Part shown: piece by piece, positions 1 through 64,000 of the stretch
Layout: each line of letters starts with the position of its first letter
Position numbering within the stretch: position 1 is the first letter of the stretch
Origin: Leptolyngbya sp. Heron Island J
Lineage (GTDB): Bacteria; Cyanobacteriota; Cyanobacteriia; Phormidesmidales; Phormidesmidaceae
Direction of reading: 5' to 3'
Length of the DNA stretch: 64,000 bases
Assembly: GCF_000482245.1 (NCBI RefSeq)
Contig: NZ_AWNH01000070.1
Location: 1-64,000 of the forward strand
The notes under the pieces: generated by a model
What the model was told of the DNA's origin: nothing
Seen by the model: only the letters and a program-made list of their open reading frames with translations
Databases searched by the model: none
Program-made: the position numbers and the translations under genes

Positions 1-345
1 CCCCACCTCGCCTCCTCCCACCTCAAAAAGGCCGAACTAATCAAAGGAGTTGTCTACATGCCCGCTGCCCGGCGCTTCAAAAGTCATGGTCAACCCCATG
101 GGCAGCTAATCACCTGGTTTGGCGTATATGCCAGCCTTACCCCCGGTGTCGCTCTTGACGATGCACCCACCGTACGCCTCGACTTCGACAACGAACCCCA
201 ACCCGATGCAGTTTTAATGATCGAAGAACACTGTGGGGGGCAGGCTCGCCTCAGCAATGTTCTCACCAATCTACAACAGGGACTAACCTCACCCGAACAT
301 AAAACCTTTGTTCAGAAACTTGTTAAAGATAACCCTTCTCAATGA
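1..345 (+). pseudogene. Uma2-family protein with large internal deletion, 5' end outside window
   Basis: The reading frame is open from the window edge. It shows Uma2 (DUF820) N-terminal features: a core ending ELIKGVVYMPA, then HGQPHG, a TPGV loop and DNEPQPDA, which carries the usual acidic positions. Right after GGQARLS, where the family normally continues for roughly 100 residues of PD-(D/E)XK-like core, the frame jumps to a stretch reading LQQGLTSPEHKTFVQKL, which resembles the usual Uma2 C-terminus. I read this as an in-frame internal deletion that removed the middle of the domain, so nuclease activity is unlikely. The stop overlaps the start of the next gene (ATGA). ATG at 58 is only an internal methionine. 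Confidence 0.7.
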
Positions 346-842
346 GTATCAAGCCTGGTAGCAAATACTATCCACTGTTTGAGCATTTACAAAAATGTGG
401 AGAGGAAGAAACTATGCTCACATTTGCAGAAATTGAAACAGTATTGGATGACTCACTGCCAGTGTCAGCATTGAATAAGAAAAATTGGTGGAGCAATCGC
501 GATAGTGCTAGTGCGCTACAAGCAAAAGCCTGGGTGAGTGCAGGCTATCATGTTAAAACTGTTGATCTAACTAAGCAAACAGCTGTCTTTTGTAAATTTC
601 AAGCAGCGTATAACATTCAAAAAAAAGATGGTGCGGTGATTTGGCAACAGGATGCTATTAAAGCCCTGCGTAAACATATGAGCCTGACGCAGGCTCAATT
701 TGCACAAGAGCTGGGCGTTCGTCGGCAAACCGTCAGTGAATGGGAAAATGGCGTTTACGATCCCGATCGCTCAACGACAAAATTCTTAGAACTGATTGCT
801 AAACAAACCAAGTTTCAAGCAATACAGCCAGAACAACAATAA
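342..842 (+). CDS. DUF7662-like domain fused to XRE-type HTH regulator
   Basis: This 166-residue protein has two parts. Residues about 5-88 (KYYPLFEHL, then LTFAEIE, NKKNWWSN and AKAWVSAGY) match the pattern I know as DUF7662, a small domain of unknown role common in defence-like and accessory loci. Residues about 105-155 form a clear lambda-repressor-type helix-turn-helix (LTQAQFAQELGVRRQTVSEWENG), a DNA-binding fold found in antitoxins and repressors. The start overlaps the preceding stop by four bases, so it was probably translated together with the Uma2-type gene. The DNA target is unknown. Domain recognition is from memory; the HTH is the more certain half. Confidence 0.75.
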   Translation: MSIKPGSKYYPLFEHLQKCGEEETMLTFAEIETVLDDSLPVSALNKKNWWSNRDSASALQAKAWVSAGYHVKTVDLTKQTAVFCKFQAAYNIQKKDGAVIWQQDAIKALRKHMSLTQAQFAQELGVRRQTVSEWENGVYDPDRSTTKFLELIAKQTKFQAIQPEQQ

Positions 843-942
843 TGTATTGACTAATGTCCGGTCAGCGGCCATAATAAATTATGCGATCAGGTGTACTCCT
901 GACGTCAGTTTTTAACCACAATCATTTCGGAGACTCAAGCTT

Positions 943-1188
943 ATGCTAACCGATCCAACCCAGGGTGCTACTGCGCCCACAGTTCCGCCTGCCCCAGAGC
1001 CTTTGCCCGAACATCAGTTTGAAACTGTTCGTCATATGCTATTTGGTACCCTGATAGGGGTACAGCTCACGATCCAAGAGCTGCACAGTAAGCACTATGC
1101 AGAACCTAATGATTGGAGTAAGCCCATCTCGACCGGGCGACCTAATGAGGTGATGGCGATTTTGACCAAGAAAGTGAGAGTGGCTTAG
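943..1188 (+). CDS. small conserved cyanobacterial protein, PLPEHQ/WSKPISTG type
   Basis: This 81-residue protein has a proline-rich N-terminus followed by a compact module: PLPEHQ, RHMLFG, LTIQELH, YAEPNDWSKPISTG and a basic tail AILTKKVRV. A second, damaged copy of the same module lies at 33846-33995, so it is a dispersed small family. I recognise the pattern as recurrent in cyanobacterial genomes but know no function. GGAG at about 929-932 is a plausible ribosome binding site for ATG 943. Two hairpins follow the stop. There are no transmembrane segments or metal motifs. Confidence 0.6.
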   Translation: MLTDPTQGATAPTVPPAPEPLPEHQFETVRHMLFGTLIGVQLTIQELHSKHYAEPNDWSKPISTGRPNEVMAILTKKVRVA

Positions 1189-1201
1189 AAGAGCAGATTC
1201 T

Positions 1202-1271
1202 GCAGATAGCTCCCCTGAGAACTATCTGCCGAGGAGTATGTTACTGACAATAGAGCATACTCCTCTGTTTT
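1202..1271 (+). terminator. two tandem hairpins, the second intrinsic-terminator-like
   Basis: Arms GCAGATAG (1202-1209) and CTATCTGC (1222-1229) form an 8-bp stem. Directly after it, GAGGAGTATG (1231-1240) and CATACTCCTC (1256-1265) form a perfect 10-bp stem followed by TGTTTTAT. They lie between the 3' end of the small gene at 943-1188 and the 3' end of the convergent peptidase gene, so they probably end transcription of the plus-strand gene. Confidence 0.65.
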
Positions 1272-1294
1272 ATATAGCCTCTAAGCAACAGAGA

Positions 1295-3319
1295 CTAAAG
1301 GTCTAACATCCTGGATGCCGCGTATTCATTCGCGTTGAAACCTGCCAACTCTAAGAGCATTGCTCCAGCTGGCAGAGAGACTTCAATGGACTGAATACCG
1401 TCTGTCACTTCGAAACTCTCAATCGGACGACCATCAACATAGACGTCAACACGGGTCAGCCCCAGGGTTTCTACTTGCAGGGTAAGTGTGTTTTGATTTA
1501 GCGTAGTTGTCACATTTAGCCTACGTACAGGCATCCCTGAGAGCATCTCTCCAGCCTTGTTAAGGAGGTCGATATTGCCTAATAGCAAATCATTTTTTGT
1601 CATGTGATAGCGAGAATCTGGTGTGATCCCTAAATCCTCAACCGGGGTACCTGCTTGTTTGCCAACCCGGAGGGTACGGCGGATGGCAACCCGCATATTA
1701 GCCCCATTGGGTAAGTTCTCATAAGGGATTTCATCGTCTGGTGGACTAGGCAAGCGCAATAATGCTTGCAATAGACCATGGGTCCAAACATTTGCACCGC
1801 CCGCTCCTGTATTATCATCGACGCCAAGTACATGACCAATTTCATGGTCTTGGAAGCCCGCTGCAAAAATATCGGTTGCACTGTAACAACGGGCATCGGT
1901 GATCAGTACTACGGGGCCGTGATATCTCTGGCCTATTTGATTAGCAAAATCAACAGGTGTAATGGGAAAACCACCTGAGTAGACAGCACCTGTTTGTACT
2001 GAACGACGAATGGACGGTACCCAAGCTCCAAGGTCAATCTGACCGGTAGGGTTGGTTTCATGTCGCTGACAAATACGTAGGTTGAGGGACGTATTAACAA
2101 ACTGAGTGGGCTGTGGTGCTATATCGACGGGTGTTAGCACCTGTAGCAGACCTTCACTGGCCCAAATATGACCTCCACCATTGCCCCGGACATCCAGAAT
2201 TAAACCATCCTGCGGTAGTAATTCAACAAGCCGAATAAACTCATGAATAAATGCCCCAGGATCATTCACACTAAACGTAAAAATCCGAATGTGTCCAAAT
2301 TCTCCAAATGCTGTATTCACGCTCTTTGCGTGAAAAACACTAGTCATTGTAGTTGGCACTGTCTGCCCGGCAGCAGCTTTTTGGGTAGATAGCTTGGTTT
2401 CTTTTGTCTCTGCTGCCAGCACTTCTGGCGCAAACAGCATTTTCTTTGTTTCTTGAGTGATATGAGCTTCCAAGTCAATCCCTTGAGAAGCTGCGCTTGT
2501 ACTCAATGAATCTGCATCAGCTTCAACAAACGTTGGTAGGGAAGACGCAACAACCCAATCTTGCTTAATTTCACGTTCAACACCATCAAGATCGGTGTAA
2601 CCAATCACAACCCACAGTGCGTCTGGTGGCAATGAACGTACCAAAGGACGAATAGTGAGGCCATCAATTCCACGAACATGACGGGCTGCGAAATTACTGC
2701 CTGCATGTAAATCTCCAGATAATTCGATGGCACGACCAATCGGCACCCCATTCCAAAGTTTGATTTCGACACCTGTTTTAAAGTGTGGATGCGAGAATCC
2801 TTGAACAAAATGAGTGGCAATATAGTGTGGCTCACCGTTTTCAAAATATTCTTCAATCTGGAAGGGTAAGAAAGCGATCTTGCCTGCAAATGGAAAAGGT
2901 AAAAGATAGTTTGTATGTAGATCTCGAACAGAGTTGAAAATATCTAATATTTCACTGTGAAATGTCAGCTCACTCTCTAATTCGGCATCTGTTTCTTGTT
3001 CAAGACGATGTTTGATTAGACGCAGTTTTTGAATAGGATTGACCCCATGCATCGATTCTTTTAAAGGCAAATGAACAAAGTTGTCCTCAAAAAGAATAAG
3101 AGCTTGTTCAACGATTTGTTTGCGTTTATCGAGACTTAAGTCACCAGCCGTCTCAAGAAAAGTTTTTAAGTCAGTTGCATCAGCTAACTGTTGTTTGATA
3201 GCAGGATGAACACTATTTAAAAAAGTAAGACCAATCTTTTCTTGATCATAGCCATTTAGTTTGGAGCTTCTTGTGGCTGACGTAATTCTTTTTGCTCGTT
3301 TTGTATCTAGTCGCACCAT
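1295..3319 (-). CDS. S41-family (tail-specific protease-like) peptidase
   Basis: This 674-residue protein has the S41 catalytic core in its second half. LDVRGNGGGH is at about residue 375, and ARCYSATDIFAAGFQDH holds the probable nucleophile serine near 477. The S41 fold is known from C-terminal processing proteases and Tricorn-like peptidases. The N-terminal 250 residues are helical-looking and unassigned; a charged, alanine-rich linker lies at about 280-335; the last 80 residues look like a beta-sandwich (VDVYVDGRPIESFEV). No signal peptide or transmembrane helix is seen, so it may be cytoplasmic, unlike classic CtpA enzymes. It stands alone with a 418-bp upstream gap. I infer a protease but cannot name the substrate. 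Confidence 0.8.
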   Translation of the reverse strand: MVRLDTKRAKRITSATRSSKLNGYDQEKIGLTFLNSVHPAIKQQLADATDLKTFLETAGDLSLDKRKQIVEQALILFEDNFVHLPLKESMHGVNPIQKLRLIKHRLEQETDAELESELTFHSEILDIFNSVRDLHTNYLLPFPFAGKIAFLPFQIEEYFENGEPHYIATHFVQGFSHPHFKTGVEIKLWNGVPIGRAIELSGDLHAGSNFAARHVRGIDGLTIRPLVRSLPPDALWVVIGYTDLDGVEREIKQDWVVASSLPTFVEADADSLSTSAASQGIDLEAHITQETKKMLFAPEVLAAETKETKLSTQKAAAGQTVPTTMTSVFHAKSVNTAFGEFGHIRIFTFSVNDPGAFIHEFIRLVELLPQDGLILDVRGNGGGHIWASEGLLQVLTPVDIAPQPTQFVNTSLNLRICQRHETNPTGQIDLGAWVPSIRRSVQTGAVYSGGFPITPVDFANQIGQRYHGPVVLITDARCYSATDIFAAGFQDHEIGHVLGVDDNTGAGGANVWTHGLLQALLRLPSPPDDEIPYENLPNGANMRVAIRRTLRVGKQAGTPVEDLGITPDSRYHMTKNDLLLGNIDLLNKAGEMLSGMPVRRLNVTTTLNQNTLTLQVETLGLTRVDVYVDGRPIESFEVTDGIQSIEVSLPAGAMLLELAGFNANEYAASRMLDL

Positions 3320-3737
3320 GATTTTTCTCCCACGGCATTATATATTACGGTTGACAGACATCTTTGGGCAGAGTGTCTGTGTAGAGTGTCTACAATTCGC
3401 GCAATCGTTGACTATTCGGCTTCTGAAAAACACTTTCTATTGGCTTGTATGTTTGTCTAAGCCCCTCAGCATAAGCTTGAAAACTTACTAAAAATTGGGC
3501 TGGCTAGTCAGTTTTTAGAGAAAACGATCATCTAGATCCCCAGCATGAAAACCTAGGCAAGAAAACTCTGCCTAAGCTCCAAAATCGTGACGATTAGATC
3601 GTAAAGTTGACAATTCAATCTAAGAACTTAAGTATAGTCACCATTTTTAAGTTCGCTTTGATCTATTTAAAGTTTATTCATCATTCCGTCTTAAATGTTG
3701 ATGCTTTAGTGCTGGTTGCGATCGCTAATAATGGCCT
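3320..3737. other. intergenic gap upstream of the S41 peptidase gene
   Basis: I see no gene in these 418 bases. The only structure noted is a small hairpin, TAGGCA (3554-3559) with TGCCTA (3569-3574). The gap should contain the promoter of the minus-strand peptidase gene. Confidence 0.4.
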
Positions 3738-4571
3738 TTAATCCATGCGTACTACAGCCTTTGATCCGATTACTAACATCCCCGGACATGGAATGCTCTT
3801 TTTCCCATCTCGTATATAGGCCATCGTTTCGGTAACTAACCCAGCTCGAATTTGTGCCTGAACTGCTGGTGTTTGCCGTTCATAGAGCATTCGTGTCCGC
3901 ACTGACCCTTTTACAATAAACTCCACCATTGTCTCTGGGCCTTGCAAAGGCCATCGGAGATCTAGAGTCTGAGTGTAAATATCTTTGAAGCCTGCCTGGG
4001 TCATCATCGGTTCTCGAATGGTTGGATTTGCCAAAGCACTACTTGAAGGAGCTGGAGGTAGATCTACTTCCGGGTCAGCATAGATTTGACAGACTTTTTG
4101 GATGAGGCCAAAAAAATTGTTGTCTAGTTCTGATTCTGGCCAAACAGTAAATGTGAGAATACCATCAGATTTTAATACTCGGGCGCTCTCTTTTAGTACC
4201 TTTTGAGGATAGGCAAAGTGGGGAAAGCCAAAACTACACACAACAGCATCAAACCGCTCTGCCTCAAAGGGAAGATCGGATGCATCTCCTACTAAAAACG
4301 ATGCTCCAACAGATACGCGCTTTTGAGCAATTTTGACCATCTTGGGTGAAATATCAAGACCAGTGACGGTTGCTCCTTGAGCAACAGCCTGTTTTGCCAG
4401 GTAACCCGTACCCGAGGCTAGTTCTAAAATATGTAGACCTTGTAAGCTGCCAAGACTATCCAAAATAGGCGTGACAGCTTGGCGAGTTGTTGGCAAATCG
4501 ATGACATCGTAGGTTGCTGCATTACGTTGCCAGCCTTCTTGCTCATATTGGGCAAATGTTTTTGGGATCAT
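3738..4571 (-). CDS. class I SAM-dependent methyltransferase
   Basis: This 277-residue protein has the Methyltransf_11-type Rossmann motifs. Motif I is ELASGTGYL (residues about 50-58), an acidic residue ends the next strand (TGLDISPKMV), and VGDASDLPF and VVCSFGFPHF follow as later motifs. Such enzymes transfer a methyl group from S-adenosylmethionine to small molecules such as quinones or sterols; the acceptor cannot be read from sequence. It has no partner genes: it is divergent from the TAXI-type gene with only about 30 bp between the starts. The length is usual for the UbiE/arsenite-methyltransferase-like group, but the cysteines typical of arsenite methylation are not evident. Confidence 0.85.
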   Translation of the reverse strand: MIPKTFAQYEQEGWQRNAATYDVIDLPTTRQAVTPILDSLGSLQGLHILELASGTGYLAKQAVAQGATVTGLDISPKMVKIAQKRVSVGASFLVGDASDLPFEAERFDAVVCSFGFPHFAYPQKVLKESARVLKSDGILTFTVWPESELDNNFFGLIQKVCQIYADPEVDLPPAPSSSALANPTIREPMMTQAGFKDIYTQTLDLRWPLQGPETMVEFIVKGSVRTRMLYERQTPAVQAQIRAGLVTETMAYIRDGKKSIPCPGMLVIGSKAVVRMD

Positions 4572-4603
4572 AAAGAAGTTCTACTGGTAGGGCAGACTCG
4601 CCG

Positions 4604-6292
4604 ATGGCTGGTCAAAATAGCCATAATAGACCCAATGTACAGCAGGTAATCTTGATGTCTCAGCCGGAAGCATCTGAAAAGCAGAACTTTCTTGATCGTC
4701 AGCTAGATCAGTTGCTCAAGCTATTAAACGACCGTCTGTTTAAGCCGCTGGACCAGCTAACGATTTTGCTGCGGCTATTTCTGGTGATGGCTCTGACGGT
4801 GTGGTTTGGCTTTACCACTGTCGACCTGTGGCATTCGGTCAGTTTTAATGTCATCCATCGGCCAATTTACCACGTCAACTTTGCTGTCGGTGGCTCTGGG
4901 GGAGAAAGCTATATTCTGGGTAAGGCGATTAAACAGGTGGTGGAAGACTATCATCCCAATATTCGCCTGGATTTGCTAGAAACCGTAGGCTCGGTCGATA
5001 ACATCAACCGCTTAGAATCTGGAGAGGCGGATCTAATTACAGTCCAGTCCGACATTACCCCTGGCCCCAATGCTCAGACTGTGGCCACTCTTTATCGAGA
5101 TCTATTTCAGCTGGTGGTACAGGACCAAACCGACATCGAACAGTTTACAGACCTTAAAGGGCAGCGGATTGGCGTACAGCGAGAGAGTGGGCAATTTCTA
5201 TCATTTTTAGAAGTAGCCAGGCACTTTAGCATGACGGTTGAAGACTTTGACTTTGTTGGGGTGGATGATGATGAAGCAGCTGTCGCATTTGAGGCGAATC
5301 AGGTGGATGCAATTTTTCGGGTACGAGCCCCAGGCAACTGGATAATTCAGGATCTGGTGCAATACCATCGTGGGCGATTGTTACCGATTGAGCAAGCTGC
5401 CGCGATGAAGATAAAACATCCGGCCTTTAAGGCTGCAACGATTCCTACGGGAACTTATCGCGGTAGTAATCCTACTGTTCCACCTGCTGATATCCCAACC
5501 GTGGGAGTCTATAAAATGTTATATGCCAGCAAACGGGCTAATAAGCAGGTGGTCCAAGCAATTGCGATCCTTTTAAAGGACCATCATCAAGAGATTTCGA
5601 GTGCTATTTCTAGGGATACTGTTGAGGTGAAACCTTTAGTTGCTAACATTGGTCGACCGAGCAGTAGTTTTGGTATTCCCATTCATCCTGGAGCTGTTGC
5701 GGCGTATAAACAACAACCCAAGTCATCGTTTATTACGAAGAATTTTGACTTTCTGGCATTATTGTTGTCTATTGTTGTACCCATTGCGTCCTGGATTTGG
5801 GAGTTGCGATCGCGTGCGGAAAAACGTGGTAAAAGCCTATGTGAAGGCTATATCGATGATGTGATCAAGGTGATGGATGATGACGATGAGTCGTCTCAAC
5901 AACCCCTGGAAGAACGGCAGAAAAGACTTTATCAAATCTTTGATCGTGCGGCTAAACGGCTGGTGGACGAAGACATCTCCCAAGAAGCGTTTCGTACCTT
6001 TAATGAAGCCTATAAAACTGCTTGTGAGAAAATTGAACGAGATATTGACGCTAAGGCACAACACCGACAGTTAATTCAGCAGCATACAACAGCGCAGTAT
6101 ATGCAAGATTTGATGGTGATTCATCAGGCGGATAGCCTATCTTATGGGGATAGTTTGGGTCAGATAGAGGAGGTGCTGCAGCGAGTGTTGGACGATCTGG
6201 CGTGCGATCGCATTTCCCAGGAGTCCTTTGGCGTCTTTATGGAGGTTTACGACGCGATCAAAGAAGGGCTGAAACGGCGGTTGACTTTGTAA
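4604..6292 (+). CDS. membrane-anchored TAXI-type solute-binding protein with cytoplasmic helical tail
   Basis: Of 562 residues, about 48-76 form an N-terminal transmembrane helix. Residues 85-370 form a TAXI-family binding domain (FAVGGSGGESYILGKAI, ESGEADLITVQSDI, DLKGQRIGVQRESG). A second membrane helix lies at about 379-400, and the last 160 residues are charged and helical, probably cytoplasmic. TAXI proteins normally are free periplasmic binders for TRAP transporters, but no DctQ/DctM-type membrane gene is nearby and this one is tethered at both ends. I infer a receptor or an orphan binding protein. ATG 4655, preceded by AGGT, is an alternative start that removes a 17-residue extension. 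Confidence 0.75.
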   Translation: MAGQNSHNRPNVQQVILMSQPEASEKQNFLDRQLDQLLKLLNDRLFKPLDQLTILLRLFLVMALTVWFGFTTVDLWHSVSFNVIHRPIYHVNFAVGGSGGESYILGKAIKQVVEDYHPNIRLDLLETVGSVDNINRLESGEADLITVQSDITPGPNAQTVATLYRDLFQLVVQDQTDIEQFTDLKGQRIGVQRESGQFLSFLEVARHFSMTVEDFDFVGVDDDEAAVAFEANQVDAIFRVRAPGNWIIQDLVQYHRGRLLPIEQAAAMKIKHPAFKAATIPTGTYRGSNPTVPPADIPTVGVYKMLYASKRANKQVVQAIAILLKDHHQEISSAISRDTVEVKPLVANIGRPSSSFGIPIHPGAVAAYKQQPKSSFITKNFDFLALLLSIVVPIASWIWELRSRAEKRGKSLCEGYIDDVIKVMDDDDESSQQPLEERQKRLYQIFDRAAKRLVDEDISQEAFRTFNEAYKTACEKIERDIDAKAQHRQLIQQHTTAQYMQDLMVIHQADSLSYGDSLGQIEEVLQRVLDDLACDRISQESFGVFMEVYDAIKEGLKRRLTL

Positions 6293-6482
6293 GAGTGGGC
6301 TTAGCTCGTTTGAGTACTCTTGATTGTCTAAACGATGCGGATATGTACTCTCTTGCGTAGGTCGCTCCATCCTCTAATTCAGTAACAACCAAAAACTTGC
6401 TCGATATCGAAGTGTATAACACAACTAGGAAGTCTTTTAGTTGGTATAGAGACCGTGCCTGTCCTGGGGGACTGGGGCCTTC

Positions 6483-7307
6483 TTACTCGACAAATTCCTT
6501 ACGCAAATGGTTACTCAAGCTGTCTACCAGGGTCACTATCACCAGTACCACTATTAATAAGGCCGAGACTTGCTGGTACTGCAAAATGCGGAGGGCGCTG
6601 ATAATTTCCAGCCCAATTCCCCCAGCTCCCACTGCTCCCAACACCATTGATGCCCGAAAGTTGTACTCCCATCGATAAAACGTAACATCGGCAATTTGGG
6701 GCAAGACCTGGGGCAGAATGCTGTGAACGATCACCTGGGGCTCGGTTGCGCCTGCTGAGCGGGCTGCTTCTACCGGGGCTCGGTCACTGAGTTCGATGGC
6801 TTCAGCAAAGAACTTACCCACCATACCCACCGAATGCAGACCTAGGGCCAATGTGCCGGGCAGTTTGCCAAATCCCACAGCGGCTACCAAAATCATGCCT
6901 AAAATCAGTTCTGGAATGGCTCGGGCAACATTCAAAAGGGTGCGGGCAATGTGAAAAGCAACAGGATGCGGTGTTGTATTTCTGGCGGCCAATAAACAAA
7001 GGGGCAGGGAGAGACCAATGGCCATGGCTGTGCCAGCAACACTCATGGCCAGGGTGTCGACAATGGGTTCAATCCATTGAGAAAAGCGACTAAAATCAGG
7101 TGGTAGCATCTCTCCGAGCAGGGAAAAAGTCGCTGGAATGCCTGCCGCCATACGCTCGATATTTAACAGTTCGACCGCAACAAAACTGGCGATGATTACC
7201 CCCAGCAACAGCAGTGTCCTGCCTGTCTGTTGCACCCAGCTCCGTCGGTACTGTTGCAGAATAGGGTTGCATGGGGTCTGTTCTGGAGATTTATGCATAG
7301 TAGGCAT
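6483..7307 (-). CDS. phnE: phosphonate/phosphite-type ABC transporter permease PhnE
   Basis: This 274-residue integral membrane protein has about six hydrophobic segments. The binding-protein-dependent permease loop is at about residues 175-190 (EAARSAGATEPQVI), followed by RWEYNFRASMVLGAVGAGGIG, characteristic of the PhnE family. It forms the inner-membrane channel of an importer with PhnC and PhnD. It is the last gene of phnCDE, starting 5 bp after phnD. No C-P lyase, phosphonatase or phosphite dehydrogenase genes lie in the window, so the substrate could be phosphonate, phosphite or another phosphorus compound. Confidence 0.9.
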   Translation of the reverse strand: MPTMHKSPEQTPCNPILQQYRRSWVQQTGRTLLLLGVIIASFVAVELLNIERMAAGIPATFSLLGEMLPPDFSRFSQWIEPIVDTLAMSVAGTAMAIGLSLPLCLLAARNTTPHPVAFHIARTLLNVARAIPELILGMILVAAVGFGKLPGTLALGLHSVGMVGKFFAEAIELSDRAPVEAARSAGATEPQVIVHSILPQVLPQIADVTFYRWEYNFRASMVLGAVGAGGIGLEIISALRILQYQQVSALLIVVLVIVTLVDSLSNHLRKEFVE

Positions 7308-7312
7308 GGTGG

Positions 7313-8212
<900 letters not shown>

Positions 8213-8269
8213 TTACTCCAATAGTTAACGGTGCGATCGCACGCCCCACTCAGTTCCTTTACGGTACCG

Positions 8270-9052
8270 CTACTGTTGTCGGATCTGTACTGTTGTCGGA
8301 TCTGTATAGATTTGGTCTAAAGTATGGCGGTCTAACACAGATGGTGGACCGTCAAATATAACCTGACCCTGGGCCAATCCAATGATGCGATCGCCATATG
8401 CCTGGGCAAACTCCACCTGGTGTAAGCTCACTAGGGCGGCGATGCCATCGGTCTTACAAATAGTCCGTAGCAAAGATAAGATTCTATGGGCACTGGTTGG
8501 ATCTAAGCTAGCAATCGGTTCATCGGCCAGCATTAACTGGGGCTGTTGTGCTAGGGCACGGGCAATGCCAACGCGCTGTTTTTGACCACCGCTTAAGGCG
8601 TTTGCTGGGGTCAGGGCCTTAGCCAATAATCCCACCCGATCTAGACAATCGAGGGCAAGCTGCTGGTCGGTTTGGGGTAAGGGCAACAGACTACGCCAAA
8701 ATGAATGGTACGCTAACCGTCCCATGAGGACGTTTTGTAAGGCGGAATGGCGTTCAATCAGCTGATGCTGTTGAAAAATCATGCCAGTGCGCTGACGATG
8801 TAGACGGAGTACCTGAGGTTTTGACAGCGGCCTCAGACCATCGACCACTATCCTGCCTTGGGTTGGCGGAGTCAGGTAGTTGATTGTGCGCAGTAAGGTC
8901 GATTTGCCAGCACCAGACGAGCCTAGCACCACTGCAAATTCACCGCGATTAAGCTGCAGGGATATGGACTTGAGTGCGGTGATACCGTTTGTATAGGTAA
9001 CCCCCACATTGTCGAGTTCAGCGATCGCAGCTGCTTGCATCGGTTTTTGCAT
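8270..9052 (-). CDS. phnC: phosphonate/phosphite-type ABC transporter ATPase PhnC
   Basis: This 260-residue ABC ATPase has Walker A GSSGAGKST (residues 44-52), the Q-loop region MIFQQHQLIERHSA, signature LSGGQKQRVGIARAL, Walker B LMLADEPIASLD and the H-loop VSLHQVEFA. It powers uptake through PhnE. It is the first gene of the phnCDE operon, 63 bp before phnD. The extreme 3' end lies inside a 17-bp tandem duplication, so the last residues (VQIRQQ) are probably a recent change of the C-terminus. Confidence 0.9.
   Translation of the reverse strand: MQKPMQAAAIAELDNVGVTYTNGITALKSISLQLNRGEFAVVLGSSGAGKSTLLRTINYLTPPTQGRIVVDGLRPLSKPQVLRLHRQRTGMIFQQHQLIERHSALQNVLMGRLAYHSFWRSLLPLPQTDQQLALDCLDRVGLLAKALTPANALSGGQKQRVGIARALAQQPQLMLADEPIASLDPTSAHRILSLLRTICKTDGIAALVSLHQVEFAQAYGDRIIGLAQGQVIFDGPPSVLDRHTLDQIYTDPTTVQIRQQ
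8271..8304. repeat. 17-bp perfect tandem duplication at phnC 3' end
   Basis: TACTGTTGTCGGATCTG occurs twice back to back, at 8271-8287 and 8288-8304. Since 17 is not a multiple of three, the two copies are read in different frames and the phnC stop codon (8270-8272) overlaps the first copy. Confidence 0.9.
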
Positions 9053-9199
9053 ACCCTGTCTGGTGTGAACCCATTGTCTCAGCTAACAATACATTGATTT
9101 CCACGGGAGCTATAGCCCCGTAAACTATATCCTACATAGGATAGCAGCGCTGAGGGGGTGGCTAAAACGTAGCAGCCGGAAGCGACTTGAAAATATGGA

Positions 9200-10357
9200 T
9201 TAGTCGATTAAGAATGCCAGAACTGTTTGCACAAACTGATGGCGTCCTCGCTCTGGGCGGTCGTTAAATAAGTAATGGGTGGCATCTGGAATTGTGACTA
9301 TTTCGACTACTGGCGCATTGATCAAATCTGTTTCCAGCGCCGATAAATCTTCTGGGCGTGACCAAAAATCTAGCTCTCCCCGCAGGCCGAGAGTGGGTGT
9401 ATAAATGTCTTCTGCGCTCCAATATCGATATCCTTGGGCCAGGTTAAAGCTTTCTTCTCGATAGGCTGTAGGGATACGGGCGCTGGGAGGTGTCCGCGTC
9501 TTACTAGTTGGATCTAGCTCAACGGCTCTACGGGCATAGGCATCAGCTACGGCTGGGTCTCGCCACTGAGTTTTGTCATCCACCGGAATTGAATGATCCC
9601 ATCCGCGCAAAAAGCCGTCGTAGTCAACCAGGCGATAGGCTCCGCCATCGGGGTTAAACCTGCCGGGATGATCAGGATCTTCAAAGCGCTCGGTTAGGGG
9701 CCAGGGGGCATTTACACCATAAAGGCTGTTGAGCATTACCAGATGGCTGATGGCCTCATTGTTCTGGCTGGTGTACAGGCCAGCCCAGTGGCCACCCGTG
9801 GCCCAACCGACTAGGGCAACTTGGGATTGAGCGGTGCGATCGCGTATCCAGCCCACCACAGCACCAATATCGCGTACGGCTGCCTCAGAGGTGACCAGGG
9901 GAGGATTGTTGGCTGCCGGTTCATCCAGACCCTCGGGGCGAGTTGAAGACTCCCACCCGCGTACATTCATCACATAAACAGAATGACCTGCCTGGGCAAA
10001 GTTAGCGGCCAGAGAATAGCCTGGCACCTCCAGGTCAAAGGATGCCAGACCACCAGGGCCACCCCCATGAATTAACAGGATGGGGACACCAGCGGCTTCT
10101 GACTGAGACCCAACCTCTCGGACAAAAATTTCAATCCCCGGATCGCTCTCAATTCGAAAATCCTGACGAGATATCCTAGCCGTCGAGATCGGCACTTCAG
10201 CCAGTGTTGATGAGATTGGAGCCATGCCATTGGCTGCGTTAAGGCCAGTCCCCAGGGTTAGCAGACCTACAGTCCCCAGGTACATCACCATACGGCCTAG
10301 TGTTTGCTCACGTTGCATAGCCATTGAATCCCCCATGCGCTCTCTATTTGTCACCAT
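9200..10357 (-). CDS. exported alpha/beta-hydrolase-fold protein lacking the nucleophile serine
   Basis: This 385-residue protein has a hydrophobic N-terminal signal and the alpha/beta-hydrolase fold. The oxyanion loop is HGGGPGG (about residue 97), an acid residue sits in GELDFWS (about 327) and a catalytic histidine in DATHYLF (about 358). The nucleophile elbow reads GWATGG near residue 180, where the family normally has G-x-S-x-G. The serine is therefore replaced by alanine (a GCC codon), which should abolish ordinary ester hydrolysis. The gene is divergent from the LysR regulator with 63 bp between them. Starts at M8, M12 or M14 are also possible; M12 (10324) has a GGGGGA upstream. Confidence 0.75.
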   Translation of the reverse strand: MVTNRERMGDSMAMQREQTLGRMVMYLGTVGLLTLGTGLNAANGMAPISSTLAEVPISTARISRQDFRIESDPGIEIFVREVGSQSEAAGVPILLIHGGGPGGLASFDLEVPGYSLAANFAQAGHSVYVMNVRGWESSTRPEGLDEPAANNPPLVTSEAAVRDIGAVVGWIRDRTAQSQVALVGWATGGHWAGLYTSQNNEAISHLVMLNSLYGVNAPWPLTERFEDPDHPGRFNPDGGAYRLVDYDGFLRGWDHSIPVDDKTQWRDPAVADAYARRAVELDPTSKTRTPPSARIPTAYREESFNLAQGYRYWSAEDIYTPTLGLRGELDFWSRPEDLSALETDLINAPVVEIVTIPDATHYLFNDRPERGRHQFVQTVLAFLID

Positions 10358-10420
10358 AGAAAAAGCTCATATGAACGTCCAACACATATTGAGTTCATAG
10401 TTCACACCTAAAAGGTTCAA

Positions 10421-11305
10421 ATGGAGTTACGCCATCTGCGCTACTTTTTAGCAGTTGCCGAAGAGCTGCATTTTGGGCGGGCGGCCCAGCGGTTGCACAT
10501 CGCTCAACAGCCCCTGAGTCGGCAAATTCGTAATCTGGAAGATGAATTGGGCATTCTGCTTTTTCATCGCACCAAGCGTAGGATTCGGCTGACGCAGGCG
10601 GGTCAGGTATTTTTGCAAGAAACCCGAAAAACGCTGGCTCAGGCTGACCATGCGGTTGTTATGGCTCAGCGCGTAGGACAGGGAGTGGCAGGGCAGCTCT
10701 CCATTGGATTTACTGGCCCTATGCTCAATCGTATTTTGCCAACGGTGGTGCGTGAATTTAAACAGAGATTTCCAGAGATTCACCTCAGTCTCCAACGTCT
10801 GCCAACCAATGACCAGGTTAAGTCACTCCTTGCCGACGAGATTCACGTTGGTTTTTTACATCCGCCCATCGACGCATCTTTGCTTAAACAGACAGTGATT
10901 TACCAAGAGCCGATGATTGCCCTCTTGCCCGATTTTCATCCCCTGGCTAAAGACGCGCCTGCTCCCATCTCGATAAAATCTCTGGCAAATGAGTCGTTTA
11001 TTCTGTTTCCTCGCCAGGTAGGACCAGTTTTATATGATGCCATTATTAGCTTTTGTCAGCAGGCAGACTTTAGCCCCAACGTTGTCCAGGAGGCATTTCC
11101 ACAACAAACGATTATGGGATTGGTGGCTGCAGGTCTTGGTGTGTCATTGATTCATGCTTCCATTCAGCAGATACACCAACCAGGTGTGGTTGCCAGACCT
11201 CTAATAGAACCCTCACCTGTGCTTGAATCAGCCGTTGCCTGGCGTTCAGATTTGCCCCATCCAGCCCTGACTCATTTTCTTGAGCTGGTTCAGGAGCTTT
11301 TCTGA
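10421..11305 (+). CDS. LysR-family transcriptional regulator
   Basis: This 294-residue protein has the LysR N-terminal winged helix (MELRHLRYFLAVAEE, then GRAAQRLHIAQQPLSRQIRNLE) at residues 1-60, followed by a periplasmic-binding-protein-like co-inducer domain. It most resembles the CatR/BenM/AlsR branch. LysR proteins usually control the divergent neighbour, here the alpha/beta-hydrolase-fold gene. The shared promoter region is about 63 bp, or about 96 bp if the hydrolase starts at M12. The inducer is unknown. Confidence 0.9.
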   Translation: MELRHLRYFLAVAEELHFGRAAQRLHIAQQPLSRQIRNLEDELGILLFHRTKRRIRLTQAGQVFLQETRKTLAQADHAVVMAQRVGQGVAGQLSIGFTGPMLNRILPTVVREFKQRFPEIHLSLQRLPTNDQVKSLLADEIHVGFLHPPIDASLLKQTVIYQEPMIALLPDFHPLAKDAPAPISIKSLANESFILFPRQVGPVLYDAIISFCQQADFSPNVVQEAFPQQTIMGLVAAGLGVSLIHASIQQIHQPGVVARPLIEPSPVLESAVAWRSDLPHPALTHFLELVQELF

Positions 11306-11322
11306 TGGTGATGAATGTTTGG

Positions 11323-11368
11323 ACCAGAATAGTGGAGCGATTCCATGGAATCGCTCCACTATTCTGGT
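11323..11368. terminator. 46-bp perfect palindrome between convergent genes
   Basis: Every base from 11323 to 11368 pairs with its mirror position around a centre at 11345/11346, giving 23-bp arms with no spacer; in RNA this would be a stem of about 21 bp with a CATG loop. It begins 18 bp after the lysR stop and ends 10 bp before the stop of the minus-strand small gene, which suits a bidirectional terminator. No T-run follows on either side, so an inserted palindromic repeat is also possible. Confidence 0.7.
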
Positions 11369-11378
11369 TGCCCTAAAC

Positions 11379-11582
11379 TCACTTCTGTTCAGAATCAAAT
11401 TGAGCCATCACCTTAAGCAATGAGGTCAATGAATCTATATCCAAGGTGATGGATGTTTTATCCTCCGCAGACGAACTGATCGCATCTAACTCGTGCTCTG
11501 ACGACCTACGGCTGTTGCCGAGCAACTGCCAGGTGATAGCAACAAACAACAAGCAAAAAGTCACAATTGGAAATATAGCCAT
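11379..11582 (-). CDS. small single-span membrane protein of unknown function
   Basis: I place the start at ATG 11582, giving 67 residues. One hydrophobic helix is at about 3-20 (FPIVTFCLLFVAITWQLL), followed by a polar, serine- and acid-rich tail (HELDAISSSAEDK). An upstream extension to 11681 would overlap the next gene and lacks any membrane or domain logic. No family is recognised. It is probably co-transcribed with the two other small minus-strand genes upstream. Confidence 0.4.
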   Translation of the reverse strand: MAIFPIVTFCLLFVAITWQLLGNSRRSSEHELDAISSSAEDKTSITLDIDSLTSLLKVMAQFDSEQK

Positions 11583-11625
11583 GGTTTTGCAGTAATGAAC
11601 GTAGTATCTAACAGCTGGTCGCTCC

Positions 11626-12018
11626 TCAAATCGACTCCTTAAGGCAGGCGCAGGCAAATACCAGAAATGTAGTTGCCGCAAACAGTTTGAAGAGTGGTTT
11701 TACATTGAAATAAATCGCTGTTGCCACATCGTGGGAAACGGTCCACCCAGCAAACACTGTGACGAGAGAAACTCCCATAAAAAATAAAAACAACCAGCGA
11801 AATAGCTGAAACGCAATTTGAGTCACTAAGCTGTAAGGGCGACGTTGGCGAAATTGCTGGAAACGCCTATTGACAGGATGCTTCTGCTGTAATCGAGTCA
11901 GGATTACAGCTGGTCGAAACTTGATAAACATGGCATGTCCCCCGAGGTAATTTCGAACAAAAATATGGCCGAGGAAAGCACTACTGAGTACCTTCCTCGG
12001 CCTTAGAAATCTCTCCAT
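11626..12018 (-). CDS. small membrane protein, two predicted helices
   Basis: This protein has up to 130 residues; the internal methionine at 11931 (MFIKFRPAVILT) is a likely alternative start that leaves 101 residues. A basic N-terminal part (RRFQQFRQRRPYS) precedes two hydrophobic stretches, FRWLFLFFMGVSLVTVFAGW and LFKLFAATTFLVFACACL, which would span the inner membrane. No domain is recognised and no function is proposed. It is one of three small same-strand genes with the ones at 11379-11582 and 12085-12504. Confidence 0.45.
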   Translation of the reverse strand: MERFLRPRKVLSSAFLGHIFVRNYLGGHAMFIKFRPAVILTRLQQKHPVNRRFQQFRQRRPYSLVTQIAFQLFRWLFLFFMGVSLVTVFAGWTVSHDVATAIYFNVKPLFKLFAATTFLVFACACLKESI

Positions 12019-12084
12019 AAACCGAGCCGCTTGAAATTGTTTTGAACTTACAGGTTGCCGATCTACGACATACCTATGATGGGA

Positions 12085-12504
12085 TTAAAGATTCATCTTG
12101 GCTGGATCTAAATACAGCTGATAAGATGGCGCACCGTGAATTAAGAAGCGCTGCTGGTGGGTTTTCCGTTCCATCGTCAGGCTAATGGAGCCATAGCATG
12201 GACCCTGTTGACCCAAAATGGTATGTAGGAGTGTACCCAGCATCTGCCAAAGTTCTGGATTAATGTAGTCTTCCGGAAAATTGGGACCACTTCTTAGCAA
12301 CTGTTGTACCTCATCTACGGTAACTTCGCAGAGATCGTAAACTGTATTCTTAACAACAATTTTGATGCACTGTTGATTGGCAGGACTAAACTCTATTTCC
12401 ACATTGCCAAAGCCAGTATCTAAAACCGTTTGCCGAATACTCTGATCCACGGATGTCAGTACCTGATAAAGGCTCATGCGCCTAAAGTGTGAGCTATTAA
12501 ACAT
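12085..12504 (-). CDS. hypothetical protein, 139 residues
   Basis: This soluble-looking protein has mixed alpha/beta character (VLTSVDQSIRQTVLDTGFGN, IKIVVKNTVYDLCEV, RFLIHGAPSYQLYLD). It has no membrane segment and no recognised family. M10 (12477) is an alternative start. It is divergent from the large HTH/NB-ARC/WD40 gene, and the shared 376-bp intergenic region carries four copies of a TTATGTGAG-type motif, so the two may be co-regulated. Confidence 0.5.
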   Translation of the reverse strand: MFNSSHFRRMSLYQVLTSVDQSIRQTVLDTGFGNVEIEFSPANQQCIKIVVKNTVYDLCEVTVDEVQQLLRSGPNFPEDYINPELWQMLGTLLHTILGQQGPCYGSISLTMERKTHQQRFLIHGAPSYQLYLDPAKMNL

Positions 12505-12880
12505 GGATGCCCCCTTATGTGAGAAATATTTTTAAGTAGCTATCACTTGTGTGTAGCGTTTAACCTCACATAAGATAAATTAGCGATAAACCAGGAAGCT
12601 GTCAATCATAAGGTCGGCCTTAGCTTTTTTTCTAACAAAACAAAAAAAGCTGATGGTAGCTACTGGACAAGCCGTTAGCCTCACTTTAAAGCTCGCTAAA
12701 CTGGAGGTTTTTGAAGTTATGTGAGGACTGCCTTTATTTAAAAATGATAACTTCAGGCTTGGTTTCTCACTCATGTGAGGTAGTCTAGCAAAGACGGTTA
12801 ATGTCAACCCTCAGCTGTGTCTGGTCAATCGCGGTAGGTGTATGCCAGGCAGCATGAGTGCATGGTTCTGAACTTAAAAT
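12505..12880. promoter_or_regulatory. divergent intergenic region with four TTATGTGAG-type motifs
   Basis: CTTATGTGAG is at 12514-12523, its exact reverse complement CTCACATAAG at 12565-12574, TTATGTGAGG at 12717-12726 and CATGTGAGG at 12772-12780. A weaker CCTCACTTTA lies at about 12679. The orientation is mixed and the spacing irregular (51, 152 and 55 bases). The region separates two divergent genes and otherwise holds no convincing gene. The arrangement suggests binding sites for one regulator, perhaps the HTH protein encoded next door. Confidence 0.5.
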
Positions 12881-15800
12881 GTGGAGTTTATGGTGGAGCC
12901 CGACATCTCGGAAGAGTTTATGACTTCAGCCGCTAAGGCCTACGGAGTCACTGAGGCGGAAAAACAGGCATTAACCTTAGCGTTGGCTGGTCTATCTATG
13001 GCTGAGATCGCTCAGCGACTCAACATCAGTCATGCAGCGGTGCGTAAACGTCTGGGGGAGGTTTACCGCAAATTTGAGATTGAGCGGAAGGGGCCAGGAA
13101 AGCTGGCGATTCTGAGGCGCAAACTGCTGACAGCTCAGGCAGAGCGACCCCTGCAACATCAAAGCTATATTGATTTGGGCAATGCTCCCAAGGTCAACTC
13201 GTTTATTGGCCGTGAAAAGGAACTCCAAAATCTATGTCAGTGGATGCGTCGGGATCATTGTGACTTACTCGCCATTACCGGCATCGGTGGGATTGGCAAA
13301 ACCGCTCTTGTGTTAGAGCTGATCAAGCAAGTAAAGTCTGAATTTGAGTTAGTAATTTGGCGATCGCTACGACAGTTTGATTCATTTCAGGCGCTGCTGG
13401 AGTCGTTGCCGGATAGTCCGATCAACGCCACCATTGCAGATCTGTTTGACCTCTTGGCACAAAAGCGTTGCCTGCTTGTTTTAGATCAGTTTGACCAGGT
13501 CTTTGGCACAGAGACTAATCCGACTAAAAAGTCTTCTCGACATCCACAGGCTGGTGTTTTGGACTCCCACGGGAACAAACACGAAGACTATCAATATTAC
13601 CGCCAGCTATTACAAAAAGTGGGTAGCTCTCAACTGGAAAATTCACAACACAGCTGTGTCGTCATCACCAGTCGTGAAAAACCACGGGAATTGATTCCAT
13701 TCGAAGGGGAACATGCCAGCGTACGCATTTTACCTCTAGCCGGGCTAGATTCTCAGGCAGCTCATCATCTTTTAAGTGATATCGGTCCGCTGCAGGGAAA
13801 TGATGCTGACAAAACCCAGCTGATTGATAGTTATTCCGGTAATCCTTTGGCGCTCAAGTTAGCTACGGGCACTATTAAAGATCTGTTTGCCGGTCATATT
13901 CTACAGTTTTTAGACCAGCAACAGCTGGTGTTTGACGACCTACGGGATGTACTCAAAGAGCAGTTTAATCGCCTTTCTCTCCTAGAAAAAGAGACCATGT
14001 ACTGGTTGGCCATTAACCGTCTGCCGGTAACGTTTGCCAGTTTGCAAGCTGATATTGTTGCTCTATCCCATAAACAAGATCTCGTCTCTACGCTACGTTC
14101 TTTAGAACATCGGTCATTGATTGAAATTAGGTCGGCAGGTGCAGAATTTACCCTACAGCCAACGGTGATGGAATATGTCACTCAACACCTGGTCAAACGG
14201 GTGGTGGATGAGCTGAGTTCCCTAGCTGACCAGCATATGGCTGAGGGGGGACTACTCAATGAACACTCTCTGCTCAAGGCCGATGCTGCACCCTCTGTGC
14301 GACAGCAACAAACAGAAAAGTTGTTGAAACCAGTGCTAGATGCCCTTAGACAAACCTATGGTAGCGCCATCGAAACTCAGAAAAAACTGGAAATCTTTTT
14401 GAATACCCACCATACTAATGCCGTTTATAAAACTGGTTATTTGGGGGGTAACTTAGTTAATCTGATGGCTCAACTCTCCAAAGAACTCAAAGCACGCAAA
14501 GATTTAAGTCATAAAGATTTTTCACACCTGGCGATCTGGCAAGCAGATTTGGAGGGGGTCACGCTTACCGGCACTAATTTTAACCACTGCAACTTAGAGA
14601 AATCTGTCTTTACCGAGATGCTCAGTGATGTGGTGTCAGTGGCGTTTACTAGTCAATCTGCTAGCTTTAATGCCCTTGCAGCACCCTATTTGGCCGCTGG
14701 AGACACCAATGGTCATATTCACATTTGGAATGCGCTGACCTATCAAAAACGCACGTACTGGCAGGGGCATCTAGGCTGGGTGCGTTCATTGGCCTTTAAT
14801 CGGGACAACACCCTGATCGCCACGGGTGGAGATGATAGCAAATTAAGGCTTTGGCGGTTTCACCCGAGTCCTGATGAGCATCCTAGCCTCAACAATATCT
14901 CCTTAGTGTGGGAAAAGAACGGCTTTCCAGACTGGGTGCGTTCAGTGGCGTTTCACCCTGACCAGGAAATTGTTGCCTGCTGTAGTCATGCCACGACGTA
15001 TCTATACGATGAACGGACAGGTCAGGAATTAGCGCGGTTACAAGAGCATGATATTGAACCAGCTACGCCGACTAGCAATGAAACGCTGCGATACATTACC
15101 TTTAGCCCCGATGGCAGTCGGATTGCCAGCTGTGGTGATGACACCAATGTCCGGGTTTGGGACTGGCAAGCTAGAAAACGACTTTTTATCTCATCGGCAG
15201 CCGTGGGACATAAAAACTGGGCTCGTGCGATCGCCTTCTCCCCCTGTGGCCGTTATTTAATCAGCAGTAGTGACGACCAAACCGTTCGAATTTGGGACCT
15301 TGACGCTCAAATCTGTGTTCGGATTTTAAGGGGACACACGGATCGGGTGCGCTCGGTTGCCGTCAGTCCGGACGGTGGCTATATGGTGAGTGGTAGCGAC
15401 GATGGCACGGTGATTTTGTGGGATTTCCAGAAAATGACTCAAATTGGTAAATCCCAAATCCATGGAAGCCGAGTGTGGTCGGTTGCCTTTTACCAAGACA
15501 ATCACCAGACCCTATTGGCCAGTGGTGGCGATGATCGTTCGGTGGTTTTATCCAAGGTATCTCCCAGACAGAATAGACCGATGCCTCCGATTGAGCCCAT
15601 CAAAATCTTGCGGGGCTTTGCCATGGGCACTCGGTCGGTTGCTGTGCTCCCACGCTCTGCCCATGAGTCCGAGCTGGATTTAATTGTGAGTGGGGGGAAT
15701 GATTGGCGGATTAAGTTATGGCAGTGCTCCCAAGGAGATCCCAATACTCCGATCCGAGACTTAGCGGGGCATACGGGCCGAGTGTGGAGTGTGGCCGCCC

Positions 15801-16705
15801 ACCAAGGCTGGGTGGCCAGCGCCAGTGACGACAGTACGGTTCGGATTTGGAATCTTGAGAATAGCTCCTGTGTCAAGGTGCTGACAGCGCATCAGCACTG
15901 GGTGCGCACGGTTACGTTTAATCCTAGCGGTACGATGTTGGCCAGTGGTGGCGATGATACGCAAATCCATCTCTGGCAGTTACCGACGGGGATAAAGTTG
16001 CATACCTTTGATCAGCACCAACATTGGATTCGAACCTTGGCGTTTAGCCCGGATGGTCGGTATTTAGCTAGCGGTGGCGATGATAAAGCGATTTATCTCT
16101 GGGATGTGATCAAAGGCCAGTCGATTCGTAAATTTAAGCAGCGGCATCAGCATCGGATTCGGTCAGTGGCCTTTAGACCTGCCCACAGTTCTCAGCCTGC
16201 TCACCCGTTACTGTTAGCCAGCGGTAGCGATGATGGCAAGGTGATTATTTGGGATGTGGAGACGGGGGAATGTCTGCATTGTTTTGAGGAGCAACATCGC
16301 ACAGCTGGTGTGAAATCTGTTGCCTTTAGTCCAGATGGTTGTTGGATGGCGACTGGCAGTGACGACCATTTGATTTATGTATGGGAGACTCGGACGGCTG
16401 ACCCGAAAACCTGGAAGGTAAAACAACTGGCGATGCCAATGACCATTGGTCAACCGCTGGGGATTCAATCCCTGGTGTTTATGTCGGATAGTTGTAATTT
16501 GGTGAGCTGCGATCGCAGTGGTGCGATCCACATCATCAACATCATTGACGAAACCCGCCGCCAAATCAAACCCCAACGTCCCTACGAAAACATGCAAATC
16601 AAGGGCATCACCGGCATTGATCCAGTGCAGCGAGTCAGCCTTAAAGATTTAGGAGCCGTTGATGCTGAAGACCTGAATCTCAGTCTGACCCAGCAACATG
16701 ATTGA
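12881..16705 (+). CDS. LuxR-type HTH + NB-ARC (STAND) ATPase + 14 WD40 repeats
   Basis: This protein has 1274 residues. Residues about 25-68 form a LuxR/GerE-like helix-turn-helix (LSMAEIAQRLNISHAAVRKR). Residues about 105-450 form a STAND/NB-ARC ATPase with Walker A GIGGIGKT (134-141), Walker B CLLVLDQFDQV and a GNPLALKLA motif. A helical and short pentapeptide-like stretch follows (about 540-585). From about 590 to 1235 I count 14 WD40 blades ending in x-DD-x-W-type units, enough for two seven-bladed propellers. Such proteins are signalling switches: propellers sense a partner, ATP drives oligomerisation, and the HTH may act on DNA. The next gene begins shortly after its stop. ATG 12890 is an alternative start. 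Confidence 0.85.
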   Translation: MEFMVEPDISEEFMTSAAKAYGVTEAEKQALTLALAGLSMAEIAQRLNISHAAVRKRLGEVYRKFEIERKGPGKLAILRRKLLTAQAERPLQHQSYIDLGNAPKVNSFIGREKELQNLCQWMRRDHCDLLAITGIGGIGKTALVLELIKQVKSEFELVIWRSLRQFDSFQALLESLPDSPINATIADLFDLLAQKRCLLVLDQFDQVFGTETNPTKKSSRHPQAGVLDSHGNKHEDYQYYRQLLQKVGSSQLENSQHSCVVITSREKPRELIPFEGEHASVRILPLAGLDSQAAHHLLSDIGPLQGNDADKTQLIDSYSGNPLALKLATGTIKDLFAGHILQFLDQQQLVFDDLRDVLKEQFNRLSLLEKETMYWLAINRLPVTFASLQADIVALSHKQDLVSTLRSLEHRSLIEIRSAGAEFTLQPTVMEYVTQHLVKRVVDELSSLADQHMAEGGLLNEHSLLKADAAPSVRQQQTEKLLKPVLDALRQTYGSAIETQKKLEIFLNTHHTNAVYKTGYLGGNLVNLMAQLSKELKARKDLSHKDFSHLAIWQADLEGVTLTGTNFNHCNLEKSVFTEMLSDVVSVAFTSQSASFNALAAPYLAAGDTNGHIHIWNALTYQKRTYWQGHLGWVRSLAFNRDNTLIATGGDDSKLRLWRFHPSPDEHPSLNNISLVWEKNGFPDWVRSVAFHPDQEIVACCSHATTYLYDERTGQELARLQEHDIEPATPTSNETLRYITFSPDGSRIASCGDDTNVRVWDWQARKRLFISSAAVGHKNWARAIAFSPCGRYLISSSDDQTVRIWDLDAQICVRILRGHTDRVRSVAVSPDGGYMVSGSDDGTVILWDFQKMTQIGKSQIHGSRVWSVAFYQDNHQTLLASGGDDRSVVLSKVSPRQNRPMPPIEPIKILRGFAMGTRSVAVLPRSAHESELDLIVSGGNDWRIKLWQCSQGDPNTPIRDLAGHTGRVWSVAAHQGWVASASDDSTVRIWNLENSSCVKVLTAHQHWVRTVTFNPSGTMLASGGDDTQIHLWQLPTGIKLHTFDQHQHWIRTLAFSPDGRYLASGGDDKAIYLWDVIKGQSIRKFKQRHQHRIRSVAFRPAHSSQPAHPLLLASGSDDGKVIIWDVETGECLHCFEEQHRTAGVKSVAFSPDGCWMATGSDDHLIYVWETRTADPKTWKVKQLAMPMTIGQPLGIQSLVFMSDSCNLVSCDRSGAIHIINIIDETRRQIKPQRPYENMQIKGITGIDPVQRVSLKDLGAVDAEDLNLSLTQQHD

Positions 16706-16758
16706 GGCGTCTGGCTGCAGCCGCTACATTGGAGTATGACCCTGTTATTTCTGCCTCA

Positions 16759-17811
16759 ATGAGCCCATCTGTTGTTACCCATCCGGCTGTTCAGACCTTA
16801 TTGCAAACGTTGATTGCTCCCCAGGCGGCTCAGTTAGATCGGGAGCCAATGTCGTTGCACCGGGCATTTCAAGCATTAGGGAGCCATGGATGCTTAGGGC
16901 TGAAGGCATCAAAAGAGTGGGGTGGCCAAGCTTGGGAGGCTCAAGCAATCTACGAATTTACTGAACAGTTAGCCCGCTACTCGGGAGCGCTGGTGTTTTT
17001 GCAAAGCCAGCATCAGCGGTGTGTTCAGGAGTTGTCGAATTCTGACAACCTGGAGCTAAAACAAAAGTATTTGCGGGCTGCGATCTCAGGTCGCATCGGT
17101 CTGGGTGTGGGTTTCTCTCACTTACGCCGTAAACAACAGCCTGTCATGGCCCAGGAGACTGCTGGCGGCTATGTCTTTAACGGTATGGTGCCCTGGATTA
17201 CTGGGTTTGGCATTTTTCAACACTGGATGTTGGCGGCACAGCTGCCGGATGGCCGGGCTGTGTTTGTCTTGGCTCCTTTTCATCCCGTAGAGACGGCCCT
17301 GACCTTTAGTGAACCCATGCAGCTAGCGGCATTAGCATCGACGCAAACCGTTACGGCCACATTACAAAACTGGTTGGCCCCCCAGGCACTGGTTTTGGAT
17401 ATTAAACCGCCTGGCTGGATTCAAACCGCTGATCGGGGCTATCCCCTCACCCACAACTGCTTTGCCCTGGGCTGCGCTCAGGGGGGGTTAGATATTTTAG
17501 CAAAGGCGCAGTCGTCGGCATTGCCTGCTATTGGTGAGACCTATAAACGACTCAGCAGTGAAGTGAACCAATGTCGAGAGGCCACCTACAGAACATTGGC
17601 CACCCCATCGGCGGAGAGACTGCGTTTGCGCGCCTGGGCCATTGACCTGGCAGTGCGGTGCGGCCATGGGGCCGTGATTGTATCGCGGGGAGCGGCTAAC
17701 TTTAGCGACCACCCAGCCCAGCGAGTTTATCGTGAAGCCCTGGCGTTCTCGGTCTCAGGCCAGAGTAATCAAATGATGCACGCCAGTTTAACCCAGCTGG
17801 CAAGATTGTAG
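16759..17811 (+). CDS. acyl-CoA dehydrogenase-like flavoprotein
   Basis: This 350-residue protein resembles the acyl-CoA dehydrogenase superfamily: LGSHGCLGLKASKEWGGQ near the N-terminus, FLQSQHQRC in the helical domain, GLGVGFSHLRR and GYVFNGMVPWITGFG in the beta-barrel region, and a C-terminal helical domain with FALGCAQGGLDIL. Known members are FAD enzymes that desaturate acyl thioesters or hydroxylate small substrates. I cannot identify the catalytic base. I chose ATG 16759; a TTG at 16702 would overlap the preceding stop and add 19 unlikely residues. It probably shares a transcript with the HTH/NB-ARC/WD40 gene. Confidence 0.75.
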   Translation: MSPSVVTHPAVQTLLQTLIAPQAAQLDREPMSLHRAFQALGSHGCLGLKASKEWGGQAWEAQAIYEFTEQLARYSGALVFLQSQHQRCVQELSNSDNLELKQKYLRAAISGRIGLGVGFSHLRRKQQPVMAQETAGGYVFNGMVPWITGFGIFQHWMLAAQLPDGRAVFVLAPFHPVETALTFSEPMQLAALASTQTVTATLQNWLAPQALVLDIKPPGWIQTADRGYPLTHNCFALGCAQGGLDILAKAQSSALPAIGETYKRLSSEVNQCREATYRTLATPSAERLRLRAWAIDLAVRCGHGAVIVSRGAANFSDHPAQRVYREALAFSVSGQSNQMMHASLTQLARL

Positions 17812-17913
17812 CTGCCAGGCGAGACGCGGGCTGAAATTTGTTAGGGCTGAGAACAAATGCCGTAAGCTCGTGACTTTGGAGAATGATAGGACATCCCTGA
17901 TTGCCCCTGGTTT

Positions 17914-18204
17914 CTACGACTGGCGGGCCGCTGAGGTTGGTGCTTGATGTGCAGTCGTTGTTGCGGTTTGCCTGGATTGATTCACCCATTCCGTGAGAGT
18001 CATCTGGGGTCGATAGGAGTGGCTACTTTTAACCAGCTGCTTGGCAACCGGGCGCGATGCCTTAGCGATTGTTGGCAACAGTTTTGGCCCTAGTAACATC
18101 ATGCCCAGGCCCAGCAAGGCCAGCTGATTGCTAGTATGACCATCTTCCAAAAATTCGCGCAGGTGAAAGGTTAGAACTGACTTTTCTAGATGAATAAGAG
18201 ACAT
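17914..18204 (-). CDS. small protein, DUF5132-like hydrophobic segment
   Basis: This 96-residue protein has one hydrophobic segment (LALLGLGMMLLGPKLLPTIA), then a basic stretch (KASRPVAKQLVKSS) and a polar tail. The segment resembles the DUF5132 protein at 21216-21533 (TPIVLPVLRPVLKATIK) in its pattern of a proline-rich helix followed by basic residues. It lies downstream of the P-type ATPase on the same strand, 210 bp away, so I place it as a likely accessory of the metal cassette. Its role is unknown. Confidence 0.5.
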   Translation of the reverse strand: MSLIHLEKSVLTFHLREFLEDGHTSNQLALLGLGMMLLGPKLLPTIAKASRPVAKQLVKSSHSYRPQMTLTEWVNQSRQTATTTAHQAPTSAARQS

Positions 18205-18414
18205 AGAACCCGGCTTGGCTGCATTTCAGATGAGACTTAAATCGAACTGGAACTTTGCTACTGATTGACAGGATAGTTAGGTTGAAAGACTCATGCCTTT
18301 GAACCGAGCTTTGTCCACACTCCCATGAGAATGTTTACCCTAATGCTGAGTATCTAGGTCTCATTTTATAGCGATTTTTAGCATTCATTGCATCTTTGCT
18401 CTGTGCTTATTGCC

Positions 18415-20583
18415 CTAACTGGCCATCCGCTGAGGATTGAGCTGATGCTGCAGCAGCGGTCTGAGGCTGTTTAATCCCGCAATAATCGCTGAGCCATTGT
18501 GAATGCCGGTGGCCAGCAGCGGGCTGAGACCGCGAGTTGTGGCAATCCCTAGCGCTGCTAAATTGGGCAGCACCACCAGGCCGATGTTTTGTTCAATCAG
18601 GCTGCGGGTTTGCCGTGCGATCGCAATTACCTCTAAAAAGTCTAACAAGTGGTTATCCATCAACACCACATCTGCCGTTTCACGCGCTACCTCAGCCCCT
18701 CGGGCAAAGGACACGGACACATCGGCATAGGCCAGGGCAATGGAATCATTCAAACCATCCCCGACAAAGGCAACCGTGTGGCCCGCCTTATGTAAATCTC
18801 GAACAATCTGTGCTTTTTGCTCAGGAAATGCTTCAGCATACACTTGCTGGCTTTCAATTCCTAGCTCTTGCGCCACCTGGGCGGCCCGTTGTGGGTTGTC
18901 TCCAGTTAATAAATAAAGGCTAATGCCGTACTCCTTTTGCAGCCGCTTCACTAACTCAGTACTTTCTGAACGTAGGGGATCGCTGTAGTGAATGGTGCCC
19001 TGAAACTGACCGTCACAGGCCACATAAATTAGTGAGTTAGTCGCTGTCTCTGGAGATGGAGAACAGATCGACCCCTGAATGTTGGACTGCCGCAGAAATC
19101 GTTCGCTACCTACCAAAACTTCATGCCCCTCAATCTGGGCTTTAATTCCTAAACCCACCTCATAGGACCAATGATCTCGGGTTAATACGGGAATCTGTTG
19201 GGTGAGGGCAAACTGCGTAATGGCCTCGGCTACCGGATGATTAAGCCGTTGTTCAGCCGTCGCGGCTAGCTGCAAAATTCTAGAAGCACTCAATCCGGCT
19301 GCTGGTTGGATGTCAACAACTGTGATTCTTCCCTGGGTTAAGGTGCCGGTTTTGTCAAAAACAATCGTGTCAACATTGGCTAGCTGTTCTAGCGTTCGCC
19401 CGCTGCGAATGAGTACACCGTGCCGAGTGGTATGGTTGAGGGCACTCAAAAAGGCCATGGGAATCGAAACGCGAATGCCCGTGACAAAATCCAGGGTCAA
19501 AATGGCGGCAGTGCGAGCCGTATCACGGGTTGTTAACAACACAATGCTGGCCAACAGCAGTGACGGTAGAATCAGCCGATCGGCCACCTGCTGAGCATAG
19601 TTGGCCATCCGCGTATCGTGGACCGGAGCCTGGCGTAGCAGTTCTAGACCGGCAGCGGCGCGGGTATTGTTCCCCACCCGTTTGGCCTGGATGTGCAGTT
19701 GACCGGAGCGCACCAGGGTGGAGGCGTAAACCTGGGTCCCGGTCTGGCTAGCAATGGGCATGGCTTCCCCGGTTAAACTTTGCTGGTCAATCACAGCATT
19801 TCCCTTGAGCACAACCCCATCCACTGGAATCTGTTCACCGGGGTAGACCACCACCGTTTGCCCTACCTGGACCTGACTGCTAGGAATTTGTCGAGGCGTG
19901 GTATCAGCGCTGTCTTTAACCCAGGCAAAGTGACCAATCGCATCTTCTAAATTGGCGGCTTGGACGGCTGTGGTCCGGGCTGTTTGCTCGCGGATGGCAT
20001 CCCCGAGTTCGTGCAGGGTAAGCACCAGCGCCGGGGTGAGGAGTTTGCCCTGCCAGGCCCCCAGGCTCAGGGCCAGCAGGTCTAAACAGTCGATGTTAAA
20101 TTTACGATCGCTGACTAAACTCTTGGCGGCTCGCTGGCCCACCGGATATACCGCAGCCAGTAGGGTGAGAATGGTTAGCGATCGCATCCCTGGCAACCAG
20201 GACAAACGACTGGCCAGGGATAGCCCCACGGCTAGTACCGGCAGCTTGAGACCATCCCAATCTCCCGTTGGTGGTTGAGCCGCTGCAGGCGGCGGCACCA
20301 TGGCTGACGGATAGGCCGCTGGCAGACAATATTGTTGCTCAAGGGTCACCAACAGATGTTGGAGCGCGGTCTCTATTGCTGGAGAATAGCAGATGGCCAT
20401 GGAGCGAGCGGCATGATTAATCCGCACTGACTGAATGCCAGCCGTTTGCTCGATGGCTGTCTGGAGTGCATTGGCAGGCACCAGGGCTGGAATCCGCAGC
20501 CGCACTCGTCCTGGGATGTGATGCACTACTTGCCAGGGGACTGTTGGAGCTATGGCATCAACCGGTAACTGGTGTTCGGTCAT
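18415..20583 (-). CDS. P1B-like heavy-metal translocating P-type ATPase without CPC motif
   Basis: The protein has 722 residues. An N-terminal HMA_2-like domain (HHIPGRVRLRIP, about 15-90) precedes membrane segments, the actuator loop TGEAMP, the phosphorylation motif DKTGTLTQG (Asp near 412) and the hinge GDGLNDSIALAYADV (near 610). It should pump metal ions across a membrane using ATP. In the ion-path helix before DKTG, where copper and zinc pumps carry CPC, SPC or CPH, I read DFVTGIRVSIP with no cysteine. Neither HMA unit has CxxC. The ion is therefore undetermined. It sits 6 bp after the HMA_2 gene and is one operon with it and the DUF5132 gene. Confidence 0.85.
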   Translation of the reverse strand: MTEHQLPVDAIAPTVPWQVVHHIPGRVRLRIPALVPANALQTAIEQTAGIQSVRINHAARSMAICYSPAIETALQHLLVTLEQQYCLPAAYPSAMVPPPAAAQPPTGDWDGLKLPVLAVGLSLASRLSWLPGMRSLTILTLLAAVYPVGQRAAKSLVSDRKFNIDCLDLLALSLGAWQGKLLTPALVLTLHELGDAIREQTARTTAVQAANLEDAIGHFAWVKDSADTTPRQIPSSQVQVGQTVVVYPGEQIPVDGVVLKGNAVIDQQSLTGEAMPIASQTGTQVYASTLVRSGQLHIQAKRVGNNTRAAAGLELLRQAPVHDTRMANYAQQVADRLILPSLLLASIVLLTTRDTARTAAILTLDFVTGIRVSIPMAFLSALNHTTRHGVLIRSGRTLEQLANVDTIVFDKTGTLTQGRITVVDIQPAAGLSASRILQLAATAEQRLNHPVAEAITQFALTQQIPVLTRDHWSYEVGLGIKAQIEGHEVLVGSERFLRQSNIQGSICSPSPETATNSLIYVACDGQFQGTIHYSDPLRSESTELVKRLQKEYGISLYLLTGDNPQRAAQVAQELGIESQQVYAEAFPEQKAQIVRDLHKAGHTVAFVGDGLNDSIALAYADVSVSFARGAEVARETADVVLMDNHLLDFLEVIAIARQTRSLIEQNIGLVVLPNLAALGIATTRGLSPLLATGIHNGSAIIAGLNSLRPLLQHQLNPQRMAS

Positions 20584-20589
20584 AGTGTT

Positions 20590-21153
20590 CTAGAGGACTG
20601 CATCGGCTGGTGTGGAGGTTTCGGTTTGTTTAGCCTGCTCCAAGATTTTCAATAGACGCAGCCCCAGGTCTAGTTCCGATAGCCCGCTGGCCGTATACTG
20701 AATCACCACTGAAGCCGCCGCCAGGTTGAGCCGCACCCCCGAGACAATCGGGTCAGCTAGGAGGGATGCTTCGAGCCGTTTGGCAAAATTGCGGTCTTCC
20801 TGGATTTGTGGAACGCGCAACCGAATGCGTCCTGGCACCGAGTGCAGAACTTTGTAGTCTTCATCGGTCTCAGCATTGCTAGCGCCGTTGGTACTGGCTG
20901 CTGCGCCATTGGTTTCCACTGGATTGACGACAGCCTCTTGCTTAAGCTGGTGCATGACCTGACGTGCGATCGCAGCAATGGTCAAATTGACAATCAAGGC
21001 GTTGGCACCACGTAACCGTAATCGGCTGGTGACAAACAATCCTGCCAAAACCGGTAGGATCAGAGCTACCTCACGATATTCATCCAAAAATTGCCCCAGC
21101 TGAGCCGTTGTACCCGATGCCGTTAAGGTCTGTGATTCATCAGCCATTATCAA
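20590..21153 (-). CDS. HMA_2-domain membrane protein, partner of the P-type ATPase
   Basis: This 187-residue protein has a hydrophobic N-terminal stretch (VALILPVLAGLFV) and, from about residue 100, an HMA_2-type domain (HSVPGRIRLRVPQI, VSGVRLNLAAASVVIQY) without the CxxC metal site. The same motif opens the ATPase just downstream. It probably acts at the membrane as an accessory or delivery factor for that pump. A poly-acidic/asparagine linker separates the two parts. Confidence 0.75.
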   Translation of the reverse strand: MIMADESQTLTASGTTAQLGQFLDEYREVALILPVLAGLFVTSRLRLRGANALIVNLTIAAIARQVMHQLKQEAVVNPVETNGAAASTNGASNAETDEDYKVLHSVPGRIRLRVPQIQEDRNFAKRLEASLLADPIVSGVRLNLAAASVVIQYTASGLSELDLGLRLLKILEQAKQTETSTPADAVL

Positions 21154-21215
21154 ACCTCTCCTTTAATTTTGGGCTGTACTGCGTATTGTGAGCATGGTGT
21201 TGTCAAGGGACACGT

Positions 21216-21533
21216 CTAATTCTCATTGGCAGCAGATTGAACTGGCCCAGCCTGGGTTACAGCCTTCAGTGAGTCGGTTCTAGCCTCTGCCTTAGCTTCC
21301 GCCGCAATATCCGCCAGAATCTCTCCTGTTTCAGCGATGGCCTGTTTGGTTTTCTCAAAGGCCGTCACTCCCGTTTTGATGGTGGCTTTTAGCACGGGCC
21401 GTAACACTGGCAGCACAATGGGGGTGAGGGCAACGGTGGCAACACCGATGGTAATCACCTGGCCTGTACTTAGGCCTGTGAGTTCTGTTACTCGTGCTCT
21501 TAAACCAACGTTTTGGGGTAGATGGGCTGCCAT
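21216..21533 (-). CDS. DUF5132 family protein
   Basis: This 105-residue protein has a hydrophobic helix (ITIGVATVALTPIVLPVLRP) followed by the typical DUF5132 continuation VLKATIKTGVTAFEKTKQAIAETGEILADIAAEAKAE, an alanine/glutamate-rich amphipathic helix. It is the first gene of the metal cassette, with the HMA_2 gene starting 62 bp downstream. DUF5132 proteins commonly neighbour HMA_2 proteins and P-type ATPases, but their biochemical role is not known to me. Confidence 0.75.
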   Translation of the reverse strand: MAAHLPQNVGLRARVTELTGLSTGQVITIGVATVALTPIVLPVLRPVLKATIKTGVTAFEKTKQAIAETGEILADIAAEAKAEARTDSLKAVTQAGPVQSAANEN

Positions 21534-22422
21534 AGTATTTCTCTCCTTGTCCGGACTAATGTCAAGAAACTTTGTTCATAAAGGACTCCATGCATCAAAA
21601 GCCAAGTTGGCAACTTAAAAAAGACCTTGCTGAAAAAATATCTTTGATACATTTCGGATCTACTTTACTAGCCTATCAAGAATTTTCAAAGATTTTGATC
21701 AGTTTTTGTTGATCTCAACAAATTCAATTAAACAACAATTAACTTGTTAAACTACCTACTCTGGCCATTCTTAGCGAAAGAAAAAATCAATAATTAAGTG
21801 GCTTGTTTGATCACAGAAAAGCAGACAGGCAACAAAATCAAGAATCTCATTTGAGCTTGATGGCCTCTCTTGAAAATAGCTTCTACTATACTTCAGCGAT
21901 GATTTACTTGATGATGGTGTTTACAGATTAAAACCTCAATTAATGAGATCAAATCACAGATGAAATTTAAAGATAAAATCCAGACAAAACTCAGTATTTA
22001 GATAGTTCAACTATGTTCATAGATGCAATGCCCAAAGCTATGGGCAAGTCGTCCCTACCGAGTTTAGAGATTTTTAAAGAGATATGGACGACATAAAAAT
22101 ATTCTCAAGAAATAAAAACAAATTTATTAAGAGAAAATTAAAAGCCCTGAGGTTACTTAGGTAATTCTACTAACTTAAGCTTAGGAGTGAATGTCAATAA
22201 TATTTTGCGAACTGTTCTACGGAGCCTAGTCATACATGGCTATCGTCCGCAAAGTTTTTTGATAAGTCTCTCTGAAAACCTTGATTTTAAAGCGCTTCTG
22301 TGGTCCTTGGTCAAACAGAACTGAAGTCCACGATCAACATCCAAACCATGAGGACTATTAAGAGCAAACTATGAAATCCAAATTTATTGAGACTTAATTT
22401 CAACAAGGAGTCAGCGCGCCCT
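21534..22422. other. 889-bp AT-rich gap between the metal-pump and feo operons
   Basis: I see no gene here. The region separates two divergent metal-transport operons and must hold both promoters. Small inverted repeats are visible, for example TTAACTTGTTAA (21739-21750) and TGCCCA/TGGGCA (22029-22046). I looked for a Fur box and found only partial AT-rich matches around 22190-22205 (TGTCAATAATATTTTGC), which I do not consider sufficient. Confidence 0.4.
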
Positions 22423-23109
22423 ATGGACTACAGGCCCAGGCAACAACGTCATCGCCATGGTTGGTTCACCTTTTTAGGAGGATCACTGGAACAGCCAGAT
22501 GTGCGTGAGGCAATGTCGGATAGTCAGGTGTTATCTCACACTGAGGCATCCACTTCCTTTCCCCTATCCCAGGCCCATGTTGGAGATCTGGTTTGGATAG
22601 TCGGCTTTACGGCTGGGCCAGAGGGAAGACAGCGATTGATCAGCATGGGGTTAAATCGTGGCACTGAGCTGGAGGTAATTAATCAAACCGCTGGTGGCTC
22701 GATTATGGTTGCCGTTGCCAATACCCGATTGGGCTTGGGCATCGATGTTGCCGACAAAATTTACGTTCGACAGTCGGTGATTCCGACCACATCTGATCCC
22801 TCCCGTGCTCAAGCAGATCTGAAAATCTCGTCTAGTCAACACGTTACTCAGGAGAAGTCAATGCATACACGCCTTCATCTACGCGACCTGCCGGTGGGTA
22901 GTCAAGGTCGCGTTACGGGGTATGACCAGGGGTCTGGTAGCTACCGTCAAAAGCTGCTGGCCATGGGGTTAGTCCCTGGCACCGAATTTACCATTACCCG
23001 TCAGGCTCCCTTGGGAGACCCAGTGGAATTAGAGGTGCGGGGATTTCATCTCAGTCTACGCAAAGTGGAAGCCGATACCTTGATTGTGGAGTCTATCGAT
23101 CATGTCTAA
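22423..23109 (+). CDS. feoA: FeoA protein with two FeoA domains
   Basis: Start ATG 22423 follows AAGGAG at 22405-22410 and gives 228 residues. Two SH3-like FeoA domains are present: residues about 45-120 (VGDLVWIVGFTAG, RLISMGLNRGTELEVI) and about 150-228 (LRDLPVGSQGRVTGY, KLLAMGLVPGTEFTI). FeoA assists FeoB in ferrous-iron uptake. FeoA is often a single domain of about 75-85 residues; here two are joined by a polar linker, which also contains an internal methionine (MHTRLHLRDLP) in front of the second domain. The stop overlaps the feoB start by 8 bases, indicating coupled translation. An in-frame TTG at 22387 is less likely. Confidence 0.9.
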   Translation: MDYRPRQQRHRHGWFTFLGGSLEQPDVREAMSDSQVLSHTEASTSFPLSQAHVGDLVWIVGFTAGPEGRQRLISMGLNRGTELEVINQTAGGSIMVAVANTRLGLGIDVADKIYVRQSVIPTTSDPSRAQADLKISSSQHVTQEKSMHTRLHLRDLPVGSQGRVTGYDQGSGSYRQKLLAMGLVPGTEFTITRQAPLGDPVELEVRGFHLSLRKVEADTLIVESIDHV

Positions 23110-25435
23110 GCGAACGATTTGTCTGATCGGTAATCCTAACTGTGGCAAAACGACGCTCTTTAATGAACTCACAGGCACCAATCAGCGAGTGGGCAACTGG
23201 CCCGGTGTGACTGTGGAACGCAAAGAGGGTTATTTTCAGTCTGAGAATTGGCAGATTACTCTGGTAGATTTGCCGGGAATCTATTCTTTGGATACGTTCG
23301 ATGAGCAGTCGGGCCTAGATGAAACGGTGGCGCGCGATTATTTGCTCTCCAGTGCGGCTGATCTGGTGATCAATATTTTGGATGCTTCCAATCTGGAGCG
23401 TAATCTTTATCTGACCACTCAGATTATGGAGATGCGCTTACCCATGGTGGTGGTGCTCAACATGACTGATATGGCCCAGGATCGGGGTCTAAAGATTAAT
23501 TCGACGATTTTATCGGAGCGGTTGGGCTGTCCAGTGGTGACTATGGTGGCCTCGCGGGGACAGGGGCTCCAGAATTTGACTCAGGTGTTGGATCGTGAGT
23601 TACATAATCCGGCGAAACCCCATCCCTATGTGGCCTATCCGCCTGTGGTCGAAGATGCGATCGCATCTCTGATGCCGCCAATTCTGGAGCGGGAGACCCA
23701 ATCTCCCGCCGATGCTCGCTGGTTGGCCCTCAAGCTATTGGAACAAAACAACCAGGTAGCCCCCAGCTTAGGGGATCCTGTTCTGGTGAAGCTGGCCACT
23801 GAAAACCGCCGCAAAATCCGCCAGATACAGCAAGAGGACATTGATATTGTGCTCGCCGACAGCCGCTACGGCTGGATTCGACAGCTGGTATTGGGAGCGG
23901 CAGAACGCACCCACGAAGTGGACAGTACTACGTCCGACAAGTTAGACCGGATTGTTCTCAATCGCTGGTTCGGCATTCCCATTTTTCTGGGCATGATGTA
24001 CCTGCTCTTTTTACTCACCATCAATGTGGGTGGGGCCTTTATCGATTTCTTTGACATCGCCGCAGGTACCATTTTTGTCGATGGTTTAGGGGAACTGCTG
24101 AGCCGCATGGGTCTACCCCAATGGCTGATTGTGGTGTTTGCCGATGGTATGGGGGGTGGTATTCAAACCGTTGCCACCTTTATTCCCATTATTGGTATTC
24201 TCTTTCTGTTTTTGGCCCTATTAGAAGATTCCGGCTACATGGCACGGGCTGCCTTTGTCATGGATCGCTTTATGCGATTTATCGGGCTGCCAGGTAAATC
24301 CTTTGTGCCGATGTTGATTGGCTTTGGCTGCAATGTCCCTGCGATTATGGCCACCCGCACCCTGGAAAGTAAACGCGATCGCTTGCTGACGATCATGATG
24401 AATCCGTTTATGTCCTGCGGTGCCCGTCTGCCGGTCTATGCCCTATTTGCTGCCGCCTTTTTCCCCATGGCTGGGCAGAACATAGTCTTTGGGCTGTATT
24501 TAATTGGCATTGCCATGGCCATTTTTACCGGGCTAATGCTTAAAAGTACCTTGTTAAGAGGGCAGGTCTCTCACTTTGTAATGGAGCTGCCCCCCTATCA
24601 CCTACCAACGGTGAAGGGTGTATTGTTGCGGGCCTGGGAACGGCTGAAGAGCTTTATGTTCCGCGCCGGTAAAGTCATCGTCCTGATGGTGATGGTGTTG
24701 AGCATTTTGAATTCCATTGGCGTCGATGGCTCCTTTGGTAATGAAGATAGCGATCGCTCCATCCTCAGCGGCATCAGTCGCACCGTGACCCCGATCTTTG
24801 AGCCCTTTGGCATCCATCAAGACAACTGGCCTGCCACCGTTGGTATTTTTACCGGCGTGTTTGCGAAAGAAGCCGTTGTTGGTACCTTAGACTCAATCTA
24901 TGGAGATTTAGGTGAACAAACCGCCAATGGAGCTGAAGTGGCCGATGAACCATTTGATTTTTGGGGAGGAATGGGTGAAGCCTTTGCTTCAATTCCCGCC
25001 AATCTGTCAGAAGTTCCAGGCATGCTGTTAGACCCGCTGGGTCTGAGCGTTGGTGACGTTAGTGAGCTGGAAACAGCGGCAACAGAACAGGAAGTCGGCA
25101 TGGGCACATTTGGCGCGATGGTAGCTCGCTTTGACGGTAAGGTCGGCGCGTTTGCTTACCTGCTGTTTGTGTTGCTCTATTTCCCCTGCGTAGCGGCTAT
25201 GGGGGCAGTTTACCGAGAAACCAACTGGGGTTGGACCGCCTTTGTGGGCGGCTGGACCACAGGTTTGGCCTATGCAACCGCCACCTTGTTTTACCAGTTG
25301 GGCACCTTTGCACAACATCCAGGTCAGTCTATCGCCTGGACTGCGATTATTGTCCTCGTGCTCGGTTTGACCTACGGGGGCTTAAAACTTGCCCGCCCCA
25401 GTCGTCAAGTCCATAAACAACAGATTGCCCATTAA
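23102..25435 (+). CDS. feoB: ferrous iron transporter FeoB
   Basis: Start ATG 23102 gives about 777 residues. An N-terminal G domain shows G1 GNPNCGKTT (10-18), switch region NWPGVTVERKEG, G3 DLPG and G4 NMTD. The membrane part has the conserved gate regions (GCNVPAIMATRTL, NPFMSCGARLPVY) with the cysteines that FeoB uses. It is the inner-membrane Fe2+ permease. It follows feoA with an 8-bp overlap and precedes feoC, with a hairpin in between. Confidence 0.95.
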   Translation: MSKRTICLIGNPNCGKTTLFNELTGTNQRVGNWPGVTVERKEGYFQSENWQITLVDLPGIYSLDTFDEQSGLDETVARDYLLSSAADLVINILDASNLERNLYLTTQIMEMRLPMVVVLNMTDMAQDRGLKINSTILSERLGCPVVTMVASRGQGLQNLTQVLDRELHNPAKPHPYVAYPPVVEDAIASLMPPILERETQSPADARWLALKLLEQNNQVAPSLGDPVLVKLATENRRKIRQIQQEDIDIVLADSRYGWIRQLVLGAAERTHEVDSTTSDKLDRIVLNRWFGIPIFLGMMYLLFLLTINVGGAFIDFFDIAAGTIFVDGLGELLSRMGLPQWLIVVFADGMGGGIQTVATFIPIIGILFLFLALLEDSGYMARAAFVMDRFMRFIGLPGKSFVPMLIGFGCNVPAIMATRTLESKRDRLLTIMMNPFMSCGARLPVYALFAAAFFPMAGQNIVFGLYLIGIAMAIFTGLMLKSTLLRGQVSHFVMELPPYHLPTVKGVLLRAWERLKSFMFRAGKVIVLMVMVLSILNSIGVDGSFGNEDSDRSILSGISRTVTPIFEPFGIHQDNWPATVGIFTGVFAKEAVVGTLDSIYGDLGEQTANGAEVADEPFDFWGGMGEAFASIPANLSEVPGMLLDPLGLSVGDVSELETAATEQEVGMGTFGAMVARFDGKVGAFAYLLFVLLYFPCVAAMGAVYRETNWGWTAFVGGWTTGLAYATATLFYQLGTFAQHPGQSIAWTAIIVLVLGLTYGGLKLARPSRQVHKQQIAH

Positions 25436-25444
25436 TCTGCTTCT

Positions 25445-25490
25445 AACCCCTTTAATTCTTTTAGAAAATAAGAGAATTAAAGGGGTTGTT
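25445..25490 (+). terminator. perfect 15-bp hairpin between feoB and feoC
   Basis: AACCCCTTTAATTCT (25445-25459) pairs exactly with 25473-25487, with weaker pairs extending into the 13-nt loop. GTTT follows the stem. It begins 9 bp after the feoB stop and ends 26 bp before feoC. It may attenuate transcription into feoC or stabilise the feoAB 3' end; the short T-run makes it a weak intrinsic terminator. Confidence 0.6.
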
Positions 25491-25513
25491 TCTGGGTTCT
25501 CCGCTTTTTCCCT

Positions 25514-25870
25514 ATGATTTTAAGTGAACTGCAAAACTATATCGCTGAGCAACATAAGGTCTCCCTGGCTCAAATGGAGCTGCGATTTGGTATCGATGCC
25601 AATGCCCTACGGGGAATGCTCAGCTACTTGATCCATAAAGGACGAGTCCATAAACTACCGGCTCCCGAGCGCTGTCATGGCTGCACTATTTGTTCAACCG
25701 AGTCCCTAGAATTTTATGAATGTGTGGCATCAGCGATGGTATCCCCGTCTCTAGCTGCAGCGAATGCTAACAACAGCTGTGGCGGGGCCTGTTTTATTGA
25801 AAAGAAACCTGCTCCTCAGGCTCCCCAACAGTCACTATTTGTTGTTTTAACACCGCCAAAATCAAGCTAG
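25514..25870 (+). CDS. feoC: FeoC-like winged-helix protein with cysteine cluster
   Basis: This 118-residue protein has an N-terminal winged-helix pattern (MILSELQNYIAEQHKVSLAQM, MLSYLIHKGRVHKL). Four cysteines lie in C-x2-C-x2-C-x9-C (positions 54, 57, 60 and 70), as in FeoC-like proteins proposed to hold an iron-sulfur cluster. A later CGGAC adds two more. FeoC modulates FeoB stability or iron sensing. The C-terminal 25 residues overlap, tail to tail, the convergent MFS gene and look low-complexity (KKPAPQAPQQ), so the natural end may be atypical. Confidence 0.75.
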   Translation: MILSELQNYIAEQHKVSLAQMELRFGIDANALRGMLSYLIHKGRVHKLPAPERCHGCTICSTESLEFYECVASAMVSPSLAAANANNSCGGACFIEKKPAPQAPQQSLFVVLTPPKSS

Positions 25871-27053
25871 CGACAAATCCTCCAGTAATCAGATACAGCC
25901 ATAAATTGTTTCCCAGGGTCTCAGGGTGATCGAGTGCCCAGCCGCCAAGGGCAGGACCCACCGTAAAGCCAATGGACCAGCATTGGGATTCTAAGGAGAA
26001 ATAAATACCCCGTAGATGGGTGGGGGCCATTTCGCCGAGCAGCGAAATGCCTGCCGGGGAGTAAAGAATTTCCGACAGGGCTATCAGGCTAAAGGCACTA
26101 ATGGTAATGATGAGTGCATTGGTGGGGGTGATGCCGACTACCCAAAGGAGAAAGAACGCAAAACTCCAGAGGGTTAGGGCGATGAGCAGCACAGAGACTT
26201 GGTTGATAACTTTGACTAAACGGGTAATGGGCAGCTGTAGGACAATTTTTAGAAACACCTGCCAAACAAAAAAGTAGCTAATCCATTGTTCTGAGAAGCC
26301 GGTTTCAGTATTGCCGCTGGGGATAAAGTTGGCTAAGTAGAGGGGGAGTGTACTGGTGTGCTGGGCGGCGTAGATGGTGAAAATAATGTTAGCGCTGAGA
26401 TAGGTGAGCAAGGTGCGATCGCACAGTGCCTGCCACCAATCCTGCCATACATTACGCACATCGCTCTGAGGTTGTCGTGTTTCCTCAATGGCCACATAAA
26501 TAACGCCAGCAAATAAAAGATAGGTTAATCCCTTGAGAATAAACAGAATGCTGTAGTCGCCGGACATCGCCACATACTGTCCGGCCAGCAGCGCCCCCAG
26601 AGCCAAACCCAGGTTATCCACCAAGCGCGTCAGCGCAAATGCTTCAGTCCGATTTTCGACAGTGGTCAAGTCTGTTGTCACCGATAAATTTGCGGGCCAG
26701 TATATACTCACCCCCAAACCCAATAGCATGTTACCGGCCACCAACAGCCCAAAACTATGGGCAAAGGCCAAACAAAAACAGGCTAACGCTGTAATCACAG
26801 CCGACAGCATCAAGGTGCCACGACGACCCCAATACTCAGAGTCAATCGCATAACCTGACCAAAATCGACCGGCCACCCCAGCCAGACCACTGCCGCTTAA
26901 GGCTAAGCCCACCTGGGTGGGCGAAAAGCCCAGCTCATTGACAAAGTAAATCGATGCATAAACTAAGGTAAACCCTTGACCGATGTACAACAGCAGTTGG
27001 CCAGTTGCCAGAATCCATATTTCGCGTCTCAGTTGAGGCAGCCAGGCTAGCAA
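25794..27053 (-). CDS. MFS transporter
   Basis: This 419-residue protein has about 12 hydrophobic helices and the MFS loop pattern between helices 2 and 3 (GLAGVAGRFWSGYAIDSEYWGRRGTLM). The C-terminal half has GEMAPTHLRGIYFSLES, typical of drug- or sugar-efflux type MFS. The substrate is unknown. It is convergent with feoC and overlaps its last 77 bp. It starts 178 bp from the divergent GH13 gene. Confidence 0.85.
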   Translation of the reverse strand: MLAWLPQLRREIWILATGQLLLYIGQGFTLVYASIYFVNELGFSPTQVGLALSGSGLAGVAGRFWSGYAIDSEYWGRRGTLMLSAVITALACFCLAFAHSFGLLVAGNMLLGLGVSIYWPANLSVTTDLTTVENRTEAFALTRLVDNLGLALGALLAGQYVAMSGDYSILFILKGLTYLLFAGVIYVAIEETRQPQSDVRNVWQDWWQALCDRTLLTYLSANIIFTIYAAQHTSTLPLYLANFIPSGNTETGFSEQWISYFFVWQVFLKIVLQLPITRLVKVINQVSVLLIALTLWSFAFFLLWVVGITPTNALIITISAFSLIALSEILYSPAGISLLGEMAPTHLRGIYFSLESQCWSIGFTVGPALGGWALDHPETLGNNLWLYLITGGFVASLILAVLKQQIVTVGEPEEQVSFQ

Positions 27054-27230
27054 GTTACTATCGCTCCAGAAGGTCCATTGTTATTCTCTTAGGTATCAAA
27101 AGGTTTTGTAAATAAACTTGTAGAGAAACCAAGGATTAGGAAGAGCCTTTGAGAAATAATCACTAAATGTAAAATCGGATACTTAATCGCTATACTTCCC
27201 TAGCAGCCGATTGTAGCGTGGAGTCTCCCC

Positions 27231-28910
27231 ATGGTTAAACCCAGTCAGTCTCTAAAATGGTGGCAAGAGGGAGTTATTTACCAGATTTATCCACTAACCT
27301 ACGCTGATGGTAACCAAGATGGTACGGGTGATCTACGGGGCATTATTCGACGCTTAGACTACCTCAATGATGGCGATCCAGATAGTGCTACATCCTTGGG
27401 TATCGATGCTATTTGGCTTTCTCCCATTAATACCTCACCGATGGTGGACAATGGCTATGATATTGCCGACTACAAGGATATTTGCCCTACATTTGGTAGC
27501 TTAGAAGACTTTGACGAGCTGCTGGAGAAAGCCCATCAGCGGGGTATTAGAATTATCTTGGATCTGGTCATTAATCACACCTCCAATCAGCATCCCTGGT
27601 TTTTAGAATCATCTGCTAGTCACGAGAATCCCAAAGCAGATTGGTATCTTTGGCAAACACCGTTTGCAGGACAAAAGCTACCGAATAACTGGCAGTCTTA
27701 TTTTGGGGGGACCGGTTGGAAATATTGTGAAGCCCGCGATCAGTTTTATTTTCACACTTTCAACGAAAATCAGCCGGATCTTAACTGGCATAATCCGGAT
27801 GTTCGAGCCGCCATCTATGACATTATTCGGTTTTGGCTAGACCGAGGTGTAGATGGCTTTCGTCTAGATGCATCTAGCGTCTACAGCAAAGACCCTTATT
27901 TTAGAGATAATCCGCTCAAGTATGAGGCAACTGACAGAAATAATTACAACAACTATCACCATTTGTATGACAAAAATCTACCAGAAACCCATCGAATTAT
28001 TCGAGAAATTCGAGCGGTTTTAGAGGAGTATGACGATCGTGCTCTAATTGGCGAAACGTTTATTGATAATCGTCTTTACGACTCTGTCATTTTTCACGGT
28101 GTGGATCAAGATGAACTACATCTAGCGATTACATTTGAATTTCCCTTTAGTCCCTGGTATCCCGGCTATCTACAGCGAGAAATTGAGAAAAACGAAATTA
28201 CCATACAACCTAGTGCCTGGCCTTGCTACTTCCTTGACAACCACGATATTCCTCGACATCTTTCTCGCTGGATTGACTGCAGTCTATGCGTTGATTCTGA
28301 GGCTATTGCTAAAGCTGCAGCCACCTTGTTGCTGACTGTCCGAGGTACGCCCCTGCTCTACTATGGTCAGGAGCTAGGTATGGTAGACAACACCGATATC
28401 CCCGAAGAGAAACTACAAGATCGGGCCGTGGTCCAAAGTGAAACAGAAGAAACCCCCGACTCCCGTGATGGTGCCCGTACTCCCATGCAGTGGGATGGTG
28501 GGTCCCATGCAGGCTTTAGTTTTGGCCAGGATATAGAACCCTGGTTGCCTGTTCATGCTAATTACCCAGAATTAAATGTACAAACAGCCTTGCAAAATCC
28601 GGATTCAATTTTGAACTTTTATCGTCGGCTATTACGGGTGCGCAAACAGAGTGAAGCACTGCGTTGGGGAAAATGGCGTACCCTGGTGCATTATCCCCAT
28701 GAGCACATGGTATATCTGCGGGAAACAAAGACAGAGACAGTTTTAGTTGCCATTAATTTCTCCTACGAACAACCCTTTAAACGAGATGTCACCATTGATG
28801 GTGAAAGTTGGACAGTGCTGTTATCCACTCACTATGAGGCAGGAAAATTAATTGACTTAGCCGATAATCTACAGGCCTTTGAGGTATCAATCTTACAAAA
28901 GAGCCGATAG
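27231..28910 (+). CDS. GH13 alpha-glucosidase / oligo-1,6-glucosidase-like enzyme
   Basis: The protein has 559 residues with the alpha-amylase family regions: WWQEGVIYQIYPLTYADGNQDGTGDL at the start, ILDLVINHTS (region I), DGFRLDASSV with the nucleophile Asp near 213 (region II), LIGETF with the acid/base Glu (region III) and FLDNHD (region IV). It should hydrolyse or transfer alpha-glucosyl units of oligosaccharides. No signal peptide is visible, so it is cytoplasmic, possibly acting on glycogen-derived or compatible-solute sugars. It stands alone, flanked by divergent and convergent genes. The exact specificity cannot be read from sequence. Confidence 0.9.
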   Translation: MVKPSQSLKWWQEGVIYQIYPLTYADGNQDGTGDLRGIIRRLDYLNDGDPDSATSLGIDAIWLSPINTSPMVDNGYDIADYKDICPTFGSLEDFDELLEKAHQRGIRIILDLVINHTSNQHPWFLESSASHENPKADWYLWQTPFAGQKLPNNWQSYFGGTGWKYCEARDQFYFHTFNENQPDLNWHNPDVRAAIYDIIRFWLDRGVDGFRLDASSVYSKDPYFRDNPLKYEATDRNNYNNYHHLYDKNLPETHRIIREIRAVLEEYDDRALIGETFIDNRLYDSVIFHGVDQDELHLAITFEFPFSPWYPGYLQREIEKNEITIQPSAWPCYFLDNHDIPRHLSRWIDCSLCVDSEAIAKAAATLLLTVRGTPLLYYGQELGMVDNTDIPEEKLQDRAVVQSETEETPDSRDGARTPMQWDGGSHAGFSFGQDIEPWLPVHANYPELNVQTALQNPDSILNFYRRLLRVRKQSEALRWGKWRTLVHYPHEHMVYLRETKTETVLVAINFSYEQPFKRDVTIDGESWTVLLSTHYEAGKLIDLADNLQAFEVSILQKSR

Positions 28911-28978
28911 AGTGAGACAATCATTAAATGTGGTGTCTTATCGGTGCTCAGCCAACGGTATCAGTGGGACAGTTACAT

Positions 28979-29869
28979 CTAAAGAGAATTGAGCTGAGCT
29001 AATTCTGTATCAGAAAGTGAGATAGTAGTAGCTTTAACGTTGTCTTCTAAATGGGCAATCATCGTAGTACCCGGAATTAGCAGAATGTTGGGAGCACGAT
29101 GGAGCAGCCATGCTAAAGCAATCTGGGTCGAATTAACATTATGGGTCTGGGCAATTTGAGCCAGGATGCCTTCAGTTTGAGCTAGCGGTGCCCCACGTCG
29201 TAACGGATGAGCGCCAAGGGAACCGTAAGGAATAAAGGCAATATTATGGGCTGTGGCATAGTCCAGAGTTGCTTCATGGCTGCGGTCCATCAGACTAAAG
29301 CGGTTTTGCACCGAGGCAATGGCAGTAATCTTTTGGGCAGCTTGAAGTTGCTCCAAAGTAACATTGGAAACACCGATGTGACGAATTTTGCCTTCCTGTT
29401 GCAGTGTTGCTAAAGCTTGAATTGACTCAGTAAATGGAACTTTAGGATCAGGGCGGTGAAGCTGATAAAGATCGATAGTCTCTCGCTTAAGCCGCTGTAA
29501 ACTACCCTCCACTCCACGTCGTAGGCTCTCAGGACGGCCATCGGCCTGGATATTATCGGGAGCGGGTTTATGAATACCGCCTTTGGTGGCAATGACTAAA
29601 TCTGGCCCATAGGGATGCAAAGCATCGGCAATAATCTCTTCGTTGGTCCCAGGGCCGTAAGCTTCAGCCGTGTCGATAAAGTTAACACCCAGCTCAACAG
29701 CACGACGTAAAAGTTGCTTACCACCCTCCCAATCGGCATAGGGACCAAAATTACCCGGCTGTCCAGTCAGGCGCATGGCTCCATAGCCAAGACGATTGAC
29801 CAGAAGTTCTCCCCCAATGAGAAACTGGGTAGATGGGTGGGTGTTTTGATTTGAAGTGTTAGGATTCAT
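28979..29869 (-). CDS. aldo/keto reductase
   Basis: Start ATG 29869 gives 296 residues. Family features are LGYGAMRLTG, the catalytic region FIDTAEAYGPGTNEEII (Asp and Tyr), VIATKGG with Lys, DLYQLHRPD with His, and IPGT near the NADPH phosphate site. It reduces aldehydes or ketones with NADPH. An upstream extension to 29974 reaches into the isomerase gene and does not look like AKR sequence. It lies 101 bp downstream of the TIM-barrel isomerase gene on the same strand and is probably in its operon. Confidence 0.9.
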   Translation of the reverse strand: MNPNTSNQNTHPSTQFLIGGELLVNRLGYGAMRLTGQPGNFGPYADWEGGKQLLRRAVELGVNFIDTAEAYGPGTNEEIIADALHPYGPDLVIATKGGIHKPAPDNIQADGRPESLRRGVEGSLQRLKRETIDLYQLHRPDPKVPFTESIQALATLQQEGKIRHIGVSNVTLEQLQAAQKITAIASVQNRFSLMDRSHEATLDYATAHNIAFIPYGSLGAHPLRRGAPLAQTEGILAQIAQTHNVNSTQIALAWLLHRAPNILLIPGTTMIAHLEDNVKATTISLSDTELAQLNSL

Positions 29870-29970
29870 TGTCTTCTCAGTAGGTAAAGAAATTTCTAAG
29901 CCAATCTTGTCGCTTGAGCGACAGCCGCCAATTAGCGATGGGTTCAAAACCCAGTGTGGGAGCTGGTCTC

Positions 29971-30855
29971 TCAACCTGCAAGAGTTGAATCAAGCTGATC
30001 GTAGACATCCAAAACGGCTTGCTCTCCTGCTAAACCAGGTTGGGAAAGAGAATGCTCCATCTCAACCAACCCGGTATATCCTTTGGAATAAATATGCTTG
30101 AGGATATTGTGATAGTTGATTTCGCCACTGCCAGGTTGCACTCGCCCTGGGACATCAGCAATTTGAAAACAGGCGATCTCATCCCAGACACGGTCAATGT
30201 TCTCAAGGATGTTGCCGCCTTCCATCTGAACATGAAAGGTATCAAAAACAAGCTTCACCGCTGGGCTGTTAACTGCTTTGACAATGAGATAAGCATGGGG
30301 AATGGTGGTCATAAAGGTGCCATGCCACCAGCGCCCGGTAATTGCTTCCAGACCCAAGACAATGCCAGCGGACTCAGCTAGCTCCGCGCAGTATTTGAGA
30401 TTCTCAATCATATTTGCTGTTTGATAATTCCGATCTAGACGTGGATCTAAAGGTCCAGATAGGGTTGTCACATATTTACCATTAACTCGTTTGGCCACTT
30501 CGATCGTTTCTCGAAGCTGTTGTAGCAATATCTCTCTAGCTTCAGGGGCATCACTGACAAAGGTGGGCTGGCCTAGCTCTAAGTTGTTAACAAAACAACC
30601 CATGTGCATACCATGGCGTTCAAGTTCTTGACCGATTTTAGTTTGAACTTCAACCGGACGGGTTTTGAGAAAATTGTCTTCAATCCCTGCAAAGCCTTGC
30701 TCAGCAATAAATTTAATTTGGTCTATTGGGTCACGTCCAGCGTGTTCTAGAAAGAGCACATCATCCGGGGCCGTAAGGCCAATATGGGGGACATAGTTGA
30801 GGTGATGTCCGCGCTGATTTTGAACTCGTTGTTCTGAAGATGTTGGAGACGTCAT
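29971..30855 (-). CDS. TIM-barrel sugar isomerase/epimerase, hydroxypyruvate isomerase-like
   Basis: This 294-residue protein has the AP-endonuclease-2-like TIM barrel: LGLEAITGRWWHG, VFDTFHVQMEGG and GLVEMEHS supply the usual metal-binding Glu, Asp, His and Glu residues. The general pattern, including NNLELGQPTFVSD, resembles hydroxypyruvate isomerase and related sugar isomerases. The substrate is not certain. Together with the aldo/keto reductase and the small membrane protein it forms a minus-strand group divergent from a TetR gene whose promoter carries palindromes. Confidence 0.8.
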   Translation of the reverse strand: MTSPTSSEQRVQNQRGHHLNYVPHIGLTAPDDVLFLEHAGRDPIDQIKFIAEQGFAGIEDNFLKTRPVEVQTKIGQELERHGMHMGCFVNNLELGQPTFVSDAPEAREILLQQLRETIEVAKRVNGKYVTTLSGPLDPRLDRNYQTANMIENLKYCAELAESAGIVLGLEAITGRWWHGTFMTTIPHAYLIVKAVNSPAVKLVFDTFHVQMEGGNILENIDRVWDEIACFQIADVPGRVQPGSGEINYHNILKHIYSKGYTGLVEMEHSLSQPGLAGEQAVLDVYDQLDSTLAG

Positions 30856-30875
30856 TGTATTTTGTGAGGTAGAGG

Positions 30876-31160
30876 TTAGCTGTCAGCGTTGAGCCATCGA
30901 CGAAATTGTTGCTGGAGTCTAGGCATGATGATGTAGGTCATGAGATAAACCAATACAACGGTGAGAATCAACGTTCTGAGCGGTAATGGCAGGGTATTGA
31001 GGAAGGGACTAAATAACCAGAGAATGGCTGTGATTAATGGGTAAATAGCGACCCAGGTGAGCAAAAAGAGCTTGTAACGGCGAGGAAAGGGTAACCGCCT
31101 AGGGGATTTGACCGGAAACTCTCGGTGTATGTAATGCCTGCGAGGATTTAAGTAACTCAT
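30876..31160 (-). CDS. small two-helix membrane protein, related to tails of antibiotic-biosynthesis monooxygenases
   Basis: Start ATG 31160 gives 94 residues; a TTG five codons upstream is less likely. A basic N-terminus precedes two membrane helices (KLFLLTWVAIYPLITAILWL and LRTLILTVVLVYLMTYIIM) and the ending PRLQQQFRRWL. I recall this two-helix unit as the C-terminal tail of many antibiotic-biosynthesis-monooxygenase (ABM) proteins; here it stands alone without the ABM domain. It is the first gene after the palindromic promoter shared with TetR. Confidence 0.65.
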   Translation of the reverse strand: MSYLNPRRHYIHREFPVKSPRRLPFPRRYKLFLLTWVAIYPLITAILWLFSPFLNTLPLPLRTLILTVVLVYLMTYIIMPRLQQQFRRWLNADS

Positions 31161-31206
31161 GGTTTTCGTTCGCAATCTTGAATAGAGTGAACTTATTTTA
31201 TTTCCG

Positions 31207-31219
31207 TTACGTTCCGTAA
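31207..31219. promoter_or_regulatory. palindrome TTACG-N3-CGTAA, probable TetR operator
   Basis: TTACG (31207-31211) and CGTAA (31215-31219) are mirror arms around a 3-base centre. The site is 47 bp upstream of the minus-strand gene starting at 31160. The same core recurs at 31299-31313 and, as TACG-N3-CGTA, beside the second TetR gene. Confidence 0.6.
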
Positions 31220-31298
31220 ACTAATTGAGAATAACAATCGACACTTGAAGCGGGTTTTCCCGCCGAATTTGCTTTGGGTTGATTTTTGATTTAATATC

Positions 31299-31313
31299 GT
31301 TACGTCACGTAAC
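31299..31313. promoter_or_regulatory. palindrome GTTACG-N3-CGTAAC, probable TetR operator
   Basis: Six-base arms GTTACG (31299-31304) and CGTAAC (31308-31313) flank TCA. The site is 50 bp upstream of the tetR start, in the right place for autorepression. Confidence 0.6.
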
Positions 31314-31363
31314 TAAACTATCTTGACCTCATAATTTTTGTCAAGGGGGTTCTATCAAGAGAT

Positions 31364-31963
31364 ATGGGTAAAACATCGGCATCCAAGGTATCTAGAGGGC
31401 CAGGGCGTCCTCGTTCTGAAGAAATCCGGCAGCGGATTTTGGAGGCAGCCTATGAACTTATGGAAGATGTGGGCTTTAATGACCTGACGATTGAGGCCAT
31501 TGCGGTCAAGGCCGGTGTGGGTAAGCCAACTATTTATCGTCGCTGGTCCAGTAAAGCTCGGCTGGTGATGGATGCCTTTTTTGCCGCGACTAATTCGGAG
31601 CTGATCTTTCCTGATACGGGGTCGGCGAAAGAGGATATCCGACAGCAGATGAAGCAGTTGGTTGTTGTAATGACCAGTTCCCGTGGGCAGATGATTGCGA
31701 TGCTGATTGGGGGTGGGCAAACCGATCCAGAGCTGATTGAGGCATTTCGTGAAAATTGGCTGATGCCCCGTCGTAATCATGGTGGTCAGGTGTTCAAGCA
31801 AGGGATTGAACGGGGAGAATTGCGAGCGGATGTTGATTTGGACGTGATGATTGATGCTCTTTACAGTCCTCTTTTCTATCGTCTTTTGCTGAAGCATGCG
31901 CCGCTGACAGAAGCCTTTGTGGATTCGTTGGTGGATGTTGTTATGCAGGGGCTGGCTATTTGA
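31364..31963 (+). CDS. TetR/AcrR-family repressor (copy 1)
   Basis: This 199-residue protein has the TetR N-terminal helix-turn-helix (RPRSEEIRQRILEAA, then TIEAIAVKAGVGKPTIYRRW) at about residues 12-60 and a helical ligand domain. It is paralogous to the TetR at 37654-38259 (shared GRPRS, IEAIA-x-x-AGVGK and TIYR). It probably represses itself and the divergent membrane protein/isomerase/reductase group through the two TTACG palindromes. The inducer is unknown. Confidence 0.9.
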   Translation: MGKTSASKVSRGPGRPRSEEIRQRILEAAYELMEDVGFNDLTIEAIAVKAGVGKPTIYRRWSSKARLVMDAFFAATNSELIFPDTGSAKEDIRQQMKQLVVVMTSSRGQMIAMLIGGGQTDPELIEAFRENWLMPRRNHGGQVFKQGIERGELRADVDLDVMIDALYSPLFYRLLLKHAPLTEAFVDSLVDVVMQGLAI

Positions 31964-32119
31964 AACTCATTGATGCACGGATTATAATTTGGGCTCACAC
32001 TATAGATAGGGGCTTATAAAAGTTTAGGCTTCTACATGTAGCGTGATATGCATATCTACTGACAGGAGCAACTGCGGTAGGATACGCGATCGCACAAGGC
32101 AAGTAAGGTAAGAAGGGAT

Positions 32120-32509
32120 ATGCCCAAGTGGAAGCTAAAGACCGAGTTCACATTTGATGCGGCCCACTATATCCGCGACTACGATGGTCCCTGCGGTCGG
32201 ATGCACGGTCATACCTACCGAGTACGTGTTGAAGCGACCTCACATCAACTGCATGCATCTGAGTTTTGTCCTCATCCAGCCATGGTGACAGACTTCCGCA
32301 CATTGCGCTGGGCGAAAAGGGACGTTTTGAAAGGCGGGTTAGACCACTGCGTACTCAACGAAGTTTTGCCCGATAGCTATGAAACTACGGCTGAAATGAT
32401 TGCTCAGTATATCTACGACAAAACTAAAAAAGATTTGCCAGAGCAGATTCGGCTGAAGGTAGCGGTTTCAGAAACCCCTAACTCCTGGGCCGAATATGAG
32501 GACGACTAA
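32120..32509 (+). CDS. queD: 6-carboxy-tetrahydropterin synthase QueD
   Basis: This 129-residue protein carries the QueD/PTPS zinc histidines: FDAAH (His16) and the pair in MHGH (His29, His31), with Cys25 in GPCGRMHGH as probable catalytic residue and LDHCVLNE further on. It converts dihydroneopterin triphosphate to 6-carboxy-tetrahydropterin in 7-deazaguanine synthesis. It is the first gene of queDEC. Two short palindromes (32032-32041 and 32045-32056) lie upstream. Confidence 0.92.
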   Translation: MPKWKLKTEFTFDAAHYIRDYDGPCGRMHGHTYRVRVEATSHQLHASEFCPHPAMVTDFRTLRWAKRDVLKGGLDHCVLNEVLPDSYETTAEMIAQYIYDKTKKDLPEQIRLKVAVSETPNSWAEYEDD

Positions 32510-32537
32510 CGTTACCCTTAATGATGTTTACAAAATT

Positions 32538-33155
32538 ATGATGCCTACCATTGCACCCACTCAAACATTGCCGATTGTCGAAACCTTCCACTCCGTTCAG
32601 GGTGAGGGAGTTTGGACTGGTGTGAGTGCATTTTTTATTCGGTTAGCGGGCTGTGATGTGGGCTGCCCTTGGTGCGATACAAAACATTCCTGGTCAACAA
32701 AGCACCATCCACAACAAACGATTGAGACATTAGTCAAGCAGGCAACAGCCGTAAATCCTCACATGGTTGTCATTACAGGGGGTGAGCCTTTGATGCACAA
32801 TTTGTCGCAGCTGTCGAAAAATCTTCAGGAATCTGGGTTGCGTACCCACCTGGAAACATCTGGGGCTCATCCATTCAGTGGCCAGTTTGATTGGGTATCG
32901 TTTTCGCCCAAACAGTTTAAGCTACCGCATCAGAGCATCTACCCTCAGGTCAATGAGTTAAAGGTGGTGGTTGCGGATGCTCGAGACCTGGAATGGGCCG
33001 AAGTTCAGGCTGAAAGAGTACCCAAGGATGCTGTCAAGTTGCTCCAACCTGAATGGAATAGCCTAGATAGCCTATCCCTCATTTTTGACTATGTTCTGAA
33101 ACATCCTGACTGGCGCATCAGCTTACAAACCCATAAGTTTTTAGGAGTGAGGTAG
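32538..33155 (+). CDS. queE: 7-carboxy-7-deazaguanine synthase QueE
   Basis: This radical-SAM enzyme has the motif C-x3-C-x2-C in [15 protein letters not shown] for the [4Fe-4S] cluster, GEGVWTG before it and the glycine-rich VITGGEP for SAM binding. It converts the QueD product to 7-carboxy-7-deazaguanine. I chose M15 at 32538 because homologues carry about ten residues before [11 protein letters not shown] 32496, overlapping queD by 14 bp, is the longer alternative. It lies between queD and queC. Confidence 0.9.
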
Positions 33156-33157
33156 GG

Positions 33158-33850
33158 ATGAACCCGACAGCGATTGTTCTACTGTCAGGCGGGTTAGATT
33201 CGGCAACGTCTGCAGCCCAGGCCATGGCAGATGGTTATGACTTAATTGCTCTCTCTTTTCGCTACGGACAACGGCATGAGCGGGAACTAGCAGCGGCTCG
33301 ACAAGTGGTAGCCAGTTTGAACATTCGGGAGCATCAGGTTGTGGATATAAACCTGGCCCAGTGGGGTGGTTCATCGTTGACAGATCCAGCGATGATGATA
33401 CCCACCGACGGTGTAAAACCGGATGAGATTCCCTCGACCTATGTGCCTGGTCGCAATACTGTTTTTATCGCCATTGCTCTTTCCCTGGCTGAAGCCCGAG
33501 GCGCGGAGGCAATTTATCTGGGCATCAATGCGGTGGACTATTCTGGTTATCCGGATTGCCGACCAGAATACTTAGCCGCTTTTCAGCATCTAGCCACATT
33601 GTCGTCTAAAGCAGGACTGGAAGGGAAAGCACCTAAGCTCATCGCTCCGTTGGTAATGGATTCCAAGGTAGACATTGTGCATCGGGCTCTCAAGCTTGGG
33701 GTGCCCATTGAGCAAACCTGGTCTTGTTATCAAGGAGGAGAAGAGCCCTGTGGGCTATGTGATTCTTGCCGGATTCGAGATCAAGCTTTGATTGACGCAG
33801 GTCGGCCTGATCTTGCAACTTCGAGAGGGCGCAGTTACGTCCGCTCTTAA
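33158..33850 (+). CDS. queC: 7-cyano-7-deazaguanine synthase QueC
   Basis: This 230-residue ATP-dependent enzyme has the PP-loop [10 protein letters not shown] near the start and the C-terminal zinc site in [17 protein letters not shown]. It makes preQ0, the precursor of queuosine and of 7-deazaguanine DNA modifications. It starts 2 bp after queE. Downstream there are no dpdA-type DNA-modification genes and no queF, so the product probably serves tRNA queuosine with other genes elsewhere. Confidence 0.93.
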
Positions 33851-34034
33851 CACCGAGCCACTACCCGAGCATCAATACAAAAATCTCCGCCACCTGGTGT
33901 TTGGCGGTCTCACCGCCGTGCGGTTGACTATCCAGGATCTGCACAAATGCCACTATGCTGAGCCCAACGATTGGAGTAAACCCATCTCCACCGGAGGACA
34001 TCATCTCTTTCTGTTGATTAATTTATCTGTTTGA
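33846..34034 (+). pseudogene. damaged second copy of the PLPEHQ small-protein module
   Basis: The frame overlapping the queC end reads PLPEHQYKNLRHLVFG, LTIQDLH and YAEPNDWSKPISTG, matching the gene at 943-1188 across about 50 residues. It has no N-terminal start of its own, and after ISTG it reads GGHHLFLLINLSV instead of the basic tail RPNEVMAILTKKVRV. It is therefore truncated at both ends and probably inactive. Confidence 0.65.
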
Positions 34035-34122
34035 TACAACATTAGAATTCAACAGCGGCAGCAACTTTGGACTTTGATTAACGGTCTGTGCTCCGCTGTT
34101 ACAACGTAGTTAGGCAGAGAGA

Positions 34123-34485
34123 CTAGATATTGTTTGTTTCTGCCCAATTTTTGAGCTCTGCCAAAAAGCCTAGCGCAGTATGGCCAAACTCAGTGAGTTG
34201 ATATGTAACAGCAATAGGTCGATCGCTCACCACCTCCCGCCTAACTAAGCCCGCTTCCTCCATTTCGCGAAGTCGCTGCACCACCATCTTCTTGCTGGCT
34301 CCACCCAATTGCCGTGCCAAATCGTTAAAGCGTACCGGGCCATTTTTTAGGTGCCAGAGAATCGACCCCTTCCATTTTCCACCCAAAACTCTCATGCCTC
34401 GTTCAATCGGACAAGGTTCCAGACAGGGTTCTGAAACGTGTTTACGGCCTTGAGCATCGGTAGTGATTCCTAAAGAAGTGCCCAT
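34123..34485 (-). CDS. HxlR-family transcriptional regulator
   Basis: This 120-residue winged-helix protein is typical of HxlR/YodB: PCPIERGMRVLGGKWKGSIL, RFNDLARQLGGASKKMVVQRL, EEAGLVRREV and the wing TYQLTEFG. The cysteines near the N-terminus (EPCLEPCP) could sense thiol-reactive compounds as in YodB-type members. It is divergent from a glutathione S-transferase gene and an inverted repeat lies between, so it probably controls that gene. Confidence 0.9.
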   Translation of the reverse strand: MGTSLGITTDAQGRKHVSEPCLEPCPIERGMRVLGGKWKGSILWHLKNGPVRFNDLARQLGGASKKMVVQRLREMEEAGLVRREVVSDRPIAVTYQLTEFGHTALGFLAELKNWAETNNI

Positions 34486-34523
34486 GGGAGATGTGGTTAC
34501 TAAAAGTAAACTGGTTGACTCTA

Positions 34524-34550
34524 GTGACTTACCTGATTATGTTAAGTCAC
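34524..34550. promoter_or_regulatory. inverted repeat GTGACTTA-N11-TAAGTCAC, probable HxlR operator
   Basis: Perfect 8-base arms at 34524-34531 and 34543-34550 lie between the divergent hxlR-type and GST genes, 39 bp from the regulator start and 97 bp from the GST start. The size and spacing suit a dimeric winged-helix repressor. Confidence 0.55.
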
Positions 34551-34646
34551 GTCAGCAGCAAATGTCATGAGTCCCGCTTTTGTTGGGCTATTTGCTTGCT
34601 GTCCATACCTTTTAAGTTTTTAGTCATCGCCCGCCAGGAAATCCCT

Positions 34647-35345
34647 ATGTCTATCCCCAATATCCATCTCTATACAGCCTCCACGATGAATGGCTGGAAA
34701 CCTGTCATTTTTCTCGAAGAAGCAGAGGTTGAGTACGAACTGACATATATCGACTTTGGCAAAAAAGAGCAGAAGTCTGAGTGGTATATGCGGCTCAATC
34801 CTAATGGTCGTATTCCTACTATTGTCGATCGAAGCAATCATGATTTTGTTGTCTTCGAATCTGGCGCGATTCTTTGGTACTTAGCAGAGAAATACCAGAA
34901 GTTTCTGCCTAGGGACGAAAGGGCAAGATCGCAGGCTCTGCAATGGTTGATGTTCCAAATGTCTGGCATTGGCCCAATGATGGGCCAGGCCATGTACTTT
35001 CAGCGCATAGCAGCCCCTAAGGGGCACGAAGATCCTTATGCGATCAATCGTTATGTGACTGAGTCTCAACGACTGTTGCAGGTGTTAGATAAGCAACTTG
35101 CAGGTAAAGCTTATTTGCTGGGTGATGACTTCACCATTGTGGATATTGCTACGTATCCCTGGGCACGGTCTTACCCCTGGGCCAAGGTTTCGATAGAGGG
35201 GTTGGACAATTTAAAAGCCTGGTTTGATCGCATTGATGCTCGCCCCGCTACCCAAAAGGCTGTCACCATTCCCAAACCTTTTCCTGCATTCTTCGGCAAA
35301 GGAGATGAAGCCACCGCCGAAACAGAAAATGCTTCTCGTTTTTAA
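34647..35345 (+). CDS. glutathione S-transferase
   Basis: Start ATG 34647, with AGGAA just upstream, gives 232 residues. The thioredoxin-like N-terminal domain begins IHLYTASTMNGWKPVIFLEE and includes NPNGRIPTIVD and the glutathione-binding ESGAILWYLAEKY. The C-terminal helical domain has FTIVDIATYPW. It resembles the Nu/YfcG-YghU group, which acts on disulfides and peroxides. An extension upstream to 34491 would cover the operator and is unlikely. It is probably controlled by the divergent HxlR gene. Confidence 0.9.
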   Translation: MSIPNIHLYTASTMNGWKPVIFLEEAEVEYELTYIDFGKKEQKSEWYMRLNPNGRIPTIVDRSNHDFVVFESGAILWYLAEKYQKFLPRDERARSQALQWLMFQMSGIGPMMGQAMYFQRIAAPKGHEDPYAINRYVTESQRLLQVLDKQLAGKAYLLGDDFTIVDIATYPWARSYPWAKVSIEGLDNLKAWFDRIDARPATQKAVTIPKPFPAFFGKGDEATAETENASRF

Positions 35346-35406
35346 GACCTGAAAATGAGTTTGCCTCTGTCCATCGCATCATAGACAGCTTGGTTTTCTC
35401 CTTCGA
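35343..35406 (-). pseudogene. possible relic of an oxidoreductase C-terminus
   Basis: On the minus strand this stretch reads NQAVYDAMDRGKLIFRS followed by a stop, with another stop just upstream of the similar part. It resembles the end of the neighbouring quinone reductase (AVAHDAVDSGQLIGKV). At DNA level, CTGTCCATCGCATCATAGA resembles CTGTCCACCGCATCATGGG at 35571-35589. I read it as a short remnant; the evidence is thin. Confidence 0.3.
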
Positions 35407-35529
35407 TTGCGATTTATAGAAATCCTGGCTGATGGCCTTCGATATCGATGGACATGTACAAGGCAAAGCCCCTACGAGATTATTCATTTTGCATTGGGGT
35501 GCCTGAATTCGGATTTGGTATTAGATGAT

Positions 35530-36519
35530 TTAAACGACATCAATCACAACCTTGCCGATGAGTTGGCCACTGTCCACCGCATCATGGGCCACAGCGGTTT
35601 CACTTAAGGGATAGTGGGCGGCAATCAGATACTGAAGCGCCCCATCCTGAATAGCCTGATTAATGTCTTTTGCAGCTGCTTCATGGGCTGCCTCACTCAT
35701 GGCATAAACCAGTACTGTGCGTAGGGCCGCATTTTTGTAGAGCAATTCGTAAAAGGGAATCTTTACTGTGGGCGCATTACCCGACTCATAGGTGGCAATC
35801 ACACCATTGTGGGCAACAAGTTTGGCATTGATATCAATGTTGGCTGCCAGGGCGACATCGACGATGCGATCGCACCCCCGCTTCCCCACAATCTCCCTGA
35901 CCCGAGCAACGACATCTTCCTGCCGATAATTAATTACATAATCAGCCCCCATCTGCTTGGCAACAGCGGCTTTTTCATCACTACTCACTGTGGCCAGAAC
36001 TGTCTTCGCGTCACCCCACTTAGCCAGCTGAATGGCATAGCTGCCAACTGCACCGGCCCCCCCATGCACCAGCACTACTTTGTCAGTAATCGGGCCATCA
36101 CTAAACACAGCAAAGTGGGCCGTCATCGCTGGAACACCGAGGCTAGCTCCTGAGGCAAAATCAAGGGCCTCAGGCATAGTCACGGCTTTGTGGCCAGGTA
36201 CCACCACATAGTCTGCCGCTGTCCCAAATGCAGATTGTCGCTGGGCCTCATAGATCCACACCCGTTCTCCTATACGCTCGGAAGAAACACCCTCACCGAC
36301 GGCATCAATTACTCCGGCACCATCATTGTGGGGAATGGTTTTGGCATAGGGTTGTTTTAAGCCCATCCAACCACTGCGAAACTTAGTATCAGAGGGATTA
36401 ACGCCGGAAACATGAATTTTGACCCGTACCTCACCGGCTTTGGGTTCTGGCTGTTCCACATCGCCATATTTTAGAACGTCTGATGCCTTACCCGGTTGTT
36501 CATACCAAATTGCTTTCAT
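35530..36519 (-). CDS. NADPH:quinone oxidoreductase-like MDR protein
   Basis: Start ATG 36519, with AAAGGA upstream, gives 329 residues. It is a zinc-free medium-chain reductase: GVNPSDTKFRSG, HNDGAGVIDAVGEGV, VHGGAGAVGSYAIQLAKW (Rossmann NADPH site) and GKVVIDVV at the end. It should reduce quinones or alpha,beta-unsaturated carbonyls using NADPH. A longer frame to 36585 would include the 20-bp palindrome and is not family-like. It lies 73 bp downstream of the SDR gene on the same strand. Confidence 0.88.
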   Translation of the reverse strand: MKAIWYEQPGKASDVLKYGDVEQPEPKAGEVRVKIHVSGVNPSDTKFRSGWMGLKQPYAKTIPHNDGAGVIDAVGEGVSSERIGERVWIYEAQRQSAFGTAADYVVVPGHKAVTMPEALDFASGASLGVPAMTAHFAVFSDGPITDKVVLVHGGAGAVGSYAIQLAKWGDAKTVLATVSSDEKAAVAKQMGADYVINYRQEDVVARVREIVGKRGCDRIVDVALAANIDINAKLVAHNGVIATYESGNAPTVKIPFYELLYKNAALRTVLVYAMSEAAHEAAAKDINQAIQDGALQYLIAAHYPLSETAVAHDAVDSGQLIGKVVIDVV

Positions 36520-36559
36520 AGCATTATTTTTCCTTTCGGGACCAATTTTTGGGGTGTAC

Positions 36560-36579
36560 AGACGTTGCATGCAACGTCT
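36560..36579. promoter_or_regulatory. 20-bp perfect palindrome between SDR and MDR genes
   Basis: AGACGTTGCATGCAACGTCT is self-complementary over all 20 bases. It lies 13 bp after the SDR stop and 40 bp before the MDR start. It may be an operator for the MDR gene or an RNA hairpin separating the two. Confidence 0.5.
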
Positions 36580-36592
36580 CTCCATTTAACCT

Positions 36593-37291
36593 TTAGAAAT
36601 TGATTTCGTTGCGATCGCGCCAAAACTTACCATTTTCCTGATCGGATGCTTCGGTCGCTAACCAGATAGCCGTATCCGCTCCTTGTTCTGGTGTCCGTGG
36701 CGCGGACGCGCCTCCCATATCGGTTCTCACCCAGCCTGGACACATAGCATTAACAACAATACCTTTAGAGCGAAGCGATTGGGCCAGCATGATAGTGGCA
36801 CCATTGAGTGCCAGCTTGGAAAGACAGTAGCTGGGGGCTGTGGTTGTCAGACCGTCCAGTGCTCCCATGCCGCTGGAGACATTGATCACTCTGGCTTTGT
36901 CTGCTGCTTCCAGCAAAGGCAAGACAGCTTGCACCATGCGGATTACTCCAAAGGTGTTGGTGTTCATGGCTGAATCCAACAGTTCGCGAGAGATTGTCAG
37001 CATGTTGACGTTACTGTCGGGGTAAACTCCGGCATTGTTGACTAGTACATCCAGGTGGTTAATGCCTTGTGATTTAAGGTTCTGAACTGCTTGCTCCATG
37101 GAGCGATCATCGCTGACATCTAATTCGAGGGGAATGACGTTGCCGTTGAGTTTTTGGGCGGCTTGTTTGGCGCTATTGAGGGAGCGTGAGGTGAGGATTA
37201 TGTCGTAACCTTTGGCGAGGAGACCTTGTGCGATCGCAAAGCCAATTCCACGATTCCCACCAGTTACCAATGCCCGTTTAGTTGTCATCAT
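36593..37291 (-). CDS. short-chain dehydrogenase/reductase
   Basis: This 232-residue SDR has the cofactor motif TGGNRGIG near the N-terminus, LDVSDD, NNAG, the catalytic serine in INVSSGMG and the Y-x3-K in SYCLSKLA. PGWVRTDMGG follows, as in carbonyl reductase-like members. It should reduce a carbonyl with NAD(P)H. It may start at M1 or M2. It is divergent from the second TetR gene across a 362-bp gap with palindromes and is probably its target. Confidence 0.9.
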   Translation of the reverse strand: MMTTKRALVTGGNRGIGFAIAQGLLAKGYDIILTSRSLNSAKQAAQKLNGNVIPLELDVSDDRSMEQAVQNLKSQGINHLDVLVNNAGVYPDSNVNMLTISRELLDSAMNTNTFGVIRMVQAVLPLLEAADKARVINVSSGMGALDGLTTTAPSYCLSKLALNGATIMLAQSLRSKGIVVNAMCPGWVRTDMGGASAPRTPEQGADTAIWLATEASDQENGKFWRDRNEINF

Positions 37292-37653
37292 CTTATAGCT
37301 CCTAACTATCTGTGGCTAAATGCTCGTGGACGTTTGCATGGGTCTTGCAGATTTAATTGCAAATCCATCCTAAAAAATAACTACCAGCTCTAATAAGGCC
37401 GATAGGGCAACGGCCACAGCGGTGATTTTTAGAATTTCGTGCTCTTCTCGCTTCACCATTGGTTGATCCAATAAACGTTTGGAAGATTACGTCGCTGCAC
37501 CTTCGAAACCGCACTTAAAATAAAAACGCTGCGTTTCGTATATTTATTTTTTAACCGATCCGTATCGGAAGTGTCAATCCCTTTGCTGAAATTTCTGTAC
37601 GGTTCGTATCGTATGTATAATCAAAACATCCTGAAACGTTTGAGGAAAAAGGT
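37292..37653. promoter_or_regulatory. SDR/TetR divergent promoter region with palindromes
   Basis: I see no gene in this gap. CCGAT-CCGT-ATCGG (37555-37568) and TACG-GTT-CGTA (37598-37608) lie 46-99 bp upstream of the tetR start. The second shares the TACG-N3-CGTA core with both palindromes near the first TetR gene. They are the likely operators of this TetR; the rest of the gap is featureless to me. Confidence 0.5.
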
Positions 37654-38259
37654 ATGCCGCGAGGAGGAGCTAAAGCTGAGCGCGGACGCCCGCGCTCAGT
37701 CGAGTCGAAGCAGGCCATTCTGATGGCGGCCTGGAACCTGCTGCAGCATTGCAGCGTACGTAAGCTATCGATTGAGGCCATTGCCCGTGAAGCGGGTGTG
37801 GGTAAAACGACGATTTATCGCTGGTGGCCTAGCAAGGCGGCGGTGGTGATCGATGCGTTTTTGGCTCAGGTAGAGGCCTGTCTGCCATTCCCAGAAACCA
37901 AGACTGCGGCTGAATCGTTGGCACTGCAGATGCAGCAAGTGGTCAAGATTATGGGCGGTGATGTGGGACGGATTGTGACCCAAATTATCGCTGAGGGTCA
38001 GTGTGATTCAAAAGCCTTAGAAAGTTTTTGCGATCGCTTTCTCAACCCTCGACGCGCCGCCGCTCGCCAGGTGATTTTGCAAGGCATTAAATCCGGCGAA
38101 TTTGCCCCGGACCTGGACCCAGAGCTAGCCATGGATATTCTCTACGGACCCATCTACTATCGTCTACTGGTCAAGCATTTACCATTAGATGAGACATTTG
38201 CTGCTGCATTATCCCAGCAAGCAATTGCCAGCATTCTTAATCCCAAGCATTGCCGCTAA
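37654..38259 (+). CDS. TetR/AcrR-family repressor (copy 2)
   Basis: This 201-residue protein has a TetR helix-turn-helix (GRPRSVESKQAILMAAW, then SIEAIAREAGVGKTTIYRWW) and a helical C-terminal domain. It is clearly paralogous to the TetR at 31364-31963, including the ending region (LDPELAMDILYGPIYYRLLVKH versus DVMIDALYSPLFYRLLLKH). It is divergent from SDR and MDR, which it probably represses. The inducer is unknown. Confidence 0.9.
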   Translation: MPRGGAKAERGRPRSVESKQAILMAAWNLLQHCSVRKLSIEAIAREAGVGKTTIYRWWPSKAAVVIDAFLAQVEACLPFPETKTAAESLALQMQQVVKIMGGDVGRIVTQIIAEGQCDSKALESFCDRFLNPRRAAARQVILQGIKSGEFAPDLDPELAMDILYGPIYYRLLVKHLPLDETFAAALSQQAIASILNPKHCR

Positions 38260-38506
38260 CCCCTCCTGTGGCGGCGTTGTCAGCTCATCTTCATGGACAA
38301 GCCTGCTTGTTTGTAACCGGGAGAATGTTGGAACAGGAGCGCGTTTGCAAGTATCGAACCTATTCAGCCTAGTCTGCTATTGCAACCTGGAATATCTAGG
38401 GAACCGCCTCAGGTTCTGTGAGACATTATTGTGTTCAGTGAAGGCTGTCTAAAAGGTTCTGACACACGGATTTTAAGATAGCCTAAGATGACTCTCTAAA
38501 GCTGAG

Positions 38507-39562
38507 TTAAAAAGCGGCTTCCTTTTCTAAAAGCGCTTCGATAGATAGATCGTGTTGAGCTTTACCATCAAACACGCTGCCTACTTTGCGGTTAACCAGA
38601 TGATCCATAGCAATGCCAAAAGCTTCGTTAGGGAGCGGCTCATAACCAATATCAGTCACAACAGTACGAGTATTAGCCATGTAAAACTCGACAAATTCCG
38701 CTACCATCGGATTGTTATCTAACGAGTCTGCACTGATATAAATAAAGAGCGGACGTGCCAACGGCTGGTACTCATTAGAACGAATAGCTTCTCCAGAGGG
38801 ATACATCGGCCCATCACCACTATCGATGGCGAGAGCTTTCAAACTATCTCCAGCTTCTTTGTAGTAAGCATAGCCAAAATAGCCCAACGCGTTAGGCTCG
38901 CTTTGAACAGCTTGAACTAACTCATCATCATCTTCACTGCTGACGTAGTCAGTCCGACTCGCATCGTCTTCACCAATAATCACTTCGTTAAAATAGTCGA
39001 AGGTTCCAGAGTCTTCACCAGGACCATATAACAGAATTTCCTCATCCGGCCAGTCTGGGCGAATTTGACTCCAACGGGTAACTGAATTTTCAGCACTGGA
39101 TTCCCAAAGACTTTTGAGTTCTTCTACAGTGATGTCCTGAGCCCAAGCATTTTCGCCATTCACTACTACTGTTAAAGCGTCAAAGGCAACAGGTAGCTCA
39201 ACATACTGCACTCCGTTTGTCCTACATTCAGCCATCTCCTCCTGGGTAATCGGACGAGATGCATTGCTAATGTCCGTTGCGCCCTGGCAGAATTCGTCAA
39301 AACCACCGCCAGTACCTGAAAAATTAATGGCAATCTCTAAGCTGTCAGCAGACTTCATTTGCTTAAAGCGCTCAGCCATTTCAACAGTGATTGGATATAC
39401 TGTGCTAGAACCGTCAATGCGCACAGGCATATTTTCACCTGAAGCGGTAGCCAAATCTTCTGGTGCTACTTCCCCTGACGTAGAATCAGTAGGTGTAGAA
39501 CAACCGGCAAGAACGGCTAACAGACAAGTAGTAAGCCCCAGCTTTCCAAACACTAAGGTCAT
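38507..39562 (-). CDS. pstS: PstS/SphX-type phosphate-binding lipoprotein
   Basis: Start ATG 39562 gives 351 residues beginning with a lipoprotein signal (LLAVLAGC). The PstS phosphate site is visible in DGSSTVYPIT, GTGGGFDEFCQGATDISNASRP and GPGEDSGTFDYF. It should bind phosphate outside the inner membrane. There are no pstC, pstA or pstB genes beside it, so it is an orphan binding protein like cyanobacterial SphX. A start at 39583 is also possible. One CTTAACCT Pho-box-like half site lies on its strand at 39691-39698. Confidence 0.88.
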   Translation of the reverse strand: MTLVFGKLGLTTCLLAVLAGCSTPTDSTSGEVAPEDLATASGENMPVRIDGSSTVYPITVEMAERFKQMKSADSLEIAINFSGTGGGFDEFCQGATDISNASRPITQEEMAECRTNGVQYVELPVAFDALTVVVNGENAWAQDITVEELKSLWESSAENSVTRWSQIRPDWPDEEILLYGPGEDSGTFDYFNEVIIGEDDASRTDYVSSEDDDELVQAVQSEPNALGYFGYAYYKEAGDSLKALAIDSGDGPMYPSGEAIRSNEYQPLARPLFIYISADSLDNNPMVAEFVEFYMANTRTVVTDIGYEPLPNEAFGIAMDHLVNRKVGSVFDGKAQHDLSIEALLEKEAAF

Positions 39563-39880
39563 CGGCTCCGCACTCCACTTCAAAACTTTTGTTGCTAATA
39601 AAGGTAAAGACGCCTTACAGCCACGAAATTCAGGTTTTTTCTTTTTATCTTAGAAGAATAACAAATCCCTAAACATTAATAGTAATGAAAAGGTTAAGGC
39701 AAAATAGAGAACTTCAATTTTATTGATAGAAGTAACCGTTAATACACCCTGTACAGCCATCCGTATATACGGCATGTGTTAGAGCTACAACTGGCCACAC
39801 ATCGTAGTTGACTCCAACAACTGGACCAGGAGTCAAGTTATCGGAGTGAGTGGGCACAACGAGGGCTTTTTTTGTTTGGG
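39563..39880. other. pstS upstream region
   Basis: No gene is seen. It contains a single CTTAACCT (minus strand, 39691-39698), matching one half of the cyanobacterial Pho box consensus, 129 bp upstream of pstS; clear tandem partners are missing. Further upstream TTGACTCC (39808-39815) and GGAGTCAA (39829-39836) form an inverted repeat with a 13-nt loop, next to the IS630 relic. Confidence 0.35.
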
Positions 39881-40054
39881 CTGCCCATGGCTTCGCCAGA
39901 ACTCAGTCTGATTGAGATAGTTTGGCGATTTATGAAGTATGGGTTGGATAGAGGTTATGACCTATGAGATTTGGCAAAACTTGAAGAATCTCATCGAAAA
40001 AATGCTCATAGGGTTTGGGAAAGACTTTTTTGCCAAGTAATTAATTTTGCATGA
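39881..40054 (+). pseudogene. IS630-family transposase C-terminal relic
   Basis: Reading the plus strand gives MASPELSLIEIVWRFMKY, the hallmark PE(L)-x-x-IE-x-x-W end of IS630 DDE transposases. After a frameshift it continues YEIWQNLKNLIEKML, and after a second shift it ends VINFA and a stop, the usual IS630 C-terminus. Only about the last 55 codons remain, with at least two frameshifts and an in-frame stop, so it is a dead remnant. Confidence 0.75.
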
Positions 40055-40139
40055 TCACTTAGCAAGAAATGGGTGGTTGTAAATGATGGCTATTGATATC
40101 TTTATTAAGTGTGCGAACACTCTAAGCTAAAGCAAACCT

Positions 40140-41003
40140 ATGGATTCAGTGACAGAAGCTCCAGCTAAGGGTCGAGAAACCTATGAACTGATGCGTAAAG
40201 CGATCGCGTTTATTCGCCAGCACCATTTGGAGCAACCCAACTTAGCTACCATTGCCCACCATGTAAACCTAAGTGAGTATCACTTTCAGCGACTGTTTAC
40301 CCAGTGGGCAGGTATCAGTCCCAAACGCTTTTCCCAGTATTTAACTCTGGACTATGCCAAGTCAAAAATTGCTGAAACTAACAGTCTTCTGGAGCTGACC
40401 CTGGAGTCTGGTTTATCTAGCCCTGGGCGTCTGCATGATCTGTTTGTTACTTTAGAGGCGATGTCACCGGGCGAATACAAAGCTGCGGGAGCCGGGCTAA
40501 CCATTCGCTATGGCATTCATGATACTCCGTTTGGCACCTGTCTAATTGCCATCACTGACCGTGGTATCTGTGATTTGCATTTTCTCAATGGCACTAATCA
40601 AGCACTGGCCGAACAGCAGCTACAAGCAGAATGGCCTAATGCCACTATCATGCATGAACAGTCAGTAACTGAGGCGATTTGTGACCAAATCTTCCATAGC
40701 CCACATCAATCTCCTTTAGCCCTTCACATCAAGGGAACAAACTTTCAGATCCAGGTATGGCAAGCGCTTTTGAAAATTCCCTTTGGTGGATTGACCACCT
40801 ATCAGGGGTTAGCCAAATCCATTGGTAAACCGACAGCGGCACGGGCCATTGGTAATGCGGTTGGCTGTAATCCGGTTGGGTATCTGATTCCCTGTCATCG
40901 AGTTATTCGTGGCTCCGGTGAGCTGGGTGGCTATCGTTGGGGACAGGATCGTAAAACAGCCCTTCTAGGCTGGGAAGCCGGTCAAAGTGAGGAACAATCG
41001 TGA
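40140..41003 (+). CDS. AraC-type HTH fused to O6-methylguanine-DNA methyltransferase
   Basis: This 287-residue protein has an AraC-type helix-turn-helix at residues about 15-105 (ATIAHHVNLSEYHFQRLF, ISPKRFSQYL). From about 115 to the end it is a methyltransferase domain with active-site IPCHRVI (Cys near 251) and GYRWGQDRK. It removes methyl groups from O6-methylguanine by self-methylation and probably regulates genes. It lacks the N-terminal zinc Ada domain, so it is an Ada-like two-domain form. The EamA gene starts on its stop (GTGA). Confidence 0.92.
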   Translation: MDSVTEAPAKGRETYELMRKAIAFIRQHHLEQPNLATIAHHVNLSEYHFQRLFTQWAGISPKRFSQYLTLDYAKSKIAETNSLLELTLESGLSSPGRLHDLFVTLEAMSPGEYKAAGAGLTIRYGIHDTPFGTCLIAITDRGICDLHFLNGTNQALAEQQLQAEWPNATIMHEQSVTEAICDQIFHSPHQSPLALHIKGTNFQIQVWQALLKIPFGGLTTYQGLAKSIGKPTAARAIGNAVGCNPVGYLIPCHRVIRGSGELGGYRWGQDRKTALLGWEAGQSEEQS

Positions 41004-41869
41004 AGCTATCAAACATTTTTGAACTGTTATTGCTAGCAGCCCTATGGGGTGGTTCATTTCTGTTTATGCGGATTGCTGCACCTGTGCTGGGTCCGGTGTG
41101 GCTAATTGAGTTTCGGGTGTTGTTGGCCGGTTTAGTGTTGTTGCCAGTACTGGTTCGATTGAAATTGGCAGATGAACTTCGTCGTCGGGTTATCCCTCTG
41201 TTGGTAGTGGGTTGTCTGAATTCAGCGATTCCGTTTTTGTTGTTAGCGTTTGCTTCGGTCTCTCTGCCCGCAGGCTTTACCTCGATCTTAAATGGAACAG
41301 CCCCACTGTTTGGGACGATTGTGGCCTTTATGTGGCTCCATGAAAGACTAACGCCATCAAGCATGCTGGGGTTTGTTCTAGGATTTATTGGTGTTGTGAT
41401 CCTAGTCGGTTGGAAAGCAATTGAAACTACATCGGGTGTTGTGATTGCTGTCGTTGCTGCTCTGTCGGCTGCCTTGATGTACGCCATAGCTGCCCCTTAC
41501 ATTAAGCAAAACCTGGCTGGTGTACCGTCGCTGGTGGTGACTACGGGCAGTCAGCTAGGGGCGGCATTAGTGATTATTCCGGCGTTACCGTTTACTATGC
41601 CTCAGCAAACACCATCGGCTGGTGTGGTGATCTCTGTACTTGCTTTAGCTGTCTTGTCCACCGCCTTTGCCTATATTCTCTATTTCAGACTGATCCAAAA
41701 TGTTGGCTCCACTAAAGCGTTAACAGTGACTTATTTGATTCCCTTGTTTGCCATGCTTTGGGGAGCAGTTGTTCTAGGAGAAGCGATAACGTCATCAATG
41801 ATTGTGGGATGTGGGTTAGTGTTATTGGGTACTGCAATTGCCAATGATCTGTTTGCCAGGGCATCCTAG
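41000..41869 (+). CDS. EamA-family (DMT superfamily) transporter
   Basis: This 289-residue protein with ten hydrophobic segments has the EamA pattern: AALWGGSFLFMRIA at the start, GFTSILNGTAPLFGTIVAFMWLHERLT in the first repeat and YLIPLFAMLWGAVVLGEAIT in the second. These are exporters of small metabolites. The GTG start overlaps the stop of the AraC-methyltransferase gene by 4 bp, so they are translated together; why is not obvious. Confidence 0.88.
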   Translation: MKLSNIFELLLLAALWGGSFLFMRIAAPVLGPVWLIEFRVLLAGLVLLPVLVRLKLADELRRRVIPLLVVGCLNSAIPFLLLAFASVSLPAGFTSILNGTAPLFGTIVAFMWLHERLTPSSMLGFVLGFIGVVILVGWKAIETTSGVVIAVVAALSAALMYAIAAPYIKQNLAGVPSLVVTTGSQLGAALVIIPALPFTMPQQTPSAGVVISVLALAVLSTAFAYILYFRLIQNVGSTKALTVTYLIPLFAMLWGAVVLGEAITSSMIVGCGLVLLGTAIANDLFARAS

Positions 41870-41887
41870 GGTCGGCCAAATTGGAGA

Positions 41888-42532
41888 TTATTGTTGATTC
41901 TGTCTTTCCTGCTGAATCGTGGTCTGGAGCATTAAAATCTCGGCGTCGATACGCTCTCGTCTGGCGGTCCACACACGATTGAGAGAGACTACACCGGCTT
42001 CGTGGGATATGATTTCTCCTTCGTCAATTTGTTTGGCGATGTCAAGCTGACGTTGGCGTAGTGCAACTTCTCGAGCGGTCACGGCGATGTTGGGGGTGTC
42101 TGGTTGAGATTGTTGAGTCCTCGCCTCTAAAATTTGTCGGGCCTGTAATACTTTAATTTCGCAATCCAGCCGAAATTTTTCGATGGCTAACACATCCTGT
42201 GAGTTGGTGAGGTTAGCCTGGCGATCAAGCTCTGCTTGTTCTTCAATGTATTTGGCAAACTCGGCCTGATACTGACGCAGTTCAATTTCTTCTGCGGTCA
42301 CAATCGATGGAATGATGGGCACCGAGCAAGATGATGGTACTGCATAGACACCGGGTAGGGCTCGGGCGATCAAAGGCGTGTCTGATTGATTCGGGGATGT
42401 GGGAGGCGCTGGCTGGCGTTGAGCTGCCAAGGTGGCTGTACTAACCCCGGCTAGGATGACTACGAAACTTGCTATCAGGAGCGATCGCAATAGTACTGGC
42501 ATCAGCTGCCACAGCCTCTTAATAGTTTTCAT
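41888..42532 (-). CDS. exported helical protein of unknown function
   Basis: This 214-residue protein starts with a basic N-terminus and a hydrophobic segment (LLRSLLIASFVVILAGVSTATLAAQ) that looks like a signal peptide cleaved near AAQ. A short proline-rich linker follows, then a long, charged helical region with repeating VTAEEIELRQYQAEFAKYIEEQ- and VTAREVALRQRQLDIAKQID-type units, each about 65-70 residues apart, suggesting an internal duplication that forms coiled coil. No family is recognised. It is convergent with the EamA gene and stands alone. Confidence 0.6.
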   Translation of the reverse strand: MKTIKRLWQLMPVLLRSLLIASFVVILAGVSTATLAAQRQPAPPTSPNQSDTPLIARALPGVYAVPSSCSVPIIPSIVTAEEIELRQYQAEFAKYIEEQAELDRQANLTNSQDVLAIEKFRLDCEIKVLQARQILEARTQQSQPDTPNIAVTAREVALRQRQLDIAKQIDEGEIISHEAGVVSLNRVWTARRERIDAEILMLQTTIQQERQNQQ

Positions 42533-42696
42533 AGCCAGGATTAGAACGATATTCAGCGCGTTATCTATTTTTCAATATATACACAGCAGTTTCCTAGAAA
42601 AATTGTAACCGTTTGACAAACTTACCCATAAGAATCGCCACTTCAGAGTGGGTTGTACACCTCTACAGGCCTCAGAGTTTTTACGCTTAAAGGCCG

Positions 42697-43317
42697 CTAA
42701 ATTGTTGTTAGATCAAGGGTCTGCTCAGCAAGCAAACAATCTCGTTGGCAAATCCGCTGTAACAATGGCTGATTGTGGCTAATGGCGAGGATGCCAACAC
42801 CATATTGGTGAGCAAACTCTAGGATCACTTGCCAAATTAAGGCCTGGGTATTGGCATCAAGCATAGCCGTCATTTCATCGGCAATCAGATAGCGGGTGTT
42901 GCGGTTAAGCACGCGGGCGATCGCAACTCGTTGCAGTTCTCCGCCGCTCAACTCATGGGGATAGCGGGTCAGCCAACCGGGATGAATGCCGAGGGCATCC
43001 AGGATGTGGGGCTGAGGCGGATGTTTTTCCCGTAGGATGCGGTCAATGCGCCAGCGTGGGTTGACCGACAATTCAGGATTTTGAAAGACCAGCTGCACGG
43101 GGCAATAGCCTCCTGGCAGCGGTTGTTGATCTAACGTGATGCGCCCGTGGCTGGGCCTTAGATATCCAGCGAGTAGTTTACCAAGCGTCGTCTTGCCATG
43201 ACCGGACGGGGCGATCAGACCGATAACTTCCCCCGGTGCGATCGCAAGCGACTGATCGCACACCACCCACGGCAGCTTAGCGCCGTAACGAAACCACAGA
43301 CCTTCACCCTTCAGCAT
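42697..43317 (-). CDS. ABC transporter ATPase, DppF-like (second)
   Basis: This 206-residue ATPase has Walker A IAPSGHGKTT, signature LSGGELQRVAIARVL, Walker B YLIADEMTAML and H-loop AISHNQPLL. It is shorter than usual for OppF/DppF and lacks the C-terminal oligopeptide-type extension. It is the last gene of the five-gene importer and its start overlaps the preceding ATPase gene by 14 bp. Confidence 0.88.
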   Translation of the reverse strand: MLKGEGLWFRYGAKLPWVVCDQSLAIAPGEVIGLIAPSGHGKTTLGKLLAGYLRPSHGRITLDQQPLPGGYCPVQLVFQNPELSVNPRWRIDRILREKHPPQPHILDALGIHPGWLTRYPHELSGGELQRVAIARVLNRNTRYLIADEMTAMLDANTQALIWQVILEFAHQYGVGILAISHNQPLLQRICQRDCLLAEQTLDLTTI

Positions 43318-44233
43318 GGATACACCTCACCCAACCTTGACGAATAAATTGCAGTTCTGGTCGCGCCCGTTTACAGTCAGCCGTGCTCCAGGAACAGCGA
43401 TCGCCATACAGACAGCCCACCGGCAGCTGGTCAGGGCTGGGCTGATTCCCCGGCACCGGCACAAAGTCGTTTTGAGGTAGCGATCGCCAGAGAGCCTGGG
43501 TGTAGGGATGGCGCAGATTACCAGTTGTGAAATCCTGAGCGTTGGCGATTTCAACCGTGGTGCCGGCATAGAAAACGGCCACCCGATCAGCGACCTGTAA
43601 GGCCGCTTCAATATCGTGGGTAATCAGCATCACGCCTCGCCCCCCCTGAGCCAGTTCGCGCAGGTGATTGAGGGTTTCAGTCACCACGTCAGGGTGCAGA
43701 CCCGGCGTCGGTTCATCGGCAATCACAAGCTGAGCCTGAGTCATGACAGCTGTTGAGACGAGCACCCGCCGCGCCATTCCACCGGAGAGCTGAAACGGGT
43801 AGCGCTTTGGCGTATGAGCGGGCAAATCATAGCGAGCAAAGGTGCGCTCCATTAGGGATCTGGCCGATCGCGAAGGGAGACCATTGAGCTGCCCCACCCG
43901 CTGCACCTGCCGCCCAACGGCCATTAACGGGTCGAGGTAGCCAACCGATTGGGGAATCAGTGCGATCGCTTTACCCCGCAATGCCTCGCATCGTTTCTGG
44001 GTTAGCGGCTCCCCTTGAAATTCCATCGTCCCAGAGAGCTGAGCGTTCTCCGGCAATATCCCTAAAAGAGTGTGGGCCAAAAGACTTTTCCCGGAGCCGC
44101 TGGCACCCACCACCGCTACCAGTTCTCCTGCCTGGACGGTTAAATCCAAATCAGTTATCACCGTTAGCTGCTTGCGATGCAGTCCTTGATCGTATTGGGT
44201 AAACGTAATCCCCAGGTTTGAGATGTTGAGCAT
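43304..44233 (-). CDS. ABC transporter ATPase, DppD-like (first)
   Basis: Start ATG 44233, 2 bp after the permease stop, gives 309 residues. It has Walker A VGASGSGKSL, signature LSGGMARRVLVSTAV, Walker B LVIADEPTPGL and the oligopeptide-type C-terminal cysteine region (GCLYGDRCSWSTADCKRARPE), which in DppD/OppD-type ATPases binds an iron-sulfur cluster. It powers the same importer. The signature has GGMAR where GGMRQ is common. Confidence 0.9.
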   Translation of the reverse strand: MLNISNLGITFTQYDQGLHRKQLTVITDLDLTVQAGELVAVVGASGSGKSLLAHTLLGILPENAQLSGTMEFQGEPLTQKRCEALRGKAIALIPQSVGYLDPLMAVGRQVQRVGQLNGLPSRSARSLMERTFARYDLPAHTPKRYPFQLSGGMARRVLVSTAVMTQAQLVIADEPTPGLHPDVVTETLNHLRELAQGGRGVMLITHDIEAALQVADRVAVFYAGTTVEIANAQDFTTGNLRHPYTQALWRSLPQNDFVPVPGNQPSPDQLPVGCLYGDRCSWSTADCKRARPELQFIRQGWVRCIHAEG

Positions 44234-44235
44234 AG

Positions 44236-45096
44236 TTACCCCTGACTTGTCTTTGGATCCAGCAACGCGCGCATATTTTCTCCCAGCCAATCAAACGATT
44301 TGACCGACAGCAGCAGCAGCAGCCCCGGCATGATGCCAAGCCACCAGTAGCCCGTTGATAGGTGGCGCATGGATTCCGCCAAAATAATGCCGATTGCCGG
44401 AATATGGGGCGACAGACCAATGCCAATAAATGACAGGGCCGCTTCGTGCAAAATCGCGTGGGGGAAGAGCAAAATCAGCCCCACTATCAGCTGTGGAATG
44501 ATATGGGGCACCATGTGATGACGGGCAATCCAGAAGGGCGATCGGCCAAAGCGGTGAGAGATCTTTACGTAGTCAGAGCTATTCACCTGCAAGACTTCTG
44601 CCCGAATCACCCGCGCCAAACTTGTCCAGTGGGTGAGCGCTACGGCAATGATCACCCCTGGGGTGCCCCCACCGGCTGCAAAGGCAATCAAAATCAGCAG
44701 AACCAGGTGGGGCAGGCTAAAGAAGACATCAATAATCCAGGTGATCACGGCATCAACCCAGCCCCCCAGTGTGCCCGCCGCTAACCCCAGGCCGGTGCCG
44801 ATCAGCGCGCTGATGGCGGCGGCGAGCAGGCCGATTCGCAAACTGAGGGACAGGCCGTGGAGGGAGCGGCTGAGCATGTCTCTCCCCAGCCAATCAGTGC
44901 CAAAGGGGTGGGCTACAGAGGGGGGCTGATTACGCTGGGTGAGCACAGGGCCAAGGCCGCCATCGCCAATCACCCAGGTGCTGACAATGACCGCTAGTAG
45001 AAACAACGTACACAGGGCAATCCCCCAAAGCGTGCGCTGTCGCCGGTTATTGCGGAGACTGCGGGAGACATGGTCAAAAGGAACCGTAATCGTCAT
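44236..45096 (-). CDS. ABC transporter permease, DppC/NikC-like
   Basis: This 286-residue inner-membrane protein has six helices, an N-terminal HPFGTDWLGRDMLSRSLHG motif typical of DppC/OppC/NikC permeases, and the coupling loop HRFGRSPFWIARHHMVPHI. It overlaps the preceding permease gene by 4 bp. It forms half of the channel of a peptide-, nickel- or opine-type importer. Confidence 0.9.
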   Translation of the reverse strand: MTITVPFDHVSRSLRNNRRQRTLWGIALCTLFLLAVIVSTWVIGDGGLGPVLTQRNQPPSVAHPFGTDWLGRDMLSRSLHGLSLSLRIGLLAAAISALIGTGLGLAAGTLGGWVDAVITWIIDVFFSLPHLVLLILIAFAAGGGTPGVIIAVALTHWTSLARVIRAEVLQVNSSDYVKISHRFGRSPFWIARHHMVPHIIPQLIVGLILLFPHAILHEAALSFIGIGLSPHIPAIGIILAESMRHLSTGYWWLGIMPGLLLLLSVKSFDWLGENMRALLDPKTSQG

Positions 45097-46100
45097 GACT
45101 GTGAACTCCCCAGTGAACTTTCTAGCCGAATGCGTGGATCAACGATGGGATAGGCCAAGTCAGCTATCGTATTGCCGGTGTAAACAAACAGCGCACTGAA
45201 AAATACGATGCCGACTAGCAACGGGATATCGCTCCGCAGGGCGGCCTGTACGGTGGCTTCGCCTAGGCCGGGATAGGCAAATACCTGCTCCACCAGCACC
45301 GACCCTCCAAATAGCTCACTCAGGGAGGCAAATTGCAGGGTCAACGCGGGCAGGATTAAGTTGCGAAATCCGTGGTAACGAATGACGCCCCAGAGGGGTT
45401 CACCCTGGGCGCGGGCAAACAGGATGTAGTCGCTATGCAGCACATCAATCAGCTTTTGTCGGGTATGTAAGGCAATATTGGCAATGCCGATAATGCTAAG
45501 GGTAACGGCAGGCAGCAGCAGGTGGTGCAGGTGTTGCCAGATAGTGACATCGCCCGCCAAAACACCGGGGGGTGCGGCACAACAGATGGGTGTTACCTGT
45601 AGCGATACCGAGAAGATAATCAGCAGTAACAGCGCAGCCCAGAAGGTGGGGGCTGAGGCCATCGTGTAAGCGTAGAGGCGAATCACTCGGTCGATCCAGG
45701 AGCCCGCCAAGGCTCCTGACAGGATACCCAGACCTAAGCCGAGGGTGCCAGACAGCAGCCATGCGATCGCGAGCATCTGCACCGACACCCAAAATCGCTT
45801 GGCAATCACCTCACCCACGGGTTGGTTAAATACCATCGAGGTGCCCCAGTTGCCCTGCAGCAGCTGCCCTAGCCAATCCCAAAATCGCACCGCCATGGGC
45901 TGATCTAAACCCCAGCGCTCGGCGATCAGCTGTTGCTGCTCCGGGCTAATGCGCATCATGTCGGCACCGATATAGGCCTGCACCGGGTCAATCGGGGAGA
46001 GGCTCAGCAACACAAAGGTGAAGATGGCCACCGCCAGCAGCAAGAGACCGAGCCGCAACAGCTTTTGGGCCGTAAAGATCAATATTGGCGTTAGTTGCAT
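45093..46100 (-). CDS. ABC transporter permease, DppB/NikB-like
   Basis: Start ATG 46100 gives 335 residues and overlaps the binding-protein gene by 10 bp. DppB/NikB features are LSLSPIDPVQAYIGADM, ERWGLDQPMAVRFWDWL and QLLQGNWGTS in the periplasmic loop and ARAQGEPLWGVIRYHGFRN in the coupling loop. A start at 46112 is possible. This branch of permeases is often linked to nickel or metallophore uptake, but the substrate cannot be decided from sequence. Confidence 0.9.
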   Translation of the reverse strand: MQLTPILIFTAQKLLRLGLLLLAVAIFTFVLLSLSPIDPVQAYIGADMMRISPEQQQLIAERWGLDQPMAVRFWDWLGQLLQGNWGTSMVFNQPVGEVIAKRFWVSVQMLAIAWLLSGTLGLGLGILSGALAGSWIDRVIRLYAYTMASAPTFWAALLLLIIFSVSLQVTPICCAAPPGVLAGDVTIWQHLHHLLLPAVTLSIIGIANIALHTRQKLIDVLHSDYILFARAQGEPLWGVIRYHGFRNLILPALTLQFASLSELFGGSVLVEQVFAYPGLGEATVQAALRSDIPLLVGIVFFSALFVYTGNTIADLAYPIVDPRIRLESSLGSSQS

Positions 46101-47728
46101 GTCCACTCCCACTCAGGGATATTGGCCGTAATCGGCCAACCGTGGCCGTGGGGCTCAACCTGGAGTTGACCAATATCCAGACAGTCACTGACAAAGTAAG
46201 TGTGGTCTAGATTGACCAGCCAGGCCCACGCCGCATCACCTTTAGCGGTAAAGCCAGTTTCGCCATCCCACTGGGCCGCTTGCCAAAAGGCGATCGCCTC
46301 CGCTTCTAACGATGCGCCCATGGCCAGATCCAGGGTTGTATCGATGGCTTGATTGGCGTAGTAACCCGCATTGTAGAAATCTCCCTGGGCAGCCTGACTG
46401 TGGTACAAGTTGTACATCTCGGTCTGGTCGTGACTGCCCCAGCCAAATACCACGACATTGCTGTGCATGGCGGGTTCGATTTCATCCCAGCTTTTACCCT
46501 CGACGTTTGCCTGAATGCCAACGGGCTTGAGCATTGCTGCCGTTGCCAGGGCCAGCGCTTGTCGAGTGCTATCGCTGGCGGGATAGAGGATCGTAAACTC
46601 AGCCGTGAGACCGTCTTTTTCCAACACACCGTCGCCATTGCTATCCGTCCAGCCGCCAGCTGCCAAAATCTCTTGGGCCTGCTCGGGCTGGGCATCTTCG
46701 ATGGCCGCACTCGGTTCCTCCCAGGCGAGACCACTGACGGGACCGTAGGCAACAGACCCGTAGCCTTCGAGGACCCCGTCCACCAAGGCTTGGCGATCAA
46801 TGGCATAGTTCACCGCCTGTCGAATGGCCGGATCTGCCGTCACGTCATTGCCAATCGGGTCACCATCGGGAGTTGTTTCACCGGCTGACGCTGGCAGGTA
46901 GGGAAACATCAGACCCCGATTATCAACGCTGGTCACATCGTAGAGCGTCATTCCCTCAATCGTTTGCACGGCTAATGCCTGAGGCACACTGACCACCTGT
47001 GCTTCTCCCGCTTTGGCAGCGGCAAAGGCGGCATCCTCTTCCACAAACAGAAAGACGAGGCGATCGATACCGGGAGCCTCGCCGTAGTAGTTGGGGTTGG
47101 CCTCGACAATCAGCTGTTGCCCTTCATCCCACTGCACCATCTGGTAAGGACCCGACCCAATAGGATTACGGGCATATTCCGGACCGTGGGCATGTTCTGG
47201 CACAATGCCAAGGGTAATCAGGCGATTCACGAACGTGCTTTGGGGTTCCTGCAAGCGGAGCTCAACAGTGGTGTCGTCTATGACCACCGCTGCTTCCAAA
47301 ATGGTTACGTCTGTCAGCCCCCCGCTTGCGGCGGCCTGGTTGAAGGTGTAGGCCACATCGGACGCTGTCACGGGTTCACCATCGGAAAAGACCGCATCAT
47401 AGCGGATTGTCACAGTCCAAGTCAGCCCATCCTCACTCACCGTATAGTCTGTTGCCAGATCATTGATAATATTTAGGTCGGCATCTCTCTTAAGCAGCGT
47501 GCTTTGAAACAAGGGTGAACCATAGCGTCCCCAGCCCAGAGTGGGGTCGTAACCTTCCTCGCTTTCGCCAGCGATCGCTAAGACAATCTGCTGCGTTGAA
47601 CCTGTGCGGGAAGCAGGCTCCTCTGCCCCGTCGGTAGACTCCGTTGGACGAGACCCGCAGCCGACTAAAACGGATCCCAGCAAAGCGATTCCCAGAGACC
47701 CAAGTAATATCTGTTTTCGTTTACCCAT
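46091..47728 (-). CDS. ABC transporter substrate-binding lipoprotein, family 5
   Basis: This 545-residue protein has a lipoprotein signal (LLGSVLVGC) and the SBP family 5 fold: YDPTLGWGRYGSPLFQSTLLKRD, DGLTWTVTIRYDAVFSDGEPVTASDVAYTF, NPIGSGPYQMVQW and AIRQAVNYAIDRQALVDGVL. It binds oligopeptides, nickel complexes or similar ligands outside the inner membrane. It heads the operon of two permeases and two ATPases. The M20 amidohydrolase gene lies divergent upstream, so a ligand cleaved by it is plausible. Confidence 0.9.
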   Translation of the reverse strand: MGKRKQILLGSLGIALLGSVLVGCGSRPTESTDGAEEPASRTGSTQQIVLAIAGESEEGYDPTLGWGRYGSPLFQSTLLKRDADLNIINDLATDYTVSEDGLTWTVTIRYDAVFSDGEPVTASDVAYTFNQAAASGGLTDVTILEAAVVIDDTTVELRLQEPQSTFVNRLITLGIVPEHAHGPEYARNPIGSGPYQMVQWDEGQQLIVEANPNYYGEAPGIDRLVFLFVEEDAAFAAAKAGEAQVVSVPQALAVQTIEGMTLYDVTSVDNRGLMFPYLPASAGETTPDGDPIGNDVTADPAIRQAVNYAIDRQALVDGVLEGYGSVAYGPVSGLAWEEPSAAIEDAQPEQAQEILAAGGWTDSNGDGVLEKDGLTAEFTILYPASDSTRQALALATAAMLKPVGIQANVEGKSWDEIEPAMHSNVVVFGWGSHDQTEMYNLYHSQAAQGDFYNAGYYANQAIDTTLDLAMGASLEAEAIAFWQAAQWDGETGFTAKGDAAWAWLVNLDHTYFVSDCLDIGQLQVEPHGHGWPITANIPEWEWTCN

Positions 47729-48125
47729 AGCGAGCTTACACCCTATTAATTGCGTGGGGGCTTAGACGAGTGTCAACAGATCTCTTAGCTCGCTTGGTGG
47801 TCTCCGCAGTGGAGCGGGTCATGAGATGGTAGAAGACTTTCTCAATCAACTACGGGTGCGATCGCTAAGCCTGAAGACTCTCGTCTGCTCCACAGGTTAT
47901 CGGAGCAGTTCCCAGGGGTTCCATGCCCCTGAGGGGCATAAATCCAATCTTTTAAGTAAGATTTTTGATTTGAGTAACCCCGTGATTTTGGTTGGACCCG
48001 CTATAGAATACCGAGGCTGTGCTATCGGACCGAAACCTGAAGGTTGTTTATGGAGTTCTGATTGGCTGAGTCACTTGTTGGCTGAGTCACTTTACACTAA
48101 ATAAACGCCCATTCACCCTGCACCT
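47729..48125. promoter_or_regulatory. divergent gap between importer operon and M20 gene, with hairpins and a tandem repeat
   Basis: I see no convincing gene. CTGCTCC (47885-47891) pairs with GGAGCAG (47902-47908), and ATGCCCC (47923-47929) with GGGGCAT (47933-47939), two adjacent hairpins about 190 bp upstream of the amidohydrolase. A 16-bp tandem repeat lies at 48062-48093. I recognise no known riboswitch consensus here. Confidence 0.45.
48062..48093. repeat. 16-bp tandem repeat containing TGAGTCA
   Basis: TTGGCTGAGTCACTTG (48062-48077) is followed directly by the same unit with a final T (48078-48093). Each holds the pseudo-palindrome TGAGTCA. The second copy ends 32 bp before the M20 start, so it may be a regulatory site pair. 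Confidence 0.75.
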
Positions 48126-49313
48126 ATGCACGACCAGATTAAAGCCATTACCGAAAAAATCACGCCCCGCCTGATTGAAATTCGGCGTCACATCCATGCC
48201 CATCCAGAACTGAGCGGCCAAGAGTATCAAACGGCCGCTTACGTGGCCGGGGTCATGTCATCCTACGGGTTCCATGTTCAAGAAATGGTAGGCAAAACCG
48301 GGGTGGTGGCCAATCTGGAGGGCACTGGGGAGATATCTAAGATCCTGGCGGTGCGCACGGATATGGATGCGTTACCGATTCCAGAACAGGTGGATCTACC
48401 CTTTGTTTCTAAAAATCGGGGAATTATGCATGCCTGTGGTCATGATGTCCACACTACCGTAGGTTTAGGGACGGCCATGGTGCTAGCCGAACTGACTGAA
48501 CAGCAACGGTTTGCTGGCACCACGCGGTTTTTGTTTCAGCCTGCTGAGGAAACGGTGCAGGGAGCCAAGTGGATGATTGCTGACGATGTGCTGGCGGATG
48601 TGGCGGCTATTTTTGGGGTGCATGTGTTTCCGTCAATTCAGGCGGGCAATGTTGGTCTGCGCCGGGGGGCTCTGACGGCGGCGGCGGATGATCTAGAGAT
48701 TGTGATTATTGGTGAATCCGGCCATGGTGCCCGTCCCCATGAGGCGATTGATGCGATTTGGGTGGCCTCCCAGGTGATGACGACGCTGCAGCAGGCCATC
48801 AGCCGCCGGTTAAACCCGTTACACCCAGCTGTGGTGACCATTGGCAAGATTTCTGGTGGTAAAGCTGCCAATGTGATTGCTGACCGGGTGGTAATGCAGG
48901 GTACGGTGCGATCGCTACAGCCCGATACCTATGAAAAGCTACCCACCTGGATTGAGGAAATTCTTGCCGGTGTCTGCGCCATGCACGGTGCTAAATATGA
49001 GCTGAACTATCAGCGGCGGGTGGCGTCTGTGATCAATACTGACTACCTGGTGCAAATTGTCGCCAATGCCGCCCAATCTACCCTGGGAGAAAGTCATATC
49101 GAATGGTTACCCGAACCGTCCATGGGTTCGGAGGATTTTGCTCTCTATACTGAACGGGTGCCTGGCACTATGTTTCGCCTGGGAGTGGGGTTCCCAGACC
49201 GTCATAATCATCCCCTGCATCATCCTAAGTTTGAGGTGGATGAAAATGCGATCGCGACCGGCGTACTGACTATGGCCACCAGCGTTTATGAATACTGGCA
49301 GCGGCGCGTTTAG
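48126..49313 (+). CDS. M20-family amidohydrolase (N-acyl amino acid / hippurate hydrolase type)
   Basis: This 395-residue metallohydrolase has HAHPELSGQE at the start, DMDALP, the metal site MHACGHDVHTT (with Cys and His), the catalytic glutamates in FQPAEE and the dimerisation-domain motif GESGHGARPHEAIDAIW. GSEDF and NHPLHHP near the end complete the site. Such enzymes cleave N-acyl amino acids or similar amides in the cytoplasm. It is divergent from a peptide/nickel-type importer, and the pair may import and hydrolyse an amidated compound. Confidence 0.9.
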   Translation: MHDQIKAITEKITPRLIEIRRHIHAHPELSGQEYQTAAYVAGVMSSYGFHVQEMVGKTGVVANLEGTGEISKILAVRTDMDALPIPEQVDLPFVSKNRGIMHACGHDVHTTVGLGTAMVLAELTEQQRFAGTTRFLFQPAEETVQGAKWMIADDVLADVAAIFGVHVFPSIQAGNVGLRRGALTAAADDLEIVIIGESGHGARPHEAIDAIWVASQVMTTLQQAISRRLNPLHPAVVTIGKISGGKAANVIADRVVMQGTVRSLQPDTYEKLPTWIEEILAGVCAMHGAKYELNYQRRVASVINTDYLVQIVANAAQSTLGESHIEWLPEPSMGSEDFALYTERVPGTMFRLGVGFPDRHNHPLHHPKFEVDENAIATGVLTMATSVYEYWQRRV

Positions 49314-49391
49314 AGGGTGAATGCAGGAACAGAGCTGGTGTCTGACCTGGAATATCGGCTGCGATTAATCAGGATTTTGTGTCAGCCACGT

Positions 49392-50606
49392 TTACCCACC
49401 CAATATCTCCTGTACCTGCTGTAGCGATCGCAGCGCCCCTTGCACCAGATTCTGCTGATCTGCTGCCGATAGCGTGGTCTTATTCGATAGACCCAGTAGT
49501 TTAGTTTCAATATCAAACAGTAAATCTGTCACCTGGTCATTGACTCCAGAAACCTGAGGCGTTGCTGGCGATGGGTCGGCCGGTGAGCCCTCGCCAATTT
49601 GGTGCATGGTGCGCTGTAGGCTCTCAATGATGCTATACATCTCAATGGGGTCAAAGACTTTAAGCAGGCTAGTCTGGGTCACAATCCCCAGACCGCTGCC
49701 CCAGTTCCACGACACAACTAAACGGCGCACGTGGCGCATCTGCATTTCCTGATGGGCGGTCCACAATGAATCAGTGGGCTCTAACAAAAACAGGGGTGTA
49801 CTCATCACATCCTGGGCCGTTAACCGCTGCAGATTTAATTCCAGTGCCTGAAACTGAACAATATCGCGCTCTGTAACAATGCCCATGGGCACAAATGCCT
49901 GAATCTCGCGGTGGGTCGTAGCGTGACGATCGACTTCAACAATGACAATGCAGCTCACCCGATGCTCCGCCATCTGTTGGGCTAGTTGGATCACGGGTGT
50001 AGTGGGCAAGGCGTGAACCACATCGGTCGACATCACGTCAGCCACCCGGCGCATCTTGAGCAAATTTGCAGGCCGCAGCACTCGCCGAATGCTATCTGGA
50101 GTCACAATCCCAATGGGATGATTGTGTTCATCAACAATCGGTAAATGCCGAATCCGATAGCGACGGAATAAAAACAACACCGCAAAAATGTCTTGAAAGG
50201 CAGCTTGCTGCAACGTCTTGACTGGTGAGGTCATCGCATCTGCCACGGTCAGCGAGCTTAAGTCCACCCCATCCGCCGTTAGTCTGACGATATCGCGCTC
50301 AGTGAAAATACCAATGATTTGCTGGTTTTCTACGATCAAGGCACAGCTGGCATGACGACCGCCGGAGTGACCTGTGGTTAGTTCGCAATTGCTGCGCACA
50401 GCTCCCATACTTGCGATCGCTCGATTTAAAGTCCAGTCGGGAGCCACCTGTAATATCTGCCGATCAACGGCGTCCGTCATCATCGGGGTGACCGTTTGCC
50501 AGGGGGGAGACGATGTACTCACCTCATCCGCCCCTTGATACCCCTCCATTTCCGAACAACGGGTATCAGATACTGGCGTTAAATTTAAGGCCTTATCAAG
50601 GTACAT
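49392..50606 (-). CDS. protein with four CBS domains
   Basis: This 404-residue protein has an unordered N-terminus, then four CBS units at about 45-105, 118-175, 185-255 and 265-325 (FTERDIVRLTADG, IGIVTPDSIRRVL, MGIVTERDIVQFQAL, LGIVTQTSLLKVF) and a helical C-terminal region (about 330-404). Tandem CBS pairs bind adenine nucleotides and act as energy sensors. Cyanobacterial relatives often attach CBS blocks to PAS/GGDEF signalling parts; no catalytic domain is present here. The target is unknown. Confidence 0.85.
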   Translation of the reverse strand: MYLDKALNLTPVSDTRCSEMEGYQGADEVSTSSPPWQTVTPMMTDAVDRQILQVAPDWTLNRAIASMGAVRSNCELTTGHSGGRHASCALIVENQQIIGIFTERDIVRLTADGVDLSSLTVADAMTSPVKTLQQAAFQDIFAVLFLFRRYRIRHLPIVDEHNHPIGIVTPDSIRRVLRPANLLKMRRVADVMSTDVVHALPTTPVIQLAQQMAEHRVSCIVIVEVDRHATTHREIQAFVPMGIVTERDIVQFQALELNLQRLTAQDVMSTPLFLLEPTDSLWTAHQEMQMRHVRRLVVSWNWGSGLGIVTQTSLLKVFDPIEMYSIIESLQRTMHQIGEGSPADPSPATPQVSGVNDQVTDLLFDIETKLLGLSNKTTLSAADQQNLVQGALRSLQQVQEILGG

Positions 50607-50738
50607 GAGGGATGTAACAGGTAAACAAGATTAAAACTTTATGAGGTATGGACTTTAGCCAACCTGAGGTATATAGTTAGGGGTGTAACGTTTCATCGAT
50701 TGAAAAGCCCATACAAAAAGCATTTGGAAAAGAGCAGG

Positions 50739-51113
50739 TTACACCTGAGTCTCATCTTCAGCCTTAGAGGCAGGCTGGTCAGAAACACTACCGGACATCC
50801 TGGGAGTTTTTCCGTAGAGCCTATCTAGAACACGCTTGACTGATATCCGTTGCCAATCTCTGCCTCGCTTAGTTTTATAGCCCTGGGTATTCATCCAGTT
50901 GGCAATTTGCTGTAGCGATTTTCCAGACTTGTGGTGACGGCGTATGAGTTCGATTACACGCTGTTCTTTCTCATCGGCCACCAGATTACCATTGACTGAT
51001 TTTTCTCCAAACGCAGGCGAGCCATAGCCAGCATAGCCTCCCTGTGCCGCTTTGCTGCGTCTGCCTAGTTCCAATCTTTCCCAGATAGGGTTCTTTTGAG
51101 GGTCAGCAGTCAT
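50739..51113 (-). CDS. orphan recombinase-domain (resolvase HTH-like) small protein
   Basis: The protein has 124 residues. Residues about 15-100 (GRRSKAAQGGYAGYGSPAFG, then EKEQRVIELIRRHHKSGKSLQQIANWMN and KRGRDWQRISVKRVLDRLYG) match the DNA-binding 'recombinase' domain of large serine recombinases, but the catalytic resolvase domain is missing. It should bind DNA and not recombine it on its own. No attachment site or phage gene lies nearby. It could be a regulator or a decayed recombinase that kept its frame. Confidence 0.7.
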   Translation of the reverse strand: MTADPQKNPIWERLELGRRSKAAQGGYAGYGSPAFGEKSVNGNLVADEKEQRVIELIRRHHKSGKSLQQIANWMNTQGYKTKRGRDWQRISVKRVLDRLYGKTPRMSGSVSDQPASKAEDETQV

Positions 51114-51295
51114 AGGCGATCAGAGGATGAACAGTAAACGGGAAACCAGATTAGTAAAACACTACTGATTCAAGCATATAGGTGTTTGGATTTGAGTGTT
51201 TCTATAGCCTATCAAACTTAACCGTGATCCTTGAATGTTGGTCATATCAACCTGGGTGAGTAGTTACATTATTTTTTGCAGAGAGGAGATATTTA

Positions 51296-51592
51296 ATGGC
51301 GACCTACAAGGTGACATTGATCGACGAAGCTGGTGAAAAGCAAGTTATTGATGTACCTGACGATCAGTACATTGTTGATGCAGCTGAGGAGCAGGGCATT
51401 GATTTACCTGTTTCTTGTCGCTCTGGTGCCTGTTCTACCTGTGCTGGCAAGGTGATCTCTGGTGCTGTTGACCAGTCTGATCAGTCGTTTCTAGAAGACG
51501 AACAAATAGAGGCTGGATTCGTACTGACTTGCGTAGCTTATCCCTCGTCTGATTGCACCATTCAAACCCACCAAGAAGACAATCTCGATTGA
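51296..51592 (+). CDS. plant-type [2Fe-2S] ferredoxin
   Basis: This 98-residue protein has the four cluster cysteines in [12 protein letters not shown] (C-x4-C-x2-C) and, about 30 residues later, TCVAYP. The acidic surface stretches ([28 protein letters not shown]) are typical of the photosynthetic PetF type. It carries electrons from photosystem I to reductases. GAGAGGAGA lies just upstream of the start. It is followed by a zinc-ribbon protein and two CBS proteins on the same strand. Cyanobacteria have several paralogues, so I give no symbol. Confidence 0.93.
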
Positions 51593-51618
51593 GTACAACG
51601 ATGGGCTAGGAAAACACC

Positions 51619-51843
51619 ATGTCTGAATTGACATCCCTTTCTTCTCAGCAGATTCGCTGCCCCTACTGTGGGGCCATTGCCGACCGCTACCTTCTAGATA
51701 TCAGTCAGTTTTCTGAACAAATTATCCAGCGATGTACAGCTGATCGTTTTGTGACTCGGACTGTTTGTAACCATTGTGATTACTTAATGGTGTTATGCAC
51801 GAAGAGTGATGCGGTAGTGGAAACCTATATGGCTGGCTTTTAA
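51619..51843 (+). CDS. small zinc-ribbon protein
   Basis: This 74-residue protein has two CxxC pairs, CPYCG (14, 17) and CNHCDY (about 51, 54), that should bind one zinc. The C-terminal VLCTKSDAVVETYMAGF is well kept in cyanobacterial relatives, which are sometimes labelled as replication helicase PriA by error. It begins 26 bp after the ferredoxin stop, so it probably shares its transcript. I do not assign a function. Confidence 0.75.
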   Translation: MSELTSLSSQQIRCPYCGAIADRYLLDISQFSEQIIQRCTADRFVTRTVCNHCDYLMVLCTKSDAVVETYMAGF

Positions 51844-51913
51844 GAAAGGGGCAGTGTTGCGTGTAACGCCTATCCATAGGGATTTTATTTATCAAGTTAA
51901 GGAGATTACGACA

Positions 51914-52375
51914 ATGATGGCAGCGCGGGAAATTATGACCAAGGATGTGATTACCATAAGTGGTTCAGCAACGGTCGCTGAGGCCGTTAAGTTAATGAAA
52001 GAGAAGGGGCTACGGGCCTTGATCGTAGAACGTCGCCATGAAGCCGATCCCTATGGCATGGTGACCGAAACTGACATTGTTTATAAAGTAGCCGCATACG
52101 GTCATGATCCTAAGGAAATGCGGGTTTATCAAATTATGACCAAACCCTGCATTGTGATCACACCAGAGCTGGGTGTGGAATATGTCGCGCGTTTATTCGC
52201 AAATGCAAAAATTCGTTGTGCCCCAGTTGTTCAAGGTCGCCTATTGGGGGTCCTTTCTATTTCAGATATTCTGCGCAAGAGTGACTTTGTTGAAAAACCC
52301 AAAACAAACTTCTATGGTCACAGCTCCTACATGGATGATCCCGAAGTTCTACAAGAGCGCGAATATGACGTTTAA
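51914..52375 (+). CDS. CBS-pair protein, paralogue without CP12 tail
   Basis: Start ATG 51914, with GGAG at 51901-51904, gives 153 residues. Two CBS domains cover residues 1-128 (REIMTKDVITISG, YGMVTETDIVYKVAAYG, GVEYVARLFANAKIRCAPVV, GVLSISDILRKSDF). The tail (YGHSSYMDDPEVLQEREYDV) is acidic and has no cysteine pair. The CBS part is about four-fifths identical by eye to the CBS-CP12 gene downstream, with which it arose by tandem duplication. It probably binds adenine nucleotides. A longer frame to 51854 lacks a suitable start region. Confidence 0.88.
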   Translation: MMAAREIMTKDVITISGSATVAEAVKLMKEKGLRALIVERRHEADPYGMVTETDIVYKVAAYGHDPKEMRVYQIMTKPCIVITPELGVEYVARLFANAKIRCAPVVQGRLLGVLSISDILRKSDFVEKPKTNFYGHSSYMDDPEVLQEREYDV

Positions 52376-52436
52376 GAGGTATTAGGTGCTACCCAGTACT
52401 TTACGCTAGTGTTGTACCTTAATTCAAGTTCAAAAC

Positions 52437-52467
52437 AAGAGGTTCTCTCAATGTGAGAATCTCTTTT
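52437..52467 (+). terminator. intrinsic terminator after the first CBS gene
   Basis: AAGAGGTTCTC (52437-52447) pairs with GAGAATCTCTT (52455-52465), with one G-U pair and a 7-nt loop, followed by TTTT that overlaps the arm. This should end the ferredoxin/zinc-ribbon/CBS transcript. Confidence 0.75.
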
Positions 52468-52566
52468 GTCGTTGCTGATTTAGAGGGTGAACTAATTTGA
52501 AAGCAGTGCAATTAGTCCAGGCTTTTGAAAGCATAGTTCGGATCAGCAACGCCTCTTTTTTTATGT
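52468..52566 (+). ncRNA. candidate structured RNA or leader between the CBS paralogues
   Basis: CGTTGCTGAT (52470-52479) and ATCAGCAACG (52543-52552) are perfect 10-bp arms enclosing 63 nt that contain a small GCTTTTGAAAGC hairpin. CCTC and six T follow the closing arm. The structure is terminator-like and could be a short RNA, or a leader regulating the CBS-CP12 gene that starts 46 bp after the closing arm. Confidence 0.4.
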
Positions 52567-52597
52567 ATATTTTGTTTACCAAGGGATCAGAGCAATC

Positions 52598-53146
52598 ATG
52601 ATGCAGGCAAAGGACATTATGACCGTTAATGTCATTACTATCAGTGGCTCAGCTACCGTTGCTGAAGCCGTTGATTTAATGAAAGATAAGGGTCTACGGG
52701 CGCTGATCGTAGACCGTCGTAGTGAAGACGATCCCTATGGCATGGTGACCGAAACTGACATTGTCTACAAGGTGGCTGCCTATGGCCACAACCCCAAGCA
52801 AATGCGGGTATTTGAAATTATGAGCAAACCCTGCGTTGTCGTCCCCCCAGATCTCGGTGTGGAGTATGTAGCCCGTCTATTTGCAAATACCAAAATCCGT
52901 CGGGCTCCTGTGGTTCAAGGTCGCCTGCTGGGGGTGATTTCGGTGTCAGACATCTTACGTAAGAGCGATTTTGTTGAAAAGCCCAAACGCTTGTTTATTG
53001 AAGATGAAATTGAAGTAGCCCGTCAGGAGGCACGCAAAGTCTGCGATGAGCAAGGAGCCACTTCACCAGCCTGTGCAGCTGCCTGGGATGTGGTCGAAGA
53101 ACTCCAGGCCACTGCTTCCCATCAGAGATCTGCTAAAAACGTCTAG
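52598..53146 (+). CDS. CBS-CP12 fusion protein
   Basis: This 182-residue protein has a CBS pair at residues 1-128 (DIMTVNVITISG, YGMVTETDIVYKVAAYG, GVEYVARLFANTKIRRAPVV). The tail is clearly CP12-like: VARQEARKVCDEQGATSPAC with its cysteine pair, then AAAWDVVEELQATASHQ. CP12 regulates the Calvin cycle by redox-controlled binding of GAPDH and phosphoribulokinase. Here only the N-terminal CP12 half is present; the GAPDH-binding C-terminal cysteine loop is missing. CBS-CP12 fusions are known in cyanobacteria as AMP-binding, oligomeric proteins. It joins energy and redox sensing. Confidence 0.9.
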   Translation: MMQAKDIMTVNVITISGSATVAEAVDLMKDKGLRALIVDRRSEDDPYGMVTETDIVYKVAAYGHNPKQMRVFEIMSKPCVVVPPDLGVEYVARLFANTKIRRAPVVQGRLLGVISVSDILRKSDFVEKPKRLFIEDEIEVARQEARKVCDEQGATSPACAAAWDVVEELQATASHQRSAKNV

Positions 53147-54601
53147 CTTAAGCGGTTGCACCTGACTAACCTACGCGTATTAATTAGCTAATCAACACCA
53201 GCCCGCTGCTTGTCCACTGTGGTCAAACAGCGGTTGGTTCCAAATAGATTGCCCTCCCTACTTCCCAGGCTGGCATTTTTTAAGTTCAGTTTGCTCCGGC
53301 ATTGAGCACAAAATTCTTGAGCAGTCACCCCTATCTGCCGTACTTTCTCGTTGAATCTGCTGCCACCCCTTAAAGCGACTTTCAGCTCACTGCAATCAAA
53401 ACTTCTACTTTAGTCTAGGTATGTTCTAGATCAGGCAATCGCTATTAAGAACAGATCAGCTTTCAAAAATATACCGGGCTAGCTCACTTTAAACAATGCC
53501 CGATCGCTCTGCTCTCAGTAATTACCTCTACAACTTTGGTATGTTTTAAGTCGGATACTTCTTAAAATCTAACCTTAACTCTTCCATCCCAATAATTTGT
53601 CTCAGGACACTTTTCCGTTATCTGGTGATATCTCGCTAATATAAAAATTATTTGTAAATCTACTTTGGTCTACATGAAAACGAATTGTTTAATAGAATAC
53701 TATCTTAAGAACGGCTCGTTCACGCTACTCCGAAGCATAGGCTGACTACTTTGTACAGGCCAACTACTTCATTTCAATTTACTGTTAAGAGAGTTGGAAA
53801 AATCTACCATATTAAAAGGTTTCTAAGCATCAGGGCCTTTCTAAGTGATAGATAAGGTAGGATCAGAAATATCTGTATCTCCAATTCATCAGGGATAACT
53901 TTTTCTGCCTCGCCCGCATATCCGTTCCATCTCATGAGCTGACTGATGAATGCCGCTTTGTTGTGTTTATGCCCTTGAAAAAATAAAAATAATTACTATC
54001 TCTTCATTGACCCCTGAGAGGTTGTAAAAAAAGGATTAAATGTGCTGGTTATCTCCCCAAATCCATCAATTTTGTGGGACTTTACGCTAGATCTTCCTAA
54101 AGTTGGGAAAACCCAAATATATCTAATTGAGATATTAGGTTGGGATATTAGGATTCTTTCCAACTAGGAAGTTTATCCAGTTCTGGATACTGCTTTTAAA
54201 GCTTCCCCCTTTAAAAGCCGCTGTCAAATAAGTATCTAAATTTCAGATTAGATTGCCGGAGAAACAGCTGCAAATAATGAATAGAGTTTTGTATCAATTG
54301 TGTTTCCCTTTAAGCCAAGTTAAAAATATCACATCGGAATAGCGCTATAGGAGCTATTTACACTATGGATAGTACTCTCAGAAATTAATTTTTTCAAGCA
54401 TTCTACAGAAGTTTGTCAAAATTGCTGATTTTTGAGGGTTTTTGGAACCTTGTTGAATCTATGTTTTTCATCAAAAACTTGATATGTAGATTCACGTGAC
54501 TTTGCTTAAAATCTCAAACTTGAGACCTGGAAGATTTTCAAGTTTTAGTTCCTTCACATTTTTATCTTCAGTTTGACTTGAGATGAGGTAGTAGTCCATG
54601 G
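53147..54601. other. 1455-bp gene-free AT-rich region upstream of the taxis operon
   Basis: I find no convincing gene on either strand. The clearest structure is a stem, GCTTTTAAAG (54192-54201) with CTTTAAAAGC (54209-54218) and a 7-nt loop, plus the small repeat TCTCAA-AC-TTGAGA (54512-54525). The length suggests a long leader, an unseen small RNA or decayed sequence. It ends at the PatA-like gene and should hold the operon promoter. Confidence 0.45.
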
Positions 54602-55927
54602 ATGGATGCCTACGGGAATTGTAAGTATATGAACATTATGAAAAGCTTGCAAAAGTCAAGAACCACAAACCCCACCAAGACTATCCGGAGTTTTCAGCCT
54701 CCAGTTTTGTTGGCAAGCTTCGTTCATACCTATGGAAGTGGGTGCTTAGAAGTTGATGCGAAATCAATGTCATGGTGGATATACTTTAAGGATGGAAAGC
54801 TTAACTATGCTTCCCATGCATCTGAAAAAAGTCTTGCATATTCTCTTAAGTGGCTGAAGTTAAAGCTAGCCATCATGAGCCATGAGGCATTGTCTTGGCT
54901 GGAAGAAAACTCCGAAGAGTTGTTAAATATCAAGCCTGAGAATATTCAATCAATTCAGTATTTTGAATATCAGATTATATGTTATCTGGTTGAGCAGAAA
55001 TACCTAGAGGTTTGGCAAGCGCAAGAGTTGATAGAACAGCTGACACGAGAGGCAATTGAGTCATTTCTGTCTCTATCAGGAGGCGCTGTCAGAATTGAAA
55101 GAGAGCTTTTTGAAATCCCTGTGTTTTCAAGGCTAGACCCTAAAGATACAATTTCAAAATGTCAAACCCGTTTAAATACTTGGAAGCTGCTGAAGCCATT
55201 AATTACATCTCCCCACCAGCGCCCCTATATTGTTAGTCAAGATGGCTTTTTTAGAACTGACAATTCAAATTTTGTTTCTCCGAGATTAAAAAGTAAGCTC
55301 GGGACTATTTTACGGGGGTATAGTATTCGTCATATCGCTGCTATTCTACAGCAAGACGAACTTGATATTGCTAAGTTTCTATATCCCTACGTTGATAATA
55401 AATCGATCATTCTCCGTGAGCCAGAGGCTCCCTTTGATCGACTCACTGGACTTGAAAGTTCTGCGCCTAAACGAATTCAGCGATTAGACTCAGCTGCCAC
55501 TGAGACTGTAGGTAGAAAATTCTCAACACCCCATACACCCACTCCTAATAAGCGTCAAAAATCTCGACCAGTGATTGCCTGTGTGGATGACAGTCCTAAT
55601 ACCTTGGATCAAATTGAACGTTTTTTAGGTGAAGAAAACTTCTCGGTATTTAAATTTCTTGAGCCCATTAAGGCCACATTCCAGCTGAAACGGCTGAAGC
55701 CGGATATCATTTTGTTAGATTTAACAATGCCAACAATTAGTGGATATGAATTATGTAGAATGCTGCGGCGTCTTCCCGGATTTGAAGATATACCAGTTGT
55801 AATGGTAACAGGCAAGAAAGGTATCATTAATAAAACAAGAGCTAAGTTAGTGGGGGCTACCGATTACTTGGAGAAACCTTTTAATAGAGCTAGTTTACTA
55901 GATGTGATATCTAGGAATTTATCTTAA
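54602..55927 (+). CDS. PatA/PixG-type response regulator (PATAN + REC)
   Basis: The protein has 441 residues. The N-terminal PATAN-like part (GSGCLEVDAKSMSWWIYFKDGKLNYASHA) is followed by a helical middle. A C-terminal receiver domain has CVDDSP, the phosphoacceptor in ILLDLTMP (about residue 377), VMVTGKKG and the lysine in YLEKPFN. PatA/PixG proteins are outputs of cyanobacterial taxis pathways, signalling to type IV pili. It heads the operon order seen in the pix phototaxis cluster. The start is uncertain: ATG 54632 or 54641 would match family N-termini as well. Confidence 0.88.
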   Translation: MDAYGNCKYMNIMKSLQKSRTTNPTKTIRSFQPPVLLASFVHTYGSGCLEVDAKSMSWWIYFKDGKLNYASHASEKSLAYSLKWLKLKLAIMSHEALSWLEENSEELLNIKPENIQSIQYFEYQIICYLVEQKYLEVWQAQELIEQLTREAIESFLSLSGGAVRIERELFEIPVFSRLDPKDTISKCQTRLNTWKLLKPLITSPHQRPYIVSQDGFFRTDNSNFVSPRLKSKLGTILRGYSIRHIAAILQQDELDIAKFLYPYVDNKSIILREPEAPFDRLTGLESSAPKRIQRLDSAATETVGRKFSTPHTPTPNKRQKSRPVIACVDDSPNTLDQIERFLGEENFSVFKFLEPIKATFQLKRLKPDIILLDLTMPTISGYELCRMLRRLPGFEDIPVVMVTGKKGIINKTRAKLVGATDYLEKPFNRASLLDVISRNLS

Positions 55928-56047
55928 GAGATATTAGAGAGCTATGGTTGTTTATTTAAAGCATAGGACGCTGTCTATCTAAAAGTATCTTTATTAGTTT
56001 GATTCCTCTACATAAAATTCAACGAACAGCTTTTGAGGTGAATAAAA

Positions 56048-56413
56048 GTGGCCAAAATCTTAGTTGTCGATGATTCTATCAATGAGTTGGAACTCATCAG
56101 CAGTTACCTAAGAAAAGGAGGTTATACGGTAATTGTAGCTACTGATGCTAAAGAAGCTTTGAACAAGGCGATAGAACATCAGCCCAATGCAATTGTTACA
56201 GACCTGGTCATGCCTGGGATGAACGGTCTGGAAATGTGCCGTAACCTGAAGAAGAATCCAGTGACTCAGAAGATGCCAATTGTCGCCTGCACATCGAAGT
56301 CAGGTGAGATTGATCGTCTTTGGGCTATGAAACAAGGTGTGAATGTATATGTCACTAAACCCTTCACTGAAGACCAACTTGTTAATGCCGTTCGATACAG
56401 CTTAAGTCAATGA
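56048..56413 (+). CDS. CheY-like response regulator, PixH/PilH type
   Basis: This 121-residue single receiver domain has VVDDS near the start, the phospho-Asp in AIVTDLVMPGMNG (about residue 52), the Thr/Ser in VACTSKSG and the Lys in YVTKPF. It starts with GTG. It probably acts as second output or phosphate sink of the chemosensory system. The CheW gene starts 4 bp before its end. Confidence 0.9.
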   Translation: MAKILVVDDSINELELISSYLRKGGYTVIVATDAKEALNKAIEHQPNAIVTDLVMPGMNGLEMCRNLKKNPVTQKMPIVACTSKSGEIDRLWAMKQGVNVYVTKPFTEDQLVNAVRYSLSQ

Positions 56414-56958
56414 ATGCATCAGTTTTAGCGCATCGACAAGTTCAACCCGGAGGAGCTGCTGGTGCGGCTTGTCTGGGCTTTGAACTGAATGAGCAAACAC
56501 CGGCACTGTTCACAATGAATCAGGTGCAGGAGATTATTGTTCTGCCAGCACAGCAGATCACGCCTATGCCAAATATGCCTCCTTGTGTGCTGGGGTTATC
56601 AACTCGACGCAGTCGAGTCATATGGTTAGTTGATTTGGCTCACATGCTGCTGGCTACACCACTGCCTGCAAATATTCGTAATTATAACGTTGTTATTATC
56701 CGTGTTGCTCAGCGATCTCAGCAACAGAATATGTTTGTATCGTCAGCTCATAATCAGGTGCTTTTGGGGTTAGTTGTGCCCACTATGAGAGGGGTTGTCC
56801 ATGTGGCACCAGAGTTGGTTCAGAAGCCTAAGGGATATTTTTCGCCAGGTCTGATGCCTTGTTTGCGTGGATGCTTACTACAGCAAGATGAAATGTTGTT
56901 AGTCTTGGATGCTGAGGCGATTGCCCGCTCTCCCATGTTGCAAAGCAACTGGGAATAA
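56410..56958 (+). CDS. CheW-like adaptor, PixI/PilI type (first)
   Basis: This 182-residue protein has a CheW fold: FTMNQVQEIIVLP, ITPMPNMPPCVLGLSTRRSRVIWLVDL and LGLVVPTMRGVVHV. It couples the receptor to the histidine kinase. It overlaps the CheY-like gene by 4 bp and precedes the receptor gene. Confidence 0.88.
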   Translation: MNASVLAHRQVQPGGAAGAACLGFELNEQTPALFTMNQVQEIIVLPAQQITPMPNMPPCVLGLSTRRSRVIWLVDLAHMLLATPLPANIRNYNVVIIRVAQRSQQQNMFVSSAHNQVLLGLVVPTMRGVVHVAPELVQKPKGYFSPGLMPCLRGCLLQQDEMLLVLDAEAIARSPMLQSNWE

Positions 56959-57020
56959 TTCTTTAATGCCTAACTTTCACAGTACTTCCTATCACTCTTA
57001 ATCTAAAAAAACTTACAACA

Positions 57021-59357
57021 ATGGCCCCCAATACAGAATTTTCGCCTCAGCTGAATAATATTCCAGCTGGTAATGGCAATCTGCCTAATGGTATGGATTC
57101 CTCTAATGATTCTGCTCTGAATACTAGTGAGCCTCAGTATGCTGGGCAGCCTGCTGCTACTGTCAATTCATCCTCTGGGGGGTTTTGGCAAAAGCTTACC
57201 CTAAGGAAAAAAGTACTTGCTCTGGCTCTATCGCTGGGAGTAGCTCCGGTTGTGGGCGTGGGTGGTCTGGGGTACTTTTTTGTGGGGCAAAGGATTGCAA
57301 CTCAGGTAAGCGAGACTCAAGAGCATACAACATCTGATATTGCTAGTTTTACTGCAGAGTTCATGGATGCTCGGTTCCAAGATTTGAGAATCTTCTCCCA
57401 ACTGAGCATGTTTGCAGATGGCAAAGTGCGTGAGGCCACAGAAATTAGCGATCGCAATGCATTTCTCCAGAACCTGGTCGAAAAATCACCCATTTATGCC
57501 GACATTGCGGTGGTTGATCTCAACGGTAACCCAGTTGCCGTCAGTAACCCAGACGGTATTCCGTCGAACGTGAGTCAAAACAACTGGTTTCAAAACATTA
57601 TGGATACCCAGGAAATTACCTGGGTTCAACCACGGGCACCACAAGCCGGAGAACTTGAAGTTGCCCTAGTCGGAGCAGCACCCATTTTTGATACCGAAAC
57701 GGGTGAGATGCTTTACATGATCCGTGTTCGTCTTGACTTTCAAGAACTAAAACAGCGGGTGAGTGATTTTGTATCGACCGATGCGGAAGTAGCCCTGATT
57801 GATGCTAATGAACAAATCTTTCTAACCAACACTGACGGTGTTGAGTCCAACCCAATTCTAACTAACCTCTCTGATTCGGTTTCCTGGCTACAGGACAGAG
57901 AGCCGCAAGTTGATATTCTGAATGAAGGGCAAAACGCTCAACTCACGGCCTATGCGCCCATTATCCATGATCCCAACAACCCACAACTTAACTGGAGCGT
58001 CGTCAGTTTAGTTGATACCTCTACTGCATTTTCTGCCTCTCAACAGCTTTTAAATACAGTCCTTGTGGGTACTGGCATTACTGTACTGTTGGTGGTCGCT
58101 GTTTCCACCTTGGTTGCTACGCGTGCGACTCTGCCAATTCTGCAAATTACTGAATCCGTAAAGCGGTTGGGGCAAGGAGATTTTGACACGCGCATCAATA
58201 CCCAAGGCAATGATGAGATTGCCCAGCTGGGTGCCAACATTAATCTCATGGCATCCCAAATTCAGACACTGCTCGTTAAACAGGAAGAATCGCTACAGCA
58301 GCAGCTCTCTACCCAAGCCCAGATGGAAAGAGCTGAAGAGGAACGCAGAAGAACTGAAGTGTTACAGCGTGAGCTAGTACAGCTTCTAAATGAGATGGAA
58401 GAGGCCTCTAGCGGTAATCTCACCGTCCGTACAGAGCTAACAGCAGGTGAGATTGGCATCATCGGTGACGTTTTCAATACCATTATTGAGAACCTGCGTT
58501 CCATTGTGATCCAGGTGAAACAGTCCGCTGGACAGGTAAACGAGTCGATTAACCACAGCGAGGGCGCTATTCAACAGCTGGCCGATGACGCCCTGGCGCA
58601 GATGGACGAAATTACCAACACCCTGAATTCAGTGGAGCAGATGTCGAACTCCATTCAGGAAGTTGCCGACAATGCTCGTCAAGCTGCCCAGGTTGCTCAG
58701 GTTGCCTCCAGCGCTGCCCAAAACAGTGGAACTGCTATGGATCGAACCGTAGAAAGTATTCTTGGCCTGCGGTCTACAGTGGCGGAAACAGGAAAGAAAG
58801 TGAAACAACTGGGTGAAGCTTCACAGCAAATTTCTCAGGTAGTTTCGCTGATTAACGAGATTGCAATGAAAACTAACCTTTTAGCCGTCAACGCTAGTAT
58901 TGAGGCTGCTCACGCTGGTGAAGAAGGTCAAGGTTTCGCAGTAGTTGCCAGCGAAGTTGGTCAGCTCGCAGAACAGTCAGCAGCTGCCACTAAAGAGATT
59001 GAGCAGATTGTGAAAAACATTCAGATGGGGACTCGAGATGTGGTAGAAGCCATGGAACGAGGCACTACTCAGGTAGTAGAAGGTACTCAACTGGTGCAAG
59101 AAACGAAAGAAGGCTTAGGGCAGATTGTGGAAGTATCACAAGAAATTGATCATCTACTCCAATCTATTTCGAAAGCAACCGTTTCACAGGCTGAAACATC
59201 TCAAACGGTGACTCAGCTCATGCAGGAGATTACCACCGCCTCTAAGCGCACCTCAGATTCTTCCCGTGAAGTTGCTGAAACACTGCAAAATACCGTAGAA
59301 GTTGCCCGCGAATTAGAATCTACAGTAGACCAGTTCAAAATTAAAACAGAAGCCTAA
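57021..59357 (+). CDS. methyl-accepting chemotaxis protein with dCache-like sensor, PixJ/PilJ position
   Basis: The protein has 778 residues. A polar N-terminal tail precedes the first membrane helix (KVLALALSLGVAPVVGVGGLG, about 65-90). A periplasmic double-Cache-like sensor follows at about 90-345 (YADIAVVDLNGNPVAVSNPDG). The second helix, at about 350-372, leads into a HAMP domain. The signalling hairpin tip is near residue 615 (EIAMKTNLLAVNASIEAAHAGE). It lacks the GAF chromophore domains of PixJ, so it should sense a soluble ligand and not light. Confidence 0.92.
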   Translation: MAPNTEFSPQLNNIPAGNGNLPNGMDSSNDSALNTSEPQYAGQPAATVNSSSGGFWQKLTLRKKVLALALSLGVAPVVGVGGLGYFFVGQRIATQVSETQEHTTSDIASFTAEFMDARFQDLRIFSQLSMFADGKVREATEISDRNAFLQNLVEKSPIYADIAVVDLNGNPVAVSNPDGIPSNVSQNNWFQNIMDTQEITWVQPRAPQAGELEVALVGAAPIFDTETGEMLYMIRVRLDFQELKQRVSDFVSTDAEVALIDANEQIFLTNTDGVESNPILTNLSDSVSWLQDREPQVDILNEGQNAQLTAYAPIIHDPNNPQLNWSVVSLVDTSTAFSASQQLLNTVLVGTGITVLLVVAVSTLVATRATLPILQITESVKRLGQGDFDTRINTQGNDEIAQLGANINLMASQIQTLLVKQEESLQQQLSTQAQMERAEEERRRTEVLQRELVQLLNEMEEASSGNLTVRTELTAGEIGIIGDVFNTIIENLRSIVIQVKQSAGQVNESINHSEGAIQQLADDALAQMDEITNTLNSVEQMSNSIQEVADNARQAAQVAQVASSAAQNSGTAMDRTVESILGLRSTVAETGKKVKQLGEASQQISQVVSLINEIAMKTNLLAVNASIEAAHAGEEGQGFAVVASEVGQLAEQSAAATKEIEQIVKNIQMGTRDVVEAMERGTTQVVEGTQLVQETKEGLGQIVEVSQEIDHLLQSISKATVSQAETSQTVTQLMQEITTASKRTSDSSREVAETLQNTVEVARELESTVDQFKIKTEA

Positions 59358-59492
59358 TCCAACCATCACTCGTCTTCAGGGATGGAGAGCCATGGTTCTC
59401 TAGCAGAATTATCTTCATCTCTAAGATCGACAGCCCGACAGTAGCCCATATCTCCTATTTCAAATCTATTTCTGCTCTATTAAATTAAAACC

Positions 59493-62400
59493 ATGTCACA
59501 TGAAGCAGATCGTGAGGTCTGGCTCAACTTCTTAGATGAAGTTGATGAATATCTCAATACTATTGAATCAGTATTACTCGGCCTTGCTGAAACCGGGGTG
59601 AATCCACAGCAGATGGATGCGGCACTACGAGCAGTCCATACGATTAAAGGCATCGGCTCAATGATCGAATGCCCATCCATGAGTCAGGTGGCCCATCAAT
59701 TCGAGGACTCCCTAAAAATTATTAGGGTTCGTCGTGGCTCAGTTGAAATGGATGCGGCGCTGGAGATACTGCTGTTGCAGGGGCTAGATACCATGCGCCA
59801 GATTAGCTCACTCCATCGTCAAGCGCTGCCGATTACCGAAGCCTGGTTGAAAGAGCAAGCCTATCCTAACTTTGAGAAACTTCGTGAGCGTCTGGGTGAG
59901 GTCCAAGCCAGTGATGAACTGGCTCTACTGGCTGAAGAATCCGACGATAGTACAGCAGCCGTCATGTTCGGCACTGAGGTGGATGAGCTGCTGGAACGAC
60001 TCACATCAGTATTAACTACACCTGGTTCTCCCTGTCTGCGGGAAGAATTGGAGATGATGGTAGAGGAGCTGAACGATCTCGGTAAAATGCTGCAGCTGGA
60101 TGCGTTCTGCGAACTCTGTGCCTCCATTGATCAGCAACTGAGAGCAGCGACCCCAGACCAGGTAGAACCGATTGCCCATCAAGCGCTAGAACTCTGGCAG
60201 CGTTCTCAAGCTTTGGTGATGGTTGGCAAACTTGATAAGATACCCACCCAGCTAGAGCCGGTTGATATTGCCGATGTCTCTAAACTGTTTGAAAATGAAC
60301 AATTAGAGTTTATGGGCTCAGAGTCATTCGTCACTGCGGAGGACTCTGAGTTTAAGACTTTAGACCTGGATACAGAAGCATTCTCGAATCTCAATTTTAT
60401 TCATGATTCAGATGTTGTAGAAGCTGAAGAGACGGTTGAGGCAGATGCCGTTGAGACCGTCGATGTTTCAGAAAAGATTGACTTTGATCAAGTTGCTTTT
60501 GTAGAAACCTTAGATACTGATCCAAGTACTACCGCTAGCGCTAGCCTGGATGAAGCAATCGCTGCAGAAATTTACGAGGAGCAGGATACTCTAGTTACGC
60601 CATCGGACGCTGTTGCAGACGATGTTCATGAGTTTGATATGGCTGGTATTGAAGCTGCAATTGAGAGCTTTAATCCATCGGACGCTGTTGCAGACGATGT
60701 TCATGAGTTTGATATGGCTGGTATTGAAGCTGCAATTGAGAGCTTTAATCCAACTGAATTTTATTTCGATGATGCCTCAGTCGCCATTGAGGAGGACATA
60801 AATTCATCCATTGAGGTTAATGAGACCGTTGTAGAGCCTCAAACTAATCTAGTTTCACCTGCTCAATCCTCAACAGCAGCAGATGATGATTTTGTAGAAA
60901 TTTTGGTTGAACCGGTAGAGTCTCCTACAGTCAATGCTCAAGATCCACAAGAAAATACGGTTCGAGTCCCCATTAAGCTCTTAACACAGTTAAATGACTT
61001 ATTTGGAGAACTGATCATTCAGCGTAATACGATCAACTCACGCCTGGATCAAATGGAGGATTTGATCAATCTGTTTTCTAAACGGATGGTGAGTCTAGAT
61101 AAAACGAACGTAGAGCTACAAACATTTTGTGATCAGCTCGCAGTTGATACCCCAGTATCTCGGATGGGATCAATCAATGGAGCTGAAGCTCGTCAAATAG
61201 AGCTGTTGGTCTCTCAAGTAGCCACCAATGTAGCCCCGTCGTGGCAAGAGACAACTAACGCACCTGCGATCGCAGATCCGCTAACAGCATCTGAACAGAC
61301 TTTCGATAGTCTGGAGCTTGATCGTTATAGTGATTTACATCTTCTATCCCAGTCCCAACGAGAAACCTTGGTGCAGCTGAGAGAAGTCTCTAGCGATGTA
61401 AAACTCAACATGCGGGAGATTAAACAGGCCTCCAGCAATTTAAACCGTACCGCTAAATCATTACAGATCAACGTGACACGGGCAAGGATGCGACCTCTGT
61501 CTGATATTGTTGAGCGCTTTCCTAGAACAGTTAGAGAGTTATCTTTGCAGTATGGCAAAGCAGTCGAACTAAAAATTTCAGGCGGGGCTACCCTAATTGA
61601 TCGCTTTGTTGCGGTACATCTTCGCGATCCCCTCATGCACTTGCTACGCAATGCATTTGACCATGGTATTGAAGATGCCGAGACCCGTCAGTTACAAGGA
61701 AAATCCCCCCAAGGCACCATTGAAATTCGAGCTACCCACAGAGGCAATCAAACCTTGATTTCCATCAGCGATGATGGGGCAGGTATTAACCTCACGAAAA
61801 TTCGCAGTCGTGCCCATCAAATGGGATTGACAGAAGACCTGCTCAATAGCATGAGTCAGAGTGAGCTCCTGGGGATGATTTTTGAACCTGGGTTCAGTAC
61901 GGCTTCTCAAGTGACCAGTTTGTCAGGTCGAGGTATTGGTATGGATGTGGTCCGTACTAGTCTTGAGCAGATTCGCAGTGAGGTTAAAGTTGACACTCAG
62001 CCTGGAGTGGGCACAACATTTACCATTAGCGTCCCCTTTACCCTTTCCATCATGCGAGTATTGCTGGTGGAAACCAGCGGTATGCAACTGGCATTTCCTA
62101 CCGATAGTATCGAAGAGATGATCCGTCTCAAAACTACGCAGATCTTCGACACGCCGGAGCAAAAAGTGATTAACTGGGAAGGGCTGACCGTGCCGCTGAT
62201 CTACCTGGATCGGTGGCTAGAGTTTCGCTGTCCGATGCGGCCCACCAATAGAGAAGCTGTGCCGATTATCAATGAGCCATCAATTCTCATTGTCAATCAA
62301 GGAGAACGCTTAAGTGGCATTCATATCGATCGGTTTTGGGGAGAACGAGAAGTTGTTATCCGTCAGATTGAAAATGTCATTAGCTTACCGCCAGGCTTTA

Positions 62401-62951
62401 ACGGTTGCACTATTTTGGAAGATGGCCATGTCGTGCCTCTAGCCGATGCCGTTAAACTGCTGGAATGGGTTGAGCGCGATGAAACAGAACAGGATGATAA
62501 CAATTCTCGTCCCCATTGGCAGAACCTGCTACAGTCTGGGCTAGGGGAGACTGAACCACCTCAACCGCTGGCCTTACCTCAGGTGCAACAAATTAATATC
62601 CTGGTGATTGACGACTCTATTAATATGCGTCGGCTGCTACGGACGACCCTAGAACAAGCTGGCTATAGTGTAGAGCAGGGCAAAGATGGTCAAGATGCGG
62701 TAGACCAATTATCTAGGGGATTAATCGTTGATGCGATTGTATGTGATATTGAAATGCCGCGCCTAGATGGATATGGTGTGCTGGCTGAGCTTAAATCTGA
62801 TGCCAGGTTTAAGAACTTACCGATTATTATGCTGACCTCGCGCGGTAGCGAAAAACATCGCCAGCTGGCGATGCGTTTAGGCGCAACTGCTTACATTACC
62901 AAACCCTATCAGGATCATGAGCTTCTGCAAATAATTGAGCAGGTACTCTAA
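59493..62951 (+). CDS. hybrid CheA histidine kinase with receiver domain, PixL type
   Basis: The protein has 1152 residues. An Hpt domain has the phospho-histidine in AVHTIKGIGSM (His49), and a second Hpt-like region without histidine lies at about 165-250. An acidic linker (250-490) includes a 25-residue repeat. The kinase core has HLLRNAFDHGIED (N box, about 716), DDGAGI and GRGIGMDVV. A CheW-like domain is at about 850-1000, and a receiver at about 1030-1152 has VIDDSIN and Asp in AIVCDIEMP (about 1084). It phosphorylates the response regulators on receptor signal. Confidence 0.93.
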   Translation: MSHEADREVWLNFLDEVDEYLNTIESVLLGLAETGVNPQQMDAALRAVHTIKGIGSMIECPSMSQVAHQFEDSLKIIRVRRGSVEMDAALEILLLQGLDTMRQISSLHRQALPITEAWLKEQAYPNFEKLRERLGEVQASDELALLAEESDDSTAAVMFGTEVDELLERLTSVLTTPGSPCLREELEMMVEELNDLGKMLQLDAFCELCASIDQQLRAATPDQVEPIAHQALELWQRSQALVMVGKLDKIPTQLEPVDIADVSKLFENEQLEFMGSESFVTAEDSEFKTLDLDTEAFSNLNFIHDSDVVEAEETVEADAVETVDVSEKIDFDQVAFVETLDTDPSTTASASLDEAIAAEIYEEQDTLVTPSDAVADDVHEFDMAGIEAAIESFNPSDAVADDVHEFDMAGIEAAIESFNPTEFYFDDASVAIEEDINSSIEVNETVVEPQTNLVSPAQSSTAADDDFVEILVEPVESPTVNAQDPQENTVRVPIKLLTQLNDLFGELIIQRNTINSRLDQMEDLINLFSKRMVSLDKTNVELQTFCDQLAVDTPVSRMGSINGAEARQIELLVSQVATNVAPSWQETTNAPAIADPLTASEQTFDSLELDRYSDLHLLSQSQRETLVQLREVSSDVKLNMREIKQASSNLNRTAKSLQINVTRARMRPLSDIVERFPRTVRELSLQYGKAVELKISGGATLIDRFVAVHLRDPLMHLLRNAFDHGIEDAETRQLQGKSPQGTIEIRATHRGNQTLISISDDGAGINLTKIRSRAHQMGLTEDLLNSMSQSELLGMIFEPGFSTASQVTSLSGRGIGMDVVRTSLEQIRSEVKVDTQPGVGTTFTISVPFTLSIMRVLLVETSGMQLAFPTDSIEEMIRLKTTQIFDTPEQKVINWEGLTVPLIYLDRWLEFRCPMRPTNREAVPIINEPSILIVNQGERLSGIHIDRFWGEREVVIRQIENVISLPPGFNGCTILEDGHVVPLADAVKLLEWVERDETEQDDNNSRPHWQNLLQSGLGETEPPQPLALPQVQQINILVIDDSINMRRLLRTTLEQAGYSVEQGKDGQDAVDQLSRGLIVDAIVCDIEMPRLDGYGVLAELKSDARFKNLPIIMLTSRGSEKHRQLAMRLGATAYITKPYQDHELLQIIEQVL
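60600..60749. repeat. 75-bp perfect tandem duplication inside the CheA gene
   Basis: The units 60600-60674 and 60675-60749 are identical base for base and keep the frame, encoding SDAVADDVHEFDMAGIEAAI plus flanking residues twice in the acidic linker. Exact identity indicates a recent event. Confidence 0.92.
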
Positions 62952-62983
62952 CAGCAATCCCTCAGTGCAGTGTAATCACCCCC

Positions 62984-63556
62984 ATGACTCCTTTATCTTC
63001 CCTCAAATCTCGACGTCTGAGAACCTATAAAGGCGAGCCTACGCAACAGGTCATTGTTTTTCAAATGCAACGTGAGTGGTTTGCGTTACCAATTTTTGCG
63101 GTCAAGAAGGTAGTACGTAAAAGTGAGACCCAGGGAGACTATCATAATTCTGGGACAGGCCTTACTGTTTATGAAGGTAAAGAGCTGCTTGTTTTAGATA
63201 TTTCCCAGCAGCTTTTTGGCTCCATGAGTTACCAGGCCAGTTTACCGGCATTTGGGTTGCCAGAAGATGTCACATCACAATCATATCCATACCTGGAGCA
63301 ACAGTCTGCTGGTGGATATTTAATTATTATTCGCAGCCATCAAGGAGAATTAGCGGGGCTGCCGGTGGCCTCATCTCCAGCTGTGCGACGATTTGCCCAG
63401 TCAGCCATAGTGCCGCTACCGTCGAACTATGCTACTCGGGTGAATATAAGATGTGTTAGCGGATTGATTGTCCAGTCTGACGTCGAGCCGCTTTTATTTG
63501 TTCTCAATCCGGATCAGCTGTTACAGACTCAACCTTTGCTACCACCCACCATCTAA
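62984..63556 (+). CDS. CheW-like adaptor (second)
   Basis: This 190-residue protein has a CheW-type core: QVIVFQMQREWFALPIFAVKKVV, LTVYEGKELLVLDISQQLFG and GELAGLPVASSPAVRRF. It is 32 bp downstream of the CheA gene and is probably the last gene of the chemosensory operon. The N-terminus is basic. Together with the first CheW it may link different receptors to the kinase. Confidence 0.8.
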   Translation: MTPLSSLKSRRLRTYKGEPTQQVIVFQMQREWFALPIFAVKKVVRKSETQGDYHNSGTGLTVYEGKELLVLDISQQLFGSMSYQASLPAFGLPEDVTSQSYPYLEQQSAGGYLIIIRSHQGELAGLPVASSPAVRRFAQSAIVPLPSNYATRVNIRCVSGLIVQSDVEPLLFVLNPDQLLQTQPLLPPTI

Positions 63557-63876
63557 CTCATTAAAATTGAAGGCGTTGTTGATCTGAACTATGATTTCGT
63601 CTTAGAGATATGGCTGGATGGCATTTTCAATCCATCGGTTCATCGTCGTAAATCAGCAACGGTAAATTGCACCGTTAATGTCACCCTTAGAAAAGCTTTG
63701 TATAAAGTGGTGCAACTTTAAAGCTAGTGGTAATCGGGTAACTATTTGTACTGAGCACAGACTGAGGCGCTGTTGAACTTAGCTAACTGAACAGTGCTGT
63801 TTTAGAAATACAGCGACTGACTTCTGCATGGACGTATCTAAATTGTTTTGCCAACGCCTTCAGCGTCGCTATACTA
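63557..63876. other. gap downstream of the taxis operon
   Basis: I see no gene. One small hairpin, AACGGT (63658-63663) with ACCGTT (63671-63676), lies about 100 bp after the CheW stop and has no T-run. Confidence 0.4.
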
Positions 63877-64000
63877 ATGCTCAAATCAAGGAAGTGGCTG
63901 TCCTGGCTTTTACCTGGACTTGTATTGATAGTCGGCATAGGGTTGAGTTTAGGACTACAGTTCTACAGCCGAGATGGAGTATTTTTTAGCGGTGATGCTG
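63877..64000 (+). CDS. partial membrane protein, truncated by window edge
   Basis: From ATG 63877 the frame is open to the window end (41 residues). It begins with a basic N-terminus and one hydrophobic helix (WLLPGLVLIVGIGLSLGLQF), followed by YSRDGVFFSGDA. The motif after the helix faintly recalls cyanobacterial glycosyltransferase-like membrane proteins, but too little is visible for an assignment. Confidence 0.45.
   Translation, partial: MLKSRKWLSWLLPGLVLIVGIGLSLGLQFYSRDGVFFSGDA

Follow-up and report, generated by a model that had tools for sequence, protein, structure and literature searches.

A CBS-CP12 protein divided over two adjacent genes of a cyanobacterial redox cassette

In the 64-kb stretch of DNA analysed here (the window), the CP12 domain known from CBS-CP12 proteins is divided over two neighbouring paralogous genes. 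The second of them (gene 4) carries the N-terminal part of CP12 (N-part) behind its CBS pair, and the loop that it lacks has its counterpart in the adjacent gene 3, which ends in a tail orthologous to the C-terminal CP12 part (C-part), though one that is cysteine-free in the window genus. This division is conserved in other cyanobacteria, where the gene 3 class, which we call CBS-C, forms a mosaic of CBS region and tail and belongs to a conserved redox cassette. We propose, giving the idea an even chance, that a CBS-CP12 protein divided in this way would work through mixed oligomers, in which the N-part subunit provides a redox-responsive contact with phosphoribulokinase (PRK), the CBS-C subunit sets oligomer size or hairpin number, and AMP conveys the energy state.

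The four genes of the original prediction are real open reading frames (ORFs), arranged head to tail on the + strand at the places claimed. The features of this region are:

51296..51592, + strand: [2Fe-2S] plant-type ferredoxin (PF00111 3.4e-25; TIGR02008 6.6e-50)
51619..51843, + strand: CxxC (zinc-ribbon-like) protein of 74 aa, from a family without a name, assigned by its cysteine pattern
51914..52375, + strand: gene 3, CBS-C, a CBS pair without CP12 N-part (PF00571 6.7e-28)
52325..52372, + strand: tail of gene 3 (residues 138-153), with both CP12 cysteines absent and P143, R149 and Y151 kept
52437..52465, + strand: terminator-like stem between the two CBS genes (11-pair stem, then T)
52598..53146, + strand: gene 4, CBS-CP12N, a CBS pair plus CP12 N-part only, 182 aa (PF00571 2.2e-27; PF02672 5.9e-16)
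52997..53137, + strand: CP12 N-part of gene 4, with cysteine pair and AWD_VEEL core

The longest frame of gene 3 opens with GTG at 51854, but homologues place its start at the ATG at 51914, giving 153 aa with the stop at 52375. Genes 3 and 4 are 81% identical over residues 1-134, and both match the CBS-CP12 structure 5nmu (4e-62 and 1.6e-86, respectively). With PF00571 and PF02672 both above cut-off, gene 4 joins a CBS pair to a CP12 part; its PF02672 match spans model positions 1-47 of 70, so that the C-terminal cysteine loop is absent, which bears out the earlier claim that its CP12 half lacks the GAPDH-binding loop. A canonical CP12 unites both cysteine pairs with the AWD_VEEL core in a single chain, and neither gene encodes one: of these features, gene 4 has just the N pair and the core, and gene 3 has none. 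The 8.06-Mb genome holds seven CP12-family places, including gene 4 and one full match (G000:C45), and PRK-family proteins were also found in it. As for the 74-aa protein, the label “zinc ribbon” stands as far as the cysteine pattern goes, but no Pfam or NCBIfam model matches it above cut-off.

The region has three terminator-like sites against a shuffle mean of 2.5, a count not above that of shuffles, and three promoter-like sites against a shuffle mean of 3.1; the gap at 52376-52597 folds with a z of −1.6 (13 of 200 shuffles fold equally well), and an Rfam scan of 50500-53700 returned no match at E 0.1. Near the pair, the opposite strand encodes a 404-aa protein that has four CBS stretches (49392-50606; PF00571 5.1e-34). 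Also on that strand, a 124-aa ORF (50739-51113) with a partial match to the PF07508 Recombinase model (4.4e-8, positions 2-50 of 102) is perhaps a recombinase fragment. In the roughly 1.45 kb 3′ of the pair (53147-54601), no ORF longer than 55 aa was listed.

According to the original prediction, the CBS gene is duplicated in tandem and the second copy alone carries a CP12 half. The duplication is there, and a recognisable CP12 part is indeed confined to the second copy; the first copy, however, is not a plain CBS protein. A bare CBS pair can be ruled out for gene 3 by its orthologues, which carry a CP12 C-part. Pfam CP12 matches 8 of the 13 members of our CBS-C alignment A1 (best 2.3e-8, model positions 47-70), and across the family the spans are 47-70 in C proteins, 1-45 to 1-49 in N-only partners and 1-70 in full-length proteins. 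Of 39 genomes searched, that of the window among them, three (G014, G022 and G025) have C-type copies that end like FELYCEENPNAPEARIYDD. Scanned singly with PF02672, neither the gene 3 product nor its congeners L127 and L131 gave a match, so Pfam itself recognises no CP12 part in gene 3. In alignment A4 (37 rows, 33 C-type and four full-length), a clean gap follows KPK where the N-part would be, and P143, R149 and Y151 are invariant in all 37 rows, that of the window included. Gene 3 thus shows every feature of the CBS-C class in A4: the CBS pair, the KPKxxF junction, the P/R/Y tail in register and no N-part.

How widespread is this arrangement? The gene pair occurs in five of the seven other genomes of the genus, which argues for more than chance; the two that lack it have a completeness of 70-75%. 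One member of the window's genus group is Adonisia turfae CCMR0081 (L127). A scan of a genome collection confirmed 234 stretches, and the 80 of these most like CBS-C yielded 79 named loci, a sample therefore enriched for CBS-C; the protein is encoded in 43 of these 79. In 36 of the 43, a CBS-CP12 protein bearing an N-part adjoins it on the same strand, in either order and at a spacing of 31-1541 bases (17 N-only and 19 full-length partners). The other seven have no partner in the fetched DNA: four in Acaryochloris (L081, L083, L092 and L095), one each in Moorena (L084) and Lyngbya confervoides (L101), and one at a contig edge (L109). In a separate draw of 386 cyanobacterial genomes (132 census rows, one a duplicate fragment), 86 had a relative with an E value of 1e-40 or below and seven had CBS-C (G000, G060, G138, G167, G187, G276 and G390), the last of them without a partner. 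Eight census genomes encode an N-only protein of at most 190 aa without CBS-C: G085, G100, G183 and G189, under a genus code common to three carriers, and G091, G155, G356 and G398. Loss of the C-part therefore does not require CBS-C. With L089, L107, L129, L132 and L138 left out beforehand, the C-part is absent from 17 of 35 proteins with an adjoining CBS-C versus 5 of 32 without, and a tree-based test of this association, which had three independent pairs only, gave no signal. One further locus deserves mention: at 2448-2945 of L224 (G106), a 165-aa CBS protein with no recognisable CP12 core that ends in DNWCSG precedes a CBS-CP12 and is perhaps a second, separate C-part-only copy.

The CBS region and the tail of CBS-C have different nearest relatives. 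A 114-row tree built from the CBS region does not recover CBS-C as one clade; many of its members fall beside the neighbouring gene of their own locus, and the four C and four N rows of the window genus cluster together (node value 99). At all 19 loci with a full-length partner, L087 and L089 among them being near-copies, the CBS region is nearer to the partner than to the median other CBS-C (mean 85 versus 78%), although the most similar CBS-C protein, when it comes from a close species, can outscore the partner. The tail, at the same 19 of 19 loci, is nearer to the median CBS-C tail than to that of the partner (74 versus 60%). This mosaic suggests gene conversion, and the identical DNA runs within pairs agree with conversion of the CBS region in part: 6 of 37 pairs are significant at p <0.01 and 31 are not, the former including Snowella (185 nt, p 0.0005), the window (36 nt, p 0.004) and L131 (50 nt, p 0.0045), while in L087 and L089 a longer start shifts the register, which leaves these two pairs uninformative. 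The simplest reading is that the split arose once, long ago, and that conversion later acted on the CBS region. Alternatively, the split may have arisen repeatedly, as the lack of one CBS-C clade in the CBS tree would allow; a separate origin in the window genus is not favoured by these comparisons because the junction and the tail register are shared.

One alternative is that CBS-C forms a homodimer with another target, tied to CBS-CP12 merely by a shared operon and ligand, and the partnerless copies in Acaryochloris, Moorena and Lyngbya confervoides, the good conservation of the CBS-C tail motif by itself and the terminator-like stem between the two CBS genes of the window all fit such a pair of independent sensors. 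Against this, the partner adjoins CBS-C in most loci, and the CBS regions track their neighbour. We consider independent sensors unlikely, if still worth keeping in mind, and regard mixed oligomers of the products of genes 3 and 4, which the original prediction sensibly raised as a hypothesis, as the likeliest candidate mechanism.

A second possibility is that N and C subunits of one oligomer restore a full CP12 in trans and link PRK to GAPDH in the manner of canonical CP12, and the division of the CP12 model exactly at position 47 would be expected from it. The cysteines speak against it: none of the 43 CBS-C proteins has the second cysteine of the C pair, 38 of them retain the first, and the tails of the window genus have neither; both are present in 17 of the 19 full-length partners. 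Docking to GAPDH in the classical manner is unlikely for a C tail that lacks the second cysteine, and strict complementation is disfavoured both by this and by the N-only proteins that exist without CBS-C. In addition, according to the available parts of the respective papers, Synechocystis CP12 needs its C-terminal pair to associate with GapDH2 (PMC9623430), and the full-length CBS-CP12 of Microcystis forms a hexamer, binds AMP and inhibits thioredoxin activation of PRK, and is reported not to enter a ternary complex (PMC9406205). Restoration in trans is accordingly improbable in our judgement.

Could the gene 3 tail instead be the decaying remnant of a tandem duplication, with CBS regions homogenised by chance? 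Conversion between tandem copies can be neutral, the gene is absent from some relatives, and the window-genus tail has lost both cysteines and any Pfam match. The tail of the window is also unremarkable when scored against profiles: 229 of 5000 shuffles do as well against the profile of other CBS-C tails (6, 13, 259 and 259 of 5000 for the tails of four congeners) and 1322 of 5000 against that of full-length tails. A register test anchored on R-x-Y gave p 0.003 for the window and p 0.00165 for the five-genome mean, in a register picked after the alignment was seen. Taken alone, the window tail is thus weaker evidence for a CP12 C-part, and the assignment is carried by orthology, junction and position. 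However, pN/pS over five genomes is 0.053 for tail residues 139-153, the same as for the CBS region (0.053), versus 0.199 for the linker beside the tail, and the P/R/Y motif is kept across many cyanobacterial families in A4. The tail of the window genus is under purifying selection and as constrained as the CBS region, and a neutral leftover seems to us a very doubtful explanation.

We next turn to the surroundings of the pair. The redox neighbourhood that had been proposed for the CBS genes was confirmed: the ferredoxin and CxxC genes are not incidental but members of a conserved cassette. Counting loci with a homologue in the fetched stretch (E 1e-3, raw as to contig ends), 27 of the 43 CBS-C loci have ferredoxin, 37 have thioredoxin and 34 have the CxxC protein, compared with 8, 19 and 17, respectively, of the 36 loci without CBS-C. 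A homologue of a plasmid adenylate kinase (PF00406 4.9e-37) occurs in 17 of the 79 loci, 13 of them with CBS-C, and none lies within the 64-kb window. In Snowella, the order thioredoxin, CxxC, CBS-C, adenylate kinase, ferredoxin, CxxC, CBS-CP12 resembles a tandem of two incomplete copies of the same cassette. On the mobilizable plasmid pUHCC0039a of Nodularia spumigena (L260), genes for a nucleoside monophosphate kinase, trxA, CxxC, CBS-C and CBS-CP12N lie in a row, in an annotation that has the CxxC protein as hypothetical and both CBS proteins merely as CBS domain-containing proteins. That plasmid cassette, with the adenylate kinase-like gene at its head, sits between transposase genes, and a short recombinase family gene lies nearby.

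The CBS-CP12 cluster was reportedly linked to trxA by Hackenberg in 2018. The loci of the window genus have no thioredoxin gene in the cluster, as no WCGPC ORF is present in them. Nevertheless, loss of trxA from the genome is ruled out by an unlinked cassette-type copy: the thioredoxin at G000:C36 and those of the five pair-bearing congeners form one clade (100/100) inside the cassette thioredoxin group, and the fetched stretches with the congeners' copies have no CBS gene. The cassette thioredoxin of the window genus thus seems to have moved rather than vanished. An in-frame TAG in some thioredoxin hits was discounted on the one case read, G000:C60, whose frame runs to the normal C-terminal end.

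In the predicted CBS-C structures, two of five models near 81 and three near 53, the CBS pair is ordered and most of the tail has a pLDDT <50, and Foldseek returned chains of 5nmu, 5npl and 5nvd as top matches. CBS-CP12N is predicted to combine that same CBS pair with a helical hairpin (residues 134-152 and 157-181). Gene 4 keeps the cysteine pair and AWD_VEEL hairpin of the N-part, and gene 3 has only the C-terminal tail. This N-part is the PRK-facing part of CP12. The nearest protein of solved structure is an AMP-binding hexamer, which is in favour of the proposed oligomer. It is tempting to speculate that near-identical CBS modules would let the N and C proteins co-assemble, with N subunits giving the redox-responsive contact with PRK and C subunits, lacking the hairpin, diluting or shaping the oligomer by setting its size or hairpin number. 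AMP on the CBS modules would report the energy state, and the ferredoxin and thioredoxin of the cassette the redox state. Given that the window-genus tail can form no disulfide, we expect the C subunit of this genus to tune the oligomer while being blind to the redox state. The CP12 domain is said to be needed for hexamers (Hackenberg, in 2018), and CBS-C may therefore not enter a hexamer. In its fullest form, the proposal is of a hetero-oligomeric sensor whose CP12 is shared out between two paralogous subunits that bind AMP and that gene conversion keeps compatible, where the N:C ratio, AMP and redox state together would set Calvin-cycle inhibition and the C tail would have a new, redox-independent role; we offer this version only tentatively, as possible rather than probable.

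Among known systems, Microcystis aeruginosa CBS-CP12 (5nmu, 5npl, 5nvd) has the same CBS pair as both genes and the same CP12 N-part as gene 4, but there a single protein holds both CP12 parts (relative L117, Pfam CP12 1-70), whereas the window has two proteins. A Synechococcus CBS-CP12 cannot stand in for Synechocystis CP12, according to the accessible text of PMC9514657. Gene 4 fits the CP12-N-CBS class of Stanley 2013 as PMC3906501 gives it, with CBS pair, N cysteine pair, AWD_VEE core and no C pair, and gene 3, with neither N-part nor core, falls outside all three CBS classes in that list. A CP12-like C-part on another domain, as in CBS-C, is found in plant GapB and Chlamydomonas ADK3, according to the available portions of PMC9406205 and PMC4436894; the regulatory tail of GapB, however, acts via two cysteines, and CBS-C tails have one or none. 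A CBS protein with the C-part alone is not mentioned in the available portions of the literature searched (PMC9514657, PMC9406205, PMC3906501, PMC10070481, PMC9025218, PMC7281370, PMC3610870, PMC9623430 and PMC4436894), and a mention in Hackenberg 2018 or Stanley 2013 is possible. The CBS-CP12 family itself is already known.

CBS-CP12 proteins tie the adenylate level and the redox state to phosphoribulokinase. If our proposal is true, a C-part-only class beside them would allow this regulator to be a mixed oligomer of tunable composition, in a class that spans many cyanobacterial families and a mobilizable Nodularia plasmid. The pair is also a case of one domain divided over two duplicates, with the shared scaffold staying alike.
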